NCBI RefSeq assembly: GCF_003063295.1
Contig: NZ_MUXF01000010.1
Location: 124,001-188,000, forward strand
Length of the DNA stretch: 64,000 nucleotides
Origin: Arcobacter lacus
Lineage (GTDB): Bacteria > Campylobacterota > Campylobacteria > Campylobacterales > Arcobacteraceae
Reading direction: 5' to 3'
Made by a program: the position numbers and the translations under genes. The notes beneath the pieces were generated by a model. It had not been told where the DNA came from, ran no database searches, and saw only the letters and a list, made by a program, of their open reading frames with translations. Position 1 is the first letter of the stretch, and every line of letters begins with the position of its first letter. Below are positions 1-64,000 of the stretch, piece by piece.

Positions 1-2201
1 AATCAAACTTATCGTATATTGCAAATGATGAGATACTTGAAACAAAAAAAGTTAATAGTATAGAAAATATCGAGGGAACTCAAAAAGCTTTAGACAAAAT
101 CTTAGAAGGAACTGGACTAAAAGCTATTATTCAAAATGAAGCTATTGTAATAATAAAAGAAAAAACTATAGGAAAAGGTACAGTTTTAGAGCCAATTTCA
201 GTTAATAGTGGTAAAACTGGAACAGCTGAAAATGGATATTTAAGTGAAGATATAACAGGTGTTGGACTATGGGGAAAAAGAAGTTTACAAGATACACCTT
301 ATTCTATGAGTGTAATACCTCAAGAACTTATTGAAAATGTTCAAGCCAATGATATGGCACAAATCTTTAAAATGAATCCTATTACTCAAGATGGTGGAGA
401 CCAACCATCAGGAAACTATTATAATGTTATAAGAGGTTTCTCTTCAAATAGTAGTGTTGTTAATGGAATGCCATTGGCAGATTTTTATAGTTTTACAACA
501 ATGGAAGATTTAGAAAGAGTTGAAACAATTAGTGGAGCAACTGGGTTTTTATATGGTGGCGGAAGAGTTGGAGGGGCTGTAAATTATGTAACAAAAAAAC
601 CAACTTTGGAAGATAAAAGAAGTATAAAAATAGGAAACTACGGTGGTGAGCAATACTATGGACATGTAGATTTAAGTGGGCAAATAGATGAAAAAAAGAT
701 TTTTGGATATAGAATCAATGCCTTATATCAAGATGGAGATAGTGTAGCAGATGTAGGAAAAGAGCAAAAATTTGTAAGTGTAGTTTTTGATTATAAACCA
801 ACTGATGATTTTACTATAGATTTAAACTATGCTCATAGAGAATTAAAAAGAACAAATCAAAAGCTTATTATTAATGTTAGTTCTAATACTATTCGACCTA
901 AAATTGATACTAGCAAAAGTTATACAGCAGATTGGGTTTCAGTGGATGAAGAAAATGATAGAGTAATGTCAAATTTAAAATGGAACATAAATGATACTTT
1001 TACTCTTCGAAGTTCACTTCTTTATGAGCAATCAGATAGAGGATTGATTGGAAATACAATTATATATACTAGAACAGATGGTTTATATGATGTTGATAAT
1101 TATAAATACCCTTCTCGTCCACAAGAAATTGAAAGTTATGCAGGAAATTTATATTTAGATAGTAAATTTGAAACTTTTGGAATAAATCATCTTTTAACTA
1201 CTGGTTATTCAGAAAATTATTATAAATATTCAAGAACTAGAAATTGGGCCGTTGGTACTAGTTTATCTGCAATTTCATTAAATGATATAAAGAATTTATC
1301 TATTCCTAATATAATTATTCCAAGTAGTGAAATGTTACCACTTTCAAAAACACAATATAAAAATATTCTTATTGGTGATGATATAGTATTTAATGATCAA
1401 TGGAGTGCTTTAGTTGGATTTAATTACGCTACAGTGGTAAATACAAGTTATAGTGCAGGTATACAAAGTTCAAAATATGATAAATCAGAACTTACTCCAA
1501 CTTTATCTTTGATGTATAAACCTCTTGAAGATTTAACAACTTATATAACTTATATGGAAAGTTTAGAAACGGGAGGAATTGTAGCAGATACATATTCAAA
1601 TGCAGGTGAAATCTTAGACCCACTTGTAAGTAAACAATATGAGATTGGAGCAAAATATTCAGTAAATGAAAGTATTTTATTAACTAGTGCTTTATTTAGA
1701 ATAGAAAAAGCAAATCAATATTCAGATTTGGCAACTCCTATGCCAAAATATGTTCAAGATGGTGAACAAATTCACCAAGGGTTAGAACTTACAGTAACAG
1801 GAAAAGTTACTGATAATCTAACTTTATTTGGTGGAGGAACTTTGATGGATATTGAAGTATCAGAATCAAATAATCCTGCATTAGAAGGTAAAAAGCCTAC
1901 AAATGCAGCATCGAAAATGGCAAAACTTTATGCAGAGTATAATATTCCTATAATTCAAGGCTTAACTGTAACTGGTGGAGCATATTATACTGGTGAAAAA
2001 TATGGAAATACTACAAATACAGATAAGATTCCAAGTTATACTTTATATGATGCTGGACTTAGATACAAAACTAAGTTAGATAAATATCCTACAACATTTT
2101 TATTAAATGTATCAAATTTGACTGATAAAGATTATTGGGCTAGCAATATATATTTAGGTGATCCAAGAACTGTTGCATTTTCCATGAAAATGGAATTTTA
2201 A
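1..2201 (+). CDS. TonB-dependent siderophore receptor, FecA type with STN domain (5' end missing)
   Basis: Outer-membrane receptor for a ferric siderophore or similar chelate, energised by TonB. The reading frame is open from the window edge, so the true start and signal peptide lie upstream; about 732 residues are visible. The first ~45 residues look like the end of an STN (secretin/TonB N-terminal) signalling domain, followed by a plug containing the motif VERVETISGATGFLYGGGRV-like region with its Gly-rich turn, then a 22-strand-type beta barrel. The protein ends in Phe (KMEF), the usual terminal residue for BAM-dependent barrels. An STN domain normally signals to a FecR/FecI pair; the only such pair visible here is 40 kb away. 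The substrate cannot be read from sequence. Confidence 0.9.
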   Translation, partial: SNLSYIANDEILETKKVNSIENIEGTQKALDKILEGTGLKAIIQNEAIVIIKEKTIGKGTVLEPISVNSGKTGTAENGYLSEDITGVGLWGKRSLQDTPYSMSVIPQELIENVQANDMAQIFKMNPITQDGGDQPSGNYYNVIRGFSSNSSVVNGMPLADFYSFTTMEDLERVETISGATGFLYGGGRVGGAVNYVTKKPTLEDKRSIKIGNYGGEQYYGHVDLSGQIDEKKIFGYRINALYQDGDSVADVGKEQKFVSVVFDYKPTDDFTIDLNYAHRELKRTNQKLIINVSSNTIRPKIDTSKSYTADWVSVDEENDRVMSNLKWNINDTFTLRSSLLYEQSDRGLIGNTIIYTRTDGLYDVDNYKYPSRPQEIESYAGNLYLDSKFETFGINHLLTTGYSENYYKYSRTRNWAVGTSLSAISLNDIKNLSIPNIIIPSSEMLPLSKTQYKNILIGDDIVFNDQWSALVGFNYATVVNTSYSAGIQSSKYDKSELTPTLSLMYKPLEDLTTYITYMESLETGGIVADTYSNAGEILDPLVSKQYEIGAKYSVNESILLTSALFRIEKANQYSDLATPMPKYVQDGEQIHQGLELTVTGKVTDNLTLFGGGTLMDIEVSESNNPALEGKKPTNAASKMAKLYAEYNIPIIQGLTVTGGAYYTGEKYGNTTNTDKIPSYTLYDAGLRYKTKLDKYPTTFLLNVSNLTDKDYWASNIYLGDPRTVAFSMKMEF

Positions 2202-2210
2202 CAAATATAA

Positions 2211-2231
2211 TAAAGAGAGTTTCTCTCTTTA
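2211..2231 (+). terminator. Hairpin after the TonB receptor gene
   Basis: A perfect 9-bp stem, TAAAGAGAG pairing with CTCTCTTTA around a TTT loop, begins 10 bases after the receptor stop codon. The T tail is short, so it is a modest intrinsic terminator. Confidence 0.6.
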
Positions 2232-2290
2232 TAAATTTAAGTGTAGAAATTTATTAATTTATAGTTAATTCTATATTAATATTTGTGGTT

Positions 2291-2296
2291 TATAAT
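2291..2296 (+). promoter_or_regulatory. -10 box (TATAAT) of a candidate RNA gene
   Basis: A consensus TATAAT lies in a gene-free stretch, 60 bases after the receptor terminator and upstream of three successive hairpins. Campylobacterota sigma-70 promoters rely mainly on the -10 box, so this could start a transcript near position 2303. In AT-rich DNA a single -10 match is weak evidence by itself. Confidence 0.35.
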
Positions 2297-2302
2297 TTCT
2301 TT

Positions 2303-2513
2303 ACTTAAGTTTATAACTTATTTTATAAGCTTAACTTTATGAATTTTATAGCGTTTTATATTTTATGTGTTTCGTTTCCTTGTTCACATAAATATTATTT
2401 TTATGATTAGTCTCATTTTGCTATAAAATTCATGATTTCATTCGAAGAACATATAGATTTTTTTGTTAGAACTTAACCTAAAGCTAGAAGTTTTTAACTT
2501 CTAGCTTTTTTTT
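2303..2513 (+). ncRNA. Candidate structured small RNA, about 210 nt
   Basis: This gene-free interval contains three stem-loops in series. The first is a 12-bp stem (one G-U pair), TTAAGTTTATAA with TTATAAGCTTAA. The second is a perfect 14-bp stem, ATGAATTTTATAGC (2339-2352) with its complement at 2420-2433, enclosing an 8-bp hairpin TTTATGTG/CACATAAA. The third is a strong intrinsic terminator at the right end. A TATAAT box precedes the set. No open reading frame of note is present. The promoter-hairpins-terminator layout suggests a non-coding RNA, but I recognise no known family; a degenerate repeat element is the alternative. Confidence 0.35.
2481..2513 (+). terminator. Strong intrinsic terminator, forward strand
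   Basis: A 10-bp perfect stem (AAGCTAGAAG / CTTCTAGCTT) with a 7-base loop is followed by eight T residues on the forward strand. The T tract faces forward, away from the argC transcript, although the stem overlaps the argC stop codon. It therefore seems to end a forward transcript from the gene-free stretch rather than to serve only argC. Confidence 0.65.
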
Positions 2514-3454
2514 ATTTCTAAGCCTTTAGATTCTTCAAGTCCTAGCATGATATTCATACATTGAACAGCAGCTCCACTTGCACCTTTTCCTAGATTATCA
2601 AGTCTTGAGATAACAACCATATCAGTATCATTTTCATAAACAGAAATCTCTAAACTATTTGTATTGTTACATTTCATAGGATTTAAAAGTCCTGCATCAA
2701 GATATGAATCATTATTTTCAACAATATTTATAAAAAGTTCATCTTTATAATAGTTTTTATATAAATCTAAAATTTCTTCTCTTGAAACTATTTTTTTGAA
2801 ATCTTTTTTAACTAAATAACTCATAACAAGCATACCTTGTTTGAAGTTTCCAACACTTGGCGTAAATAGTGGAGCTTCATCTAACTCTAAAACATATTTC
2901 ATTTCAGGAAGATGTTTATGGTGAAGTGTTAGAGCATAAGGTCTTTGACCTCCAATATCTTCAAACTTTCCATTTTCATAATCATCAATCATAGCTTTTC
3001 CACCACCACTAAATCCAGTAATTGAATGGCAAATTAGTTTCTGAGAATTTGCTAATATCCCATTTACAATCAAAGGTTTCATAGCAATGATTAATCCACT
3101 TGCATGACATCCTGGAACACAAACTCGTTTTGAGTTTTTGATTTTTTCTCTTTGAGTTGGTGTAATTTCAGGAATTCCATAAGTCCAAGAAGGATTTGTT
3201 CTAAAAGCTGTACTTGCATCGATTACTTTTACATTTTCATTTGTGATTAAACTAACTGATTCAATAGAAGCAGCATCAGGAAGACATAAAAATACTAAAT
3301 CAGCACTATTTAAAAGCTCTTTTCTTTTATTTAAATCTTTTTTTTCTTCTTCTTTTATAGATAAAAGTTCTATTTCATTACGTCCATCTAACATCTCATG
3401 GATTTTTAATCCTGTTGTTCCATGTTGTCCATCTACAAATATTTTATATTTCAT
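2501..3454 (-). CDS. argC: N-acetyl-gamma-glutamyl-phosphate reductase, type 2
   Basis: Third enzyme of arginine synthesis: reduces N-acetylglutamyl phosphate to N-acetylglutamate semialdehyde with NADPH in the cytosol. The N-terminal nucleotide-binding turn is VDGQHGTTGLK, and the catalytic cysteine is Cys116 in VPGCHASG. At 317 residues with the DGQHGTTG signature it belongs to the short type 2 class rather than the ~345-residue type 1. The ATG seven codons inside the longest frame is chosen because GAGGA lies 5-6 bases upstream of it, and the enzyme fold starts there. It is a single gene with no other arg gene beside it. Confidence 0.93.
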   Translation of the reverse strand: MKYKIFVDGQHGTTGLKIHEMLDGRNEIELLSIKEEEKKDLNKRKELLNSADLVFLCLPDAASIESVSLITNENVKVIDASTAFRTNPSWTYGIPEITPTQREKIKNSKRVCVPGCHASGLIIAMKPLIVNGILANSQKLICHSITGFSGGGKAMIDDYENGKFEDIGGQRPYALTLHHKHLPEMKYVLELDEAPLFTPSVGNFKQGMLVMSYLVKKDFKKIVSREEILDLYKNYYKDELFINIVENNDSYLDAGLLNPMKCNNTNSLEISVYENDTDMVVISRLDNLGKGASGAAVQCMNIMLGLEESKGLEIKKS

Positions 3455-3531
3455 TTTTTCCTCAAAATTTATCATAATTAATTTTTTGTTAGTTTAGCTA
3501 AAAGGTTCTTTTTTGTGATTTAAAAGTGTAG

Positions 3532-4053
3532 TTAAATATCAATTTTAGTAATAATTGATTTTACAAAAGGAGATTTCTCTTTTCCATACGCTTCTTGTTC
3601 AATTATTCCTTTTTTCAAAATCTCTAATTTTTTGTTTTCATACTCTTTTCTTGCACTTGGATTTGAAAGCATATATTCTTTGTATTTTATCTGCTTTATA
3701 TACTCTATTGAATTGTTTTCTATAACATGCAGATGAATAATATATTTTGAATTATTAAAAATAACCATTCCATCTTTTCTAGGACGTTCTTTTGGAAAAG
3801 GTTTTTGGCTTATTTGGTCTTGAAAACCTAAAGATTTTATATGATTTACGGCTTTGTTTAAATCATTGTTTTTATATAAAATTGATAAATCAATTATTCC
3901 TTTTCCACCAACCATAAATGAAGTTGAACCAATATGTATAACTTCAAACTCTTTTGTAGAGATAAACTCAATCAAAGCTTTTGCAACTGCAAAATAATCC
4001 TCATTCCAAGGTTTAAAAGAAGCTTCTATTTTTTCATATTTTAAGATTTCCAA
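3532..4053 (-). CDS. GrpB family (UPF0157) nucleotidyltransferase-like protein
   Basis: A 173-residue protein of the GrpB/UPF0157 family, which has a nucleotidyltransferase-like fold. Family features seen are HIGSTSFMVGGKGIIDLSIL near residues 41-60 (compare the usual HIGSTSVPGL.AKPIID), the central HLHV motif near residue 108, and the C-terminal helix with YKEYMLSNPSARKEYE. In the first motif the usual Val-Pro-Gly is replaced, so activity is uncertain. The start is a TTG with AAGGA seven bases before it; no in-frame ATG is nearby. Its cellular substrate is not known. Confidence 0.75.
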   Translation of the reverse strand: MEILKYEKIEASFKPWNEDYFAVAKALIEFISTKEFEVIHIGSTSFMVGGKGIIDLSILYKNNDLNKAVNHIKSLGFQDQISQKPFPKERPRKDGMVIFNNSKYIIHLHVIENNSIEYIKQIKYKEYMLSNPSARKEYENKKLEILKKGIIEQEAYGKEKSPFVKSIITKIDI

Positions 4054-4081
4054 TAAATATCCTTTTTACTAAAAAATTATT

Positions 4082-5448
4082 TTAAACTCTTTTAACTTCA
4101 AACCAAATTTCACTAAAAGTTTTTATTGCATTTTCTATTTCAAACTCTTCAAAACCACCAAATCCTAAAGCTATGACTTTTTCAAGATTAAAAAACTCTT
4201 TAAAATAGATTTTTACATCTTTTTCTTGGGCTGTTTTTTCAAGCTTTTCTAAATCAATATTTACAAGTGGTTTTATCAAAAAGTTTAATCCACTTCCTTC
4301 TCTTAAGATTTTTATCTCATTTTTTAAATAGATTTTTAAATACTCTTTCATTAAGTTATGTTTTTTTCTATTTGAATTTCTGATTTTTCTAAGATGTTTT
4401 TCCCAATAACCTTCTTTTAAAAAAAGTGTTAATGTTTTTTGAATATCTATTGGAATTTGTGAAAATACAAAATCAAAAACATCATGATAAATATCCAATA
4501 AACAGTTTGGCAAAACAATATAAGATACTCTCAAAGCAGGAGAAAGAGCTTTTGAAAAAGTACCTAAATAGATAACTCTATCACTATTTTCTAAACTTTG
4601 CATAGAAGGAATAGGGCGATTATAATAGCTTAGTTCACTATCATAATCATCTTCAATGATAAAAGCATCATTGTTCTTCGCCCAATTTATAAGTTTTATT
4701 CTATTTGCAATTGGCATTGTAACTCCAGTTGGAAATTGATGTGAAGGAGTTGTATATAAAATCTTTGAATCACTTTTTTCTAAAAAATTCAAATCTAAAC
4801 TATCTTTATTTACAGGAATGTCATTTATTTCAAAAGAAGATAACTCAAATACTTTTCTTGCAACTCTATATCCAGGAGATTCAATAGCAACTTTATTTGA
4901 AATTCTTTTTAAAATATTTGCTAAAAGAAACATAGAATTAGAAAATCCATTTGTGATGACAATTTGTTCTGTGTTACACAAAACTGCTCTTGAGTTTAGA
5001 AGATATTTTTTTATCTCTTTTCTTAGCTCATAATCACCTTGAAATTTGAATAAACTCCATAATGAACATCTTCTTTTACAACTTTATTATAAAGTTTTAA
5101 CCACGTTTGTTTTGGAAAAGAATTTTTATCAAGACTTGCAGGAAAAAAGTTTATTTTATAGTTTTTCTCTTCTTTTATTCTATCTTTTTTATTTTCAATT
5201 TGAGAGTTGAATTTCTGGTAAATCTCTTCACAAACATAATAACCACTCTTTTCAAAACTTTGTATGTATCCTTCACAACAAAGTTGATTATAAGCAGTTT
5301 GAACAGTTGTTTTACTAAGTTTATAATCATTTGCTATTTTTCTTATGGAAGGAAGTTTTACTCCAGCTTTTAGCATATTTTTTATTTCATTTTTCATTTG
5401 TTCATAAAGTTGAATATAAAGAGGTGAATTGTTATCAAATTTATACAT
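4082..5448 (-). pseudogene. MocR-type (GntR HTH + aminotransferase fold) regulator, frameshifted
   Basis: A PdxR/MocR regulator: a winged HTH (residues ~5-70, ending EGYIQSFEKSGYYV) followed by a PLP-binding aminotransferase-like domain with the Schiff-base lysine motif GTFSKALSPALR. The frame breaks once. The upstream part reads VYSNF then runs to a stop, while the other frame continues GDYELRKEIKKYLLNSRA straight into the aminotransferase domain. Restoring one A in the short A run at 5042-5044 (forward strand) rejoins both parts into ~455 residues, the normal family length. The start has AAGGA upstream. It faces a flavoprotein gene it would be expected to control. A sequencing error cannot be excluded. 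Confidence 0.85.
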
Positions 5449-5537
5449 AACTGTCCTTATTAAAAAACTAAAAAGTGTATCTTTTATTAGGTACAAAATA
5501 TTGATATTATACGAATAATTACTTAAAAAGGAAAAAG

Positions 5538-6137
5538 ATGAGAAGAGATGAATTTAATATAAATGATAAAAATAGTATAGATGAAATATTAAAAGCTTGT
5601 GAATATGGAACTTTAAGTCTTATAAGTGACGAAAAACCTTATGTTGTTGCTTTGAATTTTGTAGAATATAATAATGCAATATATTTTCATGGAGCAAAAG
5701 AAGGGAAAAAGATTGAAGCTATAAAATCAAATCCAAATGCAGCTTTTTTAGTAGTAAAACCTTATTCATTTATACCTTCATATTTTAGTGATACAATGGC
5801 AGCTTGTCCTGCAACTCAATTTTTTGCTTCAGTATTGCTTGAAGGAAAATTGAGTTTTATAGAAGATGGAGATAAAAAAGCTGATATTTTAAATGCTTTG
5901 ATGAAAAAGTTTCAAAACGAAGATAGTTTTGAAAAAATTGCTTATAATAAAGCAATGTACACAAAAATGCTTGATAAAACAGCAATTATTGAGTTAAAGA
6001 TTGAAACTCAAAGTTGTAAAATAAAAGTAGGGCAAAACTTAAATGAAGAGAGAAAAAATAAATTTTTAGAAAAATTAAAAAATAGAAATTCACAAATAGA
6101 TAATGAAACTATAAAACAGATGAAAATACATAGTTAA
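5538..6137 (+). CDS. Pyridoxamine 5'-phosphate oxidase family (NimA-like) FMN-binding protein
   Basis: A 199-residue split-barrel flavoprotein. The N-terminus (MRRDEFNI...ILKACEYGTLSLISDEKPYVVALNFV) and the YFHGAKEGKKIEAIKSNPNAAFLV stretch, which exceeds a motif and spans residues ~46-70, are typical of the NimA/PNPOx-like family that binds FMN and reduces nitro-aromatics or flavin-like substrates. A good Shine-Dalgarno (AAAGGAAA) precedes the ATG and TATTAT at 5505-5510 is a plausible -10. It is divergent from the broken MocR regulator, a common pairing in which MocR proteins control PLP or flavin enzymes. The true substrate is unknown. Confidence 0.75.
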   Translation: MRRDEFNINDKNSIDEILKACEYGTLSLISDEKPYVVALNFVEYNNAIYFHGAKEGKKIEAIKSNPNAAFLVVKPYSFIPSYFSDTMAACPATQFFASVLLEGKLSFIEDGDKKADILNALMKKFQNEDSFEKIAYNKAMYTKMLDKTAIIELKIETQSCKIKVGQNLNEERKNKFLEKLKNRNSQIDNETIKQMKIHS

Positions 6138-6164
6138 AAAAGATTTAAATAATCTTTTTTAACT
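6132..6164. terminator. Bidirectional terminator containing both stop codons
   Basis: A perfect 14-bp palindromic stem (AGTTAAAAAAGATT / AATCTTTTTTAACT, 5-base loop) lies between two convergent genes and includes the stop codons of both. A runs and T runs on the two sides serve termination in either direction. Confidence 0.75.
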
Positions 6165-7800
6165 GATTTTTTATGATAACTGGTACAAAAAACATAGAAA
6201 CAACATAAGAGATAAGTGTTCCTCCTATTAATGCAACTCCAAGTCCTCCAAATACTGCATCATTTGCTATCAAACTACTTGCAAATACTAAAACTAAAAC
6301 AGTTAAAATAATTGGTTTTGAACGTGTTGCTGCTGCTTTTGCTATGGCTTCATTTATATTTAGATTTTTTTCATGAATTAATTGTTTTGCAAAGTCTATA
6401 ATCAAAGTTGAATTCCTTGAATTTATTCCTATAAGTCCTATAAATCCTATAAGTGAAGTTGCAGTTAAATAAAAAGTATCATGTGTAAATAAATCCATAA
6501 TAATATGGGCAAAAATTACTCCAATAATTGAAATGAAACTCGATAAAACAATAACTCCTGAAAGAGCAAAACTTTTATAATAAATAACCATAAGTAAAAA
6601 AATCAAAACTAAAGCGATAATAAAAGCTGTTCCCAAATCAATAAATGTATCAATTGTTACTTTTAACTCTCCATCAAAAACTAAATCAAATCTCTCATTG
6701 GTTTTTTTATCTATAAAAGATAGATTTAACATATTTGTTTTTATAATTTCATAATCATTTGATAAAGAGTTTAACATCTCATTTCTTGCATCAAGTAAAG
6801 GATAAATTTGACTATCTTTAGAAGTTTCAGCTACTACATTTATCATCAAATTTAAATCTTTTGAAGTTAGAGTTGGCTCTTTTATTGACTCTTTTATATT
6901 TACAAGTTCTGATATACTTATCATTTGTCCTAAATTGTTCATGATTTTTAAAGATTGAAGTTTAGCATTTAGTGCTAATTTACTATTTTTTTCAAGATTT
7001 CTTGAATCATCAAGTCTTATAAAAATAGGAATTTGACTTTGGGCATTTCTATCATTTATAACTGATATTTTCATACCTTCAAAAGCTAAAAATAAAGTTG
7101 CTTTCAAATGTTCTAAATCAACTCCACTCATAATAGTTTTATTGCTATTTATGTGTAAATCATAAGTTACAAAATCTTTATCAGCTAAAACATCTATATC
7201 AACTAAAGTATTTTGATTTTTGAATATTTTTGCAATTTTTAAAGAAAAATCTCTTCTACTTTCAAAATTATTCCCACCATAAATTTCTGCAACAATAGAA
7301 GCAAGAACAGGCGGACCTGCTGGAAGTTCGATAAATTTGATATTTGCTTCATATAAAGAACATTTTTCTTGAACATTTTTTCTTAAATTACTCACAAGAT
7401 TGTAGCTTGAAATATTTCGTTCTTTTGCTTTTTTTATATTTACAACTATTTCAGCTTGAGATTCTTTATCTTTCAAAGCACTTTGTTTTACTAAAGCCGC
7501 AAAATCTAAAGGTTGACCAACTCCTAAAAAAGCTGATATATTTGTGATATTCTCTTCATTCTGAAGATTGTTAACAACACAATTTACAAGCTCTTTAGTC
7601 TGTTTTATACTTGAACCATCTTTTAAATCTACATAAATTGAAAATGTATCAGAATCTTTACTTGGAAGCATTTTTGCTTTTGTTATTTCAAGTGGAAAAG
7701 TCAAAATACTTAAAATAAATAAAATAAGAGTTATAAAATAAACTAAAAGAGATTTTTGTTTATTATTTAAAATATCTAAAATAAATTTTTCTAGTCTCAT
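6145..7800 (-). CDS. RND efflux permease, C-terminal half
   Basis: The second half (551 residues) of an inner-membrane RND drug/proton antiporter: TM7 near residues 18-40, the large periplasmic pore and docking region, then TM8-12. The motif GLIGINSRNSTLIIDFAK in TM10 corresponds to the AcrB segment carrying Lys940, which is Arg here. It starts at an ATG overlapping the stop of the N-terminal half by ATGA, so it would be translationally coupled. A single extra A in the preceding A6 run would fuse both halves into a normal ~1070-residue pump. It may be a true split pump or a one-base indel. Confidence 0.85.
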   Translation of the reverse strand: MRLEKFILDILNNKQKSLLVYFITLILFILSILTFPLEITKAKMLPSKDSDTFSIYVDLKDGSSIKQTKELVNCVVNNLQNEENITNISAFLGVGQPLDFAALVKQSALKDKESQAEIVVNIKKAKERNISSYNLVSNLRKNVQEKCSLYEANIKFIELPAGPPVLASIVAEIYGGNNFESRRDFSLKIAKIFKNQNTLVDIDVLADKDFVTYDLHINSNKTIMSGVDLEHLKATLFLAFEGMKISVINDRNAQSQIPIFIRLDDSRNLEKNSKLALNAKLQSLKIMNNLGQMISISELVNIKESIKEPTLTSKDLNLMINVVAETSKDSQIYPLLDARNEMLNSLSNDYEIIKTNMLNLSFIDKKTNERFDLVFDGELKVTIDTFIDLGTAFIIALVLIFLLMVIYYKSFALSGVIVLSSFISIIGVIFAHIIMDLFTHDTFYLTATSLIGFIGLIGINSRNSTLIIDFAKQLIHEKNLNINEAIAKAAATRSKPIILTVLVLVFASSLIANDAVFGGLGVALIGGTLISYVVSMFFVPVIIKNQLKKII

Positions 7801-9359
7801 TTTTTATCTCCCAAAAATTTTTTTACAAAATATGGAGTAAAAGCATAAGCTACAAAAAGTGAAATAGCTAAAGAAATAGGTACAAATACAGGAAGAGGGT
7901 GCATAAATTGTCCCATCATACCTCCAACAAAAAACATTGGAATAAATACCATGATAATAGCAATAGTTGCTATATTTGTAGGATTTCCTATCTCATTTGT
8001 TGCAGTTATAGCCAAAGTTTCTATATCTAAATTTGGTGTTTCATGTTTATGTCTATGGATATTTTCTATTACTATAATAGCTGCATCAACTAACATTCCA
8101 AGTGAAACAATCAAAGCAAAAAGTGTGATTCTATTTACTGTTTCTCCTAACATAAAACCTACAAAAAGTGTAAGAGACAAAATCATAGGAACAGTAAGAG
8201 AAACTATCATAGCTTCTTTAAATCCTAAAGTGAAAATAAGCAAAATACAGATGATTATAATAGAAACAAGTAAATCTTTTACTAAAGAATTTACAGCATT
8301 ATTTGCTGTATAACCATCATCTCTTGTAATAGTATATTTTATGTTTTTTGCTAATAAATTGTCTTTTTGTGATTCCATAAAAGCAAAAATCTCTTCATTT
8401 ATAATAACTGAATTTGAACCTTTTAGTTTTGAAGCACTTAGTGTTATTTGATTATTTTCTTCAAAATTTCCATTTTCATCTTTTAAATAAATATAGGCTT
8501 CTTTTTTATTTTGAATATCATAAGATTTTTCTATTGTTGCTATATCTTTTAAATATATTGGAGCCTGATAGTTATACGCAATAATTAAATTTTCTAAATC
8601 TTTTACACTTTCAATAGCTTGTTTTATCCCAAATACAACTAATTCATTGTTATTTGTAGAAGTTTTTATATTTGGAGTATTATATGATAGCGCTTGAATT
8701 TGTTTTGCAACTTGAGCAAGAGCCAAATTATAAGATGAGAGTTTGTTTATATCAACTAAAATATTAAATTGATCTTTTTTTTCGCCTTTTAAATCCACAA
8801 GTGCAACATTTTTTATTTTATTTATCTCTTTTGATAAACGACTAACTTCATTATAAAGTTCTGTTTGAGAAATCAACTCTTTTTTATTCTTTTTAGAACT
8901 ATAAAATGCAATAGTTGCTATTGGAATTTCCGTATCTATATCCATAGTTTTGATTATTGGTTGCATAGCATTTTTAGGCATTAAATCCATATTTCTCATA
9001 ACTTGGTCATAAAGTTTCAAGTTTGAAATCTCTTTATCTTCGCCTATATAAAACTGAACTTGTACAATTCCTACTGAATCTTTTGCAAAAGAGTAAATAT
9101 GTTCAACTCCTTTTATCTCTTTGATTTTTTTTTCAAGTGGTTCTATAATCACTTTTTGAATTTCACTTGCTTTTGCATCTGGAAGTGCTACTATTACAAC
9201 TCCACCACTTACTTTGATTTGTGGATTTTCCTCTTTTGGCATAATAAGAAGTGAAAAATATCCTAAAATAAGTATAAAAATTCCTAAAATAAAAGTTAAA
9301 GGATGATTGATAAATGCTTTAGCAGTACGACCAGCAATATTAAGATTATTGTTCATCAT
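7797..9359 (-). CDS. RND efflux permease, N-terminal half
   Basis: The first half (520 residues) of an RND transporter: TM1 at ~17-37, periplasmic porter subdomains PN1/PN2, then TM2-6. TM4 carries GMLVDAAIIVIENIHRH, equivalent to AcrB GLLVDDAIVVVENV; the first proton-relay Asp is kept and the second is Ala, as in some other RND subfamilies. The frame ends right after TM6 at the inter-half linker (KKFLGDKK). It overlaps the adaptor gene upstream by 14 nt and the second half downstream by 4 nt. The order outer-membrane protein, adaptor, pump is that of Campylobacter cmeDEF. Substrates cannot be inferred. Confidence 0.87.
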   Translation of the reverse strand: MMNNNLNIAGRTAKAFINHPLTFILGIFILILGYFSLLIMPKEENPQIKVSGGVVIVALPDAKASEIQKVIIEPLEKKIKEIKGVEHIYSFAKDSVGIVQVQFYIGEDKEISNLKLYDQVMRNMDLMPKNAMQPIIKTMDIDTEIPIATIAFYSSKKNKKELISQTELYNEVSRLSKEINKIKNVALVDLKGEKKDQFNILVDINKLSSYNLALAQVAKQIQALSYNTPNIKTSTNNNELVVFGIKQAIESVKDLENLIIAYNYQAPIYLKDIATIEKSYDIQNKKEAYIYLKDENGNFEENNQITLSASKLKGSNSVIINEEIFAFMESQKDNLLAKNIKYTITRDDGYTANNAVNSLVKDLLVSIIIICILLIFTLGFKEAMIVSLTVPMILSLTLFVGFMLGETVNRITLFALIVSLGMLVDAAIIVIENIHRHKHETPNLDIETLAITATNEIGNPTNIATIAIIMVFIPMFFVGGMMGQFMHPLPVFVPISLAISLFVAYAFTPYFVKKFLGDKK

Positions 9360-10071
9360 TTGAACCTATTTGCATAAATATCTTTGCATACATATTTGGA
9401 TAAATATTAAAATCTTTTTTGTCAAATGAAATTTTGAGTGTAAATGAGTGTGTATTTGAGATAACATTTGGAAAGATTGCTACTATTTTCCCTATACTTT
9501 CATAATTTTGTGAAGGAATAGTTATTTTTACTTCTTGATTTAATTTTATATCTTTCAACATAGATTCTGCAATATTTGTTTTTATAATTAAAGAATCTAA
9601 ATCTGTTAAAATCATATGAGGCATACCTGGCATAGCCATTTCACCTTCTTTAATAGATTTTTTTACTATAAGTCCATTATTTGTTGCTTTGATTTTTAAA
9701 TAATCATATTGAGCATTTAGTTCACTTAATTTTGCTTTTGCACTTATCAAATTTAGCTCAAGTTGTTCATAATCATACTTTGAAACTAAGTCTTGATCTA
9801 AAAGATTTTTGTATCTTTTTAGATTTAATTCAAGGTTTTTTACTTGATTTTTTAATATATCGGCATTGTATGAAATATTTGAAGCGTCAATTTCGTATAA
9901 AATATCACCTTTTTTTACCTTATCACCTTCATTTACATTTATTTTTGTGATATATCCCATCATTTTGCTTGAGATTACTTTTTCATTTTCAGATTCAACC
10001 ATTCCATCAAGTTCTAAAGTTGTTGCAAAAAGATTTATAAATAGTAGTTGTATTAATAATAATTTTTTCAT
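9346..10071 (-). CDS. Periplasmic adaptor (membrane fusion) protein of the RND pump
   Basis: A 241-residue HlyD/AcrA-type adaptor linking pump and outer-membrane channel. It has an N-terminal signal sequence (MKKLLLIQLLFINLFA), the first lipoyl half-motif with GYITKINVNEGDKVKKGDILYEI (residues ~39-61), a short alpha-hairpin (~65-115), the second lipoyl half, and a beta-barrel domain. It is short for the family because the membrane-proximal domain is reduced. It overlaps its neighbours by 4 and 14 nt, so the four genes form one transcript. Confidence 0.9.
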   Translation of the reverse strand: MKKLLLIQLLFINLFATTLELDGMVESENEKVISSKMMGYITKINVNEGDKVKKGDILYEIDASNISYNADILKNQVKNLELNLKRYKNLLDQDLVSKYDYEQLELNLISAKAKLSELNAQYDYLKIKATNNGLIVKKSIKEGEMAMPGMPHMILTDLDSLIIKTNIAESMLKDIKLNQEVKITIPSQNYESIGKIVAIFPNVISNTHSFTLKISFDKKDFNIYPNMYAKIFMQIGSNDEQ

Positions 10072-11420
10072 TTTTCATCCTTATTCAAGTTTTGTCCTAA
10101 AACAAGATTTAGTTTTGCTAAAGCCAAAGAGTTTTCATATTTAGCATTTATAAGCATTGATTCACTTTTTCTAAAATTTGCTTCTTGTGAAAGTAGGGTT
10201 GTCATAGAAATAAGTCTATTTTTATATTGGAGATTTGCTTGATTTAAAACTTCAAATGCTAGATTTTTTGCCTCAATTTTTTCTTTTAAAATTTCTTGTT
10301 TAGCTTTATAATCTAAAATAGCTTTTTCAAGTTCAAGTTTTATTCCATCTTTTAGTTTTTCATAGTCTAAAGTAGATTTTAGATGTTCAATTTTACTTTT
10401 TTCAAGATAAGCACTTCGCGAAGAATCAAATAAAGTTAGTGATATACCAACTAAAGCAATATAATAATCCTTGTCTTTTGAAGCAGTGAATCTATCATCA
10501 TTTACACCATATTCTAAGTGTGAAAAAACAGTTGGATAATATAAACCTTTTTGTATATCAATATTTTTTTTATTTGCTTCAATTGTGATGTTTTGCATTT
10601 TTACTTCATCTCTAGTTTCAAGTGCATTGTTATATAACTCATCAAAGTTTTTTAAATCAAAATATATATTTTCAAGGTTTTCAACATCTGTAATATTTTC
10701 ATTTGAAGTAAGATATTTTAAATAAGCAAGAGCTAAATTAAAATTGTTTTTTGCTTCAGTTAGTGTTGAATTGATATTTAATTGATAAACTTTTGCTTCA
10801 TTTACATCAATTTTCGTTACAAGTCCATTTTTATGAAACTCTTTTGCCCCTTCATAAATAAACTCAACAGTTTGTTTTGCTTTTTCTAAAGCTTTTACAA
10901 AATCTTTAGCTACAACTGTGCCATTATAAGCTTTTAGTATTTCAAACTCTAAATTCTTTTTATCAAGATTATATAAAAGTTCGTTTGCTTTTTCTTGAAG
11001 TTTTAGAATATCTTTTTGATTTTCTATTTTAAATCCCATAAAAAGAGGAATGTCATAACTTACATAAGAGTTGATGTTTGTTCTATCATTTGGATAGTTT
11101 AAATCTTTTGGAATTATATCCATACCTTCGTTCATTTGAGAAAATCCAAAATCTCTAAATGTTGCCTCTCTTGAAGATAATTTTGAATTAAAAACATATC
11201 CAGCATGATTTGTTCTACTAACTTCAGATGAAATAGATAATTTTCCATAATTTATTCCATCTACTATATTATAATCTTGTTTTATCGAATCAATATTTAA
11301 TGCTTGTTTTTTTAAATCTTTGCTATTTTCTAATGATTGTTGTAAAACTTCATTAAAATTTATACTTTGTGAGTAACATAATGTAGAAATTAGAAAAGAT
11401 AAATAAATCTTTTTTATCAT
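10068..11420 (-). CDS. TolC-family outer membrane efflux protein
   Basis: First gene of the efflux operon: a 450-residue outer membrane factor forming the exit duct. After a signal peptide (MIKKIYLSFLISTLCYSQS) come the two TolC repeats of long heptad helices; the second ends with ANLQYKNRLISMTTLLSQEANFR-like sequence around residues 395-420, typical of this family. A TolC gene placed first, before adaptor and pump, matches cmeDEF of Campylobacter. The following ~130 bases up to the next gene are AT-rich promoter DNA. Confidence 0.9.
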   Translation of the reverse strand: MIKKIYLSFLISTLCYSQSINFNEVLQQSLENSKDLKKQALNIDSIKQDYNIVDGINYGKLSISSEVSRTNHAGYVFNSKLSSREATFRDFGFSQMNEGMDIIPKDLNYPNDRTNINSYVSYDIPLFMGFKIENQKDILKLQEKANELLYNLDKKNLEFEILKAYNGTVVAKDFVKALEKAKQTVEFIYEGAKEFHKNGLVTKIDVNEAKVYQLNINSTLTEAKNNFNLALAYLKYLTSNENITDVENLENIYFDLKNFDELYNNALETRDEVKMQNITIEANKKNIDIQKGLYYPTVFSHLEYGVNDDRFTASKDKDYYIALVGISLTLFDSSRSAYLEKSKIEHLKSTLDYEKLKDGIKLELEKAILDYKAKQEILKEKIEAKNLAFEVLNQANLQYKNRLISMTTLLSQEANFRKSESMLINAKYENSLALAKLNLVLGQNLNKDEK

Positions 11421-11549
11421 AAATAATCCTAAATAATCTAATTTAGGAATTATAGCTTAAAAAAAAGAGAAATCAATATGAGAATTATTAAAAAATATTA
11501 TAATATAATAGAAGATTCTAAATATTATAATTTTTATTTATTTAAGATA

Positions 11550-13493
11550 TTATTGGTAGTTTTTTTTGATTTCTAATATTTTATCAAAGTTCTCAAAGAA
11601 TAAATCAACCAATTTAGGATCGAAATGTTTTCCTCTTTCTTCTTTGATATATTCAACTATTTTATCAACTCTCCAAGCTTTTTTATAACATCTTTCATGG
11701 GCTAAAGCATCAAAAACATCAGCTATTGCTGTTATTCTTCCATATAGTGGAATTTCTTCACCTTTTAAACCTTTAGGATAACCTGTTCCATCATATTTTT
11801 CGTGATGAGTAAGTGCAATTATTGCTGCTGTTTTTAAAAGAGGTCTTTCTGAAAGATTTAACATTTCATAACCTTTTATTGTATGAGTTTTTACTATTTC
11901 AAACTCTTCAGGCGTTAATTTTGCAGGTTTATTTAATATATAATCAGGAATCGCAATTTTTCCTATATCGTGCATTGGACTTGCAAGTTTTAACATTTTT
12001 GCTTCTTTTGGTTCTAAACCTAATTCTAAAGCAATAAGTTCAGTGTATTTTGCAACTCTTTCAATATGTTCTGATGTCTCTTTACTTCTTGATTCAGCAA
12101 TAGAACCCATAGTAAAAATAATCTCTTTTTGAATCTCTTCTATCTCTTTATTTGCTGTTATATCTTCTCTTACGGCAAAATAACCTATATGATTTCCTTT
12201 TTTATCATACTTTGGTTCAATTTCTGCAACAACCCAATAGAAACTACCATCTTTTCTTAGATTTTTTAGTTCAGCTGTGAATTTATTACCTTTTTGAATT
12301 TGTTCCCACATCTTTTTAAAAGTTTCTTTAGGAGTTTCTGGATGTCTTATTATATTATGCGGTTTACCTATTAACTCTTTTTTTGTATAACCACTAATTT
12401 TGCAGAAAGCACTACTTGCGTGAGTTATTGTTCCTTTTAAATCTGTAACTGAAAAAATTACATTTTTATCATAGATTTCATATAAAGATTTTAATTCTTC
12501 TTCTTGACTCATCATTTGAGAAGTTTGTTCTTTTAATCTGATTTTTAAGGCTTTAGTATATGCTTTATTTAGAAGATATAAAAAAAGTAAACCAGAAATT
12601 ATCATAAAAATAATTACTTTTGATAGATAAGCTGTTTTAAATTCTGAAATAACTGATTTATTGATGTTCTTTTCACTAAATAAAAAGATAAAAAATCCCA
12701 TATCATCACTATTGATATCTTTTATTTCATAAGTTGTTATAAGATATTTATTAAATATCATATAACCTTTTAAATCTAAAAATTTTTGAATACCTTCTTT
12801 TTTTATCATTTCCATTAGATTTTTTGAAGCATTTACATTTGCAACATAATACTCATCAATAAAAAGATTTGAAAAAGGTTGTATAATGTTTTTACTATAA
12901 TCTTTATTTACAATCATTATAGGTTCAATATTTTTTTCTTTTAAAATTTCAGCAATAGAGTTGAATTTTGATATTAGTTCTACCATTCCTACAAATTCTT
13001 TTTTATTATCATATAAAGGAATCATTGTTTTAAAAGATATATCTATTCTACCTGCACTTATTTCTTCCATTGTTCTAGGATTTTTAATCATACTTTCAAC
13101 ATCAATTCTTATAGGAGTTACATCTTCTCCTACATCATTAGTCCAGCTTCTATAAAAACTATGACCGTTTTTATCAATAACTTGTAACCATAAGTTTTTA
13201 AATTCATTATGGCTTCCCATTTCTTCAATAATCTCTTTATATGAAGTAATTGAGCTATTATTTTTACTTTCTAAAGCCGTTATTATTCTTTTATCTTGAC
13301 TTATTAAATATGTAAGTGCAAAAGTTCTTTTTTTCTTTTTTTCAACTTCTTCTTTGAAAAATTCTTTTATTTCTACACTTTTATTTAGATATATTTGATT
13401 TGTTAAGTTTTTAATTTCTGGTACATAATATAATTTATAAGATAGTAATAATAAAACGAAAAAAGTAAAACAAAAATATAAAATATTTTTCAT
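11550..13493 (-). CDS. Membrane PAS / HD-GYP c-di-GMP phosphodiesterase
   Basis: A 647-residue sensor that would hydrolyse cyclic di-GMP. An N-terminal TM (~4-22) and a second TM (~293-312) flank a periplasmic Cache-like sensor region; a PAS domain with PAC follows (~340-455, including GFTKKELIGKPHNIIRHPE-like text with YTKKELIGKPHN). The C-terminal HD-GYP domain has His508-Asp509 in MHDIGKI and HHEKYDGTGYP at 563-573, so the metal-binding and GYP signature residues are present and it should be active. PAS motifs of the IRHPE type occur in aerotaxis-like sensors. It is transcribed alone, after fliP. Confidence 0.93.
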   Translation of the reverse strand: MKNILYFCFTFFVLLLLSYKLYYVPEIKNLTNQIYLNKSVEIKEFFKEEVEKKKKRTFALTYLISQDKRIITALESKNNSSITSYKEIIEEMGSHNEFKNLWLQVIDKNGHSFYRSWTNDVGEDVTPIRIDVESMIKNPRTMEEISAGRIDISFKTMIPLYDNKKEFVGMVELISKFNSIAEILKEKNIEPIMIVNKDYSKNIIQPFSNLFIDEYYVANVNASKNLMEMIKKEGIQKFLDLKGYMIFNKYLITTYEIKDINSDDMGFFIFLFSEKNINKSVISEFKTAYLSKVIIFMIISGLLFLYLLNKAYTKALKIRLKEQTSQMMSQEEELKSLYEIYDKNVIFSVTDLKGTITHASSAFCKISGYTKKELIGKPHNIIRHPETPKETFKKMWEQIQKGNKFTAELKNLRKDGSFYWVVAEIEPKYDKKGNHIGYFAVREDITANKEIEEIQKEIIFTMGSIAESRSKETSEHIERVAKYTELIALELGLEPKEAKMLKLASPMHDIGKIAIPDYILNKPAKLTPEEFEIVKTHTIKGYEMLNLSERPLLKTAAIIALTHHEKYDGTGYPKGLKGEEIPLYGRITAIADVFDALAHERCYKKAWRVDKIVEYIKEERGKHFDPKLVDLFFENFDKILEIKKNYQ

Positions 13494-13523
13494 ATAAGTC
13501 CTAAGGTGATTAAATATATTTAG

Positions 13524-14249
13524 TTATTTAAAAGATTGTGCGAGATTTCCAATTATTAGTTGCCAGCCATCAACAACTATAAAGAAAATTATTTTAATAG
13601 GCAAAGAGATCATAACAGGAGGTAACATCATCATACCCAAACTCATTAAAATTGAAGCGACGATAATATCAATAACCAAAAATGGTAAAAATATTAAAAA
13701 TCCTATTTCAAAAGCAGTTCTTAATTCACTAACAATAAATGCTGGCATAAGTAAAGTAAGTGGAACAGCTTCTATATTTTTTGGATTTGGTTCTTTTTTT
13801 ATTCTATAAAATAGTGCTAAATCAGCTTCTCTTGTATTTTTTATCATAAACTCTTTAAAAGGTGCAACACCTTTATCAAAAGCAACTTCATAACCAATTT
13901 TTTCATCCATATATGGAACTATTGCTTCATCCCAAGATTTTCTTGCATAAGGTTCCATAATAAAAATAGTTAAAATAAGAGACAAAGAAATTATTATTTG
14001 AGAAGGTGGTGTTTGTTGTAACCCCATAGCTTGTCTTAAAAGTGAAAATACAATTATAAGTCTTGTAAATGAAGTAACCATTAATAAAAGTGTTGGTGCT
14101 AAAACTAATAGTGCTAAAATAATTGCAATATTAATAGTTCTTACAAATTGTACTGGTTGTTCTATTGCTGCAACTGAAAGATTTATCATTGGAGCATCTG
14201 CTGCATTAGCAAAGATAGAAAAAAATAGTACAGTAAAAATAATTTTCAA
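13524..14249 (-). CDS. fliP: Flagellar export gate protein FliP
   Basis: A core subunit of the flagellar type III export gate with FliQ and FliR. The 241-residue product has a cleavable signal sequence (MKIIFTVLFFSIFANAADAP) and the conserved family text TSFTRLIIVFSLLRQAMGLQ near residues 60-79 with PPSQIIISLSLILTIFIMEP following, plus the C-terminal SLGMMMLPPVMISLPIKI. Length and signal peptide fit FliP. It sits alone between mrdA and the HD-GYP gene with no other flagellar gene nearby, as is common in Campylobacterota, where flagellar genes are scattered. Confidence 0.96.
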   Translation of the reverse strand: MKIIFTVLFFSIFANAADAPMINLSVAAIEQPVQFVRTINIAIILALLVLAPTLLLMVTSFTRLIIVFSLLRQAMGLQQTPPSQIIISLSLILTIFIMEPYARKSWDEAIVPYMDEKIGYEVAFDKGVAPFKEFMIKNTREADLALFYRIKKEPNPKNIEAVPLTLLMPAFIVSELRTAFEIGFLIFLPFLVIDIIVASILMSLGMMMLPPVMISLPIKIIFFIVVDGWQLIIGNLAQSFK

Positions 14250-14324
14250 AAAAAATCCTATAAAAAACTAAAATAAAAGCTGATAATATCTAAAAAATCT
14301 TTAAAAATAGGATTATCAAACGAT

Positions 14325-16106
14325 TTACAGCTCATCTTGAGTTATATATCCTAGCTCATAAAGTTTATCATAAATTTTACTAGCAACTCCTCCTGTGGCA
14401 CTTCCTCCACCACCTCCGTGTTCTTGTACAACCGTAACTACATATTTAGGGTTTTTAAATGGTCCATAAGTAGTAATCCAAGCATGAGATCTTTGATAAT
14501 ACTCAAGTTCACTCTCTTTCATCCTAACTTTTTCAGATTGAGGAATAGAAACAACTTGTGCAGTTCCTGTTTTTGAAGCAATAGGAACTTTTGATGTTAT
14601 ATATCTTCTTGCTGTTCCTCTTTCTCCATAAGATACATCGTACATACCTTTTCTCATTAAATCAAGATATTTTTCTGGAATATCAACGTCTTTAGGTTCT
14701 TCATAATTTGCTTTATAAAGATGTGGTTTTGGTAGTTTTCCTGTTGCTATATATGCTGTATATCTTGCAATTTGAAGAGGAGTTGTAAGCATATTTCCTT
14801 GACCAATAGATGTAATAACAGTTTCTCCAACATACCATGGTTTATTAAATCTTTTTTCTTTCCACTCTTTATTTGGATTAACACCTACAAATTCATTTAT
14901 TTGATCAATTCCCGTTAATTGTCCAAATCCTAATTTATCAAGAGTATGTGAAATTTTATTAATTCCTAATTTTAAACTTCCTTTATAAAAAAAGTCATCA
15001 CAACTTTCTGCAATTGCACTTCTAAAGTTAATATTTCCATGTCCTGTTGTTTTCCAACATCTAAAATTTCTATTTCCAATAGGAAGTGAACCACTACAAT
15101 TTACTGTGAAATTTTCTGGAATACCATTTTCTAAAAAAGATAAAGCAACACCCATTTTTATAACTGAACCAGGAGGATAAAGACCATTTATAATTTTATT
15201 TGTAAATGGATGGTTAAAATCATTTCTCATTTGGTTCCATTCATTTTGAGAAATACCTCTTGCAAAAATATTACTATCATATTCAGGAAAAGATGCTGCG
15301 GCTATAATTTCACCATTTGTTGCATCCATTACGATAACAGAACCACTTTTACCCTCAAATAACTCTTGTAAATATCTTTGAAGTTTTATATCTATTGAAA
15401 TTTCTATATTATTATTTGTTGATGCATTTTTTTCTTCAAGAACTTCTATCTCTTGATTTAAAGCATTTACTTTTACATCTTTGTATCCTAACTCTCCTTG
15501 AAGTTTAGAATTATAATATTTTTCTAAACCATTTTTTCCAACAATACCACTATGAATAGCTAATTCATTATTTAAAATTTCTAATTTTGAAGCTTTTCCT
15601 ACATATCCAATAATATGTGCAGCTGTTTCATTGTAAGGATAAAATCTTTTTGATGATGGTTCAATTTTTAAATCTTCATTCGAAGCCAAAATAGTATATT
15701 TTGGAAAAAATTCTTCATAAGGAATAAAATCAATTATCTCTATAAACTCATGATTATAAGCAGAATCGTTTCTTTTATACTCTTTTAAAAGTTTATTTTT
15801 GTCATATTGAGGAAAATGTTTTACTACCAAATCAACAATACTTTCTAACTTTTCTTGATATTTTTCACTTCTTAAATGAGGTTTTATTGAAACAGAAAAA
15901 CCAATCTTATTTAAAGCCAATGGTTCACCATTTCTATCTTCTATAACACCACGAACTGGAACTTTATAAATTCTTTTAATATAGTTGTTTTTTGATAGTT
16001 CATCATAATATGTATTTGATTTTATACTTAAAAAATATACTCTAGAAAGTAAAGTTAAAGCTATAGCTAGAATAATTATATAAACAATATTTAGTCTTAT
16101 GTTCAA
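14325..16106 (-). CDS. mrdA: Penicillin-binding protein 2 (elongasome transpeptidase)
   Basis: Class B PBP that cross-links peptidoglycan during rod elongation together with RodA. A single N-terminal TM (~7-27) is followed by the pedestal domain (~55-220) and the transpeptidase domain. The catalytic motif is SVIK in YPPGSVIKM (near residue 315), the second is SCD in AESCDDFF, and the third is KTGTAQV near residue 515. The start overlaps the upstream mreD-like gene by 4 nt. It closes the shape and division operon. Confidence 0.95.
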   Translation of the reverse strand: MNIRLNIVYIIILAIALTLLSRVYFLSIKSNTYYDELSKNNYIKRIYKVPVRGVIEDRNGEPLALNKIGFSVSIKPHLRSEKYQEKLESIVDLVVKHFPQYDKNKLLKEYKRNDSAYNHEFIEIIDFIPYEEFFPKYTILASNEDLKIEPSSKRFYPYNETAAHIIGYVGKASKLEILNNELAIHSGIVGKNGLEKYYNSKLQGELGYKDVKVNALNQEIEVLEEKNASTNNNIEISIDIKLQRYLQELFEGKSGSVIVMDATNGEIIAAASFPEYDSNIFARGISQNEWNQMRNDFNHPFTNKIINGLYPPGSVIKMGVALSFLENGIPENFTVNCSGSLPIGNRNFRCWKTTGHGNINFRSAIAESCDDFFYKGSLKLGINKISHTLDKLGFGQLTGIDQINEFVGVNPNKEWKEKRFNKPWYVGETVITSIGQGNMLTTPLQIARYTAYIATGKLPKPHLYKANYEEPKDVDIPEKYLDLMRKGMYDVSYGERGTARRYITSKVPIASKTGTAQVVSIPQSEKVRMKESELEYYQRSHAWITTYGPFKNPKYVVTVVQEHGGGGGSATGGVASKIYDKLYELGYITQDEL

Positions 16107-16531
16107 AGAAATACTCCAAAAAATATTAAATCTATAAATAAATTTATAATAAGTGCATAAATTATTCTTTCATCAAGTCCAAAAGATAAAAACCACATTA
16201 TTGTTAAACCAAGATAGAAAAATATTACATAAACAAAACTACTCAATGAGTTAGATTCATATCTTGGAATGATAAAAATATATATAAAAAATGATAAAAG
16301 GGATAAAGAAAAGGGCTTTAACCCACTATTTATCTCTATAAATAAAAAAGCAATAATAACTAAAAAAAATAAATAGTAATATCTTTTTTTTAGAGTTCTG
16401 TAAAAAGCAGTAAATATTATACCACCAAATAAAATTAATAAAAAATGTACTGAAGCAATTAGATTTGAAATTACGGCTAAAACCAATATAGTGAATAAAA
16501 AAAATGGATTATCTAAACTATTTTTTTCCAT
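16103..16531 (-). CDS. MreD-like small membrane protein
   Basis: A 142-residue protein consisting almost wholly of about five hydrophobic segments, placed directly before mrdA with an ATGA overlap. Size, topology and position immediately upstream of PBP2 fit MreD, a rod-shape factor, but the sequence has no diagnostic motif, so the call rests on context. The 8-nt gap after the EnvC-like gene puts it in the same transcript. Confidence 0.6.
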   Translation of the reverse strand: MEKNSLDNPFFLFTILVLAVISNLIASVHFLLILFGGIIFTAFYRTLKKRYYYLFFLVIIAFLFIEINSGLKPFSLSLLSFFIYIFIIPRYESNSLSSFVYVIFFYLGLTIMWFLSFGLDERIIYALIINLFIDLIFFGVFL

Positions 16532-16539
16532 ATAATTGC

Positions 16540-17814
16540 CTAAATATTAAATAAATCTTTTGGATCAATATGAGCTGAGTCTTTAGTAACTTGAAAACTT
16601 AAAGAATCATTTACTCTTCCTACAACAGAACCTTTTTGTACCCATTTACCTACAACCAAAGTTGGAGCAATTTCATCTAAATGAGCATAAATTGTGTGTA
16701 ATCCACCTTCATGTTGAATAATTACAACATTATCAAGCATTCCTGCATTCTTTTTTGCATAAACCACTTTACCATTCAATACAGAAACTACTTTTGATTC
16801 TGAATCAGTTGCCTTTAATACAATAGACTCATTAAACAATTTTATTTTATAAATAGGATCATAATATGTACCAAAATTTTTTACAACTTTAAAAGACTTT
16901 AATGGAGCAATAGTTTTTGCACCTTTATATTTTACAATCTGAACACCATCTGTTGAAGAACCAATTTTTTTTACATCCAAGTTTAAATCTTTTGCAAATT
17001 TTTGATTTCTTACATCAGTAGTTTGCATTTGGCTATAGCCATCATTGTCATCAGTTGTTGAAGCTTGTTGAGATTTTTTAGCTTCGGTTGCTTTTTTTAT
17101 TTCTGCATCTTTTAGAATATTTAATTCACCAAGAAGTTTATTCAATTCTGTTTGTTTTTTTACTACCTTATTTAATTCTTCTTGATAAGCTTTATGTTGC
17201 CCTTCAATATCTATTAAAGATTTTGCATGTTTTTCTTTTAATGATGTTAATTTAACTTTTGTTTTTTGTCGATCATTGATATATGAAGATATTTTATCAA
17301 TATCTTTTTGGTTATTTTTTGCATTTTCAGAAACAACATTGTAGTTGTTATTTAATTTTATAACTTTTTCTTTAGCATGTTCTGATAATAAAGTAAAAAT
17401 TTCACTATCAATTAATTCTTGTAAAGAGTCTTCAGAAGCTAATTTTAAAGCCATTGAAATAGAAAACTCTTCAACAATAGTATTTATTATTTCTGTTTCA
17501 TTACTATTTTTTTCTTTTAACAATTCACTAGATTTTGTTTTTAAATCTTCTAATTTATCTTTTGATTCTTCAAGTAATTTTTGATGTTCTTCAATATCAT
17601 TATTTATATCTTTTATTTCTTGCTCTAAATCGGTGATATTTTTATTTTGTTCTTCAATTTTATCTGCTAATTCTTTGATTTTTAGAGTTGCTGTCTCTTT
17701 TTCTTTCTCTTTTGTATCTAAAATTTTTTGATTTTGTTGAATTTTTTTATCAACATTTGAGGCTGCAAATAAGAAATTTATTACCAAAAATAGAGCAAAA
17801 TATATTTTAATCAT
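16540..17814 (-). CDS. EnvC-like coiled-coil protein with degenerate M23 (LytM) domain
   Basis: A 424-residue exported protein: signal peptide (MIKIYFALFLVINFLFA), a long Glu/Lys-rich coiled coil (~20-245), and a C-terminal LytM fold (~310-424). Active M23 enzymes bind zinc through HxxxD and HxH; here the first site reads LFNESIVL without the His and the last reads LSFQV where LHFEV is usual, though YAHLDEI keeps one His. It therefore looks like a non-catalytic amidase activator in the manner of E. coli EnvC. It overlaps ftsX by 8 nt, which matches the FtsEX-EnvC complex in daughter-cell separation. Confidence 0.85.
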   Translation of the reverse strand: MIKIYFALFLVINFLFAASNVDKKIQQNQKILDTKEKEKETATLKIKELADKIEEQNKNITDLEQEIKDINNDIEEHQKLLEESKDKLEDLKTKSSELLKEKNSNETEIINTIVEEFSISMALKLASEDSLQELIDSEIFTLLSEHAKEKVIKLNNNYNVVSENAKNNQKDIDKISSYINDRQKTKVKLTSLKEKHAKSLIDIEGQHKAYQEELNKVVKKQTELNKLLGELNILKDAEIKKATEAKKSQQASTTDDNDGYSQMQTTDVRNQKFAKDLNLDVKKIGSSTDGVQIVKYKGAKTIAPLKSFKVVKNFGTYYDPIYKIKLFNESIVLKATDSESKVVSVLNGKVVYAKKNAGMLDNVVIIQHEGGLHTIYAHLDEIAPTLVVGKWVQKGSVVGRVNDSLSFQVTKDSAHIDPKDLFNI

Positions 17815-18619
17815 TACTTATCTTGTATTTTAGTAATACACCAAAAATTGTAAAAATTGAGATAAAAAATGATAATAAAAATAGTTTTATTAATTCTACT
17901 ACTAAATTTATTTTTACATCAACAATTTCTTGTAATTCCAATGGAAATAAAACATCTAAATTATTTGAAATAAAGATTAAAAAAGCTCCTGCAATTAAAA
18001 AAGACAAAAATGAACTTATAAGTGCATAGTTTAATATTGATGAAGCACTATATAAAATAGAAGCTCCATGTAATCTTAAAATAGAAATTTTAATTCTATA
18101 TTCATGAAACCAAAGTTTTATTTGTTTAGCAATAATTATAATTGCAAATAAAGTAATAATAAAAAATAGTATAAAAGATACACTATTTAAAATAAGAAGT
18201 AATAGATAAATTTGATTATGGTTTTTATAAAAAACTTCTACTTTTTTAATATCTTTATTTGCTAATAAAGTATTTTTAATCACCTCTAATTCTGTACTTG
18301 TAGGAAAAATTTCTAAATATATTTGATAAAAATTTGGAAGTTTTTGTTTTAATAATTCAACAGAATTATTTGATAAATTTGATTTTATGTTTTCAATAAT
18401 TTTATCATTTGGTAAAGCTTGTATTTTTTCTACTTTTATACCCGCAAGTTCACTTATATTGTTGATAGGATTTGTAGCAACAATAATAATAGAGTAGTCT
18501 CTTGAAATCTTACTTTTATAATTCTCAACTATATTATTGATTAATAAATATATAGAAAATGTAATTAACATTGAAAGTAGGGGAATTAAAAATGCAAAGA
18601 TATTTTTAAGAGACTTCAT
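17807..18619 (-). CDS. ftsX: Cell division ABC-like membrane protein FtsX
   Basis: Membrane partner of FtsE, transmitting ATPase cycles to a periplasmic cell-wall hydrolase regulator. The ~270-residue product has four TM segments in the FtsX pattern: TM1 (~9-30), a periplasmic loop (~35-150), and TM2-4 clustered in the C-terminal half with LRLHGASILYSASSI near residue 195, equivalent to the family LVGATxxFIRxPF stretch. The ATG at the MKSLKN position is preferred because GGGA precedes it; upstream ATG and TTG codons would extend it by 4-6 residues into ftsE. It overlaps ftsE. Confidence 0.87.
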   Translation of the reverse strand: MKSLKNIFAFLIPLLSMLITFSIYLLINNIVENYKSKISRDYSIIIVATNPINNISELAGIKVEKIQALPNDKIIENIKSNLSNNSVELLKQKLPNFYQIYLEIFPTSTELEVIKNTLLANKDIKKVEVFYKNHNQIYLLLLILNSVSFILFFIITLFAIIIIAKQIKLWFHEYRIKISILRLHGASILYSASSILNYALISSFLSFLIAGAFLIFISNNLDVLFPLELQEIVDVKINLVVELIKLFLLSFFISIFTIFGVLLKYKISND

Positions 18620-19268
18620 AAATAATCCCATCTTCAATAGATAATTGTCTAAATTTAATCCCTAGATTTTTAGGAACTCTATGTGTTACAACAACTACAG
18701 TAATTCCAAGTTGTTCATTTGCACCTTTTAATAAATTCCAAACAACTTCAGCTGAAAAATCATCTAAATTTCCAGTTGGTTCATCTGCAATTATAATTTT
18801 TGGATTATGAGCAAGTGCCCTTGCAACTGCAACTCTTTGTTGTTCTCCACCACTTAATTGATTTGGATAAAAACCTTTTCTATGGCTTAATCTCACATGT
18901 TTTAATAGGTTATCTGCTTGAACTTGTGAAACTTCATGAGAGTAACCATTTATTTTAAGTGGTATCATGATATTTTCTTCAATCGTATATTCATTTATAA
19001 GTTTATAATCTTGAAAAATAATACCAATATCTTTTCTAAGAAGTCTTAATTTTTTTCCTTTTATTCCAAAAACTTCTTGATTTTCGATTTTTAAACTACC
19101 GTGTTTTAATGGAATATCACCATAAAATGATTTTAATAAAGTAGATTTACCACTTCCAGAGTTTCCACCAATGAATATAAATTCTTTTGGTTTTATAGTG
19201 AAATTACCTTTTTTGATAATATATCTATTGTCATCATAAGTAAGGTAAATATTTCTAGCTTCAATCAT
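18606..19268 (-). CDS. ftsE: Cell division ATP-binding protein FtsE
   Basis: Cytoplasmic ATPase of the FtsEX complex. The 220-residue protein shows Walker A GGNSGSGKST (~34-43), the Q loop IIFQDYKL, the signature LSGGEQQRVAVARAL (~138-152), Walker B IIIADEPTGNLD, and the H loop VVVVTH. The length is standard for FtsE. It overlaps trmB by ATGA and ftsX at its 3' end, so translation of all three is coupled. Confidence 0.95.
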   Translation of the reverse strand: MIEARNIYLTYDDNRYIIKKGNFTIKPKEFIFIGGNSGSGKSTLLKSFYGDIPLKHGSLKIENQEVFGIKGKKLRLLRKDIGIIFQDYKLINEYTIEENIMIPLKINGYSHEVSQVQADNLLKHVRLSHRKGFYPNQLSGGEQQRVAVARALAHNPKIIIADEPTGNLDDFSAEVVWNLLKGANEQLGITVVVVTHRVPKNLGIKFRQLSIEDGIIYEVS

Positions 19269-20458
19269 ATACTTAAAATCTCTATTAATTTTTTATGTGC
19301 ATCTATATTCGCACTTGTTGGAAGAGGATTTCCTTGATAGTATGAAATTCTTTTATTTTGAATAAGTAGATATTTTGTCACTGGTCTATCGAAATTTCCC
19401 ATTGTAATTTTTATTAATCCTGAATTATCTTTATCTAAAATAGTATAAACTTCTTCTATATGGACGAAGTAATTTTTTTCAATTATTGATTTTTGAGGAA
19501 TTGAATTTATAATTTTATTAAAATTTGCCTCAAAATTAAATGAAAAATCATAATTTAGATTGATATTTTCATCTTCATTCCAAGCTTCTAAAACTACATC
19601 ATAGATATTTTTACCTTGTTTTTTCCATCTATCTTCATATTTACTTGAAACTGCTAAGTCTTTATTTATATCTATAGTAATTCTTCCTTTTGGAAGATTT
19701 GTTAAAACTTCTGTACAAAAATCAAAATATTTTCTACTATCAGTTCTAAGTTCTAATGTCCCACTAATTTTCAAAACTCTTAAAGCTTCATTTACGAACT
19801 CATTTGAATAGATTCTTCTATGTGGTTTTTTATCCCAAGGAACAGGAAAATGTACAAAAATTCTTCCAACTTTATTTGATTCAATAAACTCCATAAAAAG
19901 TCGTGCATCATAATTTACTACTAATACATTTGCGATATTTTGAATTTCTAATTGTTTTAAGAGTTGTTCAATTGATGGATAGTGAATCTCAAGCCCAATA
20001 AATTGGATATTTGGATTTGATTTTGCTTGATGTAAAAGATGTCTTCCACTTCCAAAACCAATCTCTATTTGAATCTCTTTGTCTGTTTTAAAATCATCAA
20101 CAAAGTAGTTTATGTCTTTTAGATATTCGTTTTTTAGCTCTTTTTTTACTTGTAGATTATTTGTATTTGAAAATAATATTTTAGAATTATTTAGTTCTAC
20201 ATAATAATTCAAAGCTTTTTTTATTAAGCTAACAGGAGATATTCTTGTAACCTTATCAGCTTTTATCATCAAATCATCATCTTTTGGTTTTATTGATAAT
20301 AAAAAATCTTTATCTTGGTCTTTTACTGCGATTTTATATTCATCTCTTCTTGGTTTTGAAGTAAAGTTATATGATTTTGCAATAAACTCAAAAGAGACTC
20401 CATCTTTTGCTGATGGAGTTTTAAGTAAATCATTTTTTTCGAAAACTATATGAGGCAT
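19265..20458 (-). CDS. trmB: tRNA (guanine-N7)-methyltransferase, extended form
   Basis: S-adenosylmethionine-dependent enzyme making m7G46 in tRNA. The SAM-binding turn EIGFGSGRHLLHQA (~133-146), FIGLEIHYPSIEQL and the catalytic-region motif VHFPVPWDKKPHRRI (~209-223) are diagnostic. At 397 residues it is much longer than the ~240-residue E. coli enzyme: about 120 N-terminal and 100 C-terminal residues are added, a form I recall from other Campylobacterota. It is the second of the genes leading into ftsEX and overlaps ftsE by 4 nt. Confidence 0.93.
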   Translation of the reverse strand: MPHIVFEKNDLLKTPSAKDGVSFEFIAKSYNFTSKPRRDEYKIAVKDQDKDFLLSIKPKDDDLMIKADKVTRISPVSLIKKALNYYVELNNSKILFSNTNNLQVKKELKNEYLKDINYFVDDFKTDKEIQIEIGFGSGRHLLHQAKSNPNIQFIGLEIHYPSIEQLLKQLEIQNIANVLVVNYDARLFMEFIESNKVGRIFVHFPVPWDKKPHRRIYSNEFVNEALRVLKISGTLELRTDSRKYFDFCTEVLTNLPKGRITIDINKDLAVSSKYEDRWKKQGKNIYDVVLEAWNEDENINLNYDFSFNFEANFNKIINSIPQKSIIEKNYFVHIEEVYTILDKDNSGLIKITMGNFDRPVTKYLLIQNKRISYYQGNPLPTSANIDAHKKLIEILSI

Positions 20459-20465
20459 TTATTTT

Positions 20466-21728
20466 TTACTTTCTAGATAGTGTTTTTTCATCTGAATTTT
20501 CAGAAATTAAACCAAATTCATCAACAGCTTGAACAGAATATTTATAGTCAACGCCACTTACTATATCGCTATCATTAAAGCTCGTACCTGAAATATTATT
20601 GAATATAACTGTTTTATATTGGAAAAAATTTTGTTTTATTTTTTTTACTACATTATATGAAACTGCTCTATTATCACCTGGTTGCCAACTTAAGTTTACA
20701 CTTCCTTGAATTTGTGCAGATGTTATAGTTGGTTTTATAGGTTTTGGTAAACTTATACCTTTTGTTGCTGTTATATTATCTGCACTTTCTAAGTTATCTT
20801 TATCAACTGCAATTATTCTATAATAATAAGTTCTTCCATCATCATCAACAGAATCTGTATATTCTGTAGTTGTTGAATTTACACTTGAAATTTTGCTAAA
20901 TCCAAAAGAGCTATAACTACTTCTATGAATATCATAAGCAATGATATCTTGATTTTGAGAAGGTGACCAAGTTATAAATATTTTTTTAGGAATATTATTT
21001 GAAGCTTTAACACTTGTTGGTGATTTTGGAGCGGGTTTTGTTTTTGCACTTAAAGTTTTTGTAGGAGCTGATTCTACATCTTCAAAAGTAAAAGCTTTAA
21101 TTCTATATTGATAAGTTGTATTGTTTTCTAAACCAGTATCAAGATATTCAGCAGATAATCTTTGATTTACAGTTGCTTGATATATCCACTCATTTAATGT
21201 TGTATTATATTTTTCAACTCTGTAATATTGAATTCTTTGGTCTGGGTGTGGTTGCCAAAGTAATTTTACTTTTTTAGGTAAATTTGAAATAGCTTGTGCT
21301 CCATTTACAGGAACTATTCTAGGTAAAGTTTCAGCTATATAAGCTTCTGTTGTAACAGATTCACTTCCATCACTTAATCTTGAAGAGATTTGATAAGCGT
21401 ATTTTGTTTTTGGTTCTAGCTCTTTATCAACATAGTGAGTTGTATATCTACTTTCAATAGCTCTAATAAGTTTTAAAGTTTTTTCTCCACTTTGTAAATC
21501 TGTTCTATAAAAGTTATAACCTACAACTCTTGGATCATCTACTCTTTGCCATTCAAAACCAATTGATGCTATATCTGAAATAGATTTTATAGAACTATAA
21601 TTTACCGTTGGAACACTATTGTTTATCTTTGGTGTAGATGGTGATGAAATACTATCTATAATATCACTACAAGCACTAAACAGTAAAACTAAAGCTATCA
21701 ATAATATATTTTTCATTAATTTTATCAT
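20466..21728 (-). CDS. Fibronectin type III repeat lipoprotein
   Basis: A 420-residue envelope protein. The lipobox LFSAC in MIKLMKNILLIALVLLFSACSD marks it as a lipoprotein with Cys20. The mature part contains about four ~95-residue fibronectin type III units (near 40-130, 140-230, 235-325 and 330-418), each with the pattern W...D..V..Y.v.r....g.......T.Y.D..l...t.Y.Y.i.a.d. A GGAG eight bases upstream sets the start. It overlaps the rluD-like gene by 53 nt. Function is not known; the conserved position before trmB-ftsEX suggests an envelope or division role. Confidence 0.85.
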   Translation of the reverse strand: MIKLMKNILLIALVLLFSACSDIIDSISSPSTPKINNSVPTVNYSSIKSISDIASIGFEWQRVDDPRVVGYNFYRTDLQSGEKTLKLIRAIESRYTTHYVDKELEPKTKYAYQISSRLSDGSESVTTEAYIAETLPRIVPVNGAQAISNLPKKVKLLWQPHPDQRIQYYRVEKYNTTLNEWIYQATVNQRLSAEYLDTGLENNTTYQYRIKAFTFEDVESAPTKTLSAKTKPAPKSPTSVKASNNIPKKIFITWSPSQNQDIIAYDIHRSSYSSFGFSKISSVNSTTTEYTDSVDDDGRTYYYRIIAVDKDNLESADNITATKGISLPKPIKPTITSAQIQGSVNLSWQPGDNRAVSYNVVKKIKQNFFQYKTVIFNNISGTSFNDSDIVSGVDYKYSVQAVDEFGLISENSDEKTLSRK

Positions 21729-22662
21729 TTATATTCTCCTTTTGAAAATTAGTATTTAGAAAATTTACCATATCTTTTGGTAGATTTGCTTTGAAACACA
21801 TTTGCTCATTTGTAACTGGATGAGTTAAATATAAATAATAAGCGTGTAAAAGAAATCTATTTATTTTATTTAATTCGCCCTTAAATCCATATAAATTATC
21901 ACCAAGTATATGCCTATTTATCGAACTTAAATGAACTCGTATTTGATGAGTTCTTCCTGTATAAAGTTTACAAGCTACTAATTCAAATTTTTCATTATCA
22001 CTTAAAGCAATCTTTGAAAAAGCTGATTTTGCATATCTTCCATTTTGTTCAATAGACATTTTAAGTCTATTATTTGGATTTCTTGCTATTGGTTTTTCCA
22101 TAATCATATTTTCTTTTAATGAAAGGTCAATAATGGCAAGATAATATCTTCCCATTGATTTATCTTCAAGTTGTTTTGATAACCCTATATGAGCTTCATT
22201 TGTTTTTGCAACAACCATTACTCCACTTGTTCCTTTGTCAAGTCTATGAACAATACCATGTCTTTCTTCTCCACTTATTGTTGAAAGTGAAATATTTTTC
22301 AATTTTAACCAATCGACTAAAGTTGCATCTTTTACACTTGGTGCATCATGAACTGTTAAATTATAAGGTTTATTTAGAACTAAAATATAATCATCTTCAT
22401 AAATGATTTCTACTTCTTTATCTCCTAAAGAATTTTTTATAAAATTTTCATTTTTTAAGTTATTTAATTGAACTTCTGGAAAAAAAACTTCAATATTTTG
22501 ATTTTCTTTTAATTTTAAGCCGGTTTTACTTACAATTTTTCCATCAACTTTTACAAACTCTTTTTTTATTAATTGCTCTATTTGGTTTCTTGAGGCATCT
22601 ATATTTTGTGCCAAAAATTTATCTAATCTATTTTCTTCTAAAACAATAAAGTTTTTATTCAT
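21676..22662 (-). CDS. RluA/RluD-family rRNA or tRNA pseudouridine synthase
   Basis: A 328-residue pseudouridine synthase: S4 RNA-binding domain (~8-60, NRLDKFLAQ...SRNQIEQLIKK) and the catalytic core with HRLDKGTSGVMVVAKT (~141-156), where the Asp is the nucleophile, followed by GRTHQIRVHL (~235-244). The S4 plus core layout is that of RluD, which modifies 23S rRNA helix 69, but RluC-type enzymes look alike. Its start codon is only 19 bases from that of divergent rodA. It heads the reverse-strand operon. Confidence 0.9.
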   Translation of the reverse strand: MNKNFIVLEENRLDKFLAQNIDASRNQIEQLIKKEFVKVDGKIVSKTGLKLKENQNIEVFFPEVQLNNLKNENFIKNSLGDKEVEIIYEDDYILVLNKPYNLTVHDAPSVKDATLVDWLKLKNISLSTISGEERHGIVHRLDKGTSGVMVVAKTNEAHIGLSKQLEDKSMGRYYLAIIDLSLKENMIMEKPIARNPNNRLKMSIEQNGRYAKSAFSKIALSDNEKFELVACKLYTGRTHQIRVHLSSINRHILGDNLYGFKGELNKINRFLLHAYYLYLTHPVTNEQMCFKANLPKDMVNFLNTNFQKENINDKINEKYIIDSFSFTV

Positions 22663-22681
22663 ATTTTGATACTCTTTCGTT

Positions 22682-23791
22682 ATGCGATTATTTGATAAAA
22701 GAATTATTTTACACTTTGATTATTTGTTAATAATATTTGTTTTACCTTTGATATTTTTATCATACCATTTAATTAGTGAAACAAACGAACTATTAGCATA
22801 TAAACAACTATTTTATTATACACTTTCTATCTTTGCATTTATGATAGTATTTATGCTACCAATTAGAAAAAAACTACATTTAATACCAGCTTTGTATTGG
22901 TTAGGAATTATTTTACTTATTTTGGTTGAATTTATAGGAATTTCAAAATTAGGCGCTAAAAGATGGATTCATATTCCTTTACTTGATACAACAATTCAAC
23001 CTTCAGAGTTAATAAAACCTATTTATATTTTAATGTTAGGATATTTAATAAGTAGAAAACCTCCACCAATAAATGGTTACAATCTTAAAGATTTTATGTA
23101 CTTTTCATTTTATATTTTATTACCATTTGTTCTAATTGCAAAAGAACCAGATTTAGGAACTGCAATGGTAATGTTATTTGTTGGTTATGGAATTTTATTT
23201 TTAGTTGGAGTTAATTGGAAGATTTGGTTTGCAATATTTATTGCAATAGGTGTATCTTCCCCTTTTATTTATACTTATTTAATTAAAGATTATCAAAAGA
23301 AAAGAATTCATGATTTTATTGTTGCAGAAAAGCCAAGTTATCATGTGCAGCAATCTATAATAGCAATTGGTTCTGGAGGGCTTACAGGAAAAGAAAGTGA
23401 TGAAGCAACTCAAACACAATTGAGATTTTTACCAATTGCAACAAGCGATTTTATTTTTGCATATTTGGTTGAAAGATATGGTTTTTTAGGAGCAATTGGA
23501 TTAATTGTTTTATATGTATTAATTATATTGCATCTTCTTACAATGAATTATTTTTTCAAAGATGATTACGTCATAAAAGTTTTTGCTTCTGGTTTAGGGT
23601 TACTTATATTTTTTAATATGAGTGTTAATCTTTTAATGGTTATAGGTTTTGCACCAGTTGTTGGAATTCCTTTACCTTTATTTTCTTATGGTGGAAGTTC
23701 TTTTATTAATTTTATTGTGACATTTGCTATTTTGGAAAATTTAATAGCATTTAGATATATGAATATGTACAACTATGAAAGAAAATTATAA
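22682..23791 (+). CDS. rodA: Rod shape-determining glycosyltransferase RodA
   Basis: SEDS-family peptidoglycan polymerase of the elongasome, partner of PBP2 encoded a few genes away. The 369-residue protein has about ten TM segments and opens MRLFDKRIILHFDYLL like other RodA proteins. Conserved text includes GAKRWIHI (~91-98), IQPSELIKP, AKEPDLGTAM (~162-171), QQSIIAIGSGGLTGK, FIFAYLVERYGFLGA and the C-terminal GIPLPLFSYGGSS. No Shine-Dalgarno is visible, and the divergent start codon is 19 bases away, so its promoter must lie inside the neighbouring gene. Confidence 0.95.
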   Translation: MRLFDKRIILHFDYLLIIFVLPLIFLSYHLISETNELLAYKQLFYYTLSIFAFMIVFMLPIRKKLHLIPALYWLGIILLILVEFIGISKLGAKRWIHIPLLDTTIQPSELIKPIYILMLGYLISRKPPPINGYNLKDFMYFSFYILLPFVLIAKEPDLGTAMVMLFVGYGILFLVGVNWKIWFAIFIAIGVSSPFIYTYLIKDYQKKRIHDFIVAEKPSYHVQQSIIAIGSGGLTGKESDEATQTQLRFLPIATSDFIFAYLVERYGFLGAIGLIVLYVLIILHLLTMNYFFKDDYVIKVFASGLGLLIFFNMSVNLLMVIGFAPVVGIPLPLFSYGGSSFINFIVTFAILENLIAFRYMNMYNYERKL

Positions 23792-23813
23792 AAATAGAGT
23801 TTTTACTCTATTT
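23792..23813. terminator. Bidirectional terminator between rodA and the TonB gene
   Basis: A 9-bp perfect stem (AAATAGAGT / ACTCTATTT, TTTT loop) starts right after the rodA stop codon and reaches the stop of the convergent gene. Confidence 0.65.
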
Positions 23814-24573
23814 AATATATTCTATAAAATACTTTAAATCTTAATTTCGTTGTAGTTTCTGGCTTTGGATAATCTTTATAAGCAATTTGAATTAACTCAA
23901 TAGTATATTCATCTAAAACAGCATATCCAGATGAATCTATAATTCTTAAATCACTTATATCTCCATTTGGATGAAACATAAATTCGACAATATTTACTCC
24001 ACCAATTTTTTGTTTTGCTGCGAGTTTTGGGTAACCAAGTCTATCTAAAACCCTTTGTGTTATAACTTGAAAATTATTTAAATTTTTTTCTAGATAAGCT
24101 TTTTGAACTTTTGTGAAAGTTTTATATTCTTCACCATAAAGTTTTTCAAGTTCATTTAAAATATTTTTATTTATAGGCTCTTTTTGAGATAAAAAATTTT
24201 CTAAAGTCTTTTCTTGTAATGCATTTGATTCTTTTAGAATATTTTTTTGTATCTCTTTAGCTTGTTTTATATCAGCACTTTTTTTTGTATTTTGAGCAAT
24301 TTTACTTTCAGATTCGTTTTTAGGAAGTTTTATCTGTTTTTCTATAATCTTTTGGGTAACTTTTGGTTCAGGTTTTGGCTCGATTTTTTTTTCTTGTGAA
24401 ATATTTTCTTGTTGAATTTTTACAAACTTTACATCAGACTTTTTTTCAACTATTTTTTCATTTTGTTCTTGTTTATTCTCTTGTTTTGTTTCATTTAAAC
24501 TTTTATTATAACTTACCAATAGTAATAAGTGGAGTATTACAGAGATTATAAATGCGAAGATAATATTTTTCAT
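23812..24573 (-). CDS. TonB-family energy transducer
   Basis: A 253-residue TonB-like protein: one N-terminal TM (~5-22, IFAFIISVILHLLLLVSY with the characteristic S...H pair), a long Lys/Glu/Pro-rich periplasmic spacer with KKIEPKPEPKV, and a C-terminal TonB domain (~165-253) reading YPKLAAKQKIGGVNIVEF and later GYAVLDEYTIELI. It passes proton-motive energy to outer-membrane receptors such as the one at the left edge. ExbB and ExbD are not adjacent. The ATG is preferred over a TTG six codons upstream. Confidence 0.88.
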   Translation of the reverse strand: MKNIIFAFIISVILHLLLLVSYNKSLNETKQENKQEQNEKIVEKKSDVKFVKIQQENISQEKKIEPKPEPKVTQKIIEKQIKLPKNESESKIAQNTKKSADIKQAKEIQKNILKESNALQEKTLENFLSQKEPINKNILNELEKLYGEEYKTFTKVQKAYLEKNLNNFQVITQRVLDRLGYPKLAAKQKIGGVNIVEFMFHPNGDISDLRIIDSSGYAVLDEYTIELIQIAYKDYPKPETTTKLRFKVFYRIY

Positions 24574-24623
24574 AGCGGGATTATAGTACAATTGAGCTAA
24601 TAATTAATTAATTAGGAATATAA

Positions 24624-25904
24624 ATGTTTGGAAAATCAATAGAAGCCTATACTAAGGCTTGTGAAGTAATTCCTGGTGGAGTTGATTCGCCTGTTCGTGC
24701 ATTTAAAAGTGTAGGAGGAACACCTCCATTTATAAAAAAAGGAAAAGGTGCATATTTATATGATGTTGATGGAAATAAATATGTAGATTTTGTACAAAGT
24801 TGGGGACCACTAATTTTTGGACATTGTGATAAAGATATAGAAAGAGTTGTAATTAAAACTGCGAAAAAAGGTTTGTCTTTTGGTGCTCCAACAAAACTTG
24901 AAACAAAATTAGCTTCAGAAATTGTTGAAATGTATGACAATATTGATAAAGTTAGATTTGTTAGTTCAGGAACAGAAGCAACAATGAGTGCTATTAGATT
25001 GGCACGAGGTGTTACAGGAAAAAATGATATTGTTAAATTTGAAGGTTGTTATCATGGACATTCTGATTCATTATTAGTTCAAGCTGGTTCTGGATTGGCA
25101 ACTTTTGGAAGTCCAAGTAGTCCTGGAGTTCCTTCTGATTTGACAAAACATACTTTACTTTGTGAATATAACAATATAAAAAATTTAGAAAAATGCTTTG
25201 CTGATTCAAGTGATATTGCTTGTATTATTATTGAGCCAATTGCAGGAAATATGGGATTAGTTCCTGCAAGTGAAGAGTTTTTAAAAGCTTGTAGAGAACT
25301 TTGTGATAAACATGGTGCTTTATTGATTTTTGATGAAGTTATGAGTGGATTTAGAGCTAGTTTAACAGGAGCTAGTGGAATTGTAAAAACAAAAGCTGAT
25401 ATTATTACTTTTGGAAAAGTAATAGGAGCTGGAATGCCTGTTGGCGCTTTCGCTGCATCAAAAGAGATTATGAGCAATTTATCACCTGAAGGAAAAATAT
25501 ATCAAGCTGGAACTTTAAGTGGAAATCCTGTTGCTATGGCTGCAGGTTTAAAAAGCTTAAGAAAATTAAAAGCAAATCCTGAGATTTACAATGAATTAAA
25601 TAAAAAAGCCTTACGATTAGTAAATGGTTTGAAAAAAATTGCTAATAAATATGAAATCCCATTTCAAGTTGATACAAGAGGAAGTATGTTTGGTTTTTTC
25701 TTTTGTGAAAAAGAACCAAAAAATTTCAAAGATGTTGGACTTTGTGATTTTAAAAGATTTGCAACATTTCATCATGAAATGTTAAAAAAAGGTTTCTATT
25801 TTGCTTGTTCTCAATATGAAACAGGTTTTATTTGTACAAAAATTACAAATAAAGATATTGATGCTTGTTTAAAAGCAGCAAATGAAGTTATGAAAAATTT
25901 ATAA
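24624..25904 (+). CDS. hemL: Glutamate-1-semialdehyde 2,1-aminomutase
   Basis: PLP enzyme converting glutamate-1-semialdehyde to 5-aminolevulinate, the entry to tetrapyrrole synthesis. The 426-residue length is standard. Seen are [17 protein letters not shown] at the N-terminus, [19 protein letters not shown] (~109-127), [20 protein letters not shown], and the PLP-lysine motif [15 protein letters not shown] near residue 265. It opens a forward operon with ppnP and atpZ. Confidence 0.97.
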
Positions 25905-25918
25905 AAAAAGGAAAAAAA

Positions 25919-26233
25919 ATGGAAAGTTTTAAAAATGTTGAATTAGTAAAAAAGGCAAATATTTATTTTGATGGAAAAGTTACAAGTAGAACTTTTATTG
26001 AGTCAAATGGTGAGAAAAAAACTTTAGGTATTATGATGATTGGTGAATATACTTTTGGTACAAATGAAGCTGAACTTATGGAAATTGTTGCTGGAGAAGT
26101 TGAAGTTAAACTAAAAGATACAAATGAGTGGAAAATATACGGTGCTAATACATCTTTTAGTGTTCCTGCAAACTCAAGTTTTGATATAAAAGTTAAAACA
26201 ATAACTGATTATTGTTGTTCTTACATTAAATAG
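25919..26233 (+). CDS. ppnP: Pyrimidine/purine nucleoside phosphorylase (cupin type)
   Basis: A 104-residue single-domain cupin of the PpnP (DUF1255) family, which splits nucleosides with phosphate to base and ribose-1-phosphate. The family pattern is clear: KTLGIMMIGEYTFGTNEAE (~34-52), EIVAGEVEVKL, and the end SFSVPANSSFDIKV followed by DYCCSYIK. AGGAAAAAA precedes the ATG. It lies 14 bases after hemL. Confidence 0.92.
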   Translation: MESFKNVELVKKANIYFDGKVTSRTFIESNGEKKTLGIMMIGEYTFGTNEAELMEIVAGEVEVKLKDTNEWKIYGANTSFSVPANSSFDIKVKTITDYCCSYIK

Positions 26234-26243
26234 TTGGTATTTT

Positions 26244-26552
26244 ATGCAAAATGAAGAAAAATATGAAAAACCTAAACATCAAGATAAGATTGTCGCTTTA
26301 GATAATTTATCTTTAGGTATTTCTATTGTTGCCGCGATATTAATTGGTTTTGGTATTGGTTATGGATTAAAACATCTAACAGGTTATACTTGGACTTTAT
26401 GGCTTGGAATTATTTGGGGAATATTAGCAGCGGGATTAAATATCTATAAAGCTTATAAGAGAGCTCAAAAAGAGTTTGAAGGCTTAGAAGATGATCCAAG
26501 ATATGCTCATAGAGCAAAATATGGAGATAAATCTTTTGATGATGAAGATTAA
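26244..26552 (+). CDS. AtpZ/AtpI family membrane protein
   Basis: A 102-residue protein with two TM helices (~26-46 and 52-70) connected by a short loop, with the Gly-rich pattern IGFGIGYGLKHLTG typical of AtpZ/AtpI, thought to assist assembly or ion loading of the F0 ATP synthase ring. No ATP synthase gene is next to it. The charged C-terminal tail ends SFDDED and overlaps the next gene. Confidence 0.75.
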   Translation: MQNEEKYEKPKHQDKIVALDNLSLGISIVAAILIGFGIGYGLKHLTGYTWTLWLGIIWGILAAGLNIYKAYKRAQKEFEGLEDDPRYAHRAKYGDKSFDDED

Positions 26553-27087
26553 TGATGAGATTATCAAATTTGCAAAGGTTTTTATTTTTTTAGACCTTTG
26601 CATTTTTATTTATGCTTTAGTTTTTCAAAATAAATTATGGCTTTTAAATACTCAAATAGCTTTTATTTCATCTTTACTTATAACAATTGCTTCTTTTATC
26701 TCTTATAAAAAGAATATTCAAAATAGATTATCAAACTTTGATTATTCAAAAATATCAAAAGGTGAAGATAGAGATAAAATTGATGAAATAGATGATCCTT
26801 ATGATTTATATACTGAATATGAAGAAATTCCTGAAAATGAATTAACAGCCGAAAAAATCAAAGAAATAATAAATGATGAGAAATCAAAAGTTAAAAGAAA
26901 TTCTGTAAAAAATACAATCTTTTCTGCAAGTGGATTTTTGTCTATTTATAGAGTTTTTGGATATGTTATACTGATTTTTGGTTTTTTTGTTTTAAATAAT
27001 AATAAAATTTTTATGCCAATAGCTTTTATTGTAGGTTTGGGAGTAGTTCCAATTGGAGTTTTAATTTCAAAGTTAGTTAAAAAATAA
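26542..27087 (+). CDS. Unknown membrane protein after atpZ
   Basis: About 181 residues with hydrophobic segments near 9-27 and 34-52, a charged acidic cytoplasmic stretch (DKIDEIDDPYDLYTEYEEIPEN), and two more TM segments near the C-terminus (~130-150 and 155-175). I do not recognise a family. The ATG overlapping the end of the AtpZ-like gene is preferred because the upstream extension merely shadows that gene; an ATG one codon earlier is equally possible. Its overlap suggests co-translation. Confidence 0.6.
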   Translation: MKINDEIIKFAKVFIFLDLCIFIYALVFQNKLWLLNTQIAFISSLLITIASFISYKKNIQNRLSNFDYSKISKGEDRDKIDEIDDPYDLYTEYEEIPENELTAEKIKEIINDEKSKVKRNSVKNTIFSASGFLSIYRVFGYVILIFGFFVLNNNKIFMPIAFIVGLGVVPIGVLISKLVKK

Positions 27088-27097
27088 CTTTGAAATT
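27063..27097. terminator. Bidirectional terminator
   Basis: A perfect 13-bp stem (AATTTCAAAGTTA / TAACTTTGAAATT) with a 9-base loop spans the stop codons of two convergent genes. Confidence 0.65.
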
Positions 27098-27782
27098 ATA
27101 GAACTAAAGGCAAGTCTATAGTTACTTGATTTTTGTTGCATGTTATTATGAAAGAGTTACTGTCTTTTATATTTATTTTAGAAAAATCACTATTTTTATC
27201 ATAAGAAGATATATCTACACTTATTAAAGAGTATTTCTTTTCATCTATTTTTATATGCTCTCCAACTTTTAATAAAATAGAACAAGATACATTTTTTGTC
27301 TCACTACTAAATTCTTCAAATACATGATTTAGTGTTTTTATAAAAGAATTTGCATCAAGTTTAAATTCTGGAATTGAAGGATCATATTTTTTTGCAAAAT
27401 TAATATTTGATTTGATTTTACTTGTAGAAATAGCTAAATCAACTAAAGTAAAAATATTAGTAGTATTAATATTTTTTATATTTAAATTAGTCTCTTTTTT
27501 TACCATTGCACTCTTATAAAGTTTTACATGTATTTCTTCATCATTTTCATACATAACTGTAATAGCATAAAAAGTGTAGTTTTGAATTGTCAAATCAATA
27601 TACGAAGTTAATGCTCCAAAAGTTTTTGGAGCATAAGTAAGTGCTAAATCAAAAAGCTCTTTAGGTTTTATTCTATTCAATAAAAATTGTGCTTCTGAAT
27701 TAGAATACAATATTTTTGCGTTAGATGAAAAAGATAAAATAGGATTTAAATCCATTTCTACCCAATTTTCAAAAAAATTCAT
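27096..27782 (-). CDS. Degenerate histidine-kinase-like protein (PAS-like N-terminus), unknown role
   Basis: A 228-residue soluble protein directly following rpoD. Residues ~5-90 have a PAS-like look (NPILSFSSNAKILYSNSEAQ). Residues ~125-165 read like the end of an NtrB-type dimerisation domain and the N box (ININFAKKYDPSIPEFKLD-like text with LDANSFIKTLNHVFEEF), but the phospho-acceptor His, the G boxes and the ATP lid are missing. It could be a scaffold or a decayed kinase. It is 2 bases from rpoD and so very likely co-transcribed. Confidence 0.5.
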   Translation of the reverse strand: MNFFENWVEMDLNPILSFSSNAKILYSNSEAQFLLNRIKPKELFDLALTYAPKTFGALTSYIDLTIQNYTFYAITVMYENDEEIHVKLYKSAMVKKETNLNIKNINTTNIFTLVDLAISTSKIKSNINFAKKYDPSIPEFKLDANSFIKTLNHVFEEFSSETKNVSCSILLKVGEHIKIDEKKYSLISVDISSYDKNSDFSKINIKDSNSFIITCNKNQVTIDLPLVL

Positions 27783-27784
27783 AT

Positions 27785-29665
27785 TTAACTTTCTACGTAA
27801 TTTTTAAGATTTTTACCAACTTTTGGATGTTTTAGCTTCTTAATTGCACTAGATTCAATTTGTCTAACTCTTTCTCTTGTTACGTTTAGTTCTTTACCAA
27901 TTTCTTCTAATGTTCTGTCGCTTGCATCTTCCATAAGACCAAATCTCATTCTAATAACTGCTTGTTCTCTTTCATTTAACTGACTTAAAATCTGGTCAAT
28001 TTGTCCTTGTAAATCTTCTTTCATGATATTATCAATAGGTGTTGGAGCTTTTTCATCAGGAACAAAATCTCCAAATTTACCATCTTCATCACTTCCAATA
28101 GGAGCTTCCAAAGATACAGGCTCTTTTGTAATTTTAATAACTTGTTTTACTTTATCAACAGGTAATCCAACTTCTTTTGCAATTTCTTCAATATCAGGCT
28201 CTTTACCATTTTCTTGAACACCTTTTCTGATGATTTTATTAATTCTATTAATAGTTTCAATCATGTGAATTGGAATTCTAATAGTTCTTGCTTGATCTGC
28301 AATTGCTCTACTTATAGCTTGTCTAATCCACCAAGTTGCATAAGTTGAGAATTTGTAACCTTTTTTATATTCAAACTTATCAACAGCTTTCATTAGACCG
28401 ATATTTCCTTCTTGAATTAAGTCTAAGAAAGGTAAACCTCTATTTGTATATCTTTTTGCAATAGAAACAACAAGTCTTAAATTTGATTTTGCCATTCTTG
28501 TTTTTGAAGTATCTGTTATTTGTTTACCTCTTTTTATTTGTTCAAGAACTGCTTTTAACTCTTCAGGAGTTAAATCAAAACCATCTTTAGAAGCTTCTGC
28601 TGTTTGAAATAATTTTTTTATTTCCATATATGTAGAAACCATAGTAGCTTCAGGAACCATTGTAGTTATTTGTGCTTTTGATAAATTTACAATGTTATCC
28701 AATATTTTTTGGTGGTTTTTTTGTAAAGTTTCATTAAATAGTGGTAATTTGTACTCTAATCTTTTTAATTCACTATCAAAACCAGTATCTGATTTAAGTG
28801 CTGTTTCCATAGCTTTTACAATTTCTGTAATAAGTTTAGATGTTGGACCTAAATCAAGTAATGCTTCTTTTAAAAGTCTTTTTTTAAAGGCAGTTGCAAG
28901 ATTAAAAGTCATTAAATCAGATTCATCATCAGATTTAGCAGTCTCTTTTGCTTGAAATTTTAGCCACTCTTTTTTTGCTTTTTCAAGATTTTTAAATGCT
29001 TCGATGATTGTTTGAGCTCTTTTATCTAGTTTTTTCTGTTTTTTACCAGAAACTTTTTCATCATCATCTTCAAAATTTTCTTCTTCAGAATCTTCTTCCT
29101 CTAAATCTTCATTATCAAAATCATCTTCTTCCTCTTCGTTATCATCATCAAAGTTTTTAAATAATTCTTTTACTTTTCTTTCTCTATTAACTAAAGGTTC
29201 TTTATATTCTAAAATAAAATCAATCAAATATGGTACATAACAAATTGCATCAAGAATGATATCTTCACCAGTCTCAATTTTTTTTGATATTTCAACTTCT
29301 TCTTCTTTTGTTAAAAGAGGAATTTGTCCCATTTCTCTTAAATACATTCTAACAGGAGAATCTGATCTCGACCATTCAAGTAGCTCTTTATTTTTTAATA
29401 AATCGAAAACATCATCTTCATTTTCAATAAGCTTTTCTCTTAACTCTTTTTTCTTTTTAGCTTCTTCATCATTCATTCTTTTTGCTTGTTCTTGAGAACT
29501 AATAACTGTTACATTATATAATTGAATTAGTGCTAAAAGTTTTTTAATAGTAGGACCAGATGGCGCTTTTGGAAAAATTTTAATAATTTTTTCATAAGTA
29601 AGAACTGAGTCTTTGTACTCTTTTACAAGAAGTTCAATAGTTTTATTTATATCTTTTACGCTCAT
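27785..29665 (-). CDS. rpoD: Primary sigma factor RpoD (sigma-70)
   Basis: The housekeeping sigma factor, 626 residues. Region 1.1 lies at the N-terminus; region 1.2 has [23 protein letters not shown] (more than 20 residues, ~100-125). An acidic non-conserved insert rich in Asp/Glu occupies ~170-205. Region 2 holds [27 protein letters not shown] with the -10 recognition helix [10 protein letters not shown], and region 4.2 has [20 protein letters not shown] near the C-terminus, recognising the -35. The start follows AGGAGATTTCC-type spacing upstream. A TATAAT lies 37 bases upstream on the reverse strand. Confidence 0.97.
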
Positions 29666-29701
29666 TTTGCTAGGAAATCTCCTTTTTTATGATAAGAGAG
29701 G

Positions 29702-29707
29702 ATTATA
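29702..29707 (-). promoter_or_regulatory. Probable -10 box of rpoD
   Basis: On the reverse strand this reads TATAAT, placed about 37 bases before the rpoD start codon and followed by a GGAG ribosome site. It sits in the 167-base divergent region shared with leuD. Confidence 0.5.
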
Positions 29708-29832
29708 CCCAAATTAATTAAATATCTGATTAAGAATAATTTATTTAAAGAAAAATTACTAAAAAATTAGTTAGAATGTCTCATTTTTAATTAATAAAAA
29801 AATTAGTTTATTAAATATCAAGGATAAAAAGT

Positions 29833-30333
29833 ATGAATACTATTACAGGGAAAGTTTGGAATTTTGGAGCGAATATTGATACTGATGTTATAATTGCAGC
29901 TCGTTATTTAAATAGTTCAGACCCAGAACATTTAGCTAAATATGTTATGGAAGATGCAGATCCAGAGTTTCCAAAAAAATTACAAAGAGGTGACATTATT
30001 GTTGCTGGAGAAAACTTTGGATGTGGTTCAAGTAGAGAACATGCACCAATCGCTTTAAAAGCTGCAGGAGTTGCTGCTGTTGTTGCACCTTCTTTTGCAA
30101 GAATTTTCTATAGAAATGCTTTTAATATGGGATTACCAATATTTGAATTACCAGAATCTTTAGAGATAAAAGAGGGTGAAGAGATATCTATTAATTTAGA
30201 TAAAGGTGAAATTACAAATAATACAACTAAAAAAACTTATAAATTTATTCCAATTCCACCATTTATGCAAGAATTAATTGCAACTGGTGGATTAATAAAT
30301 TATGCAAAAGCAGAAATGAAAAAGGCAATATAA
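29833..30333 (+). CDS. leuD: 3-isopropylmalate dehydratase small subunit
   Basis: Small subunit of isopropylmalate isomerase in leucine synthesis. The 166-residue length and the motifs NIDTDVIIAARYLN (~14-27), GENFGCGSSREHAP (~59-72) and SFARIFYRNAFNMGLP identify the short LeuD of the archaeal/epsilon type. The iron-sulfur large subunit leuC is not in the window. The stop codon abuts the leuB start, so the two are coupled. Confidence 0.95.
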   Translation: MNTITGKVWNFGANIDTDVIIAARYLNSSDPEHLAKYVMEDADPEFPKKLQRGDIIVAGENFGCGSSREHAPIALKAAGVAAVVAPSFARIFYRNAFNMGLPIFELPESLEIKEGEEISINLDKGEITNNTTKKTYKFIPIPPFMQELIATGGLINYAKAEMKKAI

Positions 30334-31401
30334 ATGAAAAATTACAATATTTCAATAATAAAAGGTGATGGAATAGGTCCAGAAATCGTTGATGAAGCAA
30401 TAAAAGTATTAAACGCTGCAGCAAAAAAATGTGATTTTGAATTAAATTATAAAGAATATTTAATGGGTGGTATTGCTATTGATACAACTGGTGTTCCTCT
30501 TCCTCAAGAAACAATAGATGGGGTATTAGCTAGTGATGCTTGTTTATTTGGTGCAATTGGTGGAGAAAAATGGGATACATTACCAAGAGAGTTAAGACCT
30601 GAAACTGGATTATTAAAATTCAGAGAAGAGATGGGTGTTTATGCAAACTTAAGACCTGCAATTATTTATGATGAATTAGTAAATGCTTCAACTTTAAAAC
30701 CTGAAGTAATTACTGGTGTGGATATTATGATTGTAAGAGAATTAATTGGTGGTATTTACTTTGGAAAACCAAGAGAAAATGATGGATTTAAAGCATTTAA
30801 TACAATGGTTTATACAAAACCAGAAATAGTAAGAATTGGTAAAACAGCATTTGAACTTGCAATGAAAAGAGATAAAAGAGTTTGTTCTGTTGATAAAGCA
30901 AATGTTTTAGAAGTTTCTCAACTTTGGAGAGATACTATGAATGAATTATCAAAAGATTATCCAGAAGTAACTTTAAGTCATATGTATGTAGATAATGCTG
31001 CAATGCAATTAGTAAGAAATCCAAAACAATTTGATGTTATTGTAACTGGAAATATTTTTGGAGATATTTTATCTGATACAGCTTCAATGGTTGTTGGTTC
31101 TATTGGATTACTTCCATCAGCTTCAACAGGTGATAAAACAGCAATTTATGAACCAATTCATGGTTCAGCACCTGATATTGCAGGGCTTGGTATTGCGAAT
31201 CCATTAGCAACAATAGTAAGTGCAGCAATGATGTTAAGATATTCATTAAATGAATCAAAAGCAGCAGATTTAATAGAAGATTCTATAAAAGCTGTATTAA
31301 AAGATGGTTATAGAACTAAAGATTTAGCAGCATATGATGCAAAAGAAGTGTTAAATACATCTTCAATGGGTGATATTATTGTTAAATATATAAATTCATA
31401 A
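30334..31401 (+). CDS. leuB: 3-isopropylmalate dehydrogenase
   Basis: NAD-dependent oxidative decarboxylase of leucine synthesis. The 355-residue protein has [16 protein letters not shown] at the N-terminus, [17 protein letters not shown] (~91-107), [11 protein letters not shown], the dinucleotide site with [10 protein letters not shown] and [18 protein letters not shown]-type text near residue 275. All catalytic residues appear intact. It directly follows leuD. Confidence 0.96.
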
Positions 31402-31422
31402 TTTTATATTTATTGGGATTAA

Positions 31423-32355
31423 ATGATGAGTGATAAAAAATATAGATTAGTTACTAGAAGTGATATGGATGGCTTAGTTTGTGGTACTTTACTTAAGTAT
31501 CTAGATATTATTGATGAAATCACTTTTGTTCATCCTAAAGATATGCAAGATGGAAAAGTAGAAATAACACAAAATGATATAACAACAAATCTACCTTATG
31601 TAGATGGTGTATATTTAGCTTTTGATCATCATTTTTCTGAAACTTTGAGAAATGAAAAAAAAGAAAATCATATTATTAATCCAGATGCTCCAAGTGCCGC
31701 ACAAGTTGTTTATGAATATTATAATGGAGATGAAGTTTTTCCTGGATATTTCACTTCAATGATGATTGGTGCGAATAAAGCTGATAGTGCAGATTTCACA
31801 ATAGAAGATATATTGGAACCAAGAGCTTGGGCATTACTTAGTTTTCTGATGGATAGTAGGACAGGACTTGGACGATTTAGAAATTTTAGAATTTCTAATT
31901 ATCAATTAATGATGGATTTAATTAATTATTGTGCAAAACATAATATTGATGAAATTTTAGAACTACCAGATGTTAAAGAAAGAGTTGAATTATACTTCAA
32001 ATATGAAAATGAGTTTAAAGAACAATTAAAAAGATGTACAAAAGTTATAAACAATCTTTTAATTGTAGATTATAGAGAAGAAGAGGTAATTTATCCAGGA
32101 AATAGATTTATGGTTTATGCTTTATTCCCTGAGCAAAATATATCTATTCATGTAGTTTGGGGTAGAGATAAACAAAATATTGTATTTAGTCCAGGAAAAT
32201 CAATTATTAATAAAACTTCAAAAACAAATATTGGTGAATTAATGCTTAAATATGGTGGTGGTGGACACATTGCTGCTGGTGGTTGTCAAATTGAGACACA
32301 AAAAGCACAAACTGTTTTAGAAGAATTAATAAAAAAAATAAATCAAGATGGATAA
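31423..32355 (+). CDS. DHH/DHHA1-family phosphoesterase
   Basis: A 310-residue phosphoesterase of the family that includes nanoRNases, pAp phosphatases and exopolyphosphatase-like enzymes. Motif I is SDMDGLVCG, motif III is AFDHHFSE (DHH, ~67-74), and the DHHA1 C-terminal domain has the glycine-rich GGGGHIAAGGCQI (~277-289). The metal ligands appear complete. Two in-frame ATGs start it; either fits. It follows leuB by 21 bases. The substrate is undetermined. Confidence 0.88.
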   Translation: MMSDKKYRLVTRSDMDGLVCGTLLKYLDIIDEITFVHPKDMQDGKVEITQNDITTNLPYVDGVYLAFDHHFSETLRNEKKENHIINPDAPSAAQVVYEYYNGDEVFPGYFTSMMIGANKADSADFTIEDILEPRAWALLSFLMDSRTGLGRFRNFRISNYQLMMDLINYCAKHNIDEILELPDVKERVELYFKYENEFKEQLKRCTKVINNLLIVDYREEEVIYPGNRFMVYALFPEQNISIHVVWGRDKQNIVFSPGKSIINKTSKTNIGELMLKYGGGGHIAAGGCQIETQKAQTVLEELIKKINQDG

Positions 32356-32381
32356 AAAAGAAGTTTTAAAACTTCTTTTTT
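32354..32381. terminator. Bidirectional terminator
   Basis: A perfect 28-base palindrome, AAAAAAGAAGTTTT followed by its complement, between the convergent DHH and HIT genes; it reaches the stop codons of both. Confidence 0.75.
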
Positions 32382-32725
32382 AATATTTCATAAAATTCTT
32401 CAAAAGAAGGTAAATTCAAATTTGAATCTCTTTGTTTTTTTCCCCACATTGGTTCTGGAAAATAAGAATCTTCTTTAAATCTTGACATTATGTGAAAATG
32501 TACGTGAGGAACATAATTCCCAAATGATGCTATATTTATTTTTTCTGGTTTAAAGTATTCTAACATCTCTTTTTCAATTAAGTCTAAATATTTCCAAATT
32601 TCTTCTTTTGTTTTAAAATCACAAAAAGAAAACTCTTTTATTGGTTCATTCGTAAATATTTTCAACCAAGGAATTTCACTATTTTCAATCTCTATTTTTA
32701 TTAATTCATTTTTAAAAAGTAACAT
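32366..32725 (-). CDS. HIT-family nucleotide hydrolase
   Basis: A 119-residue histidine-triad protein. The triad HVHFHIM (~74-80) supplies the catalytic His that attacks a nucleotide alpha-phosphate, and W45-K/E helix features of the small HIT proteins are present (KEEIWKYLDLIEKEMLEYF). It is convergent with the DHH gene and divergent from the ribosomal operon. Substrate unknown; many relatives hydrolyse dinucleoside polyphosphates. Confidence 0.85.
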   Translation of the reverse strand: MLLFKNELIKIEIENSEIPWLKIFTNEPIKEFSFCDFKTKEEIWKYLDLIEKEMLEYFKPEKINIASFGNYVPHVHFHIMSRFKEDSYFPEPMWGKKQRDSNLNLPSFEEFYEILKKKF

Positions 32726-32810
32726 TACTAACCTTATTTATAAAATATTTTGAATAATACTACAATTGCTATTAAAATTAATATTCAACTAGCTTTAAGC
32801 ATAAGTTAAA

Positions 32811-32948
32811 TATAATCCAAATTCCATTTTTCCAACCATTGAGGAAGTTTTTATAGAATATTTACTATTTTATAAAGAGTTGGTGAGAGTTTTTTGGGCT
32901 TTTTCCTGTTGGAAGTGGTAAAAAACACAAATAAGAAGGACAAGACTT
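32811..32948 (+). promoter_or_regulatory. Promoter and long leader of the alpha ribosomal operon
   Basis: TATAAT at 32811-32816 is a clear -10, leaving a leader of about 125 bases before rpmJ. The leader contains a nested hairpin near 32887-32925, where a GTTTTTT run can pair with AAAAAAC and an inner TTCC/GGAA closes a TGTT loop, plus CCAAC/GTTGG. A structured leader here would fit feedback control by ribosomal protein S4, as in the E. coli alpha operon, but the fold is not the same on inspection. Confidence 0.45.
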
Positions 32949-33062
32949 ATGAAAGTAAGAGCTTCAGTAAAAAAAATGTGTGATAAATGCAAAGTTATCA
33001 AAAGAAGAGGTATCGTTAGAGTAATCTGCGAAAACAAAAAACATAAACAAAGACAAGGATAA
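32949..33062 (+). CDS. rpmJ: Ribosomal protein L36
   Basis: A 37-residue protein, [15 protein letters not shown] at the start and HKQRQG at the end, with the CxxC...C...H zinc-ribbon (Cys11, Cys14, Cys27, His32). The AAGGA upstream fixes the start. It leads the alpha operon; infA, which precedes it in many bacteria, is absent. Confidence 0.95.
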
Positions 33063-33067
33063 GACAC

Positions 33068-33436
33068 ATGGCAAGAATCGCGGGTGTTGATTTACCAAAT
33101 AAAAAAAGAATGGAATATGCATTAACGTATATTTATGGTATAGGTTTACATAATTCAAGATTAATTTTAAATGCAGTTGGAATTGATTTCAACAAAAGAG
33201 CTTTTGAATTAACAGAAGATGAAGCAGCAACAATCAGAAAAGAGATCCAAGAAAACTACCTAGTAGAAGGTGACTTAAGAAAAAAAGTTGCTATGGATAT
33301 TAAATCTTTAATGGATTTAGGTTCATATAGAGGATTAAGACATAGAAAAGGTTTACCTTGTAGAGGGCAAAAGACTAAAACTAATGCAAGAACAAGAAAA
33401 GGTAAAAAGAAAACTGTTGGTGCAGCAACTAAATAA
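33068..33436 (+). CDS. rpsM: Ribosomal protein S13
   Basis: A 122-residue 30S head protein, starting [19 protein letters not shown], with [16 protein letters not shown] (~88-103) and the basic C-terminal tail [11 protein letters not shown] that contacts P-site tRNA. It follows rpmJ by five bases. Confidence 0.98.
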
Positions 33437-33446
33437 GGGATTGTAA

Positions 33447-33839
33447 ATGGCAAAAAGAAAAGTTACTAGAAAAAAAATTGTAAGAAAAAATATTGCTGAT
33501 GGTATCGTACATATTGCTGCAAGTTTCAATAATACAATGGTTACAGTTACAGACAATGCAGGAAATGCAATTGCATGGTCAAGTGCTGGAAATTTAGGAT
33601 TTAAAGGTTCTAAAAAATCAACTCCATTTGCTGCACAAGCTGCAGTTGAAGATGCAATGAATAAAGCAATGGAACATGGTATTAAAAATGTTGGAATTAA
33701 AATTCAAGGACCAGGTTCTGGAAGAGATACAGCAGTTAAAGCGGTAGGTTCTATGGATGGAATTAGAGTTACTTGGTTAAAAGATGTTACACCATTAGCA
33801 CACAATGGTTGTAGACCTCCTAAAAGAAGAAGAGTGTAA
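33447..33839 (+). CDS. rpsK: Ribosomal protein S11
   Basis: A 130-residue platform protein of the 30S subunit, with [19 protein letters not shown] (~24-42), the [12 protein letters not shown] motif and the C-terminal [12 protein letters not shown]. It lies ten bases after rpsM in the same transcript. Confidence 0.98.
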
Positions 33840-33849
33840 GGGGTAAATA

Positions 33850-34476
33850 ATGGCAAGATATAGAGGACCAGTAGAAAAAATCGAAAGAAGACTTGATGCG
33901 GATCTTGGATTAAAAGGTGAGAGAAGATTATCAGGTAAAAGTGCTTTAGAAAAAAGACCATTTGCTCCAGGACAACACGGACAAAGAAGAGCTAAGATTT
34001 CTGAGTACGGATTACAATTAAGAGAAAAACAAAAAGTTAAATTTATGTATGGTATTTCTGAAAAACAATTTAGAAATTACTTCAAAGAAGCGGTAAGAAG
34101 AGAAGGTAACACTGGAGCAATTCTTATTAGTTTAATTGAACAAAGATTAGATAATGTTGTATTTAGAATGGGATTTGCTACAACTAGAGCAAATGCTAGA
34201 CAATTTACAACTCATGGACATGTTTTAGTAGATGGTAAAAAAGTTGATATTCCTTCTTACTTAGTAAAACCTGGACAAAAAATCGAAATTAAAGAAAAAT
34301 CTAAATCTAATCCTCAAGTTGTTAGAGCATTAGAATTAACAAATCAAACTGGAATGGTTGATTGGGTTAATGTAGATAAAGATAAAGTATTTGGAATTTT
34401 CACAAGAATCCCAGCTAGAGAAGAAGTTGTTATTCCTGTTGAAGAGAGATTAATCGTAGAGTTATATTCTAAATAA
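33850..34476 (+). CDS. rpsD: Ribosomal protein S4
   Basis: A 208-residue primary 16S rRNA-binding protein that nucleates 30S assembly and represses its own operon in other bacteria. It starts [19 protein letters not shown] and has the S4 RNA-binding domain with [20 protein letters not shown] (~97-116). It lacks the zinc cysteines of some S4 paralogues (C- form). Confidence 0.98.
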
Positions 34477-34493
34477 TAAATAAAAGGTAGCTA

Positions 34494-35492
34494 ATGAAAA
34501 AGTTTGCAGAAACTCCGTTTTTACCAACAGAAGTTGAAATAGAAGCTATCAGTGATAATGAAGCTAAAATATCAGCATATCCATTTGAGGATGGTTTTGC
34601 AATTACTTTAGCACACCCTTTGAGAAGATTACTTCTAAGTTCATCAGTTGGTTGTGCACCAATCGCTGTGAAAATTGAGGGTGCTTCTCATGAGTTTGAC
34701 TCATTAAGAGGTATGTTAGAAGATATAGCTATTTTTGTTATAAATTTAAAAAACATTAAATTTAAAATAAATAGTGATAAAGAGCAAGTTGTTGTTGAGT
34801 ATTCATTTAATGGACCAAGAGATATTAAGGGTGAAGATTTAATTAACTCTGAAGTTGATGTTGTTTCAAAAGATGCTCATTTAGCAACGATTAATAGTGA
34901 TTGTAATTTGACTTTTTCTGTAATTCTTCAAAAAGGTATAGGTTATATGCCAAGTGAAGATATTAGAGATATTGTTGGAGCTGATTATATTCCAATTGAT
35001 GCTTTTTTCACACCTGTTAAAAAAGTAGTTTATAATATTGAAAAAATGTTAGTTGAAGATAATCCAAACTATGAAAAAGCTGTATTTACAGTACAAACTA
35101 ATGGACAAATTTCTCCAGTAGCTGCATTTAAAGAAGCAGTTTCAGTTATGTATTCTCAAATGTCAGTGTTTAATAAAGTTTTTGATTTATCTGAAGTAAC
35201 AGTAAGTGAATCTGGTGAAGAACCAGTTGAGTTAAAAGAGTTAGTTATAAGAATTGATGATTTAAATTTAAGTGCTAGAAGTTTTAACTCTTTGGATAGA
35301 GCAGGACTAAAATACTTAGGTGAATTAGTACTTATGAGCGAAGTTGAAGTAAAAAATATTAAAAATCTTGGGAAAAAGTCTTATGATGAAATAGCTGAAA
35401 AGTTAGAATCTTTAGGATACCCAGTTGAAAATACACTTCCAGAAAATGTTGCTTCTGCGTTAAGAAGAAAATTAGAGCAACTAAAAGCATAA
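34494..35492 (+). CDS. rpoA: RNA polymerase alpha subunit
   Basis: A 332-residue protein: the N-terminal assembly domain (HPLRRLLLSSSVGCAPIAVKI near 41-61; SLRGMLEDIA) and a C-terminal helix-hairpin-helix domain (~255-320, LNLSARSFNSLDRAGL) that contacts UP-elements and activators. Both domains are complete. It lies between rpsD and rplQ, as in most bacteria. Confidence 0.98.
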   Translation: MKKFAETPFLPTEVEIEAISDNEAKISAYPFEDGFAITLAHPLRRLLLSSSVGCAPIAVKIEGASHEFDSLRGMLEDIAIFVINLKNIKFKINSDKEQVVVEYSFNGPRDIKGEDLINSEVDVVSKDAHLATINSDCNLTFSVILQKGIGYMPSEDIRDIVGADYIPIDAFFTPVKKVVYNIEKMLVEDNPNYEKAVFTVQTNGQISPVAAFKEAVSVMYSQMSVFNKVFDLSEVTVSESGEEPVELKELVIRIDDLNLSARSFNSLDRAGLKYLGELVLMSEVEVKNIKNLGKKSYDEIAEKLESLGYPVENTLPENVASALRRKLEQLKA

Positions 35493-35506
35493 TTTAAGGG
35501 TTTAAT

Positions 35507-35857
35507 ATGAGACATAAGCATGGATATAGAAAGTTAAGTAGAACTTCTTCTCATAGAAAAGCATTGTTAAAAAATCTAGCAATTGCAATTATCGAAAGAG
35601 AAAAAATTGAGACAACTGTACCAAAAGCAAAAGAGTTAAAAAGATATATAGAAAGATTAGTAACTGTTGCTAGAAATGCAGACTTAAATACTCATAGACA
35701 AGTATTTGCTGCATTACAGTCAAAAGAAGCTACAAAAAAACTTATTAATGAAATAGCACCAAAATACGAAGGTAGAAATGGTGGATATACTTCTATAATT
35801 AAAACTAGAATTAGAAAAGGTGATGCTACTCCTATGGCATTTATCTCTTTTATCTAA
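35507..35857 (+). CDS. rplQ: Ribosomal protein L17
   Basis: A 116-residue 50S protein, beginning [20 protein letters not shown] and ending [12 protein letters not shown]. It is the last gene of the alpha operon and is followed by a strong terminator. Confidence 0.98.
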
Positions 35858-35878
35858 GAGTTTTTTACTGTTTTTATA

Positions 35879-35910
35879 AGGAATAGGATTTATTTCCTAT
35901 TCCTTTTTTT
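35879..35910 (+). terminator. Terminator of the alpha operon
   Basis: A 10-bp stem AGGAATAGGA / TCCTATTCCT with a six-base loop followed by a seven-T tract, 22 bases after the rplQ stop: a textbook intrinsic terminator. Confidence 0.85.
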
Positions 35911-35996
35911 ATTTCTAAAATCTAACTTTTTTTTAATCAAATTTTTGATATACTTCGCCGAATACTACAACCTAAAAATCATAGGAGAACCGATTG

Positions 35997-37355
35997 ATGA
36001 CTTTAAAAGAAGCACTAAACTTAGCTAGTGATGATATAAAAAAATTAAGAAATGATTTAACTTCAAAAATAAAAGATAGCAAAATAGGTGCTTATGTTGA
36101 ACAATTAACTTCGGCAGATATTTCGCAATCAGGCGTAGGTATTCCAATAGCAATAAAAGATAATATAAATGTTAAAAATTGGGAAATAACTTGTTCTAGT
36201 AATATTTTAAAAGGTTATATATCTCCTTATAATGCAACAGTTATTGAAAAATTAGAAAAAGCTGGATTAAGTCCATTTGGTAGAACAAATATGGATGAAT
36301 TTGCTATGGGAAGTTCAACTGAATCTTCTTGTTATGGGAAAACTTTGAATCCAGTGGATAATGAAAAAGTTCCAGGTGGAAGTAGTGGTGGAAGTGCCGC
36401 AGCTGTTGCTGCTGGTATTGCTGTTGCTGCTCTTGGAACAGATACAGGTGGTAGTATTAGACAACCTGCAGCTTATTGTGGTTGTGTTGGGATGAAACCA
36501 ACTTATGGAAGAGTTTCACGATATGGAATTACAGCTTATTCATCATCTTTGGATCAATGTGGACCAATTACACAAAATGTAGAGGATGCAGCTATTTTAT
36601 ATGATATTATTTCTGGATATGATCCAATGGATTCAACATCTGCAAATATTAATTATGAAGCAATTACACCAAATTTAAATCCAAATAAAAAATTAACAAT
36701 TGCTGTTATTGATAACTTTGTATCACAAGCAAGTCATGCAATACAAAAAGGTTTTGAAAAAGCTGTAAAGGCTTTAGAAGAAGCTGGGCATAAAATAATT
36801 CATAAAAATATGCTTGATACTCAAAAAATAGTTTCAACTTATTATATAGTTGCAACAGCAGAAGCTAGTGCAAATTTAGCTAGATTTGATGGTGTTAGAT
36901 TCGGTAATAGAAAAGGTGACAGTGGATTAAAAGATATGTATGTTCAAACAAAATCACAAGGTTTTGGACCAGAAGTACAAAAAAGAATTATGTTAGGTTC
37001 TTTTGTTTTAAGTTCTGGATATTATGATGCTTATTATATTAAAGCTCAAAAAGTAAGGCATCTAATAAAAGATGAATATTCTAAAATTTTTAGTGAAGCT
37101 GATTTGATTTTATCTCCAGTTGCCCCAACAACAGCTCCAAAATTTGGTTCATTTAAAACTTCTTTAGAGATGTATTTAAGTGATATTTATACAATTTCTG
37201 TGAACCTTGCAGGACTTCCTGCTATTTCACTTCCTGTTGATAAAGATGAAGATGGAATGCCAATAGGATTACAGTTTATTGCAAATGTGTATGAAGAACA
37301 AACTTTATTTGATGGTGCTTTATCTTTAGAAAAAGCTATAAATTATAAAAAATAA
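35997..37355 (+). CDS. gatA: Glutamyl-tRNA(Gln) amidotransferase subunit A
   Basis: Amidase subunit of GatCAB, which converts Glu-tRNA(Gln) (and often Asp-tRNA(Asn)) to the amide form. The Ser-cisSer-Lys triad is seen as K in VGIPIAIKDNINV (~48-60), and PGGSSGGSAAAVAAG plus DTGGSIRQPAAYCG (~125-165). The ATG is preceded by AGGAG; an adjacent upstream TTG is not needed. 452 residues is standard. gatB and gatC lie elsewhere. Confidence 0.97.
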   Translation: MTLKEALNLASDDIKKLRNDLTSKIKDSKIGAYVEQLTSADISQSGVGIPIAIKDNINVKNWEITCSSNILKGYISPYNATVIEKLEKAGLSPFGRTNMDEFAMGSSTESSCYGKTLNPVDNEKVPGGSSGGSAAAVAAGIAVAALGTDTGGSIRQPAAYCGCVGMKPTYGRVSRYGITAYSSSLDQCGPITQNVEDAAILYDIISGYDPMDSTSANINYEAITPNLNPNKKLTIAVIDNFVSQASHAIQKGFEKAVKALEEAGHKIIHKNMLDTQKIVSTYYIVATAEASANLARFDGVRFGNRKGDSGLKDMYVQTKSQGFGPEVQKRIMLGSFVLSSGYYDAYYIKAQKVRHLIKDEYSKIFSEADLILSPVAPTTAPKFGSFKTSLEMYLSDIYTISVNLAGLPAISLPVDKDEDGMPIGLQFIANVYEEQTLFDGALSLEKAINYKK

Positions 37356-37362
37356 ATATTAA

Positions 37363-38820
<1,458 letters not shown>

Positions 38821-38827
38821 ATAATAT

Positions 38828-38852
38828 AAAAAGAGATTTTTATCTCTTTTTA
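38828..38852 (+). terminator. Terminator after guaB
   Basis: AAAAGAGAT pairs with ATCTCTTTT around a TTTT loop, running into a T-rich tail eight bases after the guaB stop. Confidence 0.65.
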
Positions 38853-38922
38853 TTCTTAAATAATTCAAATTTCTCACTATATAAAATATTTTAAAATTCA
38901 TTTTATTTTAATTATTTTTTGT

Positions 38923-38949
38923 TACAATTCTACTTGACTAATAGGTCAA
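38923..38949 (+). promoter_or_regulatory. Promoter (-10 TACAAT) with palindromic operator TTGAC-N6-GTCAA
   Basis: TACAAT at 38923-38928 is a likely -10 for the cupin gene. Six bases downstream a perfect palindrome, TTGAC TAATAG GTCAA, covers the expected start point, a position suited to repression. The same half-sites and spacing occur in front of the HxlR/oxidoreductase pair 9 kb away, suggesting the same or a related regulator. Confidence 0.55.
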
Positions 38950-38968
38950 ATAAAAACAAGGAAATAAA

Positions 38969-39421
38969 ATGAAAACAGTTAAAGAAATTGTTAAAGATAA
39001 AAATTATACAGCTATTGATTTAGGAAATTTAGATGAATTAATGGAATATTCTTTAATACATAAAATTAATAAGCAAAAAATTGAAGGAAAAGTTTTTATA
39101 AAAGATGCAATAGATGCAACAGGTACTGAAATCTCTTTTAACTCTTTAGCTCCAAAAGCTGAACAACCATATTTCCATATTCATAAAAAAAATGAAGAAA
39201 CATATATTATTTTAAAAGGTTATGGATATTTTCAAGTAGATGGAAACTGTTTTGGAATAAAAGAGGGTTCTGTTATTCGTGTAGCACCTTCTGGAATTAG
39301 AGGTATTAAAAATAACTCCGATGAGACTATGATTTATATAGTTATTCAATCAAAAGAAAATTCATTAGAAGAACATACTACTGATGATGGAGAGAGAGTG
39401 ACTTTTGACCCAAAATGGTAA
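38969..39421 (+). CDS. Cupin-domain protein
   Basis: A 150-residue single cupin. The metal-binding cupin motif is seen as YFHIHKKNEETYIILKGYG (~69-87; His, His, Glu) and the second as VRVAPSGIRGIKN-type text with a Pro-Ser-Gly instead of the second His, so metal binding may be partial. AAGGAAA precedes the ATG. It has its own promoter with a palindromic operator. Enzymatic role unknown. Confidence 0.75.
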   Translation: MKTVKEIVKDKNYTAIDLGNLDELMEYSLIHKINKQKIEGKVFIKDAIDATGTEISFNSLAPKAEQPYFHIHKKNEETYIILKGYGYFQVDGNCFGIKEGSVIRVAPSGIRGIKNNSDETMIYIVIQSKENSLEEHTTDDGERVTFDPKW

Positions 39422-39422
39422 T

Positions 39423-39450
39423 ATATAAGAAAGTTAACTCTTTCTTATAT
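39423..39450. terminator. Bidirectional terminator
   Basis: A perfect 11-bp stem (ATATAAGAAAG / CTTTCTTATAT, six-base loop) right after the cupin stop codon and overlapping the stop of the convergent gene. Confidence 0.65.
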
Positions 39451-39942
39451 TATTATTTCATCTTTTGGTGTTTTTCTTACATCTTCTATTTTAAAACATT
39501 CATTTGCTAGATTTCTACTACTAAAATCTTTGTATAAAGAAACGATTTTATGAATAGTTTTCATCTCATCTTTAGAAAATGTTGATTCATCAAAATCTTC
39601 ATCTGGAAGTTTTATAAAGTTTAATTCTATAAAATTCTCTTTTTCTTTAATTTCAATATCTAAATAATCAAATAATTCTTGAATTAAATAGATTCTTTCA
39701 TCATCTTCTTCTAAATCTTCACTATTTGCAATAATGTCAAAAAGCTCACTTAAAATAACTGCTTCAGGATATCTAGCACTTTTTTTATATTTGTCATTTG
39801 TAATCTTTTTACCACAAAAATTTAAGTGATTATAATCTATCAAAAAAAGCATAATTAATATTTTTTTATCATTAAGTTGTTTTACTTGTTTATGTAGCAT
39901 GTATAAAATAATATTTGCTACTTTTGTCATATCTATGTTCAA
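39445..39942 (-). CDS. Panacea (DUF4065)-like protein, possible antitoxin-type domain
   Basis: A 165-residue protein. Residues ~5-60 resemble the Panacea/SocA-like domain: MTKVANIILYMLHK, then IMLFLIDYNHLNFCGKKI followed by a TNDKY and a short segment before a long helix (compare the family LLYLxDwxHLxxxGxxltgxxY). The usual Tyr-Gly-Pro-Val after this is YPEAV here. Panacea domains form the antitoxin part of some toxin-antitoxin pairs. The start is a TTG with AAGGA seven bases before it; the next ATG is too far. It sits nine bases after the J-domain membrane gene, in one transcript. Confidence 0.5.
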   Translation of the reverse strand: MNIDMTKVANIILYMLHKQVKQLNDKKILIMLFLIDYNHLNFCGKKITNDKYKKSARYPEAVILSELFDIIANSEDLEEDDERIYLIQELFDYLDIEIKEKENFIELNFIKLPDEDFDESTFSKDEMKTIHKIVSLYKDFSSRNLANECFKIEDVRKTPKDEIII

Positions 39943-39951
39943 AAAAATCCT

Positions 39952-40434
39952 TTAATTTACTATATTCATCAAAATATCTCTATAATGATTTAATTCTTTC
40001 ATTTTCTCTTCATTACCATTGTTTAAATCTGGATGATATTTTTTCGCTAACTCTTTATATCTTTTTTTTACTTCTTCTTTTGTAGGAGTTTGAGTAAATC
40101 CAAAAAACTCTTTTGCTTTTGAAACTTCATCAAATCTTGCAGTATTTGAAAAACCTTGAAAACTTGAGTTATTAAAGTTTTGGAAATCTTTGAAATCAAA
40201 ATCAAATTTTCCATTTTGAAACTGTGAATTATCAAATCTAAACTCAAAGTTATTAAAATTGCTTTGTTTTAACTTTTTTTTGAAATTATAGATTATAAAT
40301 GCAATTATAGAAACTATTATTGCGATAATTATCAAAAAAGTTCCAAAGTTTGTAAATATTAAATATAAAATAAAAAGAAAAATAGCAACACTCAAAATTC
40401 TGTTAAATATATAAAGAATTGTATTGTTATACAT
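39952..40434 (-). CDS. Membrane-anchored J-domain protein
   Basis: A 160-residue protein with two adjacent N-terminal TM helices (~5-25, 27-48), a Asn/Phe-rich low-complexity linker (~55-105), and a C-terminal J domain (~107-160) with the HPD tripeptide in KKYHPDLNNGNEEKM. It should recruit DnaK (Hsp70) to the inner membrane. It lacks the Gly/Phe and zinc domains of DnaJ. It is divergent from a second J-domain gene whose domain is similar, and upstream of the Panacea-like gene. Confidence 0.8.
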   Translation of the reverse strand: MYNNTILYIFNRILSVAIFLFILYLIFTNFGTFLIIIAIIVSIIAFIIYNFKKKLKQSNFNNFEFRFDNSQFQNGKFDFDFKDFQNFNNSSFQGFSNTARFDEVSKAKEFFGFTQTPTKEEVKKRYKELAKKYHPDLNNGNEEKMKELNHYRDILMNIVN

Positions 40435-40521
40435 AAAATACCTTTTAAAAATAATTTTGTATTATATAAAAATCATTTTAAATTAAAATTATTTAAGTAC
40501 AATACCACACAAAGGATTTTT

Positions 40522-40788
40522 ATGGATTATAGTGAATTTGAAAAAGCAGTAGATATGTTTGGTATTTTAACAACAGTTTCAAAAAAAGATATAAAAAATA
40601 AATATTTAAAATTATCAAAAAAGTATCATCCTGATATGCCAGAAGGTAGTAATGAAAAGTTTACAGAACTTAAAAAAAATTATGATTTGCTTTTAGCTTA
40701 TATGGATAATTATTGTTATTCTTTTGATGAGGAAGAGTTTAAACGACAATTTCCAGCATTTACAAATTATAAAAATTGGATGAAATAA
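40522..40788 (+). CDS. Minimal J-domain protein
   Basis: An 88-residue protein that is little more than a J domain: FGILTTVSKKDIKNKYLKLS, HPD in KKYHPDMPEG, then a short C-terminal tail ending NYKNWMK. AGGA precedes the ATG. It resembles the J domain of the divergent neighbour (FGF..TPTK.EVKKRYKEL.KKYHPD), so the two are likely paralogues. It lies 12 bases before the NagZ gene and is likely co-transcribed with it. Confidence 0.8.
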   Translation: MDYSEFEKAVDMFGILTTVSKKDIKNKYLKLSKKYHPDMPEGSNEKFTELKKNYDLLLAYMDNYCYSFDEEEFKRQFPAFTNYKNWMK

Positions 40789-40800
40789 AGGAAAAAATAG

Positions 40801-41895
40801 ATGATAAAAAAGTTTTTGATTTTAGCTATTTTATTTGTATCAAATAGCTTATTTGCAGATGAAAATTATTCAAAAGCACAAATAGAAAAAATGATAGCAA
40901 AAATGGTTATTTTAGGTTTTAATGGTACAAGTGTAGATAAAAATGATGAAATATATAAAAATATACAATCAGGACTTGGTGGTGTAATACTATTTGATAA
41001 AGACCCAAATGATAAAACAAAAATAAAAAATATAAAAGATAAAAATCAGTTAAAAAATCTTAATACACAACTTCAAGCAATTTCAAATCAAAAATTGTTA
41101 ATTTCTATTGATCAAGAAGGTGGAGTAGTACAAAGGCTTAAAAAAGATAGTGGTTTTGTAGATACTTTAAGTGCGAAAGATATTGCTACAAATGGTGAAG
41201 ATTTTGCAAAACAAAGTTATAAAGCACTTGCTAAGGATTTAAAAGATGTTGGAATAAATCTTGATTTTGCTCCAGTTGTTGATTTATCTATAAACAAAAA
41301 TAACAAAGTTATCGTAACAAGAGGAAGAAGTTTTGGTGAGAATTCAAGTGAAGTTATAAAATACTCTTCGATTTTTGTTGATGAACTAAGAAAACAAAAT
41401 GTAATTTCAGTTTTAAAACACTTTCCTGGACATGGTTCATCTTTAGCTGATTCTCATTTAGGATTTGTAGATATTACAAAAACTTGGAATCAAAAAGAGC
41501 TTGAACCATATAAATATTTTATAAAAAATAAGAATGTAGATATGATAATGACAGCTCATGTATTTAATGAAAATTTAGATAAAAATTATCCTGCAACTTT
41601 GTCTTTCAATGTAAATACAAAACTACTTAGAGAAGAGTTGGGATATAAAGGAGTTCTTGTAACAGATGATTTACAAATGAGCGCTATTTCAAAACATTAT
41701 GATTTAAAACAGACTTTAACTTTAGCTATAAATTCTGGAGTTAATATGCTACTTTTTGCAAATCAATTAGCAAAACCAGTTACTCTAAAAGAGATTGTAG
41801 ATACTGTTTATTTACAAGTTCAAAATAAACAAATAAGTTTACAAAAGATTATAGATTCAAATAATAAAATAGATAAATTGTTAAATAATATATAA
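40801..41895 (+). CDS. nagZ: Exported beta-N-acetylglucosaminidase, GH3 family (NagZ-like)
   Basis: A 364-residue glycoside hydrolase of family 3 that removes GlcNAc from muropeptides. A signal peptide (MIKKFLILAILFVSNSLFA) is present, whereas E. coli NagZ is cytosolic, so this one should work in the periplasm. Family motifs are SIDQEGGVVQRL (~102-113), the catalytic dyad region KHFPGHGSSLADSH (~203-216; His) and the nucleophile Asp in VLVTDDLQM (~280-288). Its place after a J-domain gene is unexplained. Confidence 0.88.
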   Translation: MIKKFLILAILFVSNSLFADENYSKAQIEKMIAKMVILGFNGTSVDKNDEIYKNIQSGLGGVILFDKDPNDKTKIKNIKDKNQLKNLNTQLQAISNQKLLISIDQEGGVVQRLKKDSGFVDTLSAKDIATNGEDFAKQSYKALAKDLKDVGINLDFAPVVDLSINKNNKVIVTRGRSFGENSSEVIKYSSIFVDELRKQNVISVLKHFPGHGSSLADSHLGFVDITKTWNQKELEPYKYFIKNKNVDMIMTAHVFNENLDKNYPATLSFNVNTKLLREELGYKGVLVTDDLQMSAISKHYDLKQTLTLAINSGVNMLLFANQLAKPVTLKEIVDTVYLQVQNKQISLQKIIDSNNKIDKLLNNI

Positions 41896-41898
41896 AAA

Positions 41899-41920
41899 GA
41901 AGAGATTATAAAATCTCTTC
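41899..41920. terminator. Bidirectional terminator
   Basis: A 9-bp stem GAAGAGATT / AATCTCTTC with a four-base loop between the convergent nagZ and ABC ATPase genes. Confidence 0.6.
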
Positions 41921-42694
41921 AATAAAATATCTTTTATTTTTCTCTTTTAAAGTAAGTTTAGTTTCAAAAATCTCTGATAGATTTTCACTTGTCAAAATAT
42001 CCTCTTTTTTTCCATTTTTATAGATTGTTTGGTTATAAACTAAAGCAACATTTGCTATCTCTTCAAAAACTTCTTCTAAATGGTGAGTTACTAAAATAAT
42101 AGAAGAACGAAGAGCTAGTTTTTTTAACATTTTTATAAAGTTTATTTGTGCTTTTATATCTAAACCTACTGTTGGCTCATCTAAAACAAAAGCTTTTGGA
42201 TTATGAATTAATGCTCGTCCTACTATACATTTTCGTAGTTGTCCTGTGCTCATTGCAGCAACTTTTTTATCTTTTAAATCTTCTATTTCTAAAAATTGCA
42301 TAACTTCTTTTGCTTTTAATATTTGCTCTTTAGTAAAATCTTGATGAGTAAAAATTCCAATAGAACCATAATGTCCACTTAAAACAACTTCAAAACCAGT
42401 TAAATAACCAGCTTCTTTTGCAAAATAGTTATGTAAGTCATTTGTTATAATCCCAAGTTCACATCTTAATTCAAATATAGAATATCTACTTTTACCAAAA
42501 ATTTCTTTTTTAAACTCTTTTGTATGTCTTGGATGAATTTCTGATTGGATTAGTTTCATTAAAGTTGATTTTCCACTTCCATTTGCACCTAAAATTGCCC
42601 AGTGTTCACCTTCTTTAATTTTTAAATTTACATCTTTTAGAACTATTTTTTCATCATATCCTACATCAATATTTTCAAAATCTATTATATTCAT
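41906..42694 (-). CDS. Stand-alone ABC transporter ATP-binding protein (ModF/YlmA-like)
   Basis: A 262-residue ATPase: Walker A GANGSGKST (~36-44), a degenerate signature STGQLRKCIVGRAL where LSGGQ is usual (~149-162), Walker B AFVLDEPTVGLD and the H loop ILVTHH. The STGQ signature and the sequence GEHWAILGANGSGKS resemble the ModF/PhrA/YlmA group rather than a metal-importer ATPase. No permease is nearby, so it may act alone or with a distant partner. Confidence 0.82.
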   Translation of the reverse strand: MNIIDFENIDVGYDEKIVLKDVNLKIKEGEHWAILGANGSGKSTLMKLIQSEIHPRHTKEFKKEIFGKSRYSIFELRCELGIITNDLHNYFAKEAGYLTGFEVVLSGHYGSIGIFTHQDFTKEQILKAKEVMQFLEIEDLKDKKVAAMSTGQLRKCIVGRALIHNPKAFVLDEPTVGLDIKAQINFIKMLKKLALRSSIILVTHHLEEVFEEIANVALVYNQTIYKNGKKEDILTSENLSEIFETKLTLKEKNKRYFIEEIL

Positions 42695-42834
42695 TGAAAT
42701 TCCTTATATTATTGATTAAAAAGTAATAGTAACTAAATTCTACTTAGAATGGAAAAAGAAATAGCTATATTTTTAATATAAGCACAATAGTAATTATGAT
42801 AGTATATCTCAAAAAATAAAAGGGATATTTTTTT

Positions 42835-43314
42835 ATGATTCAGTATTATCAGGAATTACTGTATTATGTTCAAAAAATGGTTGGAGATAAAGAGAAAGCA
42901 AAAGACATAATACAAGAATCTTATAGTAGGATGTTAGATATAGATAAAATAACTCCAATAGAAAATAAAAGAGCTTTTTTATATAAATTAGCTAGAAATA
43001 TCGTTTTTGATATTGCAAGAAAAGATAAACATTTGCTTTCAATAGAGTATTATGAAGAAGCATATAATATCCCACAAGAACAACAACCAGATGAACTACT
43101 TTTAGAAGAAAATCAACAAGAAATACTATTTGAAATTTTAGATACAATTCCTGCCAAAAATGCACAAGCTTTCATTTTACATGTTTTTGAAGGTTTTAAT
43201 AGAAAAGAAATAGCTTCTAAAATGGGAATAAGTGTATCTGCAGTTGAAAAACATATTATTCGAGCGACAGAAAAAATAAAAGAAAAGTTAGAAAGTATTG
43301 AGGGAAATAATTGA
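42835..43314 (+). CDS. ECF sigma factor, FecI type
   Basis: A 159-residue extracytoplasmic-function sigma factor: region 2 (~5-70, YYQELLYYVQKMVGDKEKAKDIIQESYSRML in part) and region 4 (~95-155, AFILHVFEGFNRKEIASKMGIS as the -35 helix). The protein starts with GGGAT before its ATG. Its TGA overlaps the ATG of the FecR gene (TGATG), so the two are coupled. FecI-type factors switch on TonB-receptor genes in response to an STN-domain receptor. Confidence 0.9.
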   Translation: MIQYYQELLYYVQKMVGDKEKAKDIIQESYSRMLDIDKITPIENKRAFLYKLARNIVFDIARKDKHLLSIEYYEEAYNIPQEQQPDELLLEENQQEILFEILDTIPAKNAQAFILHVFEGFNRKEIASKMGISVSAVEKHIIRATEKIKEKLESIEGNN

Positions 43315-44249
43315 TGAAAACTATTGATGAAGAAGCTATTTCTTGGCTAATAAAAGAAAAAGAAGGATTAAATGAAACAGAAAAAATTGAACTAAAACAG
43401 TGGTTAGAAAAAAATCCTTCTCATCAAAAATCTTACAATACAAATAAACTTTTAAGAGAAAGATTTTCAAAAATATCAGAAAATATGAAAGAAAAATTAG
43501 TAGAAAAAGCAAATCAAGGAGCTAAAAAAACTAAATTTATAGAACAATCAAAAAAGTTTTTTGTTGCTGCTTCACTTTTTTTCTGTATTTGTTTTGGAAT
43601 AGATTATTTTTTTATTCCAGTTTATTCACAAAATCTAGTTGCAATTCAAGAAAAAGAGAATATTTTTATCCTTCCTGATAGTTCTAAAATAGTTTTAGAT
43701 GTAAGTTCAAATATGAATGTAAACTATTATAAAAGTAGTAGACATGTTGATTTTATAGATGGAAGAGCAGTTTTTTATGTCTCAAAAAATAAAGACAAAC
43801 CATTTATAATAAAAACAAAAGATGAAAAAATTGAAGTAGTTGGAACGGCATTTGAAGTTTCAAATTTAAATGATAGTTTTAGTGTAAAAGTAAAAGAGGG
43901 AAGAGTAAAAGTGTTTTTTGATAAAAAAATTGCTTATTTAAATCAAGGTGAAAAAATATATATAGATAAAAATAAAGAAATTGAGTTAGCAAAAACACAA
44001 GTAGAAGATATAGCAACTTGGGAAAAAGGTTTTTTAACTTTTGATAAAACTACTTTAAAAGATAGTTTAGAAGAGTTTTCAAGATATAAAAATATAAAAA
44101 TAGAATTTCAAGATGAAAAAGTATCTCAAACTCTAATAACAGGTAAGTTTGACATAGATGATTTTGATAAATTTTTAATGGCATTACCAAAAATCTATTC
44201 AGTAAAAGTAGATAAAAGCCAAAATATTTTTAAGTTTTCTAAAAAATAA
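43314..44249 (+). CDS. FecR-type anti-sigma regulator
   Basis: A 311-residue inner-membrane regulator. The cytosolic N-terminus carries the FecR motif EEAISWLIKEKEGLNETEK with WLEKNPSHQKSYN (~35-47), a TM lies at ~80-98, the periplasmic FecR domain includes LPDSSKIVLDVSSNMNV and KVKEGRVKVF, and the C-terminus (~250-311) looks STN-like. The ATG is chosen over an adjacent TTG. It holds or activates the upstream FecI. No TonB receptor follows. Confidence 0.9.
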   Translation: MKTIDEEAISWLIKEKEGLNETEKIELKQWLEKNPSHQKSYNTNKLLRERFSKISENMKEKLVEKANQGAKKTKFIEQSKKFFVAASLFFCICFGIDYFFIPVYSQNLVAIQEKENIFILPDSSKIVLDVSSNMNVNYYKSSRHVDFIDGRAVFYVSKNKDKPFIIKTKDEKIEVVGTAFEVSNLNDSFSVKVKEGRVKVFFDKKIAYLNQGEKIYIDKNKEIELAKTQVEDIATWEKGFLTFDKTTLKDSLEEFSRYKNIKIEFQDEKVSQTLITGKFDIDDFDKFLMALPKIYSVKVDKSQNIFKFSKK

Positions 44250-44324
44250 TATTTTGTTTTAACTTATAATTAATCAAAAGGTGCTACATTATAAAGACAA
44301 TAATTTTACTAAGAAAGGATTACT

Positions 44325-45380
44325 ATGAAAGGTTTTGCAATGTTGAAAATAGGGCAAGTAGGTTGGATAGAAAAAGAAAAACCAACTTGTGGTGTAATGG
44401 ATGCGATAGTTAAACCAATAGCAGTTTCACCTTGTTCATCTGATGTTCATACTGTTTGGGCTGGAGCTTTAGGTGATAGACATGATATGATCTTAGGACA
44501 TGAGGCTGTTGGCGAAGTAGTAGAAGTTGGTTCATTGGTAAAAGATTTTAAAGTAGGTGATAAAGTAATTGTTCCTGCTATTACGCCTGATTGGAATAGT
44601 TTGGAAGCACAAGCTGGATACTCTATGCATTCAGGTGGAATGCTTGCAGGTTGGAAGTTTTCTAACTTTAAAGATGGAGTATTTGCAGAATATTTTCATG
44701 TAAATGATGCAGATGGAAATTTAGCACTTTTGCCTGATGATGTTGATCCAATTGAAGCAGTTATGTTATGCGATATGGTTCCAACAGGAGTTCATGGTGC
44801 TGAACTTGCAGATATCAAATTTGGAGATAGTGTTTGTGTTATAGGAATTGGTCCAGTAGGATTGATGGCTGTAAGAGCTTCAGCAATAAGAGGAACTTCA
44901 AGACTTTTTGCTGTTGGAAGTCGTCCAAATTGTATTGAAGTAGCTAAAGATTTTGGAGCAACAGATATTATTAATTATAAAAATGGTGATATTGTAGAAC
45001 AAGTTATGGAAAAAACAAAAGGAAAAGGTGTTGATAGAGTAATTATCGCAGGTGGAGATATAGAAACTTTTGTTCAAGCTACAAATATATTAAAACCAGG
45101 CGGAACAATAGGAAATGTAAACTATTTAGGTTCAGGTGATTTTGTGAAAATTCCGAGACTTGCTTGGGGAAATGGAATGGCTCATAAAACAATAGTTGGA
45201 GGATTGATGCCAGGAGGAAGACTAAGAATTGAAAAACTTGTTTCTTTAATTCAATCAAAAAGAATAAATCCTAAAAAATTGATAACTCATACTTTTAATG
45301 GTATGGAACACATAGAAGAAGCTTTACTTTTGATGAAAGATAAACCAAGAAATTTGATTAAACCAGTTGTAATTTTCTGA
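44325..45380 (+). CDS. NADP-dependent secondary (isopropanol) alcohol dehydrogenase
   Basis: A zinc-dependent medium-chain dehydrogenase of 351 residues that interconverts secondary alcohols and ketones. It matches, by recalled comparison, the Clostridium beijerinckii/Thermoanaerobacter brockii enzymes almost throughout (MKGFAML start; DGVFAEYFHVNDADGNLALL). The zinc ligands Cys37, His59 and Asp150 fall at the same numbers as in those enzymes. VGSRP near residue 198 matches their NADP(H)-specific site. AAGGATTACT precedes the ATG. It is a single gene after the FecI/FecR pair, so it could be a transferred gene. Confidence 0.9.
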   Translation: MKGFAMLKIGQVGWIEKEKPTCGVMDAIVKPIAVSPCSSDVHTVWAGALGDRHDMILGHEAVGEVVEVGSLVKDFKVGDKVIVPAITPDWNSLEAQAGYSMHSGGMLAGWKFSNFKDGVFAEYFHVNDADGNLALLPDDVDPIEAVMLCDMVPTGVHGAELADIKFGDSVCVIGIGPVGLMAVRASAIRGTSRLFAVGSRPNCIEVAKDFGATDIINYKNGDIVEQVMEKTKGKGVDRVIIAGGDIETFVQATNILKPGGTIGNVNYLGSGDFVKIPRLAWGNGMAHKTIVGGLMPGGRLRIEKLVSLIQSKRINPKKLITHTFNGMEHIEEALLLMKDKPRNLIKPVVIF

Positions 45381-45404
45381 TTTAAAATAGGGGAGATTGA
45401 GATA

Positions 45405-46025
45405 ATGAATATAAAAAAACTAAAAGAGTTAGAAGAGAGTTTTTTTGAATACTATCCAAATGGTTTTGAAGATGATAAGCTTTTACCAATAATCAAAAGA
45501 TTTAAGTCATCAAAATTTCATGAAGAAACAAAAGAACTTTTCAAAAAAGAGAACTTTTCACAACCAGAGATTATTTGTGATAATTTTTCAAAAATTATCT
45601 CAAAATCTCCTCTTATTTCACTATTTGAAAAACCAAAAGTAAGAGATGCTATAAAATCAATGAGTATTTATGAAAAAGATATGTTTTGTATTGCATTAGA
45701 TGAACTTCTTTATGGTAATTTTAAAGATGGATTTGAGGATATAGTTGATATTTTAACTCAAAAAAATCTAGCAAAATGGTCGATAATTACACTTATTCCT
45801 TACTATTTTTCACCAACTAAAGAGTTTTTTATCAAACCAACAACTACAAAAAATGTATTGAAATATTTGGAAATAGAAAATTTAGTTTATAAACCAAAAC
45901 CAACTTTTGAATTTTATAATGCATACAAAAAAGTTTTAAATGAGATGAAAAAACAAGTTTCAAATAAACTTACATCTGATAATTCAGGATTTACAGGATT
46001 TTTAAGAATGGGAATAGAGCCTTAA
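45405..46025 (+). CDS. Unknown cytosolic protein
   Basis: A 206-residue protein with no signal peptide or membrane segment; alpha-helical, rich in Lys, Phe and Ile. I do not recognise its family. It is 24 bases after the alcohol dehydrogenase gene and probably co-transcribed. Its end overlaps the stop of the convergent Crp/Fnr gene by four bases. The sequence MLKYLEIENLVYKPKP-like text near residue 165 and SGFTGFLRMGIEP at the C-terminus could serve as search tags. Confidence 0.6.
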   Translation: MNIKKLKELEESFFEYYPNGFEDDKLLPIIKRFKSSKFHEETKELFKKENFSQPEIICDNFSKIISKSPLISLFEKPKVRDAIKSMSIYEKDMFCIALDELLYGNFKDGFEDIVDILTQKNLAKWSIITLIPYYFSPTKEFFIKPTTTKNVLKYLEIENLVYKPKPTFEFYNAYKKVLNEMKKQVSNKLTSDNSGFTGFLRMGIEP

Positions 46026-46615
46026 GACTCTTTTTTTATTCTACTTAGATGAGTTGGTGAAATACCTAAATATGAAGCGATATGATATTGAGAAAGTCTT
46101 GATAAGATATGTCCAAACTCTTTTTTAAATCTTTCATATCTTTGTTTTGCATCTTCTAAAACCAAAGAGTATCCATTGTCATCTTTTTGCATAATCCAAT
46201 GCTTTTCTAAATACAAAATATGATACATCTTCAAATCATCATATTTAGCTAAAATCTCTCTATATTTATCATGTTGTATATCAACAACAATCGAATCTTC
46301 CAAAGCTTGAACAATAGAAGTTATAGGAGTGTTTGTAAGTAAAGCAACCATTGGACCATAAAATCTTGTTTCCCAAAAGAAGTTTTTTGTATATTCTTCA
46401 CCTTTTTCATTTATAATAAAAGTTCTAAAAAGTCCACTATATACAAAACTTATAGCATTTACTTTGTCATACATATCAAAAGCATACTCATTCTTTTTGA
46501 TAGTTTTAATTATACATATTTTTTCAAACTCTTCCCAAGTAGTTTTTGAAATGGGAAAGTACGAGTTCATCGTTTTATTTAAAGATTCAAATATTTCATC
46601 ATTGTTTATTTTCAT
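46022..46615 (-). CDS. Crp/Fnr-family transcription regulator
   Basis: A ~197-residue regulator: a cyclic-nucleotide-binding-like jelly roll (~20-130, YSGLFRTFI, FYGPMVALL) and a C-terminal HTH (LSQYHIASYLGISPTHLSRI). It lacks the Fnr cysteines and the Crp cAMP-binding Arg-Ser pair, so its effector is unknown. The internal ATG before KINNDEIFE is preferred; a start seven codons upstream has no better ribosome site. It is divergent from an EamA transporter gene, its likely target. Confidence 0.85.
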   Translation of the reverse strand: MKINNDEIFESLNKTMNSYFPISKTTWEEFEKICIIKTIKKNEYAFDMYDKVNAISFVYSGLFRTFIINEKGEEYTKNFFWETRFYGPMVALLTNTPITSIVQALEDSIVVDIQHDKYREILAKYDDLKMYHILYLEKHWIMQKDDNGYSLVLEDAKQRYERFKKEFGHILSRLSQYHIASYLGISPTHLSRIKKES

Positions 46616-46723
46616 TATTCTACTTATTTTTTGCAAAGAATATAAAAAAATCTCTAAAAAATCAACCTATGTAAATGACTAAAAAAATTTATTTTAATAT
46701 TCTTTCATTTTCAAAGGAGAATT

Positions 46724-47605
46724 ATGTCAAAAGATTTAAATGCACATTTTATAATACTATTAGCCACTTTTTTAGTTGGGGGTTCATTTATAATATCACA
46801 AAAATTATCAGGAATAATAGATCCAATTTCTATAACACTTCTTAGATTTATTATAGCTTCACTGCTTTTAGCTCCAATTGTATTTTTAAATCAAAAATAT
46901 AGAGAAAAAATTATCTCAACTTTTAAAAGAGCCATGATTATAAGCTTTTTTTACTCTATTTATTTTATAGGAATGTTTAAAGCATTAGAGTTTACAACAG
47001 CTTTAAATACAGGAACAATATTCACTTTAGTTCCACTTCTAACTGCGCTTTTTTCAATATTTGTATTTAAACAAAAAATATCTTTTAATCAATATTTGAT
47101 TTATTTAATTGGAATAATTGGAACTTGTATGGTGATTTTTAAAGGAAATTTAGAGTTATTTTTATCTTTATCATTAAATAAAGGAGATGTAATATTTATT
47201 TTTTCAACTTTTTGTATGGCTTTATATTCAATAAGTACGAAATATTTTCATAAACAAGATGATGAATTAGTAGTATTAGTTTTTATGACTTTAGTTGGTG
47301 GAATAATTTGGATGACTTTAGCTTTAGTCTTATTTGATGTACCTTTAAATTGGCAAAAAATAAGTAGTAAAGAGTTTTTATATTTGGGATATTTAACTAT
47401 TTTTGCTACTTTAATTACTTCATATTTATATCAGAAAGGTACGATTATTTTAGGTTCAAAAAAAGTAATGGCTTATGTATATTTAAATCCAGGAACAATT
47501 GCTATTTTACTTTTTTTATTTGAGTTAAAAAGTATAAATTTTTGGATGTTATTGGGAATTTTTATCTCTTCATTAGCAACTTTAATTTTATTAAAAAAAG
47601 AGTAG
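46724..47605 (+). CDS. EamA-family (DMT) transporter
   Basis: A 293-residue inner-membrane permease with ten TM helices in two EamA repeats (first ~6-135, second ~150-290), e.g. FKALEFTTALNTGTIFTLVPLLTALFSI in the first. Substrate cannot be deduced. It is divergent from the Crp/Fnr regulator and abuts the stop of the convergent HxlR gene. AAAGGAG precedes the ATG. Confidence 0.88.
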   Translation: MSKDLNAHFIILLATFLVGGSFIISQKLSGIIDPISITLLRFIIASLLLAPIVFLNQKYREKIISTFKRAMIISFFYSIYFIGMFKALEFTTALNTGTIFTLVPLLTALFSIFVFKQKISFNQYLIYLIGIIGTCMVIFKGNLELFLSLSLNKGDVIFIFSTFCMALYSISTKYFHKQDDELVVLVFMTLVGGIIWMTLALVLFDVPLNWQKISSKEFLYLGYLTIFATLITSYLYQKGTIILGSKKVMAYVYLNPGTIAILLFLFELKSINFWMLLGIFISSLATLILLKKE

Positions 47606-47947
47606 CTATTCTATTATAGCATCCATCTCTTTTGCATATTGTTCTCCCCATTTACTCATGATATTAAAGACTTCAAGCAGTCTTTCTCCATGTATTGTTA
47701 AAGAGTATTCAACTCTTGGGGGAACTTCTGCAAAAACTACTCTTTTTACCAATGAAACTTCTTCTAAAGCTTTTAACTTTCTACTTAGAGTTCTTTGTGA
47801 AATATCACTTATTTTTTCAGATAATTCACTAATTCTAAGAGCTTTAAACGAGAGACTCCATAGAATTAAAAATTTCCATTTGTCATCAACTAAATCCATA
47901 GGGATTTTACTTGGACATTCATAAACTTTTCCATTTAGACTTATCAT
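47606..47947 (-). CDS. HxlR-family redox-type regulator
   Basis: A 113-residue winged-helix regulator: KWKFLILWSLSFKALRISELSE then ISQRTLSRKLKALEEVSLVKR, and FAEVPPRVEYSLT in the wing. Cys11 (VYECP) lies where YodB/HypR-type members carry their redox or electrophile-sensing Cys. GGAAAA before this ATG sets the start; the longer frame is not needed. It is divergent from a quinone-reductase-like gene with two operator-like palindromes in between. Confidence 0.88.
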   Translation of the reverse strand: MISLNGKVYECPSKIPMDLVDDKWKFLILWSLSFKALRISELSEKISDISQRTLSRKLKALEEVSLVKRVVFAEVPPRVEYSLTIHGERLLEVFNIMSKWGEQYAKEMDAIIE

Positions 47948-47995
47948 TATTTTCCTTTTTTGAAGTGTATCAAATAATCTTAAAAAAATCAATTA

Positions 47996-48029
47996 TGACA
48001 ATAAAGTCTAATATTGACAAATATGTCAA
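47996..48029. promoter_or_regulatory. Two tandem HxlR-type operators, GAC-N6-GTC
   Basis: In the divergent region between the HxlR and oxidoreductase genes a perfect 16-bp palindrome TTGAC AAATAT GTCAA lies at 48014-48029, and a weaker copy TGAC AATAAA GTCT at 47996-48009. Their centres are 19 bases apart, near two helical turns. TATTAT at 48037-48042 is a plausible -10 for the oxidoreductase. The perfect copy equals the operator before the cupin gene in half-sites and spacing. Confidence 0.6.
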
Positions 48030-48070
48030 AAATATGTATTATTTCAATAATTATTTTAAAAGGACAAAAA

Positions 48071-48604
48071 ATGGCACAAACTAAAAAAAGAGTTTTAATA
48101 AATTTAGTTCACCCAAATATGGATGAATCAAGAGTAAATAAAGTTTTAAGTGAAGTTGCACAAAAAGAAGATTTTATAACAATCAATAATTTATATGCAA
48201 AATATCCAGATTTTAAAATTGATGCAAAAGAAGAACAACAATTACTATTAGAAAATGATGTAATAATTTTTCAATTTCCAATGTATTGGTTAAGTTCACC
48301 AGCACTTTTAAAAGAGTGGTTAGATGTAGTTTTAGAATATAATTTTGCTTTTGGTGAACACTATAAATTAGAAAACAAAACTTTAGCAATAGCAACAAGT
48401 GTAGGAAGTGGAATAGCGCAATATAATAAAAATGGAAGCAATAAATTTACGGTTGAAGAGTTTTTAAATTCATTTGAAGCAACAGCGAATTATACAAAAA
48501 TGAATTATGCAAAACCTTTTGTAACTTATGAAACTTTTGTAATAAGTGATGAAAAACTTGAAGAATCTGCAAAAAATTATGTTGAATATTTAAAAGAGTT
48601 ATAA
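48071..48604 (+). CDS. NAD(P)H:quinone oxidoreductase-like flavoprotein (flavodoxin fold)
   Basis: A 177-residue flavodoxin-fold reductase of the KefF/MdaB/YwrO type: VLINLVHPNMDESRVNKVL at the start and IFQFPMYWLSSPALLKEWLD (~62-81) forming the FMN-binding region. It would reduce quinones by two electrons, avoiding radicals. The ATG before AQTKKR has AGGACAAAA upstream; an earlier ATG lies inside the operator region and is unlikely. Controlled by the divergent HxlR protein by inference. Confidence 0.87.
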   Translation: MAQTKKRVLINLVHPNMDESRVNKVLSEVAQKEDFITINNLYAKYPDFKIDAKEEQQLLLENDVIIFQFPMYWLSSPALLKEWLDVVLEYNFAFGEHYKLENKTLAIATSVGSGIAQYNKNGSNKFTVEEFLNSFEATANYTKMNYAKPFVTYETFVISDEKLEESAKNYVEYLKEL

Positions 48605-48606
48605 TA

Positions 48607-48632
48607 AAAAGAGGTAAGATTACCTCTTTTAC
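48607..48632. terminator. Bidirectional terminator
   Basis: AAAAGAGGT / ACCTCTTTT around a six-base loop, right after the oxidoreductase stop and just before the stop of the convergent exporter gene. Confidence 0.65.
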
Positions 48633-48641
48633 AAAAAAATC

Positions 48642-48959
48642 CTAAGCAGTTGTAAATTTAAGACCAATAATACCTAAGATGATAAATAAAATACTAATTA
48701 TTCTAATTATATTTATAGAATCACCAAATAACATTATTCCAGCAATTACTGTTCCTACTGTTCCTATTCCTACCCAAACAGCATAAGCAGTTCCTAAAGG
48801 AAGAGTTTTCAAAGAAAGACTTAATAACCAAATACTAACTAGCATTGCAATTATTGTAAATAAACTTGGGATTAATTTTGAAAAACCATCTGTATATTTA
48901 AGACCTACTGCCCAAAAAATTTCAAAAATTCCTGCAATGACAAGAGTGACCCAACTCAT
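48642..48959 (-). CDS. gdx: SMR-family guanidinium exporter (Gdx/SugE type)
   Basis: A 105-residue, four-helix small multidrug resistance protein that should export guanidinium ion in exchange for protons. Glu13 ([15 protein letters not shown]), the proton/substrate carboxylate of the family, is present, and [18 protein letters not shown] (~52-69) has the Gdx/SugE rather than EmrE pattern. It is preceded by a guanidine-II riboswitch, which independently fixes the substrate. AAGGAA precedes the ATG. Confidence 0.9.
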
Positions 48960-48981
48960 AAAATTCCTTTTTTGATAATTT

Positions 48982-49023
48982 GAGGCCGTCCTCTGTGAAG
49001 TGAAGTGGCAAGGTCGTCCCTGC
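48982..49023 (-). promoter_or_regulatory. Guanidine-II (mini-ykkC) riboswitch
   Basis: On the reverse strand two hairpins with ACGR tetraloops lie in series: GCAGGG-ACGA-CCTTGC (six perfect or G-U pairs) and GAGG-ACGG-CCTC (four pairs), joined by a 14-base linker. This is the full mini-ykkC consensus. The second hairpin ends 22 bases before the exporter start codon, suited to exposing the ribosome site when guanidinium binds. A TATAAAAT-like -10 lies upstream. Confidence 0.9.
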
Positions 49024-49146
49024 TTTCTTGTATAAATTTTATACTATTTTTTATAAAATGATATTAAAATAGGGTGAGTATTCGTAAATGATTATTATTT
49101 TAAAAGTAAGTTTATTATTTCATTAAATTTAAAAGGCGGTTTACAT

Positions 49147-49221
49147 ATGGCAGTTTATGTAGTTGGACAAATTAATATAATAGATCTTAAAAATATGAAT
49201 AATATAAATGTTGTTTTATAA
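49147..49221 (+). pseudogene. Short ORF, possible remnant of a DUF1330 gene
   Basis: A 24-codon frame starts MAVYVVGQINIIDLK, which resembles the N-terminus of DUF1330 proteins (M..Y.v..i.i.D), then degrades and stops. AAGGCGG lies eight bases upstream, an unusually good ribosome site. It is too short to be the whole ~95-residue domain. The rest of this 336-base stretch (48960-49295) contains only the riboswitch and promoters; TACAAT at 49260-49265 is a likely -10 for the next gene. Confidence 0.35.
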
Positions 49222-49295
49222 ATAGTATAAAAATTTAGTTTAATGGGAACAACATTTGCTACAATGATTTTTTAAAACAGAAGTGAGAAAATAAT

Positions 49296-50108
49296 ATGAA
49301 AATACCAAATATGATTTATGGAACAGCTTGGAAAAAAGAAAATACTACAAATTTAGTTTTTGAAGCTTTAAAACAAGGATTCAAAGCAGTTGATACAGCT
49401 TGTCAACCAAGACATTATAGAGAAGATTTAGTAGGATTAGGTTTACAAAAAGCTTATGATGAGCAAATTGTAAAAAGAGAAGATTTATTTATTCAAACAA
49501 AATTTACTCCAATTGATGGGCAAGATAAAAATAATATGCCATATTTAGAGAGCGATGAAATAGAAATTCAAGTGGAAAAATCTTTTGAAACTTCTAAAAA
49601 AAATCTAAAAACAAATTTTATTGATGCTTATATTTTACATTCACCTGTTTATCCTGGAAGTAAACTTCAAAAAGTTTGGCAAAAAATGGAAGAGTTTGTT
49701 GATGATGGTGAAGTAGGGCAATTAGGAATTAGTAATTGTTATGATTTAGATATTTTAATTTATATTTATAACAATGCAAAAATAAAACCATCAATCGTGC
49801 AAAATCGATTTTATGCTCAAAGTAGATATGACAAAGAAATAAGAGCTTTTTGCCATGAAAATAGTATAAAATATGAAAGTTTTTGGTCTTTAACTGCAAA
49901 TCCACATATTTTAACAAGTGCGATTTTACAAACTTTATCACAAAAATATCAACGAGGTGTTGCTGAGATATTTTATAGATTTTTAAATCATATAAATATT
50001 ACACCTCTAAATGGAACAACATCAACAAAACATATGATTGAAGATTTAAAGATTAGCGAGTTTGAACTTACAAATGATGAGATAAACTCTATTTTAAATT
50101 TATTATAA
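49296..50108 (+). CDS. Aldo/keto reductase
   Basis: A 270-residue NADPH-dependent (beta/alpha)8 barrel oxidoreductase. The catalytic tetrad can be seen: Asp in AVDTACQP (~33-40), Tyr in RHYRED, Lys in QTKF and His in YILHSP (~110-115). It likely reduces reactive aldehydes or ketones. It is ten bases before the PEBP-like gene and forms an operon with it. Confidence 0.88.
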   Translation: MKIPNMIYGTAWKKENTTNLVFEALKQGFKAVDTACQPRHYREDLVGLGLQKAYDEQIVKREDLFIQTKFTPIDGQDKNNMPYLESDEIEIQVEKSFETSKKNLKTNFIDAYILHSPVYPGSKLQKVWQKMEEFVDDGEVGQLGISNCYDLDILIYIYNNAKIKPSIVQNRFYAQSRYDKEIRAFCHENSIKYESFWSLTANPHILTSAILQTLSQKYQRGVAEIFYRFLNHINITPLNGTTSTKHMIEDLKISEFELTNDEINSILNLL

Positions 50109-50117
50109 GGAAAGAAA

Positions 50118-50642
50118 ATGAAAAAAGTATTATTAAGTTTAGGTTTGTGTGCTAGTTTTTTATTAGCAGATAATTTCACTTTGAAAAGTGATACATTAAA
50201 AGGGCAATTATCAACTAAACAAGTTTTTAAAGGTTTTGGATGCAGTGGAGAAAATATCTCACCAGAACTTTCTTGGGAAGGTGCTCCAAAAGGAACAAAA
50301 TCTTTTGCAGTTACAGTTTATGACAAAGATGCACCAACAGGTTCTGGATGGTGGCATTGGGTTGTATTTAATATTCCAGCAAATATAACAAAACTTGAAG
50401 AAGGATTTGGAAATAAACCATCTAAAGATATTGTTCAAAGTATTACTGATTATGGTGTAAGTGGTTTTGGTGGAGCTTGTCCTCCAGTTGGGGATAAATC
50501 TCATGAATATAAATTTACAGTTTATGCTTTAGATGTGGATAAATTAGAGTTAGATGAAAAATCAAGTCCAGCTTTAGTTGGTTTTATGTTAAATTCTCAC
50601 TCAATTGCAAAAGCTTCAATAATATCATATTACAATAGATAA
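50118..50642 (+). CDS. Exported YbhB/YbcL (PEBP, Raf kinase inhibitor-like) protein
   Basis: A 174-residue phosphatidylethanolamine-binding-like protein with a signal peptide (MKKVLLSLGLCASFLLA). The family motifs are present: GENISPELSWEGAPKGTKSF (~45-64), TVYDKDAPTGSGWWHWVVFN and YGVSGFGGACPPVGDKSHEY (~114-133). Natural ligand unknown. Its end overlaps the convergent LysR gene by 13 bases. Confidence 0.92.
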   Translation: MKKVLLSLGLCASFLLADNFTLKSDTLKGQLSTKQVFKGFGCSGENISPELSWEGAPKGTKSFAVTVYDKDAPTGSGWWHWVVFNIPANITKLEEGFGNKPSKDIVQSITDYGVSGFGGACPPVGDKSHEYKFTVYALDVDKLELDEKSSPALVGFMLNSHSIAKASIISYYNR

Positions 50643-51514
50643 TTTTTATTAAATCTACTTTTTATGAACTCAATAAAAGTTTTAAAAAGTAGATTTTTTG
50701 ATTTTTCTTTGTGATAAATCAAGTAGAATTCTCTTTTTAATTCTAAATTTTTAAGTTTTATTTGAAAAAGTTTTTTTTCATCTAACTCTTTTTGTACAAT
50801 CACTTTTGAAATAGCAGTTACAGTTTCAGGATTATTTAAAACAATAGTTTTTATTTCTTTGCAGTTTTGTAATTCCATAAAAATATCTAACTCTTTTGCA
50901 ATATCACCAATTTTATCTATAAATATTTTTCTAGTTCCACTTCCAATTTCTCTTAAAATCCATTTTTTTTCAATTGTATCGATAAAAGCTTCTTTTTTAT
51001 AGTTTTTATCACTTGTAACAATTATTAATTCATCATCTCCTAGCTTTTCTTTTATTAAATTGCTATTTTGAACATCTGCTTCAATAAGACCAATATCAAG
51101 TTCACTTTTAAGAATTTTATCTATAATTTTGCTTGAATTTATAGTTAAAATATCTAATTTTACGTCTTTATATTTTAATAAAAAATCATAATAAATATTT
51201 GGCATTATATAGTTTGAAATAGTTTTACTTGCAGCTATTTTTATATTTCCAGCTAGTTTATTTTCTTGAAAAATTGTTGTTGCATCAATAAGTGCTTGAT
51301 AATGAGGAAGAGTTTTTTCTTTAAAATATTTTCCTTTTTCATTTAGTATTAGTTTTTTGCCGATTCTATCAAAAAGTTGTTCATTTAGACTATTTTCAAG
51401 TGATTTTATTGCTAAAGAGATAGCTGATTGACTAATATTTAGTTCGCTTGCAACTTGTGTAACTTGTGGATTTTCACATAATTTATAAAAAAAACTTAAC
51501 TCTTTTAAAGTCAT
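50630..51514 (-). CDS. LysR-family transcription regulator
   Basis: A 294-residue LysR activator: HTH at the N-terminus (LKELSFFYKLCENPQVTQVASELNISQSAISLAIKSLE spans ~3-40) and a type-2 periplasmic-binding-fold effector domain with ELDIGLIEADV and LREIGSGTRKIF (~190). It is divergent from yeiH across 101 bases and likely controls it; in the gap TATTAT and ATAATA arms at 51541-51561 could be its site, though AT-richness weakens this. Confidence 0.92.
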   Translation of the reverse strand: MTLKELSFFYKLCENPQVTQVASELNISQSAISLAIKSLENSLNEQLFDRIGKKLILNEKGKYFKEKTLPHYQALIDATTIFQENKLAGNIKIAASKTISNYIMPNIYYDFLLKYKDVKLDILTINSSKIIDKILKSELDIGLIEADVQNSNLIKEKLGDDELIIVTSDKNYKKEAFIDTIEKKWILREIGSGTRKIFIDKIGDIAKELDIFMELQNCKEIKTIVLNNPETVTAISKVIVQKELDEKKLFQIKLKNLELKREFYLIYHKEKSKNLLFKTFIEFIKSRFNKNYLL

Positions 51515-51615
51515 ATCTTTTCCTTATTAAAAATATTAATTATTATATTAAAAATAATATATTTTACAAATTAAAGAATTAGAGTTATACTTCCAAAAAA
51601 CTAAGGAAATATATT

Positions 51616-52635
51616 ATGAAAACTAATAATAGTATTATAAATACTTTATATGGTGTTTTGTTTGTAGGAGTATTTGCATTAATTGCAACAATTATGTCAG
51701 AAATTGATTTTTTTGAAAAGTTAGGAATTAGTCCACTTATTATAGGGATTATTCTTGGAATTTTGTATGCAAATACTTTAAAAAACAAATTCCCAAATCC
51801 TTGGCAAAATGGAATAACTTTTTCTACAAAACATATTTTAAGATTTGGAATTATTTTATATGGATTTAGACTTACTTTTCAAAATCTTCAAGAAGTAGGA
51901 ATAAATGGAATCTTAATAGCTTTTTGTGTAGTTTTTTTTACTTTTATTTTTGGATATTTTATTGGAACAAAAGTTTTAAAGATGGATAAAGAGTTAGCTA
52001 TTTTATGTAGTGCTGGAAGTTCTATTTGTGGAGCAGCAGCGATTATGGCAACTCAAAGTGTATTAAAAAATGAAGCTTATAAAAGTGCAGTTGCTGTATC
52101 TTTTGTAGTGATTTTTGGAACAATTGGAATGTTTTTGTATCCATTTTTAGATAAGTTAGGCGTATTTCTTTTTACAAGTTCACAAATGGGAGTTTATATA
52201 GGAGCAACACTTCATGAAGCAGCTCATGTTGTTGCAGCTGGAAATGCTTTGGGTGAAGTTGTATCAAAAAATGCAATTATTGAAAAAATGATTAGGGTTA
52301 TTTTTTTAGTTCCATTTTTGATTCTTTTATCATTATGGTTAATTAAAACAAATTTTCATACAAAAAAAGAGAAATCAAAAATAGTGATTCCTTGGTTTGC
52401 AATATTTTTTATATTTGTAGTTGGTTTTAATTCTTTTGAACTATTGGAAGAAAATGTAATAAGAAATATAAATTTTTTAGATAGTTTTGCTTTAACTATG
52501 GCAATGACTGCTTTAGGAATGGAAACAAGTTATGATAAGTTTAAAAATACAGGAATAAAACCACTTTATTTATCTTTGATTTTATTTATTTGGTTAATGG
52601 TTGGAGGGTATTTTTTAGTTAAATTCTTTTTGTAA
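51616..52635 (+). CDS. yeiH: YeiH/UPF0324 family membrane transporter
   Basis: A 339-residue protein with about ten TM helices of the YeiH family, often labelled putative sulfate exporter. Family text includes LGISPLIIGIILGILYANTL (~36-55), CSAGSSICGAAAIMATQSVL (~134-153) and GATLHEAAHVVAAGNALG (~196-213). Divergent from a LysR gene as in E. coli yeiE/yeiH. The sulfate assignment is weakly founded. Confidence 0.9.
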   Translation: MKTNNSIINTLYGVLFVGVFALIATIMSEIDFFEKLGISPLIIGIILGILYANTLKNKFPNPWQNGITFSTKHILRFGIILYGFRLTFQNLQEVGINGILIAFCVVFFTFIFGYFIGTKVLKMDKELAILCSAGSSICGAAAIMATQSVLKNEAYKSAVAVSFVVIFGTIGMFLYPFLDKLGVFLFTSSQMGVYIGATLHEAAHVVAAGNALGEVVSKNAIIEKMIRVIFLVPFLILLSLWLIKTNFHTKKEKSKIVIPWFAIFFIFVVGFNSFELLEENVIRNINFLDSFALTMAMTALGMETSYDKFKNTGIKPLYLSLILFIWLMVGGYFLVKFFL

Positions 52636-52660
52636 GATAAGTATTTTATACTTATCTTAC
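52632..52660. terminator. Bidirectional terminator containing both stop codons
   Basis: A perfect 13-bp stem, GTAAGATAAGTAT / ATACTTATCTTAC with a TTT loop, spans the stop codons of yeiH and of the convergent DsbC-like gene. Confidence 0.8.
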
Positions 52661-53392
52661 TTCTATTCCATATTTTTCTAGCATATTAACCCAAATTATA
52701 CTATTTCCATTTTTATCAAATAGTGCAGGAGTTCCTTGAATATTTAAATTAGTCGCAATATTCATTTGTTCATTTAACTGTTTTTCAAGTTTTGCAAGTT
52801 CAGATTTTGAATATTTTGCATTTTTTACTTTATCTAAATTATCACCAATATTAAATTCATATAAAGCATCGATTTTTTGAGAAGTTGTTTTTTGACTTAA
52901 AATATATAATGATAAATCATGTGCATTTTCATGAAATTCTAAAGGATAAAAAAATACTCTGATTTTAACTTTATCTTTAATTTGTGGTAGATATGACTCA
53001 AATTTTTTACAAAATGGGCATTCTGGATCTGTAAATAAAACATATTCATCTTTTCCTGTTCCATATACAAATCCTTCTTTATCTTTTGTAGTTGATAAAT
53101 CAACAGGAGCTGAAAGTTGCATTTGATTTGATACATTTACAACTGCACCAGAAATAATATATTTTTTATCTTTTGTTAGATAAATTTCATCATTGCTTCC
53201 TTGAACTTTGATACTCAAAATATATAAACTTCCCGCATCATAGGCTTTTAAAATTTTTATATTTGCTTTTTTAAATATTTCTAATTGTTCTATTTTAGAA
53301 ATCTCATTTTTAGGTAATTCTTTATTATCAGCAATTAAAACTGTTCCAATAAATAATAAAATCATAACTGTTTTTTTTGTTAAATTAAACAT
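52652..53392 (-). CDS. DsbC/DsbG-like periplasmic disulfide protein
   Basis: A 246-residue exported thioredoxin-fold protein: signal sequence (~8-21), an N-terminal dimerisation-like domain, then the redox motif CPFC in LFTDPECPFCKKFESYL (~124-140) and the cis-Pro loop IQGTPALFD. It would isomerise or reduce disulfides in the periplasm. AGGA precedes its ATG. It is transcribed alone on the reverse strand. Confidence 0.87.
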   Translation of the reverse strand: MFNLTKKTVMILLFIGTVLIADNKELPKNEISKIEQLEIFKKANIKILKAYDAGSLYILSIKVQGSNDEIYLTKDKKYIISGAVVNVSNQMQLSAPVDLSTTKDKEGFVYGTGKDEYVLFTDPECPFCKKFESYLPQIKDKVKIRVFFYPLEFHENAHDLSLYILSQKTTSQKIDALYEFNIGDNLDKVKNAKYSKSELAKLEKQLNEQMNIATNLNIQGTPALFDKNGNSIIWVNMLEKYGIEVR

Positions 53393-53444
53393 AAGTTTTC
53401 CTGATGAAAATTTTTGCGTATTGTATCTTTTTTATATTAAGTTA

Positions 53445-53472
53445 TAGGTGAAAATTTTTGAATTTTCACCTA
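53445..53472 (-). terminator. Terminator after the AEC transporter gene
   Basis: A perfect 12-bp stem TAGGTGAAAATT / AATTTTCACCTA with a four-base loop, immediately after the transporter stop on the reverse strand. Confidence 0.7.
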
Positions 53473-53476
53473 ATAT

Positions 53477-54379
53477 TTAGATACTTGCAATAAAATAAAA
53501 TATTCCAGTTGTAAATAACGAAATAATTGTTCCATATCCCACTATTGCAGAACTTAATTTTGGTGCAAGTCCTGCCATAGATGCTATTGCACCTGCTGTT
53601 ATCATAGTTGGCATTGCGGCTTCCATAATTGATACTATTGAAGCAGTATTATGCCAACCAAATATTTGGCAAATAATAATTGCAATAAGTGGAGCAATCA
53701 AAAGTTTTATTATCAAAGCTACACTAAAAGGTTTTATCTCTTCTTTTAATAGTTTTAATTGAAGTTGAAGTCCAACTGCAACTAAAGCAAGTGGAACAAT
53801 CGTATTTGAAAAAGCACTTAAAACTTTTATTGTAACTTGATTAAATTCTGTGCCAATTAATAATAGACCAACTATCAAAGCAATAAATGGTGGAAAAGTT
53901 AAAACTTTAAAAGTCACTAATCTAAAAGTAACTTTTGTATTACTCGAATAGAAACTAGCTATAAAAGTCCCATATGTTGCAAGTGCAATAAAATTTCCTA
54001 ATTGGTCATAAACTAAAATATAAGGAATAGCTTCTTCTCCGATATAAGAAGTAATTATTGGAATACCAATAAATGAAGTATTTCCTAAAACTGTTACAAG
54101 CATAAGACAGCCAGTCACTTCTTTTGTAAAATCAAATATTTTCGATAAAAAAAGTATCAATAAAGCACTTAATATCATAACGCTCCAAGATATAATTATT
54201 GGAATAATTGCTTCTATTGAGATATCTAATTTGGGTATTTGTAATAAAATCATTGCAGGAAGAGAAATATAAATTAAAAATTGATTTAAAATAAGAGGTG
54301 CATCTTTAGAAAATATATTTAGTCTATTAATCGTATAACCAATAGACATTGCTAAAATAATTAAGATAAAATTTTCCAT
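53477..54379 (-). CDS. AEC-family (auxin efflux carrier-type) transporter
   Basis: A 300-residue permease with ten TM helices in two five-helix repeats, N-terminus MENFILIILAMSIGYTINRLNIFS and GNTSFIGIPIITSYIGEEAI (~98-117) typical of AEC carriers. It sits three bases after the HxlR gene in the same transcript. Substrate unknown; relatives move malate or other small carboxylates. Confidence 0.9.
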   Translation of the reverse strand: MENFILIILAMSIGYTINRLNIFSKDAPLILNQFLIYISLPAMILLQIPKLDISIEAIIPIIISWSVMILSALLILFLSKIFDFTKEVTGCLMLVTVLGNTSFIGIPIITSYIGEEAIPYILVYDQLGNFIALATYGTFIASFYSSNTKVTFRLVTFKVLTFPPFIALIVGLLLIGTEFNQVTIKVLSAFSNTIVPLALVAVGLQLQLKLLKEEIKPFSVALIIKLLIAPLIAIIICQIFGWHNTASIVSIMEAAMPTMITAGAIASMAGLAPKLSSAIVGYGTIISLFTTGIFYFIASI

Positions 54380-54382
54380 TTT

Positions 54383-54754
54383 TTACTCACAAAAGTTATT
54401 TTGACAAGGATTTTCTGGAGTTATTTTTCCAAACTCTTGTACATAATCAATTCCCCATTTATGCATCTCTTCTAAAACAGCTCTTAGTTTTTCTCCACAT
54501 GGAGTTAAACTGTATACAACTTTTGGTGGAACTTCAGCAAAACATTCCCTATTAATAATATTTTTTTCTTCTAATTCTTTTAATTTTATAGTTAATGTTT
54601 TTTGAGTTATTTCACTGATTATTTCATTTAATTCTTTAAATCTTTTTTCACCATCAAGTAAATGCCAAATTATTGCTAATTTCCATCTATCATTAAAAAT
54701 ATCAAGAGTTACAGCTACACTGCATCTATACTCTTTTTCATTGATATAATACAT
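54383..54754 (-). CDS. HxlR-family redox-type regulator (second copy)
   Basis: A 123-residue winged-helix regulator similar to the HxlR protein 7 kb away: RWKLAIIWHLLDGEKRFKEL, ITQKTLTIKLKELEEKNII and FAEVPPKVVYSLT. Cys11 (YRCS) matches the sensing Cys position of YodB/HypR, and two more Cys end the protein (NPCQNNFCE). It is the first gene of an operon with the AEC transporter and faces mdaB and four detoxification genes. Confidence 0.9.
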   Translation of the reverse strand: MYYINEKEYRCSVAVTLDIFNDRWKLAIIWHLLDGEKRFKELNEIISEITQKTLTIKLKELEEKNIINRECFAEVPPKVVYSLTPCGEKLRAVLEEMHKWGIDYVQEFGKITPENPCQNNFCE

Positions 54755-54812
54755 AATTAAAATCCTTTAAATTTATAGGTTAAAATTATATCATAAAGAG
54801 TATAAATTTCTA

Positions 54813-54836
54813 TTACTTACCTAAAGTAAAGTAAGT
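54813..54836. promoter_or_regulatory. Candidate HxlR operator (TTACT-N7-AGTAA)
   Basis: Between the divergent HxlR and mdaB genes, TTACT-TACCTAA-AGTAA at 54813-54829 is a palindrome similar to the YodB-type TACT-N-AGTA box, overlapping a second pair ACTTAC / GTAAGT (54815-54836). It differs from the GAC-N6-GTC sites, so this regulator likely has its own specificity. Confidence 0.45.
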
Positions 54837-54885
54837 GTAAATTAAGTTTATTATATTTATAATTTAAAAAATAAAAGGAGCAATT

Positions 54886-55467
54886 ATGAAAAAAGTTTTA
54901 ATTTTAAATGGTCATCAATATTATAAAGGTCCAGCTAATGGTGAATTAACAAATCATTATATAGAAAAAGCTAAAGAATTTTTCTCTAAAAATGGTTTTG
55001 AAGTAAAATATACTCATATTGAAAAAGGTTTTGAAGTAGAAGAAGAGTGCCAAAAATTTGAATGGGCAGATTATGTTTTATTTCAATATCCAGTTTATTG
55101 GATGGGAGTACCTTGGATTGCTAAAAAATATTTTGATGAAACTTTTACTCAAGGAAGACACTATGAAAGTGATGGTAGAAGTAGAAGTGATGCAAGTAAG
55201 ACTTATGGAACTGGCGGATTACTAAAAGGTAAAAAATATATGTTAAGTGTAACTTACAATTGTCCAACAAGTGAATTTGATAATAAGAAAGGCTTTTTTG
55301 ATGGTTTATCTTTAGATGAAGCACATATTGCAACTCATAAAACTTTCCAATTTTGTGGATTAGAACCACTTAAAACTTACTCTGTTCATGATATTTTCAA
55401 AGGAGATTTAGATTTAAATAAAGAGTTAGAAAAATTTGAATCAGTTTTAAAAGAGAATTTTTTATAG
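54886..55467 (+). CDS. mdaB: NADPH quinone reductase MdaB
   Basis: A 193-residue flavoprotein that reduces quinones by two electrons; length equals the E. coli protein. It opens MKKVLILNGHQYYKGPANGELT and has FQYPVYWMGVPWIAKKYFDE (~66-85) plus GRHYESDGRSRSDASKTYGTGG, the FMN/FAD site of MdaB. GGAGCA precedes the ATG. It heads a five-gene operon and is followed ten bases later by a YgiN-like gene, the same pair as mdaB-ygiN in E. coli. Confidence 0.93.
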   Translation: MKKVLILNGHQYYKGPANGELTNHYIEKAKEFFSKNGFEVKYTHIEKGFEVEEECQKFEWADYVLFQYPVYWMGVPWIAKKYFDETFTQGRHYESDGRSRSDASKTYGTGGLLKGKKYMLSVTYNCPTSEFDNKKGFFDGLSLDEAHIATHKTFQFCGLEPLKTYSVHDIFKGDLDLNKELEKFESVLKENFL

Positions 55468-55476
55468 GAAAAAAAT

Positions 55477-55773
55477 ATGAAAAATATTGTAATAGTTGCA
55501 ACTATAAAAGTGAAAAAAGGTTTTAAAGATGAAGTTTATAATGAACTTTTGAAACTGCATAAAGCTACACATGAATTTGATGAAGGTTGTATTCAATACG
55601 ATTTACATAAAGATTTAAGTGATGATTTTAGTTTTTCTTTTATAGAGACTTGGAAAAATCAAGAGTTTTTATCTTTACATGAAACAAAAGAGCATTTTAA
55701 AAACTTTGTATCTAAAATTGAAAATAAAATAGATAGTTTAACAATCAATAAATTAGAAAAACTAGAAATCTAA
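55477..55773 (+). CDS. YgiN-like antibiotic biosynthesis monooxygenase-domain protein
   Basis: A 98-residue ABM ferredoxin-like fold protein: NIVIVATIKVKKGFKDEVYNEL (~3-24), HEFDEGCIQYDLHKD and FIETWKNQEFLSLHETKEHF (~55-75), the His pair and Trp typical of the family. In E. coli the mdaB partner YgiN oxidises quinols, giving a quinone redox cycle; the same role is inferred here from the pairing. Confidence 0.87.
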   Translation: MKNIVIVATIKVKKGFKDEVYNELLKLHKATHEFDEGCIQYDLHKDLSDDFSFSFIETWKNQEFLSLHETKEHFKNFVSKIENKIDSLTINKLEKLEI

Positions 55774-55785
55774 AAAGGATTTTTT

Positions 55786-56817
55786 ATGAGCTTATTATTA
55801 AAAAGTGGAAACATAGGAAAGATTCAATTAAAAAATAGAGTTGTTATGCCTCCTATGTGTATGTATAAAAGTGATAATAGTGGGGAACTTAAAGATTTTC
55901 ATCATTATCATTATGTATCAAGAGCTTTAGGTGGAGTAGGATTTATAATAGTTGAAGCAACTGCAATTGAATCAAAAGGAAGAATCTCATCAAATGATTT
56001 AGGTCTTTGGGATAATTCTTTGATAGAAAAACATAAACAATTAAATAAAGATATACACTCTTTTGGTGCTAAAACTGCAATTCAAATTGCTCATGCGGGA
56101 AGAAAATCAACTGTTATTGATTCAACTCCAATAGCACCAAGTTCAATTGCTTTTTCAAAAGAAGCTCCATTTAAAATTCCAAAAGAAGTTTCAATAGAAG
56201 AGATTAAAAATATAAAAGAATTATTTATAAATGCAGCTTTTAGAGCAAAAGAGGCAGACTATGATGCTATTGAACTTCATGCAGCTCATGGTTATTTATT
56301 ATGTGAGTTTTTATCACCAATTACAAATAATAGAACAGATATTTATGGTGGAACTTTAGAAAATAGATGTAGATTAGTTTTAGAAATAGCCACTGAGATT
56401 AAACAAAAATTGGATTTGCCTTTGATTATTAGAATTAGTGCAGATGAATGGATGAAGAATGGTTGGAATATAGAAGATTCTATTTATTTATCAAAAGAGT
56501 TAGAAAAGTTAGGTGTTGATGCAATTCATGTATCAAGTGGAGGAAATATAGAAAATCCAGATAATGCACCAACAATTGAACCTTTATATCAATCTTCTTG
56601 GGCAAAAAAAATAAAAGAAAATATAAATATTCCAGTCATTGCAGTTGGATTAATCACAACACCAAAAGAGGGTGAATATTTACTTGAAAATAAATTTTGT
56701 GATTTTGTGGCATATGGTAGAGAGTTACTTAGAAATTCAAATTTTGTATTTAATGCTGCAAATGAGTTTAAAGAAAAAGAAAAAATAGATAGTTCATATC
56801 AAAGAGCTTATAGATAA
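55786..56817 (+). CDS. Old yellow enzyme, YqjM/NamA class
   Basis: A 343-residue NADPH:flavin oxidoreductase that reduces activated C=C bonds of electrophiles. Cys25 in PPMCMYKS is the redox-tuning Cys of the YqjM class, which classical OYEs lack. The substrate His pair is in ELHAAHGYLLCEF (~162-174) and the FMN motif includes AHAGRKS. It belongs to the mdaB operon and in other bacteria YqjM is induced by electrophile stress. Confidence 0.93.
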   Translation: MSLLLKSGNIGKIQLKNRVVMPPMCMYKSDNSGELKDFHHYHYVSRALGGVGFIIVEATAIESKGRISSNDLGLWDNSLIEKHKQLNKDIHSFGAKTAIQIAHAGRKSTVIDSTPIAPSSIAFSKEAPFKIPKEVSIEEIKNIKELFINAAFRAKEADYDAIELHAAHGYLLCEFLSPITNNRTDIYGGTLENRCRLVLEIATEIKQKLDLPLIIRISADEWMKNGWNIEDSIYLSKELEKLGVDAIHVSSGGNIENPDNAPTIEPLYQSSWAKKIKENINIPVIAVGLITTPKEGEYLLENKFCDFVAYGRELLRNSNFVFNAANEFKEKEKIDSSYQRAYR

Positions 56818-56834
56818 TTTAGAAAGAAGAAAAA

Positions 56835-57731
56835 ATGATTCAAAAAAGTAATACCAAATATTTTATTGGTATGTTTATAGCGATGATAATTTGGGGAATT
56901 GCATGGACTTCAGGAAAAGCTGCAACAAGTCATTCTAATCCAGAAATAGCAGCATTTTGGAGATATGCAATCTCATTTTTAACAATTATTCCGGTTGTTT
57001 TATATATGAAAACAAGTTTAAAAAGTGATAAAGAAGGTTATATTTATATGATATTTGCTGGAATTTTTAGTGCGGCTTTTAATTATCTATTTTTTAAAGG
57101 TTTATCTCACGGTGAAGCTGGATATGGTGGAACTATGGTTACCTCAATTGTTCCAATATTAACATATATATTTTCAATTATACTTTTTAAAATAAATGTT
57201 TCAACTAAACAGGTTGTTGCTTTAAGTATTGGAATTTTTGGTGCTTTAATACTTTTAAAAGTTCCATCAGAAGGCTTAGCATTTTTAAATATAAATAGTT
57301 CATATTTTTTAGCTTGTGCAGTTGTTTGGGCAATGGTTACAATATTTTCACAAAAAGCATCAAAAAAAGCAGATCCTATGTTTTATACTTTAGTTGTTTT
57401 TGGAATTACAGCATTTATAAATATGATTTTTGCAATTCCTTATCATCCTTTTACAATAACTTCTTTTGATTATATTTTTTGGTTAAATATTTTGTTTATT
57501 GGAATATTTTCTGGAACATTTGCAATGACACTATTTTTTATTTCAGCTTCAAAAATTGGAGCTCATAATACTGGTGTTTTTATGTTTATTGTTCCTATTG
57601 GTGCTATAATTTCTAGTTATTTTGTCTATAATGAGAATATTGCTTTATCTACAATATTAGGGTGTTCGTTTTCATTTGTTGCAGTTATGTTGTTTAATGC
57701 TAAAAATAAAAAAAAGCTTGTAGAAGCTTAA
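56835..57731 (+). CDS. EamA-family (DMT) transporter
   Basis: A 298-residue ten-helix permease with two EamA repeats: IWGIAWTSGKAATSHSNPE (~19-37), FKGLSHGEAGYGGTMVTSIVPILTYI and FISASKIGAHNTGVFMFIVPIGAI (~227-250). It is the fourth gene of the operon, after the OYE gene by 17 bases. It may export a product or toxic compound of the reductases, but no substrate is known. Confidence 0.88.
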   Translation: MIQKSNTKYFIGMFIAMIIWGIAWTSGKAATSHSNPEIAAFWRYAISFLTIIPVVLYMKTSLKSDKEGYIYMIFAGIFSAAFNYLFFKGLSHGEAGYGGTMVTSIVPILTYIFSIILFKINVSTKQVVALSIGIFGALILLKVPSEGLAFLNINSSYFLACAVVWAMVTIFSQKASKKADPMFYTLVVFGITAFINMIFAIPYHPFTITSFDYIFWLNILFIGIFSGTFAMTLFFISASKIGAHNTGVFMFIVPIGAIISSYFVYNENIALSTILGCSFSFVAVMLFNAKNKKKLVEA

Positions 57732-57757
57732 AATTTTAATTTAAAAAAGGAGAATTT

Positions 57758-58393
57758 ATGGAAAAAACATTTATGGAAGCTATGGATTTTAGACATGCTT
57801 GTAAAATTTTTGATGAGGCTAAAAAAATCAGTGATGAAGATATGAAATTTATTTTAGAAGTTGGAAGAAAAAGTCCAAGTTCTTTTGGTCAAGAGGGATG
57901 GAAATTTTTAGTTATTACAAATGAAGATTTAAAAGAAAAATTAAAACCTCATTGTTGGAATCAACCTCAAATTACAACTTGCTCTCACTTAGTTATCATT
58001 TTAGCTGCAATTGAAGCCGTTAAACCAGAAAGTGGAATTCCAGCAACTAGATTTGCAAGACGTGAAATGCCACAAGAGAAAAAAGATTTTTATAATAAAT
58101 TATATAAAGACCACTTAACAGTTACAAAAGTTTTAGATAGTGATGAAAATGTTTATTCTTGGACAGCAAGACAAACTTATATAGCTGCAGGAAATATGAT
58201 GACAGCAGCTGCTATTAAAGGAATTGATTCTTGTCCAATAGAAGGATTTGAAAAAGCAAAAGTTGAAGAAGTTTTAGGACTTGATACTAAAAAATTTCAA
58301 TTATCTATGGTTTTACCATTTGGATATAGAATAAATCCACAATCTACTCAAATGAGACTACCTTTTGAAGAAGTAGTTGAATTTATAAAATAA
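57758..58393 (+). CDS. Nitroreductase family (NfsB-like) protein
   Basis: A 211-residue FMN-dependent nitro/flavin/quinone reductase. Seen are MDFRHACKIFDEAKKISDED (~9-28), the FMN contacts SPSSFGQEGWKFLVI (~40-54) and GMDSCPIEGF-type text (IDSCPIEGFEKAKVEEVLGL, ~155-174). It ends the operon and is followed by a hairpin. It acts on nitro compounds and quinones in relatives. Confidence 0.9.
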   Translation: MEKTFMEAMDFRHACKIFDEAKKISDEDMKFILEVGRKSPSSFGQEGWKFLVITNEDLKEKLKPHCWNQPQITTCSHLVIILAAIEAVKPESGIPATRFARREMPQEKKDFYNKLYKDHLTVTKVLDSDENVYSWTARQTYIAAGNMMTAAAIKGIDSCPIEGFEKAKVEEVLGLDTKKFQLSMVLPFGYRINPQSTQMRLPFEEVVEFIK

Positions 58394-58400
58394 ATAATAA

Positions 58401-58425
58401 AAGAAGAAAATTTTATTTTCTTCTT
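58401..58425 (+). terminator. Terminator after the mdaB operon
   Basis: An 11-bp stem AAGAAGAAAAT / ATTTTCTTCTT with a TTT loop, seven bases after the nitroreductase stop codon, followed by T-rich DNA. Confidence 0.65.
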
Positions 58426-58505
58426 TCTTTCCAAAAGCACTCATCCCATAAACTAAGTAAAAATATAGTAGAATAGCCAATATTTCACAATATAAAAGGT
58501 AAAGA

Positions 58506-59999
58506 ATGCTTAGTGTTAGTGATATTGAAAATTGGCTAAGAGAACACGGAATTAATAACTATCATATTTCAGAAGATTTTTATGTTTCAGTTCAGGGAAA
58601 TGTAAATTTATCTGAGAAATTAAATGGTGAAAAACTTCCTCTTAAATTTGATAGGATAGACGGTTACTTCGATATAAGTAATAATAATCTTGAAACATTA
58701 GAAGGATGTCCTAAAACTGTTGTAAAAGATTTTAACTGCTCAAAAAATAAATTAACATCTTTATTTGATTGTCCTACTGAAGTAGGAGAGTTTGATTGTT
58801 CTTATAATCAATTAAAGAATTTATCTTATGGTCCAAAAGAAGTTAAAGGAAGTTTTAATTGTTCATATAATGAATTAACATCAATAAAAGCAAGCCCAAG
58901 AACTGTAAAAGGTCATTTCAAATGTAATGACAATAAATTAGTTTCATTAGAAGGTGGACCTAAAAATATAGATACATATTTTGATTGTTCTCATAATTTA
59001 CTTGAAAGATTAACAGGTGGTCCAATTGCTGTTAAACAAGATTATATTTGTAATGGTAATAGATTAGGTGATTTAGAAGGTGTTGCAGATGAAATTGGTG
59101 GGGATTTAGTAACTGATATAAAACTAAATATTCCTTCAAGATATGATGATGAAGGACAATTTTATAGATACAAAGGCCAAGAAGCAATTACTCATATTTA
59201 TAAACCTATTGTTGCTCTTACAAATAGTGAAGACATTCAAGCCTGGTTGGAAAAATTTGATATAAAAAATGCAACAATTTTATCTGACAATTCTGTTGAT
59301 GTTCATGGAGATGTTAAACTTTCAAATAGATTGCCAAACTTATCTAAGCTACCAATAAATTTTAATATAGTTGATGGTGATTTTGATATTAGTGAAAATG
59401 AATTAGTTTCATTAGAGGGAAGTCCTGTAAAAGTTGGTGGAAGTTTTCATGCTCATAAAAATGAGTTAAACTCTTTAAGAGGTGGACCAAAAGAGGTTAA
59501 AGGAAGTTTTGTAATACTTCATAATAATATAACATCTTTACAGAATTCACCAACTATTGTAAAAGATGATTATATTTGCTCACACAATCCTTTACGGACT
59601 TTAGAAGGAATAAATACAGTACAAGGATATGTATTTACAGGAGTTTATATTCCAAGACTAAAATGTCAAAAATATAATTATAAAGGTATTACTACGTATA
59701 AGTATCCAGGTGACGCTGTAATGAAGTATTTAGATGAAGAGTATATTTCTTTAACTGATGAAGAAAAAGCATTCGAATCAACTAAAAAGAATTTAGAAAA
59801 AGTAATTAAAAAAATGCTAAATGCAAATACTTTAACAAAAGAGATGATAACAGATACTCTTTTGAAAAACCTTACAAAATATCAATTAGATCAATTAAAA
59901 ACTAAAGTTTTATGGATAAAAAATCCACCAAATGAAGATGGAAGTGATTATATAAGTGAAGATGATATTATGAAATTGGCTTTTGAGAAAGAGCTATAA
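58506..59999 (+). CDS. Internally duplicated LRR-like repeat protein of phage type
   Basis: A 497-residue soluble protein without signal peptide. Two modules share a header: residues ~6-55 (DIENWLREHGI ... DFYVSVQGNVNLSEKL) and ~243-292 (DIQAWLEKFDI ... SVDVHGDVKLSNRL). Each is followed by ~21-residue repeats of pattern FxCSxNxLxSLxGxPxxVxG, about seven in the first (55-200) and four in the second (293-376). The pattern resembles LRR-like proteins of large tailed phages. The ~100-residue C-terminus is helical. GGTAAAG precedes the ATG. No phage gene is adjacent; function unknown. Confidence 0.8.
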   Translation: MLSVSDIENWLREHGINNYHISEDFYVSVQGNVNLSEKLNGEKLPLKFDRIDGYFDISNNNLETLEGCPKTVVKDFNCSKNKLTSLFDCPTEVGEFDCSYNQLKNLSYGPKEVKGSFNCSYNELTSIKASPRTVKGHFKCNDNKLVSLEGGPKNIDTYFDCSHNLLERLTGGPIAVKQDYICNGNRLGDLEGVADEIGGDLVTDIKLNIPSRYDDEGQFYRYKGQEAITHIYKPIVALTNSEDIQAWLEKFDIKNATILSDNSVDVHGDVKLSNRLPNLSKLPINFNIVDGDFDISENELVSLEGSPVKVGGSFHAHKNELNSLRGGPKEVKGSFVILHNNITSLQNSPTIVKDDYICSHNPLRTLEGINTVQGYVFTGVYIPRLKCQKYNYKGITTYKYPGDAVMKYLDEEYISLTDEEKAFESTKKNLEKVIKKMLNANTLTKEMITDTLLKNLTKYQLDQLKTKVLWIKNPPNEDGSDYISEDDIMKLAFEKEL

Positions 60000-60008
60000 A
60001 ATAGGGTT

Positions 60009-60030
60009 AAGTCTTAACTAGACTTTTTTA
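60009..60030 (+). terminator. Terminator after the repeat-protein gene
   Basis: AAGTCT / AGACTT around a five-base loop then six T, ten bases after the stop codon. TATAAT follows at about 60034 as a likely -10 for the next gene. Confidence 0.55.
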
Positions 60031-60080
60031 GATATAATCTAATAAATTTTAATAAAATAAATAATGGAGATAGTTAAATT

Positions 60081-61679
60081 ATGGTTCAAACAGTTAATCT
60101 TAAAAAAGCTTTTGGTGCAAGAGTTTTATTTCAAGATATAAATCTAAAATTAGATACAGGGAAAAGATATGGTCTTATAGGTGCAAATGGTGCAGGTAAG
60201 ACAACATTCCTTAAAATTCTTTCAGGTCAAGAAGAGGCAACTGAAGGAGAAGTACAAATTCAAAATGGTAAAAAAGTTGGAGTTTTATCTCAAAACCAAT
60301 TTGCTTATGAGAATTATACGATTTTTGATACAGTTTTATTAGGAAATAAAAAATTATATGATGCAATAAAAGAAAAAGAAGAGTTATATATGAGTCCAGA
60401 ATTTACTGATGAAGTAAATAATAGACTTGCAGAACTTGAGATTATTTGTTGTGAAGAAGATCCAACTTATGAATATGATATAAAAATTACAAAAATATTA
60501 GAAGATTTAGGTTTCCCTTCTTCTATGCATCAAGATTTGATGAGTACATTAACAGGTGGAGATAAATTTAAAGTTTTATTAGCACAAGTTTTATATCCAA
60601 AACCTGATGTACTATTTTTAGATGAGCCAACAAATAACTTAGATATTGAGACTATTGGATGGCTTGAAAATCAACTTCAACATCATGAAGGTACAATGGT
60701 TGTAATCTCTCATGATAGACACTTCTTAAATGCTGTTTGTACACATATTTTGGATGTAGATTTTAAACAAATTAGAGAGTTTACTGGAAATTATGATGAT
60801 TGGTATATAGCTTCAACTGTTATAGCAAAACAACAACAAGCAGATGTAAGTAAAAAATTAAAAGAAAAAGAAGAACTTGAAAAGTTTATTGCAAGATTTA
60901 GTGCAAATGCTTCAAAAGCAAAACAAGCAACATCAAGACAAAAACAACTTGATAAACTTGATATTGCTGCTATTCAAGTATCAAGTAGACGTGATCCTTC
61001 TATTATCTTTAGACAAAAAAGAGAAGTAGGAAAAGAGTTATTAACTGTTAAAAATATTTCAAAATCATATGATGGAAAAATTGTGTTAAATGATGTATCT
61101 TTTACAGTAGAAAAAGGTGATAAAATAGCACTTATTGGAACAAATGGTATTGGAAAAACTACTTTATGTGAGATTTTAGAAGGAAACCTAAAAGCTGATA
61201 GTGGAGAAGTTTTATGGGGAGCAACTATTCAAAACTCATATTTTCCACAAAATGCAACTGATATTATAAAAGGTGATATGACTTTATATGATTGGTTAAG
61301 AGGTTTTGATAGAGATGCTGATATTTCTGAGATTAGAAATTGTTTAGGAAGAATGTTATTTAATGGTCAAGAGCAAGAGAAAAAAGTTGATTCTTGTAGT
61401 GGGGGAGAAAAACATAGAATGATGCTTTCTAAGATTATGTTAGAGCAAGGAAATTTCTTAGTTTTAGATGAACCAACAAACCACTTAGACTTAGAAGCTA
61501 TTATTGCTTTAGGTGAGGGATTAAATGATTATGCGGGTTCTGTAGTTTGTGTATCTCACGATAGAGAGTTATTAGATGCTTATGCAAATAGAATAATAGA
61601 AATTCAAGATGGTGGGACAATTTTAGATTTTAAAGGAACTTATGAAGAGTTCATTGAATCGAAAGGTCAAACTGCATAA
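60081..61679 (+). CDS. ABC-F ATPase, YbiT-like
   Basis: A 532-residue soluble protein with two ABC domains and no membrane part, of the translation-associated ABC-F class. Domain 1 has GANGAGKTT (~34-42) and LTGGDKFKVLLAQVL; domain 2 has GTNGIGKTT (~353-361) and CSGGEKHRMMLSKIML. The linker (~245-300) is a Lys/Glu-rich helical hairpin that would reach the ribosome P-site region. Length and linker fit YbiT. GGAGATAG precedes the ATG. Confidence 0.92.
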   Translation: MVQTVNLKKAFGARVLFQDINLKLDTGKRYGLIGANGAGKTTFLKILSGQEEATEGEVQIQNGKKVGVLSQNQFAYENYTIFDTVLLGNKKLYDAIKEKEELYMSPEFTDEVNNRLAELEIICCEEDPTYEYDIKITKILEDLGFPSSMHQDLMSTLTGGDKFKVLLAQVLYPKPDVLFLDEPTNNLDIETIGWLENQLQHHEGTMVVISHDRHFLNAVCTHILDVDFKQIREFTGNYDDWYIASTVIAKQQQADVSKKLKEKEELEKFIARFSANASKAKQATSRQKQLDKLDIAAIQVSSRRDPSIIFRQKREVGKELLTVKNISKSYDGKIVLNDVSFTVEKGDKIALIGTNGIGKTTLCEILEGNLKADSGEVLWGATIQNSYFPQNATDIIKGDMTLYDWLRGFDRDADISEIRNCLGRMLFNGQEQEKKVDSCSGGEKHRMMLSKIMLEQGNFLVLDEPTNHLDLEAIIALGEGLNDYAGSVVCVSHDRELLDAYANRIIEIQDGGTILDFKGTYEEFIESKGQTA

Positions 61680-61681
61680 TA

Positions 61682-61719
61682 AAAAAAAGGAAAAAAGTTT
61701 TATCTTTTTTCCTTTTTTT
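61682..61719. terminator. Bidirectional terminator
   Basis: A 16-bp stem of AAAAAAAGGAAAAAAG and its complement around a six-base loop, between the ABC-F gene and the convergent thioesterase gene. Confidence 0.75.
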
Positions 61720-61733
61720 GTAAATAAAAATTT

Positions 61734-62210
61734 TTAATTTTTTGTATGTTTTGAAGACATTCTAAACTCTTTTCTAGCAATAGCATCATTGTATCTTCTT
61801 TTATCATCTTCTGTTATAAGTTCAAGTTTTGGAACAGGGATTGGTTTTCCATCTTCATCAACTGCAACCATAGTGAAATAACAAACATTAGTATTTTTTA
61901 TAGTATAGTCTTTTATATCTTCTGAAATTACTTTGATTCCAATTTCCATTGAAGTTCTTCCCGTATAATTAACAGAAGCATGGAAAGTAACAAGTGAACC
62001 AATTTTAATTGGATCTTTAAATAAAACCATATCAACAGAAAGTGTTACAGCATAAGTTCCTGAATATCTTGCTGCACAAGCATATGCTACGTGATCAAGC
62101 ATTTTTAGTATTTCACCACCATGTACATATTTTCCAGAGAAATTTGCTTTATCAGGTGTCATCAACATAGTCATTGTAAGAGATTTTTCTCTTTTTATAT
62201 TTTTTGCCAT
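61734..62210 (-). CDS. Acyl-CoA thioesterase, YciA-like hotdog protein
   Basis: A 158-residue hotdog-fold thioesterase cleaving acyl-CoA. The segment MTPDKANFSGKYVHGGEILKML (~16-37) is the family active-site region with the catalytic Asp/Gly-Gly in HGGEILKMLD, and VNYTGRTSMEIGIKV (~80-94) is typical of YciA. It has no visible strong ribosome site. It is convergent with the ABC-F gene. Confidence 0.9.
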   Translation of the reverse strand: MAKNIKREKSLTMTMLMTPDKANFSGKYVHGGEILKMLDHVAYACAARYSGTYAVTLSVDMVLFKDPIKIGSLVTFHASVNYTGRTSMEIGIKVISEDIKDYTIKNTNVCYFTMVAVDEDGKPIPVPKLELITEDDKRRYNDAIARKEFRMSSKHTKN

Positions 62211-62288
62211 TTAATAAAAACCTTATTTATTTAATATTGATATTATAAATTAAGTATATAATAAAATATATTAAATTATAAGGGAAGC

Positions 62289-64000
62289 TTAAAAGCTTTC
62301 CCATTCATCATTAGAAGAGTCTTTAGATTTTATAGGTGTATTTTTAGGAGTAGTTTCTTCAACTTTAATTTCTACTTTAGGAGTTATATTTTTTGTAGCT
62401 TTTTTTTCTATATCTTTAGCTTTCACTTTATCTTTACCTGCAAACTCTTTTTCATCTGCATCACTTACTATTAGTTTTGATATTTCATCTGTTACTATTG
62501 CAATATCATGTGTTTGGCTTGCTATCATCGCATTTTGTTGAGTTTGTCTATCTAAACTATTTACAGCATCATTTATTTGTTCTATTCCTAGTAATTGTTC
62601 TTTTGAAGCATTTTGAATATCACTTATTAAATTCATTGTTTGTGAAATGTTTTGATTTAATTCTTTATAACCATTTATCATATTTGAAGCTATTGATTTA
62701 CCATCATTTGCTTTATTTGTAGCATTTTCTACAAGTTCTTTTATCTCTTTTGCTGCTTCTGCACTTCTTGCTGCTAGATTTCTTACTTCTGCTGCAACAA
62801 CTGCAAATCCTTTTCCTGCTTCACCTGCAGTTGCAGCTTCAACAGCAGCATTAAGTGAAAGAATATTTGTTTGAAATGCTATTTGATCAATTACACTAAT
62901 TGCTTCATTGATTGCTGTTACTTGTGCATTTATTTCATCCATTGATACATTTGTCTGATTTGCTAATTTTTCACCTTGATTTGCTGATGCTGTTACACTT
63001 TTTGAAAAATCTGCCATTTTTGCAATACTTTCTGTATTGTTTCTTATATTTGAAGTTATCTCTTCAAGTGCAGCTGCTGTCTCTTCTAAAGATGCTGCTG
63101 CTTCATTTGAACTTAAGTTCAATTTATCAACATTTGCTAATAAAATGTTTGAACTTTTATCTAAAGTCAATCCATTTGTTTTATTTTCTATTAGCATTTC
63201 AGTTATTGAATCACCTAAGCTATTTACTCCACTTGCTAATTTCAATAAGTGCTCTTTTAAACCTTTTTGATCTATTTTATCTAGATAGTTATATTTAGAA
63301 TATTGTTCTAATACTTTTAATACATTTTCTATATTACTTTCTAAAATATTTGCCATATTATTTAAAACATCTTTTAGCTGGTTTAAAGTTGGATTTGAAA
63401 CTTTTGTATGTAATCTTTGATATAAGTTTCCTTGTTCAAACTCTCCTAAAACAGCTATTGTTTCATCTATTAGTTTTCTATCTTCTTCAATACCTTTTTG
63501 TGTTTTTACAATATTTTCATTTACAAGTTTTGACATTTGTCCAAATTCGTCTTTTGCACTATCATCTAGTAAATTTACGCTATTTGATTCTCTATTTAAA
63601 TATGAAAAGAAACTTAGTAAGCCTTCTTTAAAACTATTTATAGAGTTTATTACAGAATTAGAAATAATTAATGAAATTGCTATAAAAATAATTGTTGAAA
63701 ATACAACTAAGATTATTAAGTCAATATTTAAAGTCTGATATGCTTCATCTCTTAATTCTATTGCACTTTGATTTATTTCTTGAATTTTACTTTCTACATC
63801 AACTCCCACTTTAACCATTTGAGCAATGTCTTTTTTTATCTCTTCACCTTCAATAGTTATATTATTTGAAAAATCAACAATCTTATCTTGAGCAAAACTT
63901 TCAAAACCAGTTACATAATTGTCTATTAAAGAAATTATTTGATTAGCTAATTCTATATTATGAGGACTTGTAAATTCTGCTTTTGTTTCAATAACATTGT
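62289..64000 (-). CDS. Methyl-accepting chemotaxis protein (5' end outside the window)
   Basis: A chemoreceptor of which ~570 residues are visible; the frame remains open to the window edge, so the N-terminal TM and part of the sensor are missing. Visible are the end of a periplasmic helical sensor (to ~90), TM2 ([18 protein letters not shown]), a HAMP-like region, and the signalling hairpin with [20 protein letters not shown] and [15 protein letters not shown]. The protein ends EWESF, resembling the NWETF tether that binds CheR/CheB. An internal ATG is not the true start. Confidence 0.92.

Follow-up and report, generated by a model that had tools for sequence, protein, structure and literature searches.

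A two-module leucine-rich repeat protein kept in Arcobacteraceae and probably descended from header-LRR proteins of large phages

How does a gene with the architecture of a large-phage protein come to lie among ordinary cellular genes of Arcobacter lacus? The locus belongs to a stretch of 64,000 nucleotides (contig NZ_MUXF01000010.1, positions 124,001 to 188,000, forward strand), referred to here as the window, and coordinates below are those of the window. The initial annotation described a protein in which a header followed by repeats occurs twice, placed this architecture mainly in large tailed phages and proposed that the gene may be a domesticated phage gene. A literature search found no paper on this Arcobacter protein.

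The open reading frame at 58506-59999 (plus strand) begins with ATG, is preceded by a Shine-Dalgarno-like AAAGG at 58495-58499 and encodes 497 amino acids. Each module has a header of about 53 residues followed by leucine-rich repeats (LRRs) of 20-21 residues, seven in module 1 and four in module 2. The features of the locus are as follows.

58400-58426, no strand: perfect inverted repeat AAAGAAGAAAAT-TTT-ATTTTCTTCTTT, between the nitroreductase gene and the LRR gene
58506-59999, plus strand: whole gene, two-module header-LRR protein of 497 aa; homologues near-constant in length, in 65 of 104 family genomes
58509-58667, plus strand: module 1 header, residues 2-54, with a helix, two strands and the first cap repeat (header-only profile, fold)
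58668-59090, plus strand: module 1 LRR solenoid, seven repeats of 20-21 aa, residues 55-195 (alignment, fold, repeat statistics)
59091-59216, plus strand: module 1 C-terminal cap, residues 196-237, strands and a helix, motif Y-x-G (alignment, fold)
59217-59381, plus strand: module 2 header, residues 238-292 (HHalign to the module 1 header, header tree)
59382-59618, plus strand: module 2 LRR solenoid, four repeats, residues 293-371 (alignment, repeat statistics)
59619-59741, plus strand: module 2 C-terminal cap, residues 372-412, motif TYKYPGD (alignment, fold)
59742-59999, plus strand: C-terminal helical domain, residues 413-497 plus stop, conserved in the family (fold)
60081-61679, plus strand: downstream neighbor, an ABC-F ATPase, adjacent in several genera and not a fixed partner

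The repeat anchors, the F or Y of FxC/IxxNxL, fall at residues 55, 76, 96, 117, 138, 159 and 180 in module 1 and at residues 293, 314, 335 and 356 in module 2, with a spacing of 20-21 residues in both. When the same residues were shuffled 2000 times, the pattern [FYL]xxxxNx[LIF] appeared 1.7 times on average and never more than 7 times, whereas the protein contains it 11 times. Aligned with each other, the module 1 and module 2 headers (window copies) share 45% identity, and HHalign matches them with a probability of 99.8 (E 5e-30). The initial annotation had proposed a structure prediction as a check; the AlphaFold2 model (23 homologues, mean pLDDT 87) has an LRR fold in both modules, with elements predicted in the same order: helix, two strands, LRR strands, two strands, helix. 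Anchors, shuffles, HHalign and fold all agree with a header and repeats present twice in one protein, seven and four, and judged by sequence the two modules are true duplicates.

Eleven repeats at a spacing of 20-21 residues, beyond what shuffling yields, together with profile and fold matches, place the protein in the LRR superfamily, in its bacterial type of 20-22 residues. Members of this type are recovered by phmmer (YopM at 4e-13, InlJ at 2e-12, and also IpaH/SspH), and VIA-align superposes the LRR domains of IpaH, SspH1 and YopM with Z 15-16 over about 190-200 residues. This likeness in repeat type and fold to the YopM/IpaH/SspH effectors would be expected if the family were born in bacteria and phages acquired their LRRs from there. 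However, those proteins are injected effectors of animal pathogens, and the NEL E3 ubiquitin ligase domain of IpaH and SspH has no Pfam match in the window protein. In addition, the header common to phages is not picked up in the effectors, and the gene is found across a whole bacterial family and not on virulence loci. We therefore regard a bacterial birth of this kind as improbable.

The initial annotation had also pointed to cysteines at fixed places in the repeats and suggested that they could form a ladder. The column itself holds up. In module 1 it consists of C78, C98, C119, C140, C161 and C182; among 40 homologues C98 is conserved at 97%, and no variation is seen at C78, C119, C140, C161, C182 or C358. 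The column thus spans all but one of the seven repeats in module 1, while module 2 has it in a single repeat of four. A precedent for a ladder would be Internalin J of Listeria, which has 21-residue repeats with a cysteine at the same inner position (LxCxxNxL) and whose PDB entry 3bz5 bears the words 'cysteine ladder' in its title. Internalin J is, however, secreted and surface-anchored and lacks a phage-type header, whereas the window protein has no signal peptide or wall anchor: inspection of the sequence found a charged N-terminus (MLSVSDIENWLREHG) with no hydrophobic signal segment, and no LPXTG. The cysteines are most likely buried LRR-core strand positions (FxC), reduced, in a cytosolic protein. 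A ladder of disulfides found no support, since the cysteines occupy a buried strand position and signs of export are absent.

LRR proteins of this repeat type, among them YopM, IpaH and the internalins, bind other proteins through the concave strand face. In the window protein family the concave positions are less variable than the convex ones (mean entropy 1.07 versus 1.47 bits, p 0.018), and the concave face of module 2 carries the near-invariant exposed residues D294, S296, K318, L338, S359 and H360. The conserved concave face and the near-invariant residues of module 2 favor a cytosolic scaffold whose main contact lies in module 2. The C-terminal helical domain has no relative in the phage sequences searched, gives weak scattered matches only against Pfam, and has no relative in the PDB by sequence or by fold (model pTM 0.40); by these searches this domain of the Arcobacteraceae protein is new and without known relatives. 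Matches of the protein to Pfam Pro-kuma_activ and Ish1 fall below the cut-offs of these families and were set aside.

Does the resemblance to phages go beyond the repeats? Repeat-free profiles of the header alone, run against IMG/VR and huge-phage loci, matched 131 viral proteins at E<1e-5, the best at 1.4e-14 (Z=1e5), while a tblastn search with the header alone against 50,697 phage records found matches only in uncultured phages of 634-735 kb, at up to 40% identity (E 2e-5). Since these matches were made with the header only, the relation exceeds mere repeat similarity. With the Arcobacter profile six loci were recovered from IMG/VR, and a phage profile recovered 47, on contigs of up to 292 kb; patterns drawn from the single window protein were too specific and gave no match in viral contigs, whereas the alignment-based query succeeded. 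Across the viral sets and the Campylobacterota sample, homologous headers outside Arcobacteraceae were found only in large tailed phages, the profile search of the sampled rest of the phylum giving one weak LRR match and otherwise none. The attribution of this architecture to large tailed phages, which the initial annotation had made and had proposed to check by searching phage and Campylobacterota proteins with one module, is borne out by both kinds of header search.

The phage proteins (loci L072-L080 and L154-L200; records LR756501, LR756502 and LR745206) match PHROG 21719 and 7816, whose function is unassigned. Like the Arcobacter protein, they combine a header of about 50 residues (for example DIENWLKKMNIKNYTIHDNGIVDVNGNVNISNKRLTYIPVQFGEVDG) with 21-residue repeats of the form FxCSxNxLxSLxGxPxxVxG. 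They differ in gene organization, as the phage copies are mostly tandem arrays of genes with one module each and a variable number of repeats, and in that they usually have a short N-terminal leader and lack the C-terminal helical domain. In a header tree with 39 viral headers and 72 columns, the module 1 group has an SH-aLRT of 96 and the module 2 group of 88, and both Arcobacter modules stand together against the phage headers with moderate support (SH-aLRT 85). This topology would fit one entry followed by one in-frame duplication before the family diversified.

Two side observations concern the phage contigs themselves. The terminase large subunit at L075:1566-3557 (minus strand) has an apparent intein (CVDGSTKI ... 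SVISHNC) midway through its ATPase region. On the 192-kb viral contig of L080 (270-11912), LRR gene arrays alternate with arrays built on another repeat, FNGDISKWDVSNV, which is DUF285/BspA-like by eye, and genes of both kinds begin with the same leader of the MKILDSNEYINEKL type.

The leader of the phage proteins offers a hint as to their use. A [LI]xE tripeptide ending by residue 16 is present in 125 of 141 phage header-LRR proteins (many of them close paralogues); the tripeptide occurs in 54 of 156 other ORFs and, among internal windows, in 24 of 154. Examples from the phage proteins are MKSYKQFITE and MKLQELFLKE. In phage T4, internal proteins reach the head by means of their first ten or so residues, are cut by gp21 after L/I-X-E and are then delivered to the host cell (PMC9026906); one of them, IPI, blocks a restriction enzyme of the host (PMC3012670). 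The folds of IPI-IPIII are unrelated to LRRs, but their short N-terminal leader ends in L/I-X-E as in the phage relatives described here. Given this precedent, it is a reasonable guess that phages package and inject their LRR proteins, those of L075-L079 and L154-L200 being possible cases by analogy, although packaging of LRR proteins is putative and the Arcobacter protein has no L/I-X-E leader, its header starting from residue 2-5.

The leader also bears on the idea that the gene is a captured phage host-takeover protein that now acts as a defense or decoy factor. On this idea the ancestral phage proteins would be packaged, injected and bind host proteins, and the Arcobacter copy would occupy or guard the same host target. 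The frequency of the leader among phage proteins, the T4-like packaging and injection that it may signify, and the presence of the same header minus the leader in Arcobacter all speak for it. Against this, the window protein has no PADLOC match, the gene lies outside any defense island, its slow evolution and constant length are unlike those of most defense genes, and the leader is missing from some phage copies too (for instance L169, L181 and L184). We consider a defense or decoy role unlikely.

The surroundings of the gene bear no mark of a phage. Its neighbors encode a permease, an HxlR-type regulator, oxidoreductases, an EamA transporter, a nitroreductase, the ABC-F ATPase, a thioesterase and a chemoreceptor, all ordinary cellular genes, in agreement with the earlier remark that no other phage gene is nearby. 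Traces of a past insertion, for which the flanks were to be checked, did not emerge: no neighbor is of phage type and there is no tRNA gene in 48000-64000 of the window. The inverted repeat at 58400-58426, with 12-bp arms and a 3-nt loop, is A+T-rich and kept in two close relatives; it was missed by a consensus terminator scan, and from its sequence it is a probable terminator of the upstream transcript. A fixed operon with the ABC-F ATPase was rejected, because the two genes are adjacent in several genera but the LRR gene has quite different contexts in others. At the ABC-F locus of nine genomes without the LRR gene, about 1.5 kb on each side held no remnant of it. Given these varying contexts, the LRR gene behaves like a stand-alone gene of the chromosome that has no constant partner. 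A recent insertion or prophage remnant was rejected in view of the lack of phage neighbors and tRNA and of the presence of the gene in nearly every genome of the genus.

How the gene is distributed speaks to its age. It is single-copy in its own genome and was matched in 65 of 104 family genomes, in nine of 20 genera and in 29 of 30 genomes of its own genus, and no LRR protein match was found in the rest of the order Campylobacterales. Family-specific patterns, which miss distant relatives, found 29 loci in 84,980 bacterial and archaeal species genomes, all with titles of Arcobacteraceae or compatible with it (one a bare 'bacterium', one a bin labelled Sulfurospirillum). Homologues are 497-502 aa long with few exceptions (one of 520, from an upstream start) and 50-98% identical, and dN/dS is about 0.03-0.12 in ten pairs; at the sequence level the gene is under strong purifying selection.

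As species marker we used RpoB in place of LigA, because LigA is at odds with the genus grouping. The ligA gene lies just past the end of the window (L031:14346-16295); the LigA of the window genome is 83% identical to some members of genus g9 and only 73-76% identical to several members of its own genus, and exchange of ligA is a possible reading of these sequences.

Of 21 splits, the LRR gene tree and the RpoB tree have 11 in common, including the genus-level groups g1, g2, g9, g17 and most of g19, so that the two agree at genus level; the distances correlate at 0.52, above the maximum of 0.41 in 5000 permutations. At some deep forks the two trees disagree, and a degree of gene transfer within the family is therefore possible. 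In the LigA tree every carrier falls into one supported clade, with five basal genera lacking the gene; genera without it lie towards the base of both the LigA and the RpoB trees (g5, g7, g8, g11 and g12) or closer to the carriers (g3, g10, g14, g15, g18 and g20), and absence in the latter six is best read as loss. One genome, G098, has decayed LRR gene fragments only, with stops, which on sequence grounds is a loss in progress. The initial annotation had set its phage hypothesis against a family that is widespread and vertically inherited in Campylobacterota with no phage homologues. What we find is split: the gene is widespread, single-copy and vertically inherited within Arcobacteraceae, but the remainder of the phylum sample lacks it, and there are homologues in phages. 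Both the phage link and long vertical inheritance are thus supported.

The same distribution weighs on one further comparison. The polar flagellar motor structure 8z5u, solved by cryo-EM, contains a 199-aa LRR protein (chain 0), and the Arcobacter protein could be imagined as a similar flagellar-motor accessory: residues 264-367 of module 2 (59295-59606) match chain 0 at E 7e-4, the sole PDB match, and the module 1 region superposes on it with Z 15.3 over 177 residues. Chain 0 is, however, a single solenoid, the sequence match is near noise for repeats, and IpaH domains reach a similar Z. Nor does the window protein have a phyletic tie to flagella. In the crown clade the LRR gene is not associated with fliF (57/2/14/0): 57 carriers have fliF, two lack it (one, G001, a complete genome) and 14 genomes with fliF lack the LRR gene. 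The flagellar link was rejected on this distribution, and we hold such a role to be very improbable.

Altogether we favor, with somewhat better than even confidence, the model that the gene encodes a cytosolic LRR protein-binding scaffold that descended from large-phage header-LRR proteins and was kept in Arcobacteraceae. The only close relatives found are the tandem arrays of phages, and the gene therefore looks like an ancient phage gene; its vertical inheritance across the family, combined with phage homologues, would place a likely domestication at the base of crown Arcobacteraceae and speaks against a recent insertion. Of the proposal that this is a domesticated phage gene, the phage-type header and a likely ancient capture remain and the recent insertion falls away, while the phage-to-host direction of transfer is one that we infer; phages could instead have taken the header-LRR unit from bacteria. 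In the most probable history, a header-LRR gene entered an ancestor of crown Arcobacteraceae, a single in-frame duplication gave rise to two modules, and a C-terminal domain was gained; from then on the gene would have passed down vertically, in one copy on the chromosome, with losses in several lineages. In the product, a cap helix would connect two LRR arcs and a small helical domain would come last. The concave face, above all that of module 2, would hold a conserved protein or peptide partner, while the C-terminal helices may carry a second contact. The cytosolic location, the binding role and the two-sided scaffold are likewise what we infer from these features. More speculatively, and on balance doubtfully, the header-LRR arrays of large phages could encode diversified host-binding proteins that are packaged in the head and injected, and one of these could have been captured by an ancestor of the Arcobacteraceae, stripped of its leader, fused from two copies and made a permanent cellular component. 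The conserved partner would in that case be what the phage weapons originally targeted in the host.

The catalogs used here list the phage header-LRR proteins solely as families of unknown function. A cellular relative that evolves slowly, exists as a single copy, has a conserved binding face and belongs to a culturable genus offers a practical handle for a partner search, and the partner of the Arcobacter protein may reveal the target of the phage proteins. For the Arcobacteraceae, the gene is a clear candidate case of a kind of phage gene that became a stable, family-wide bacterial gene.
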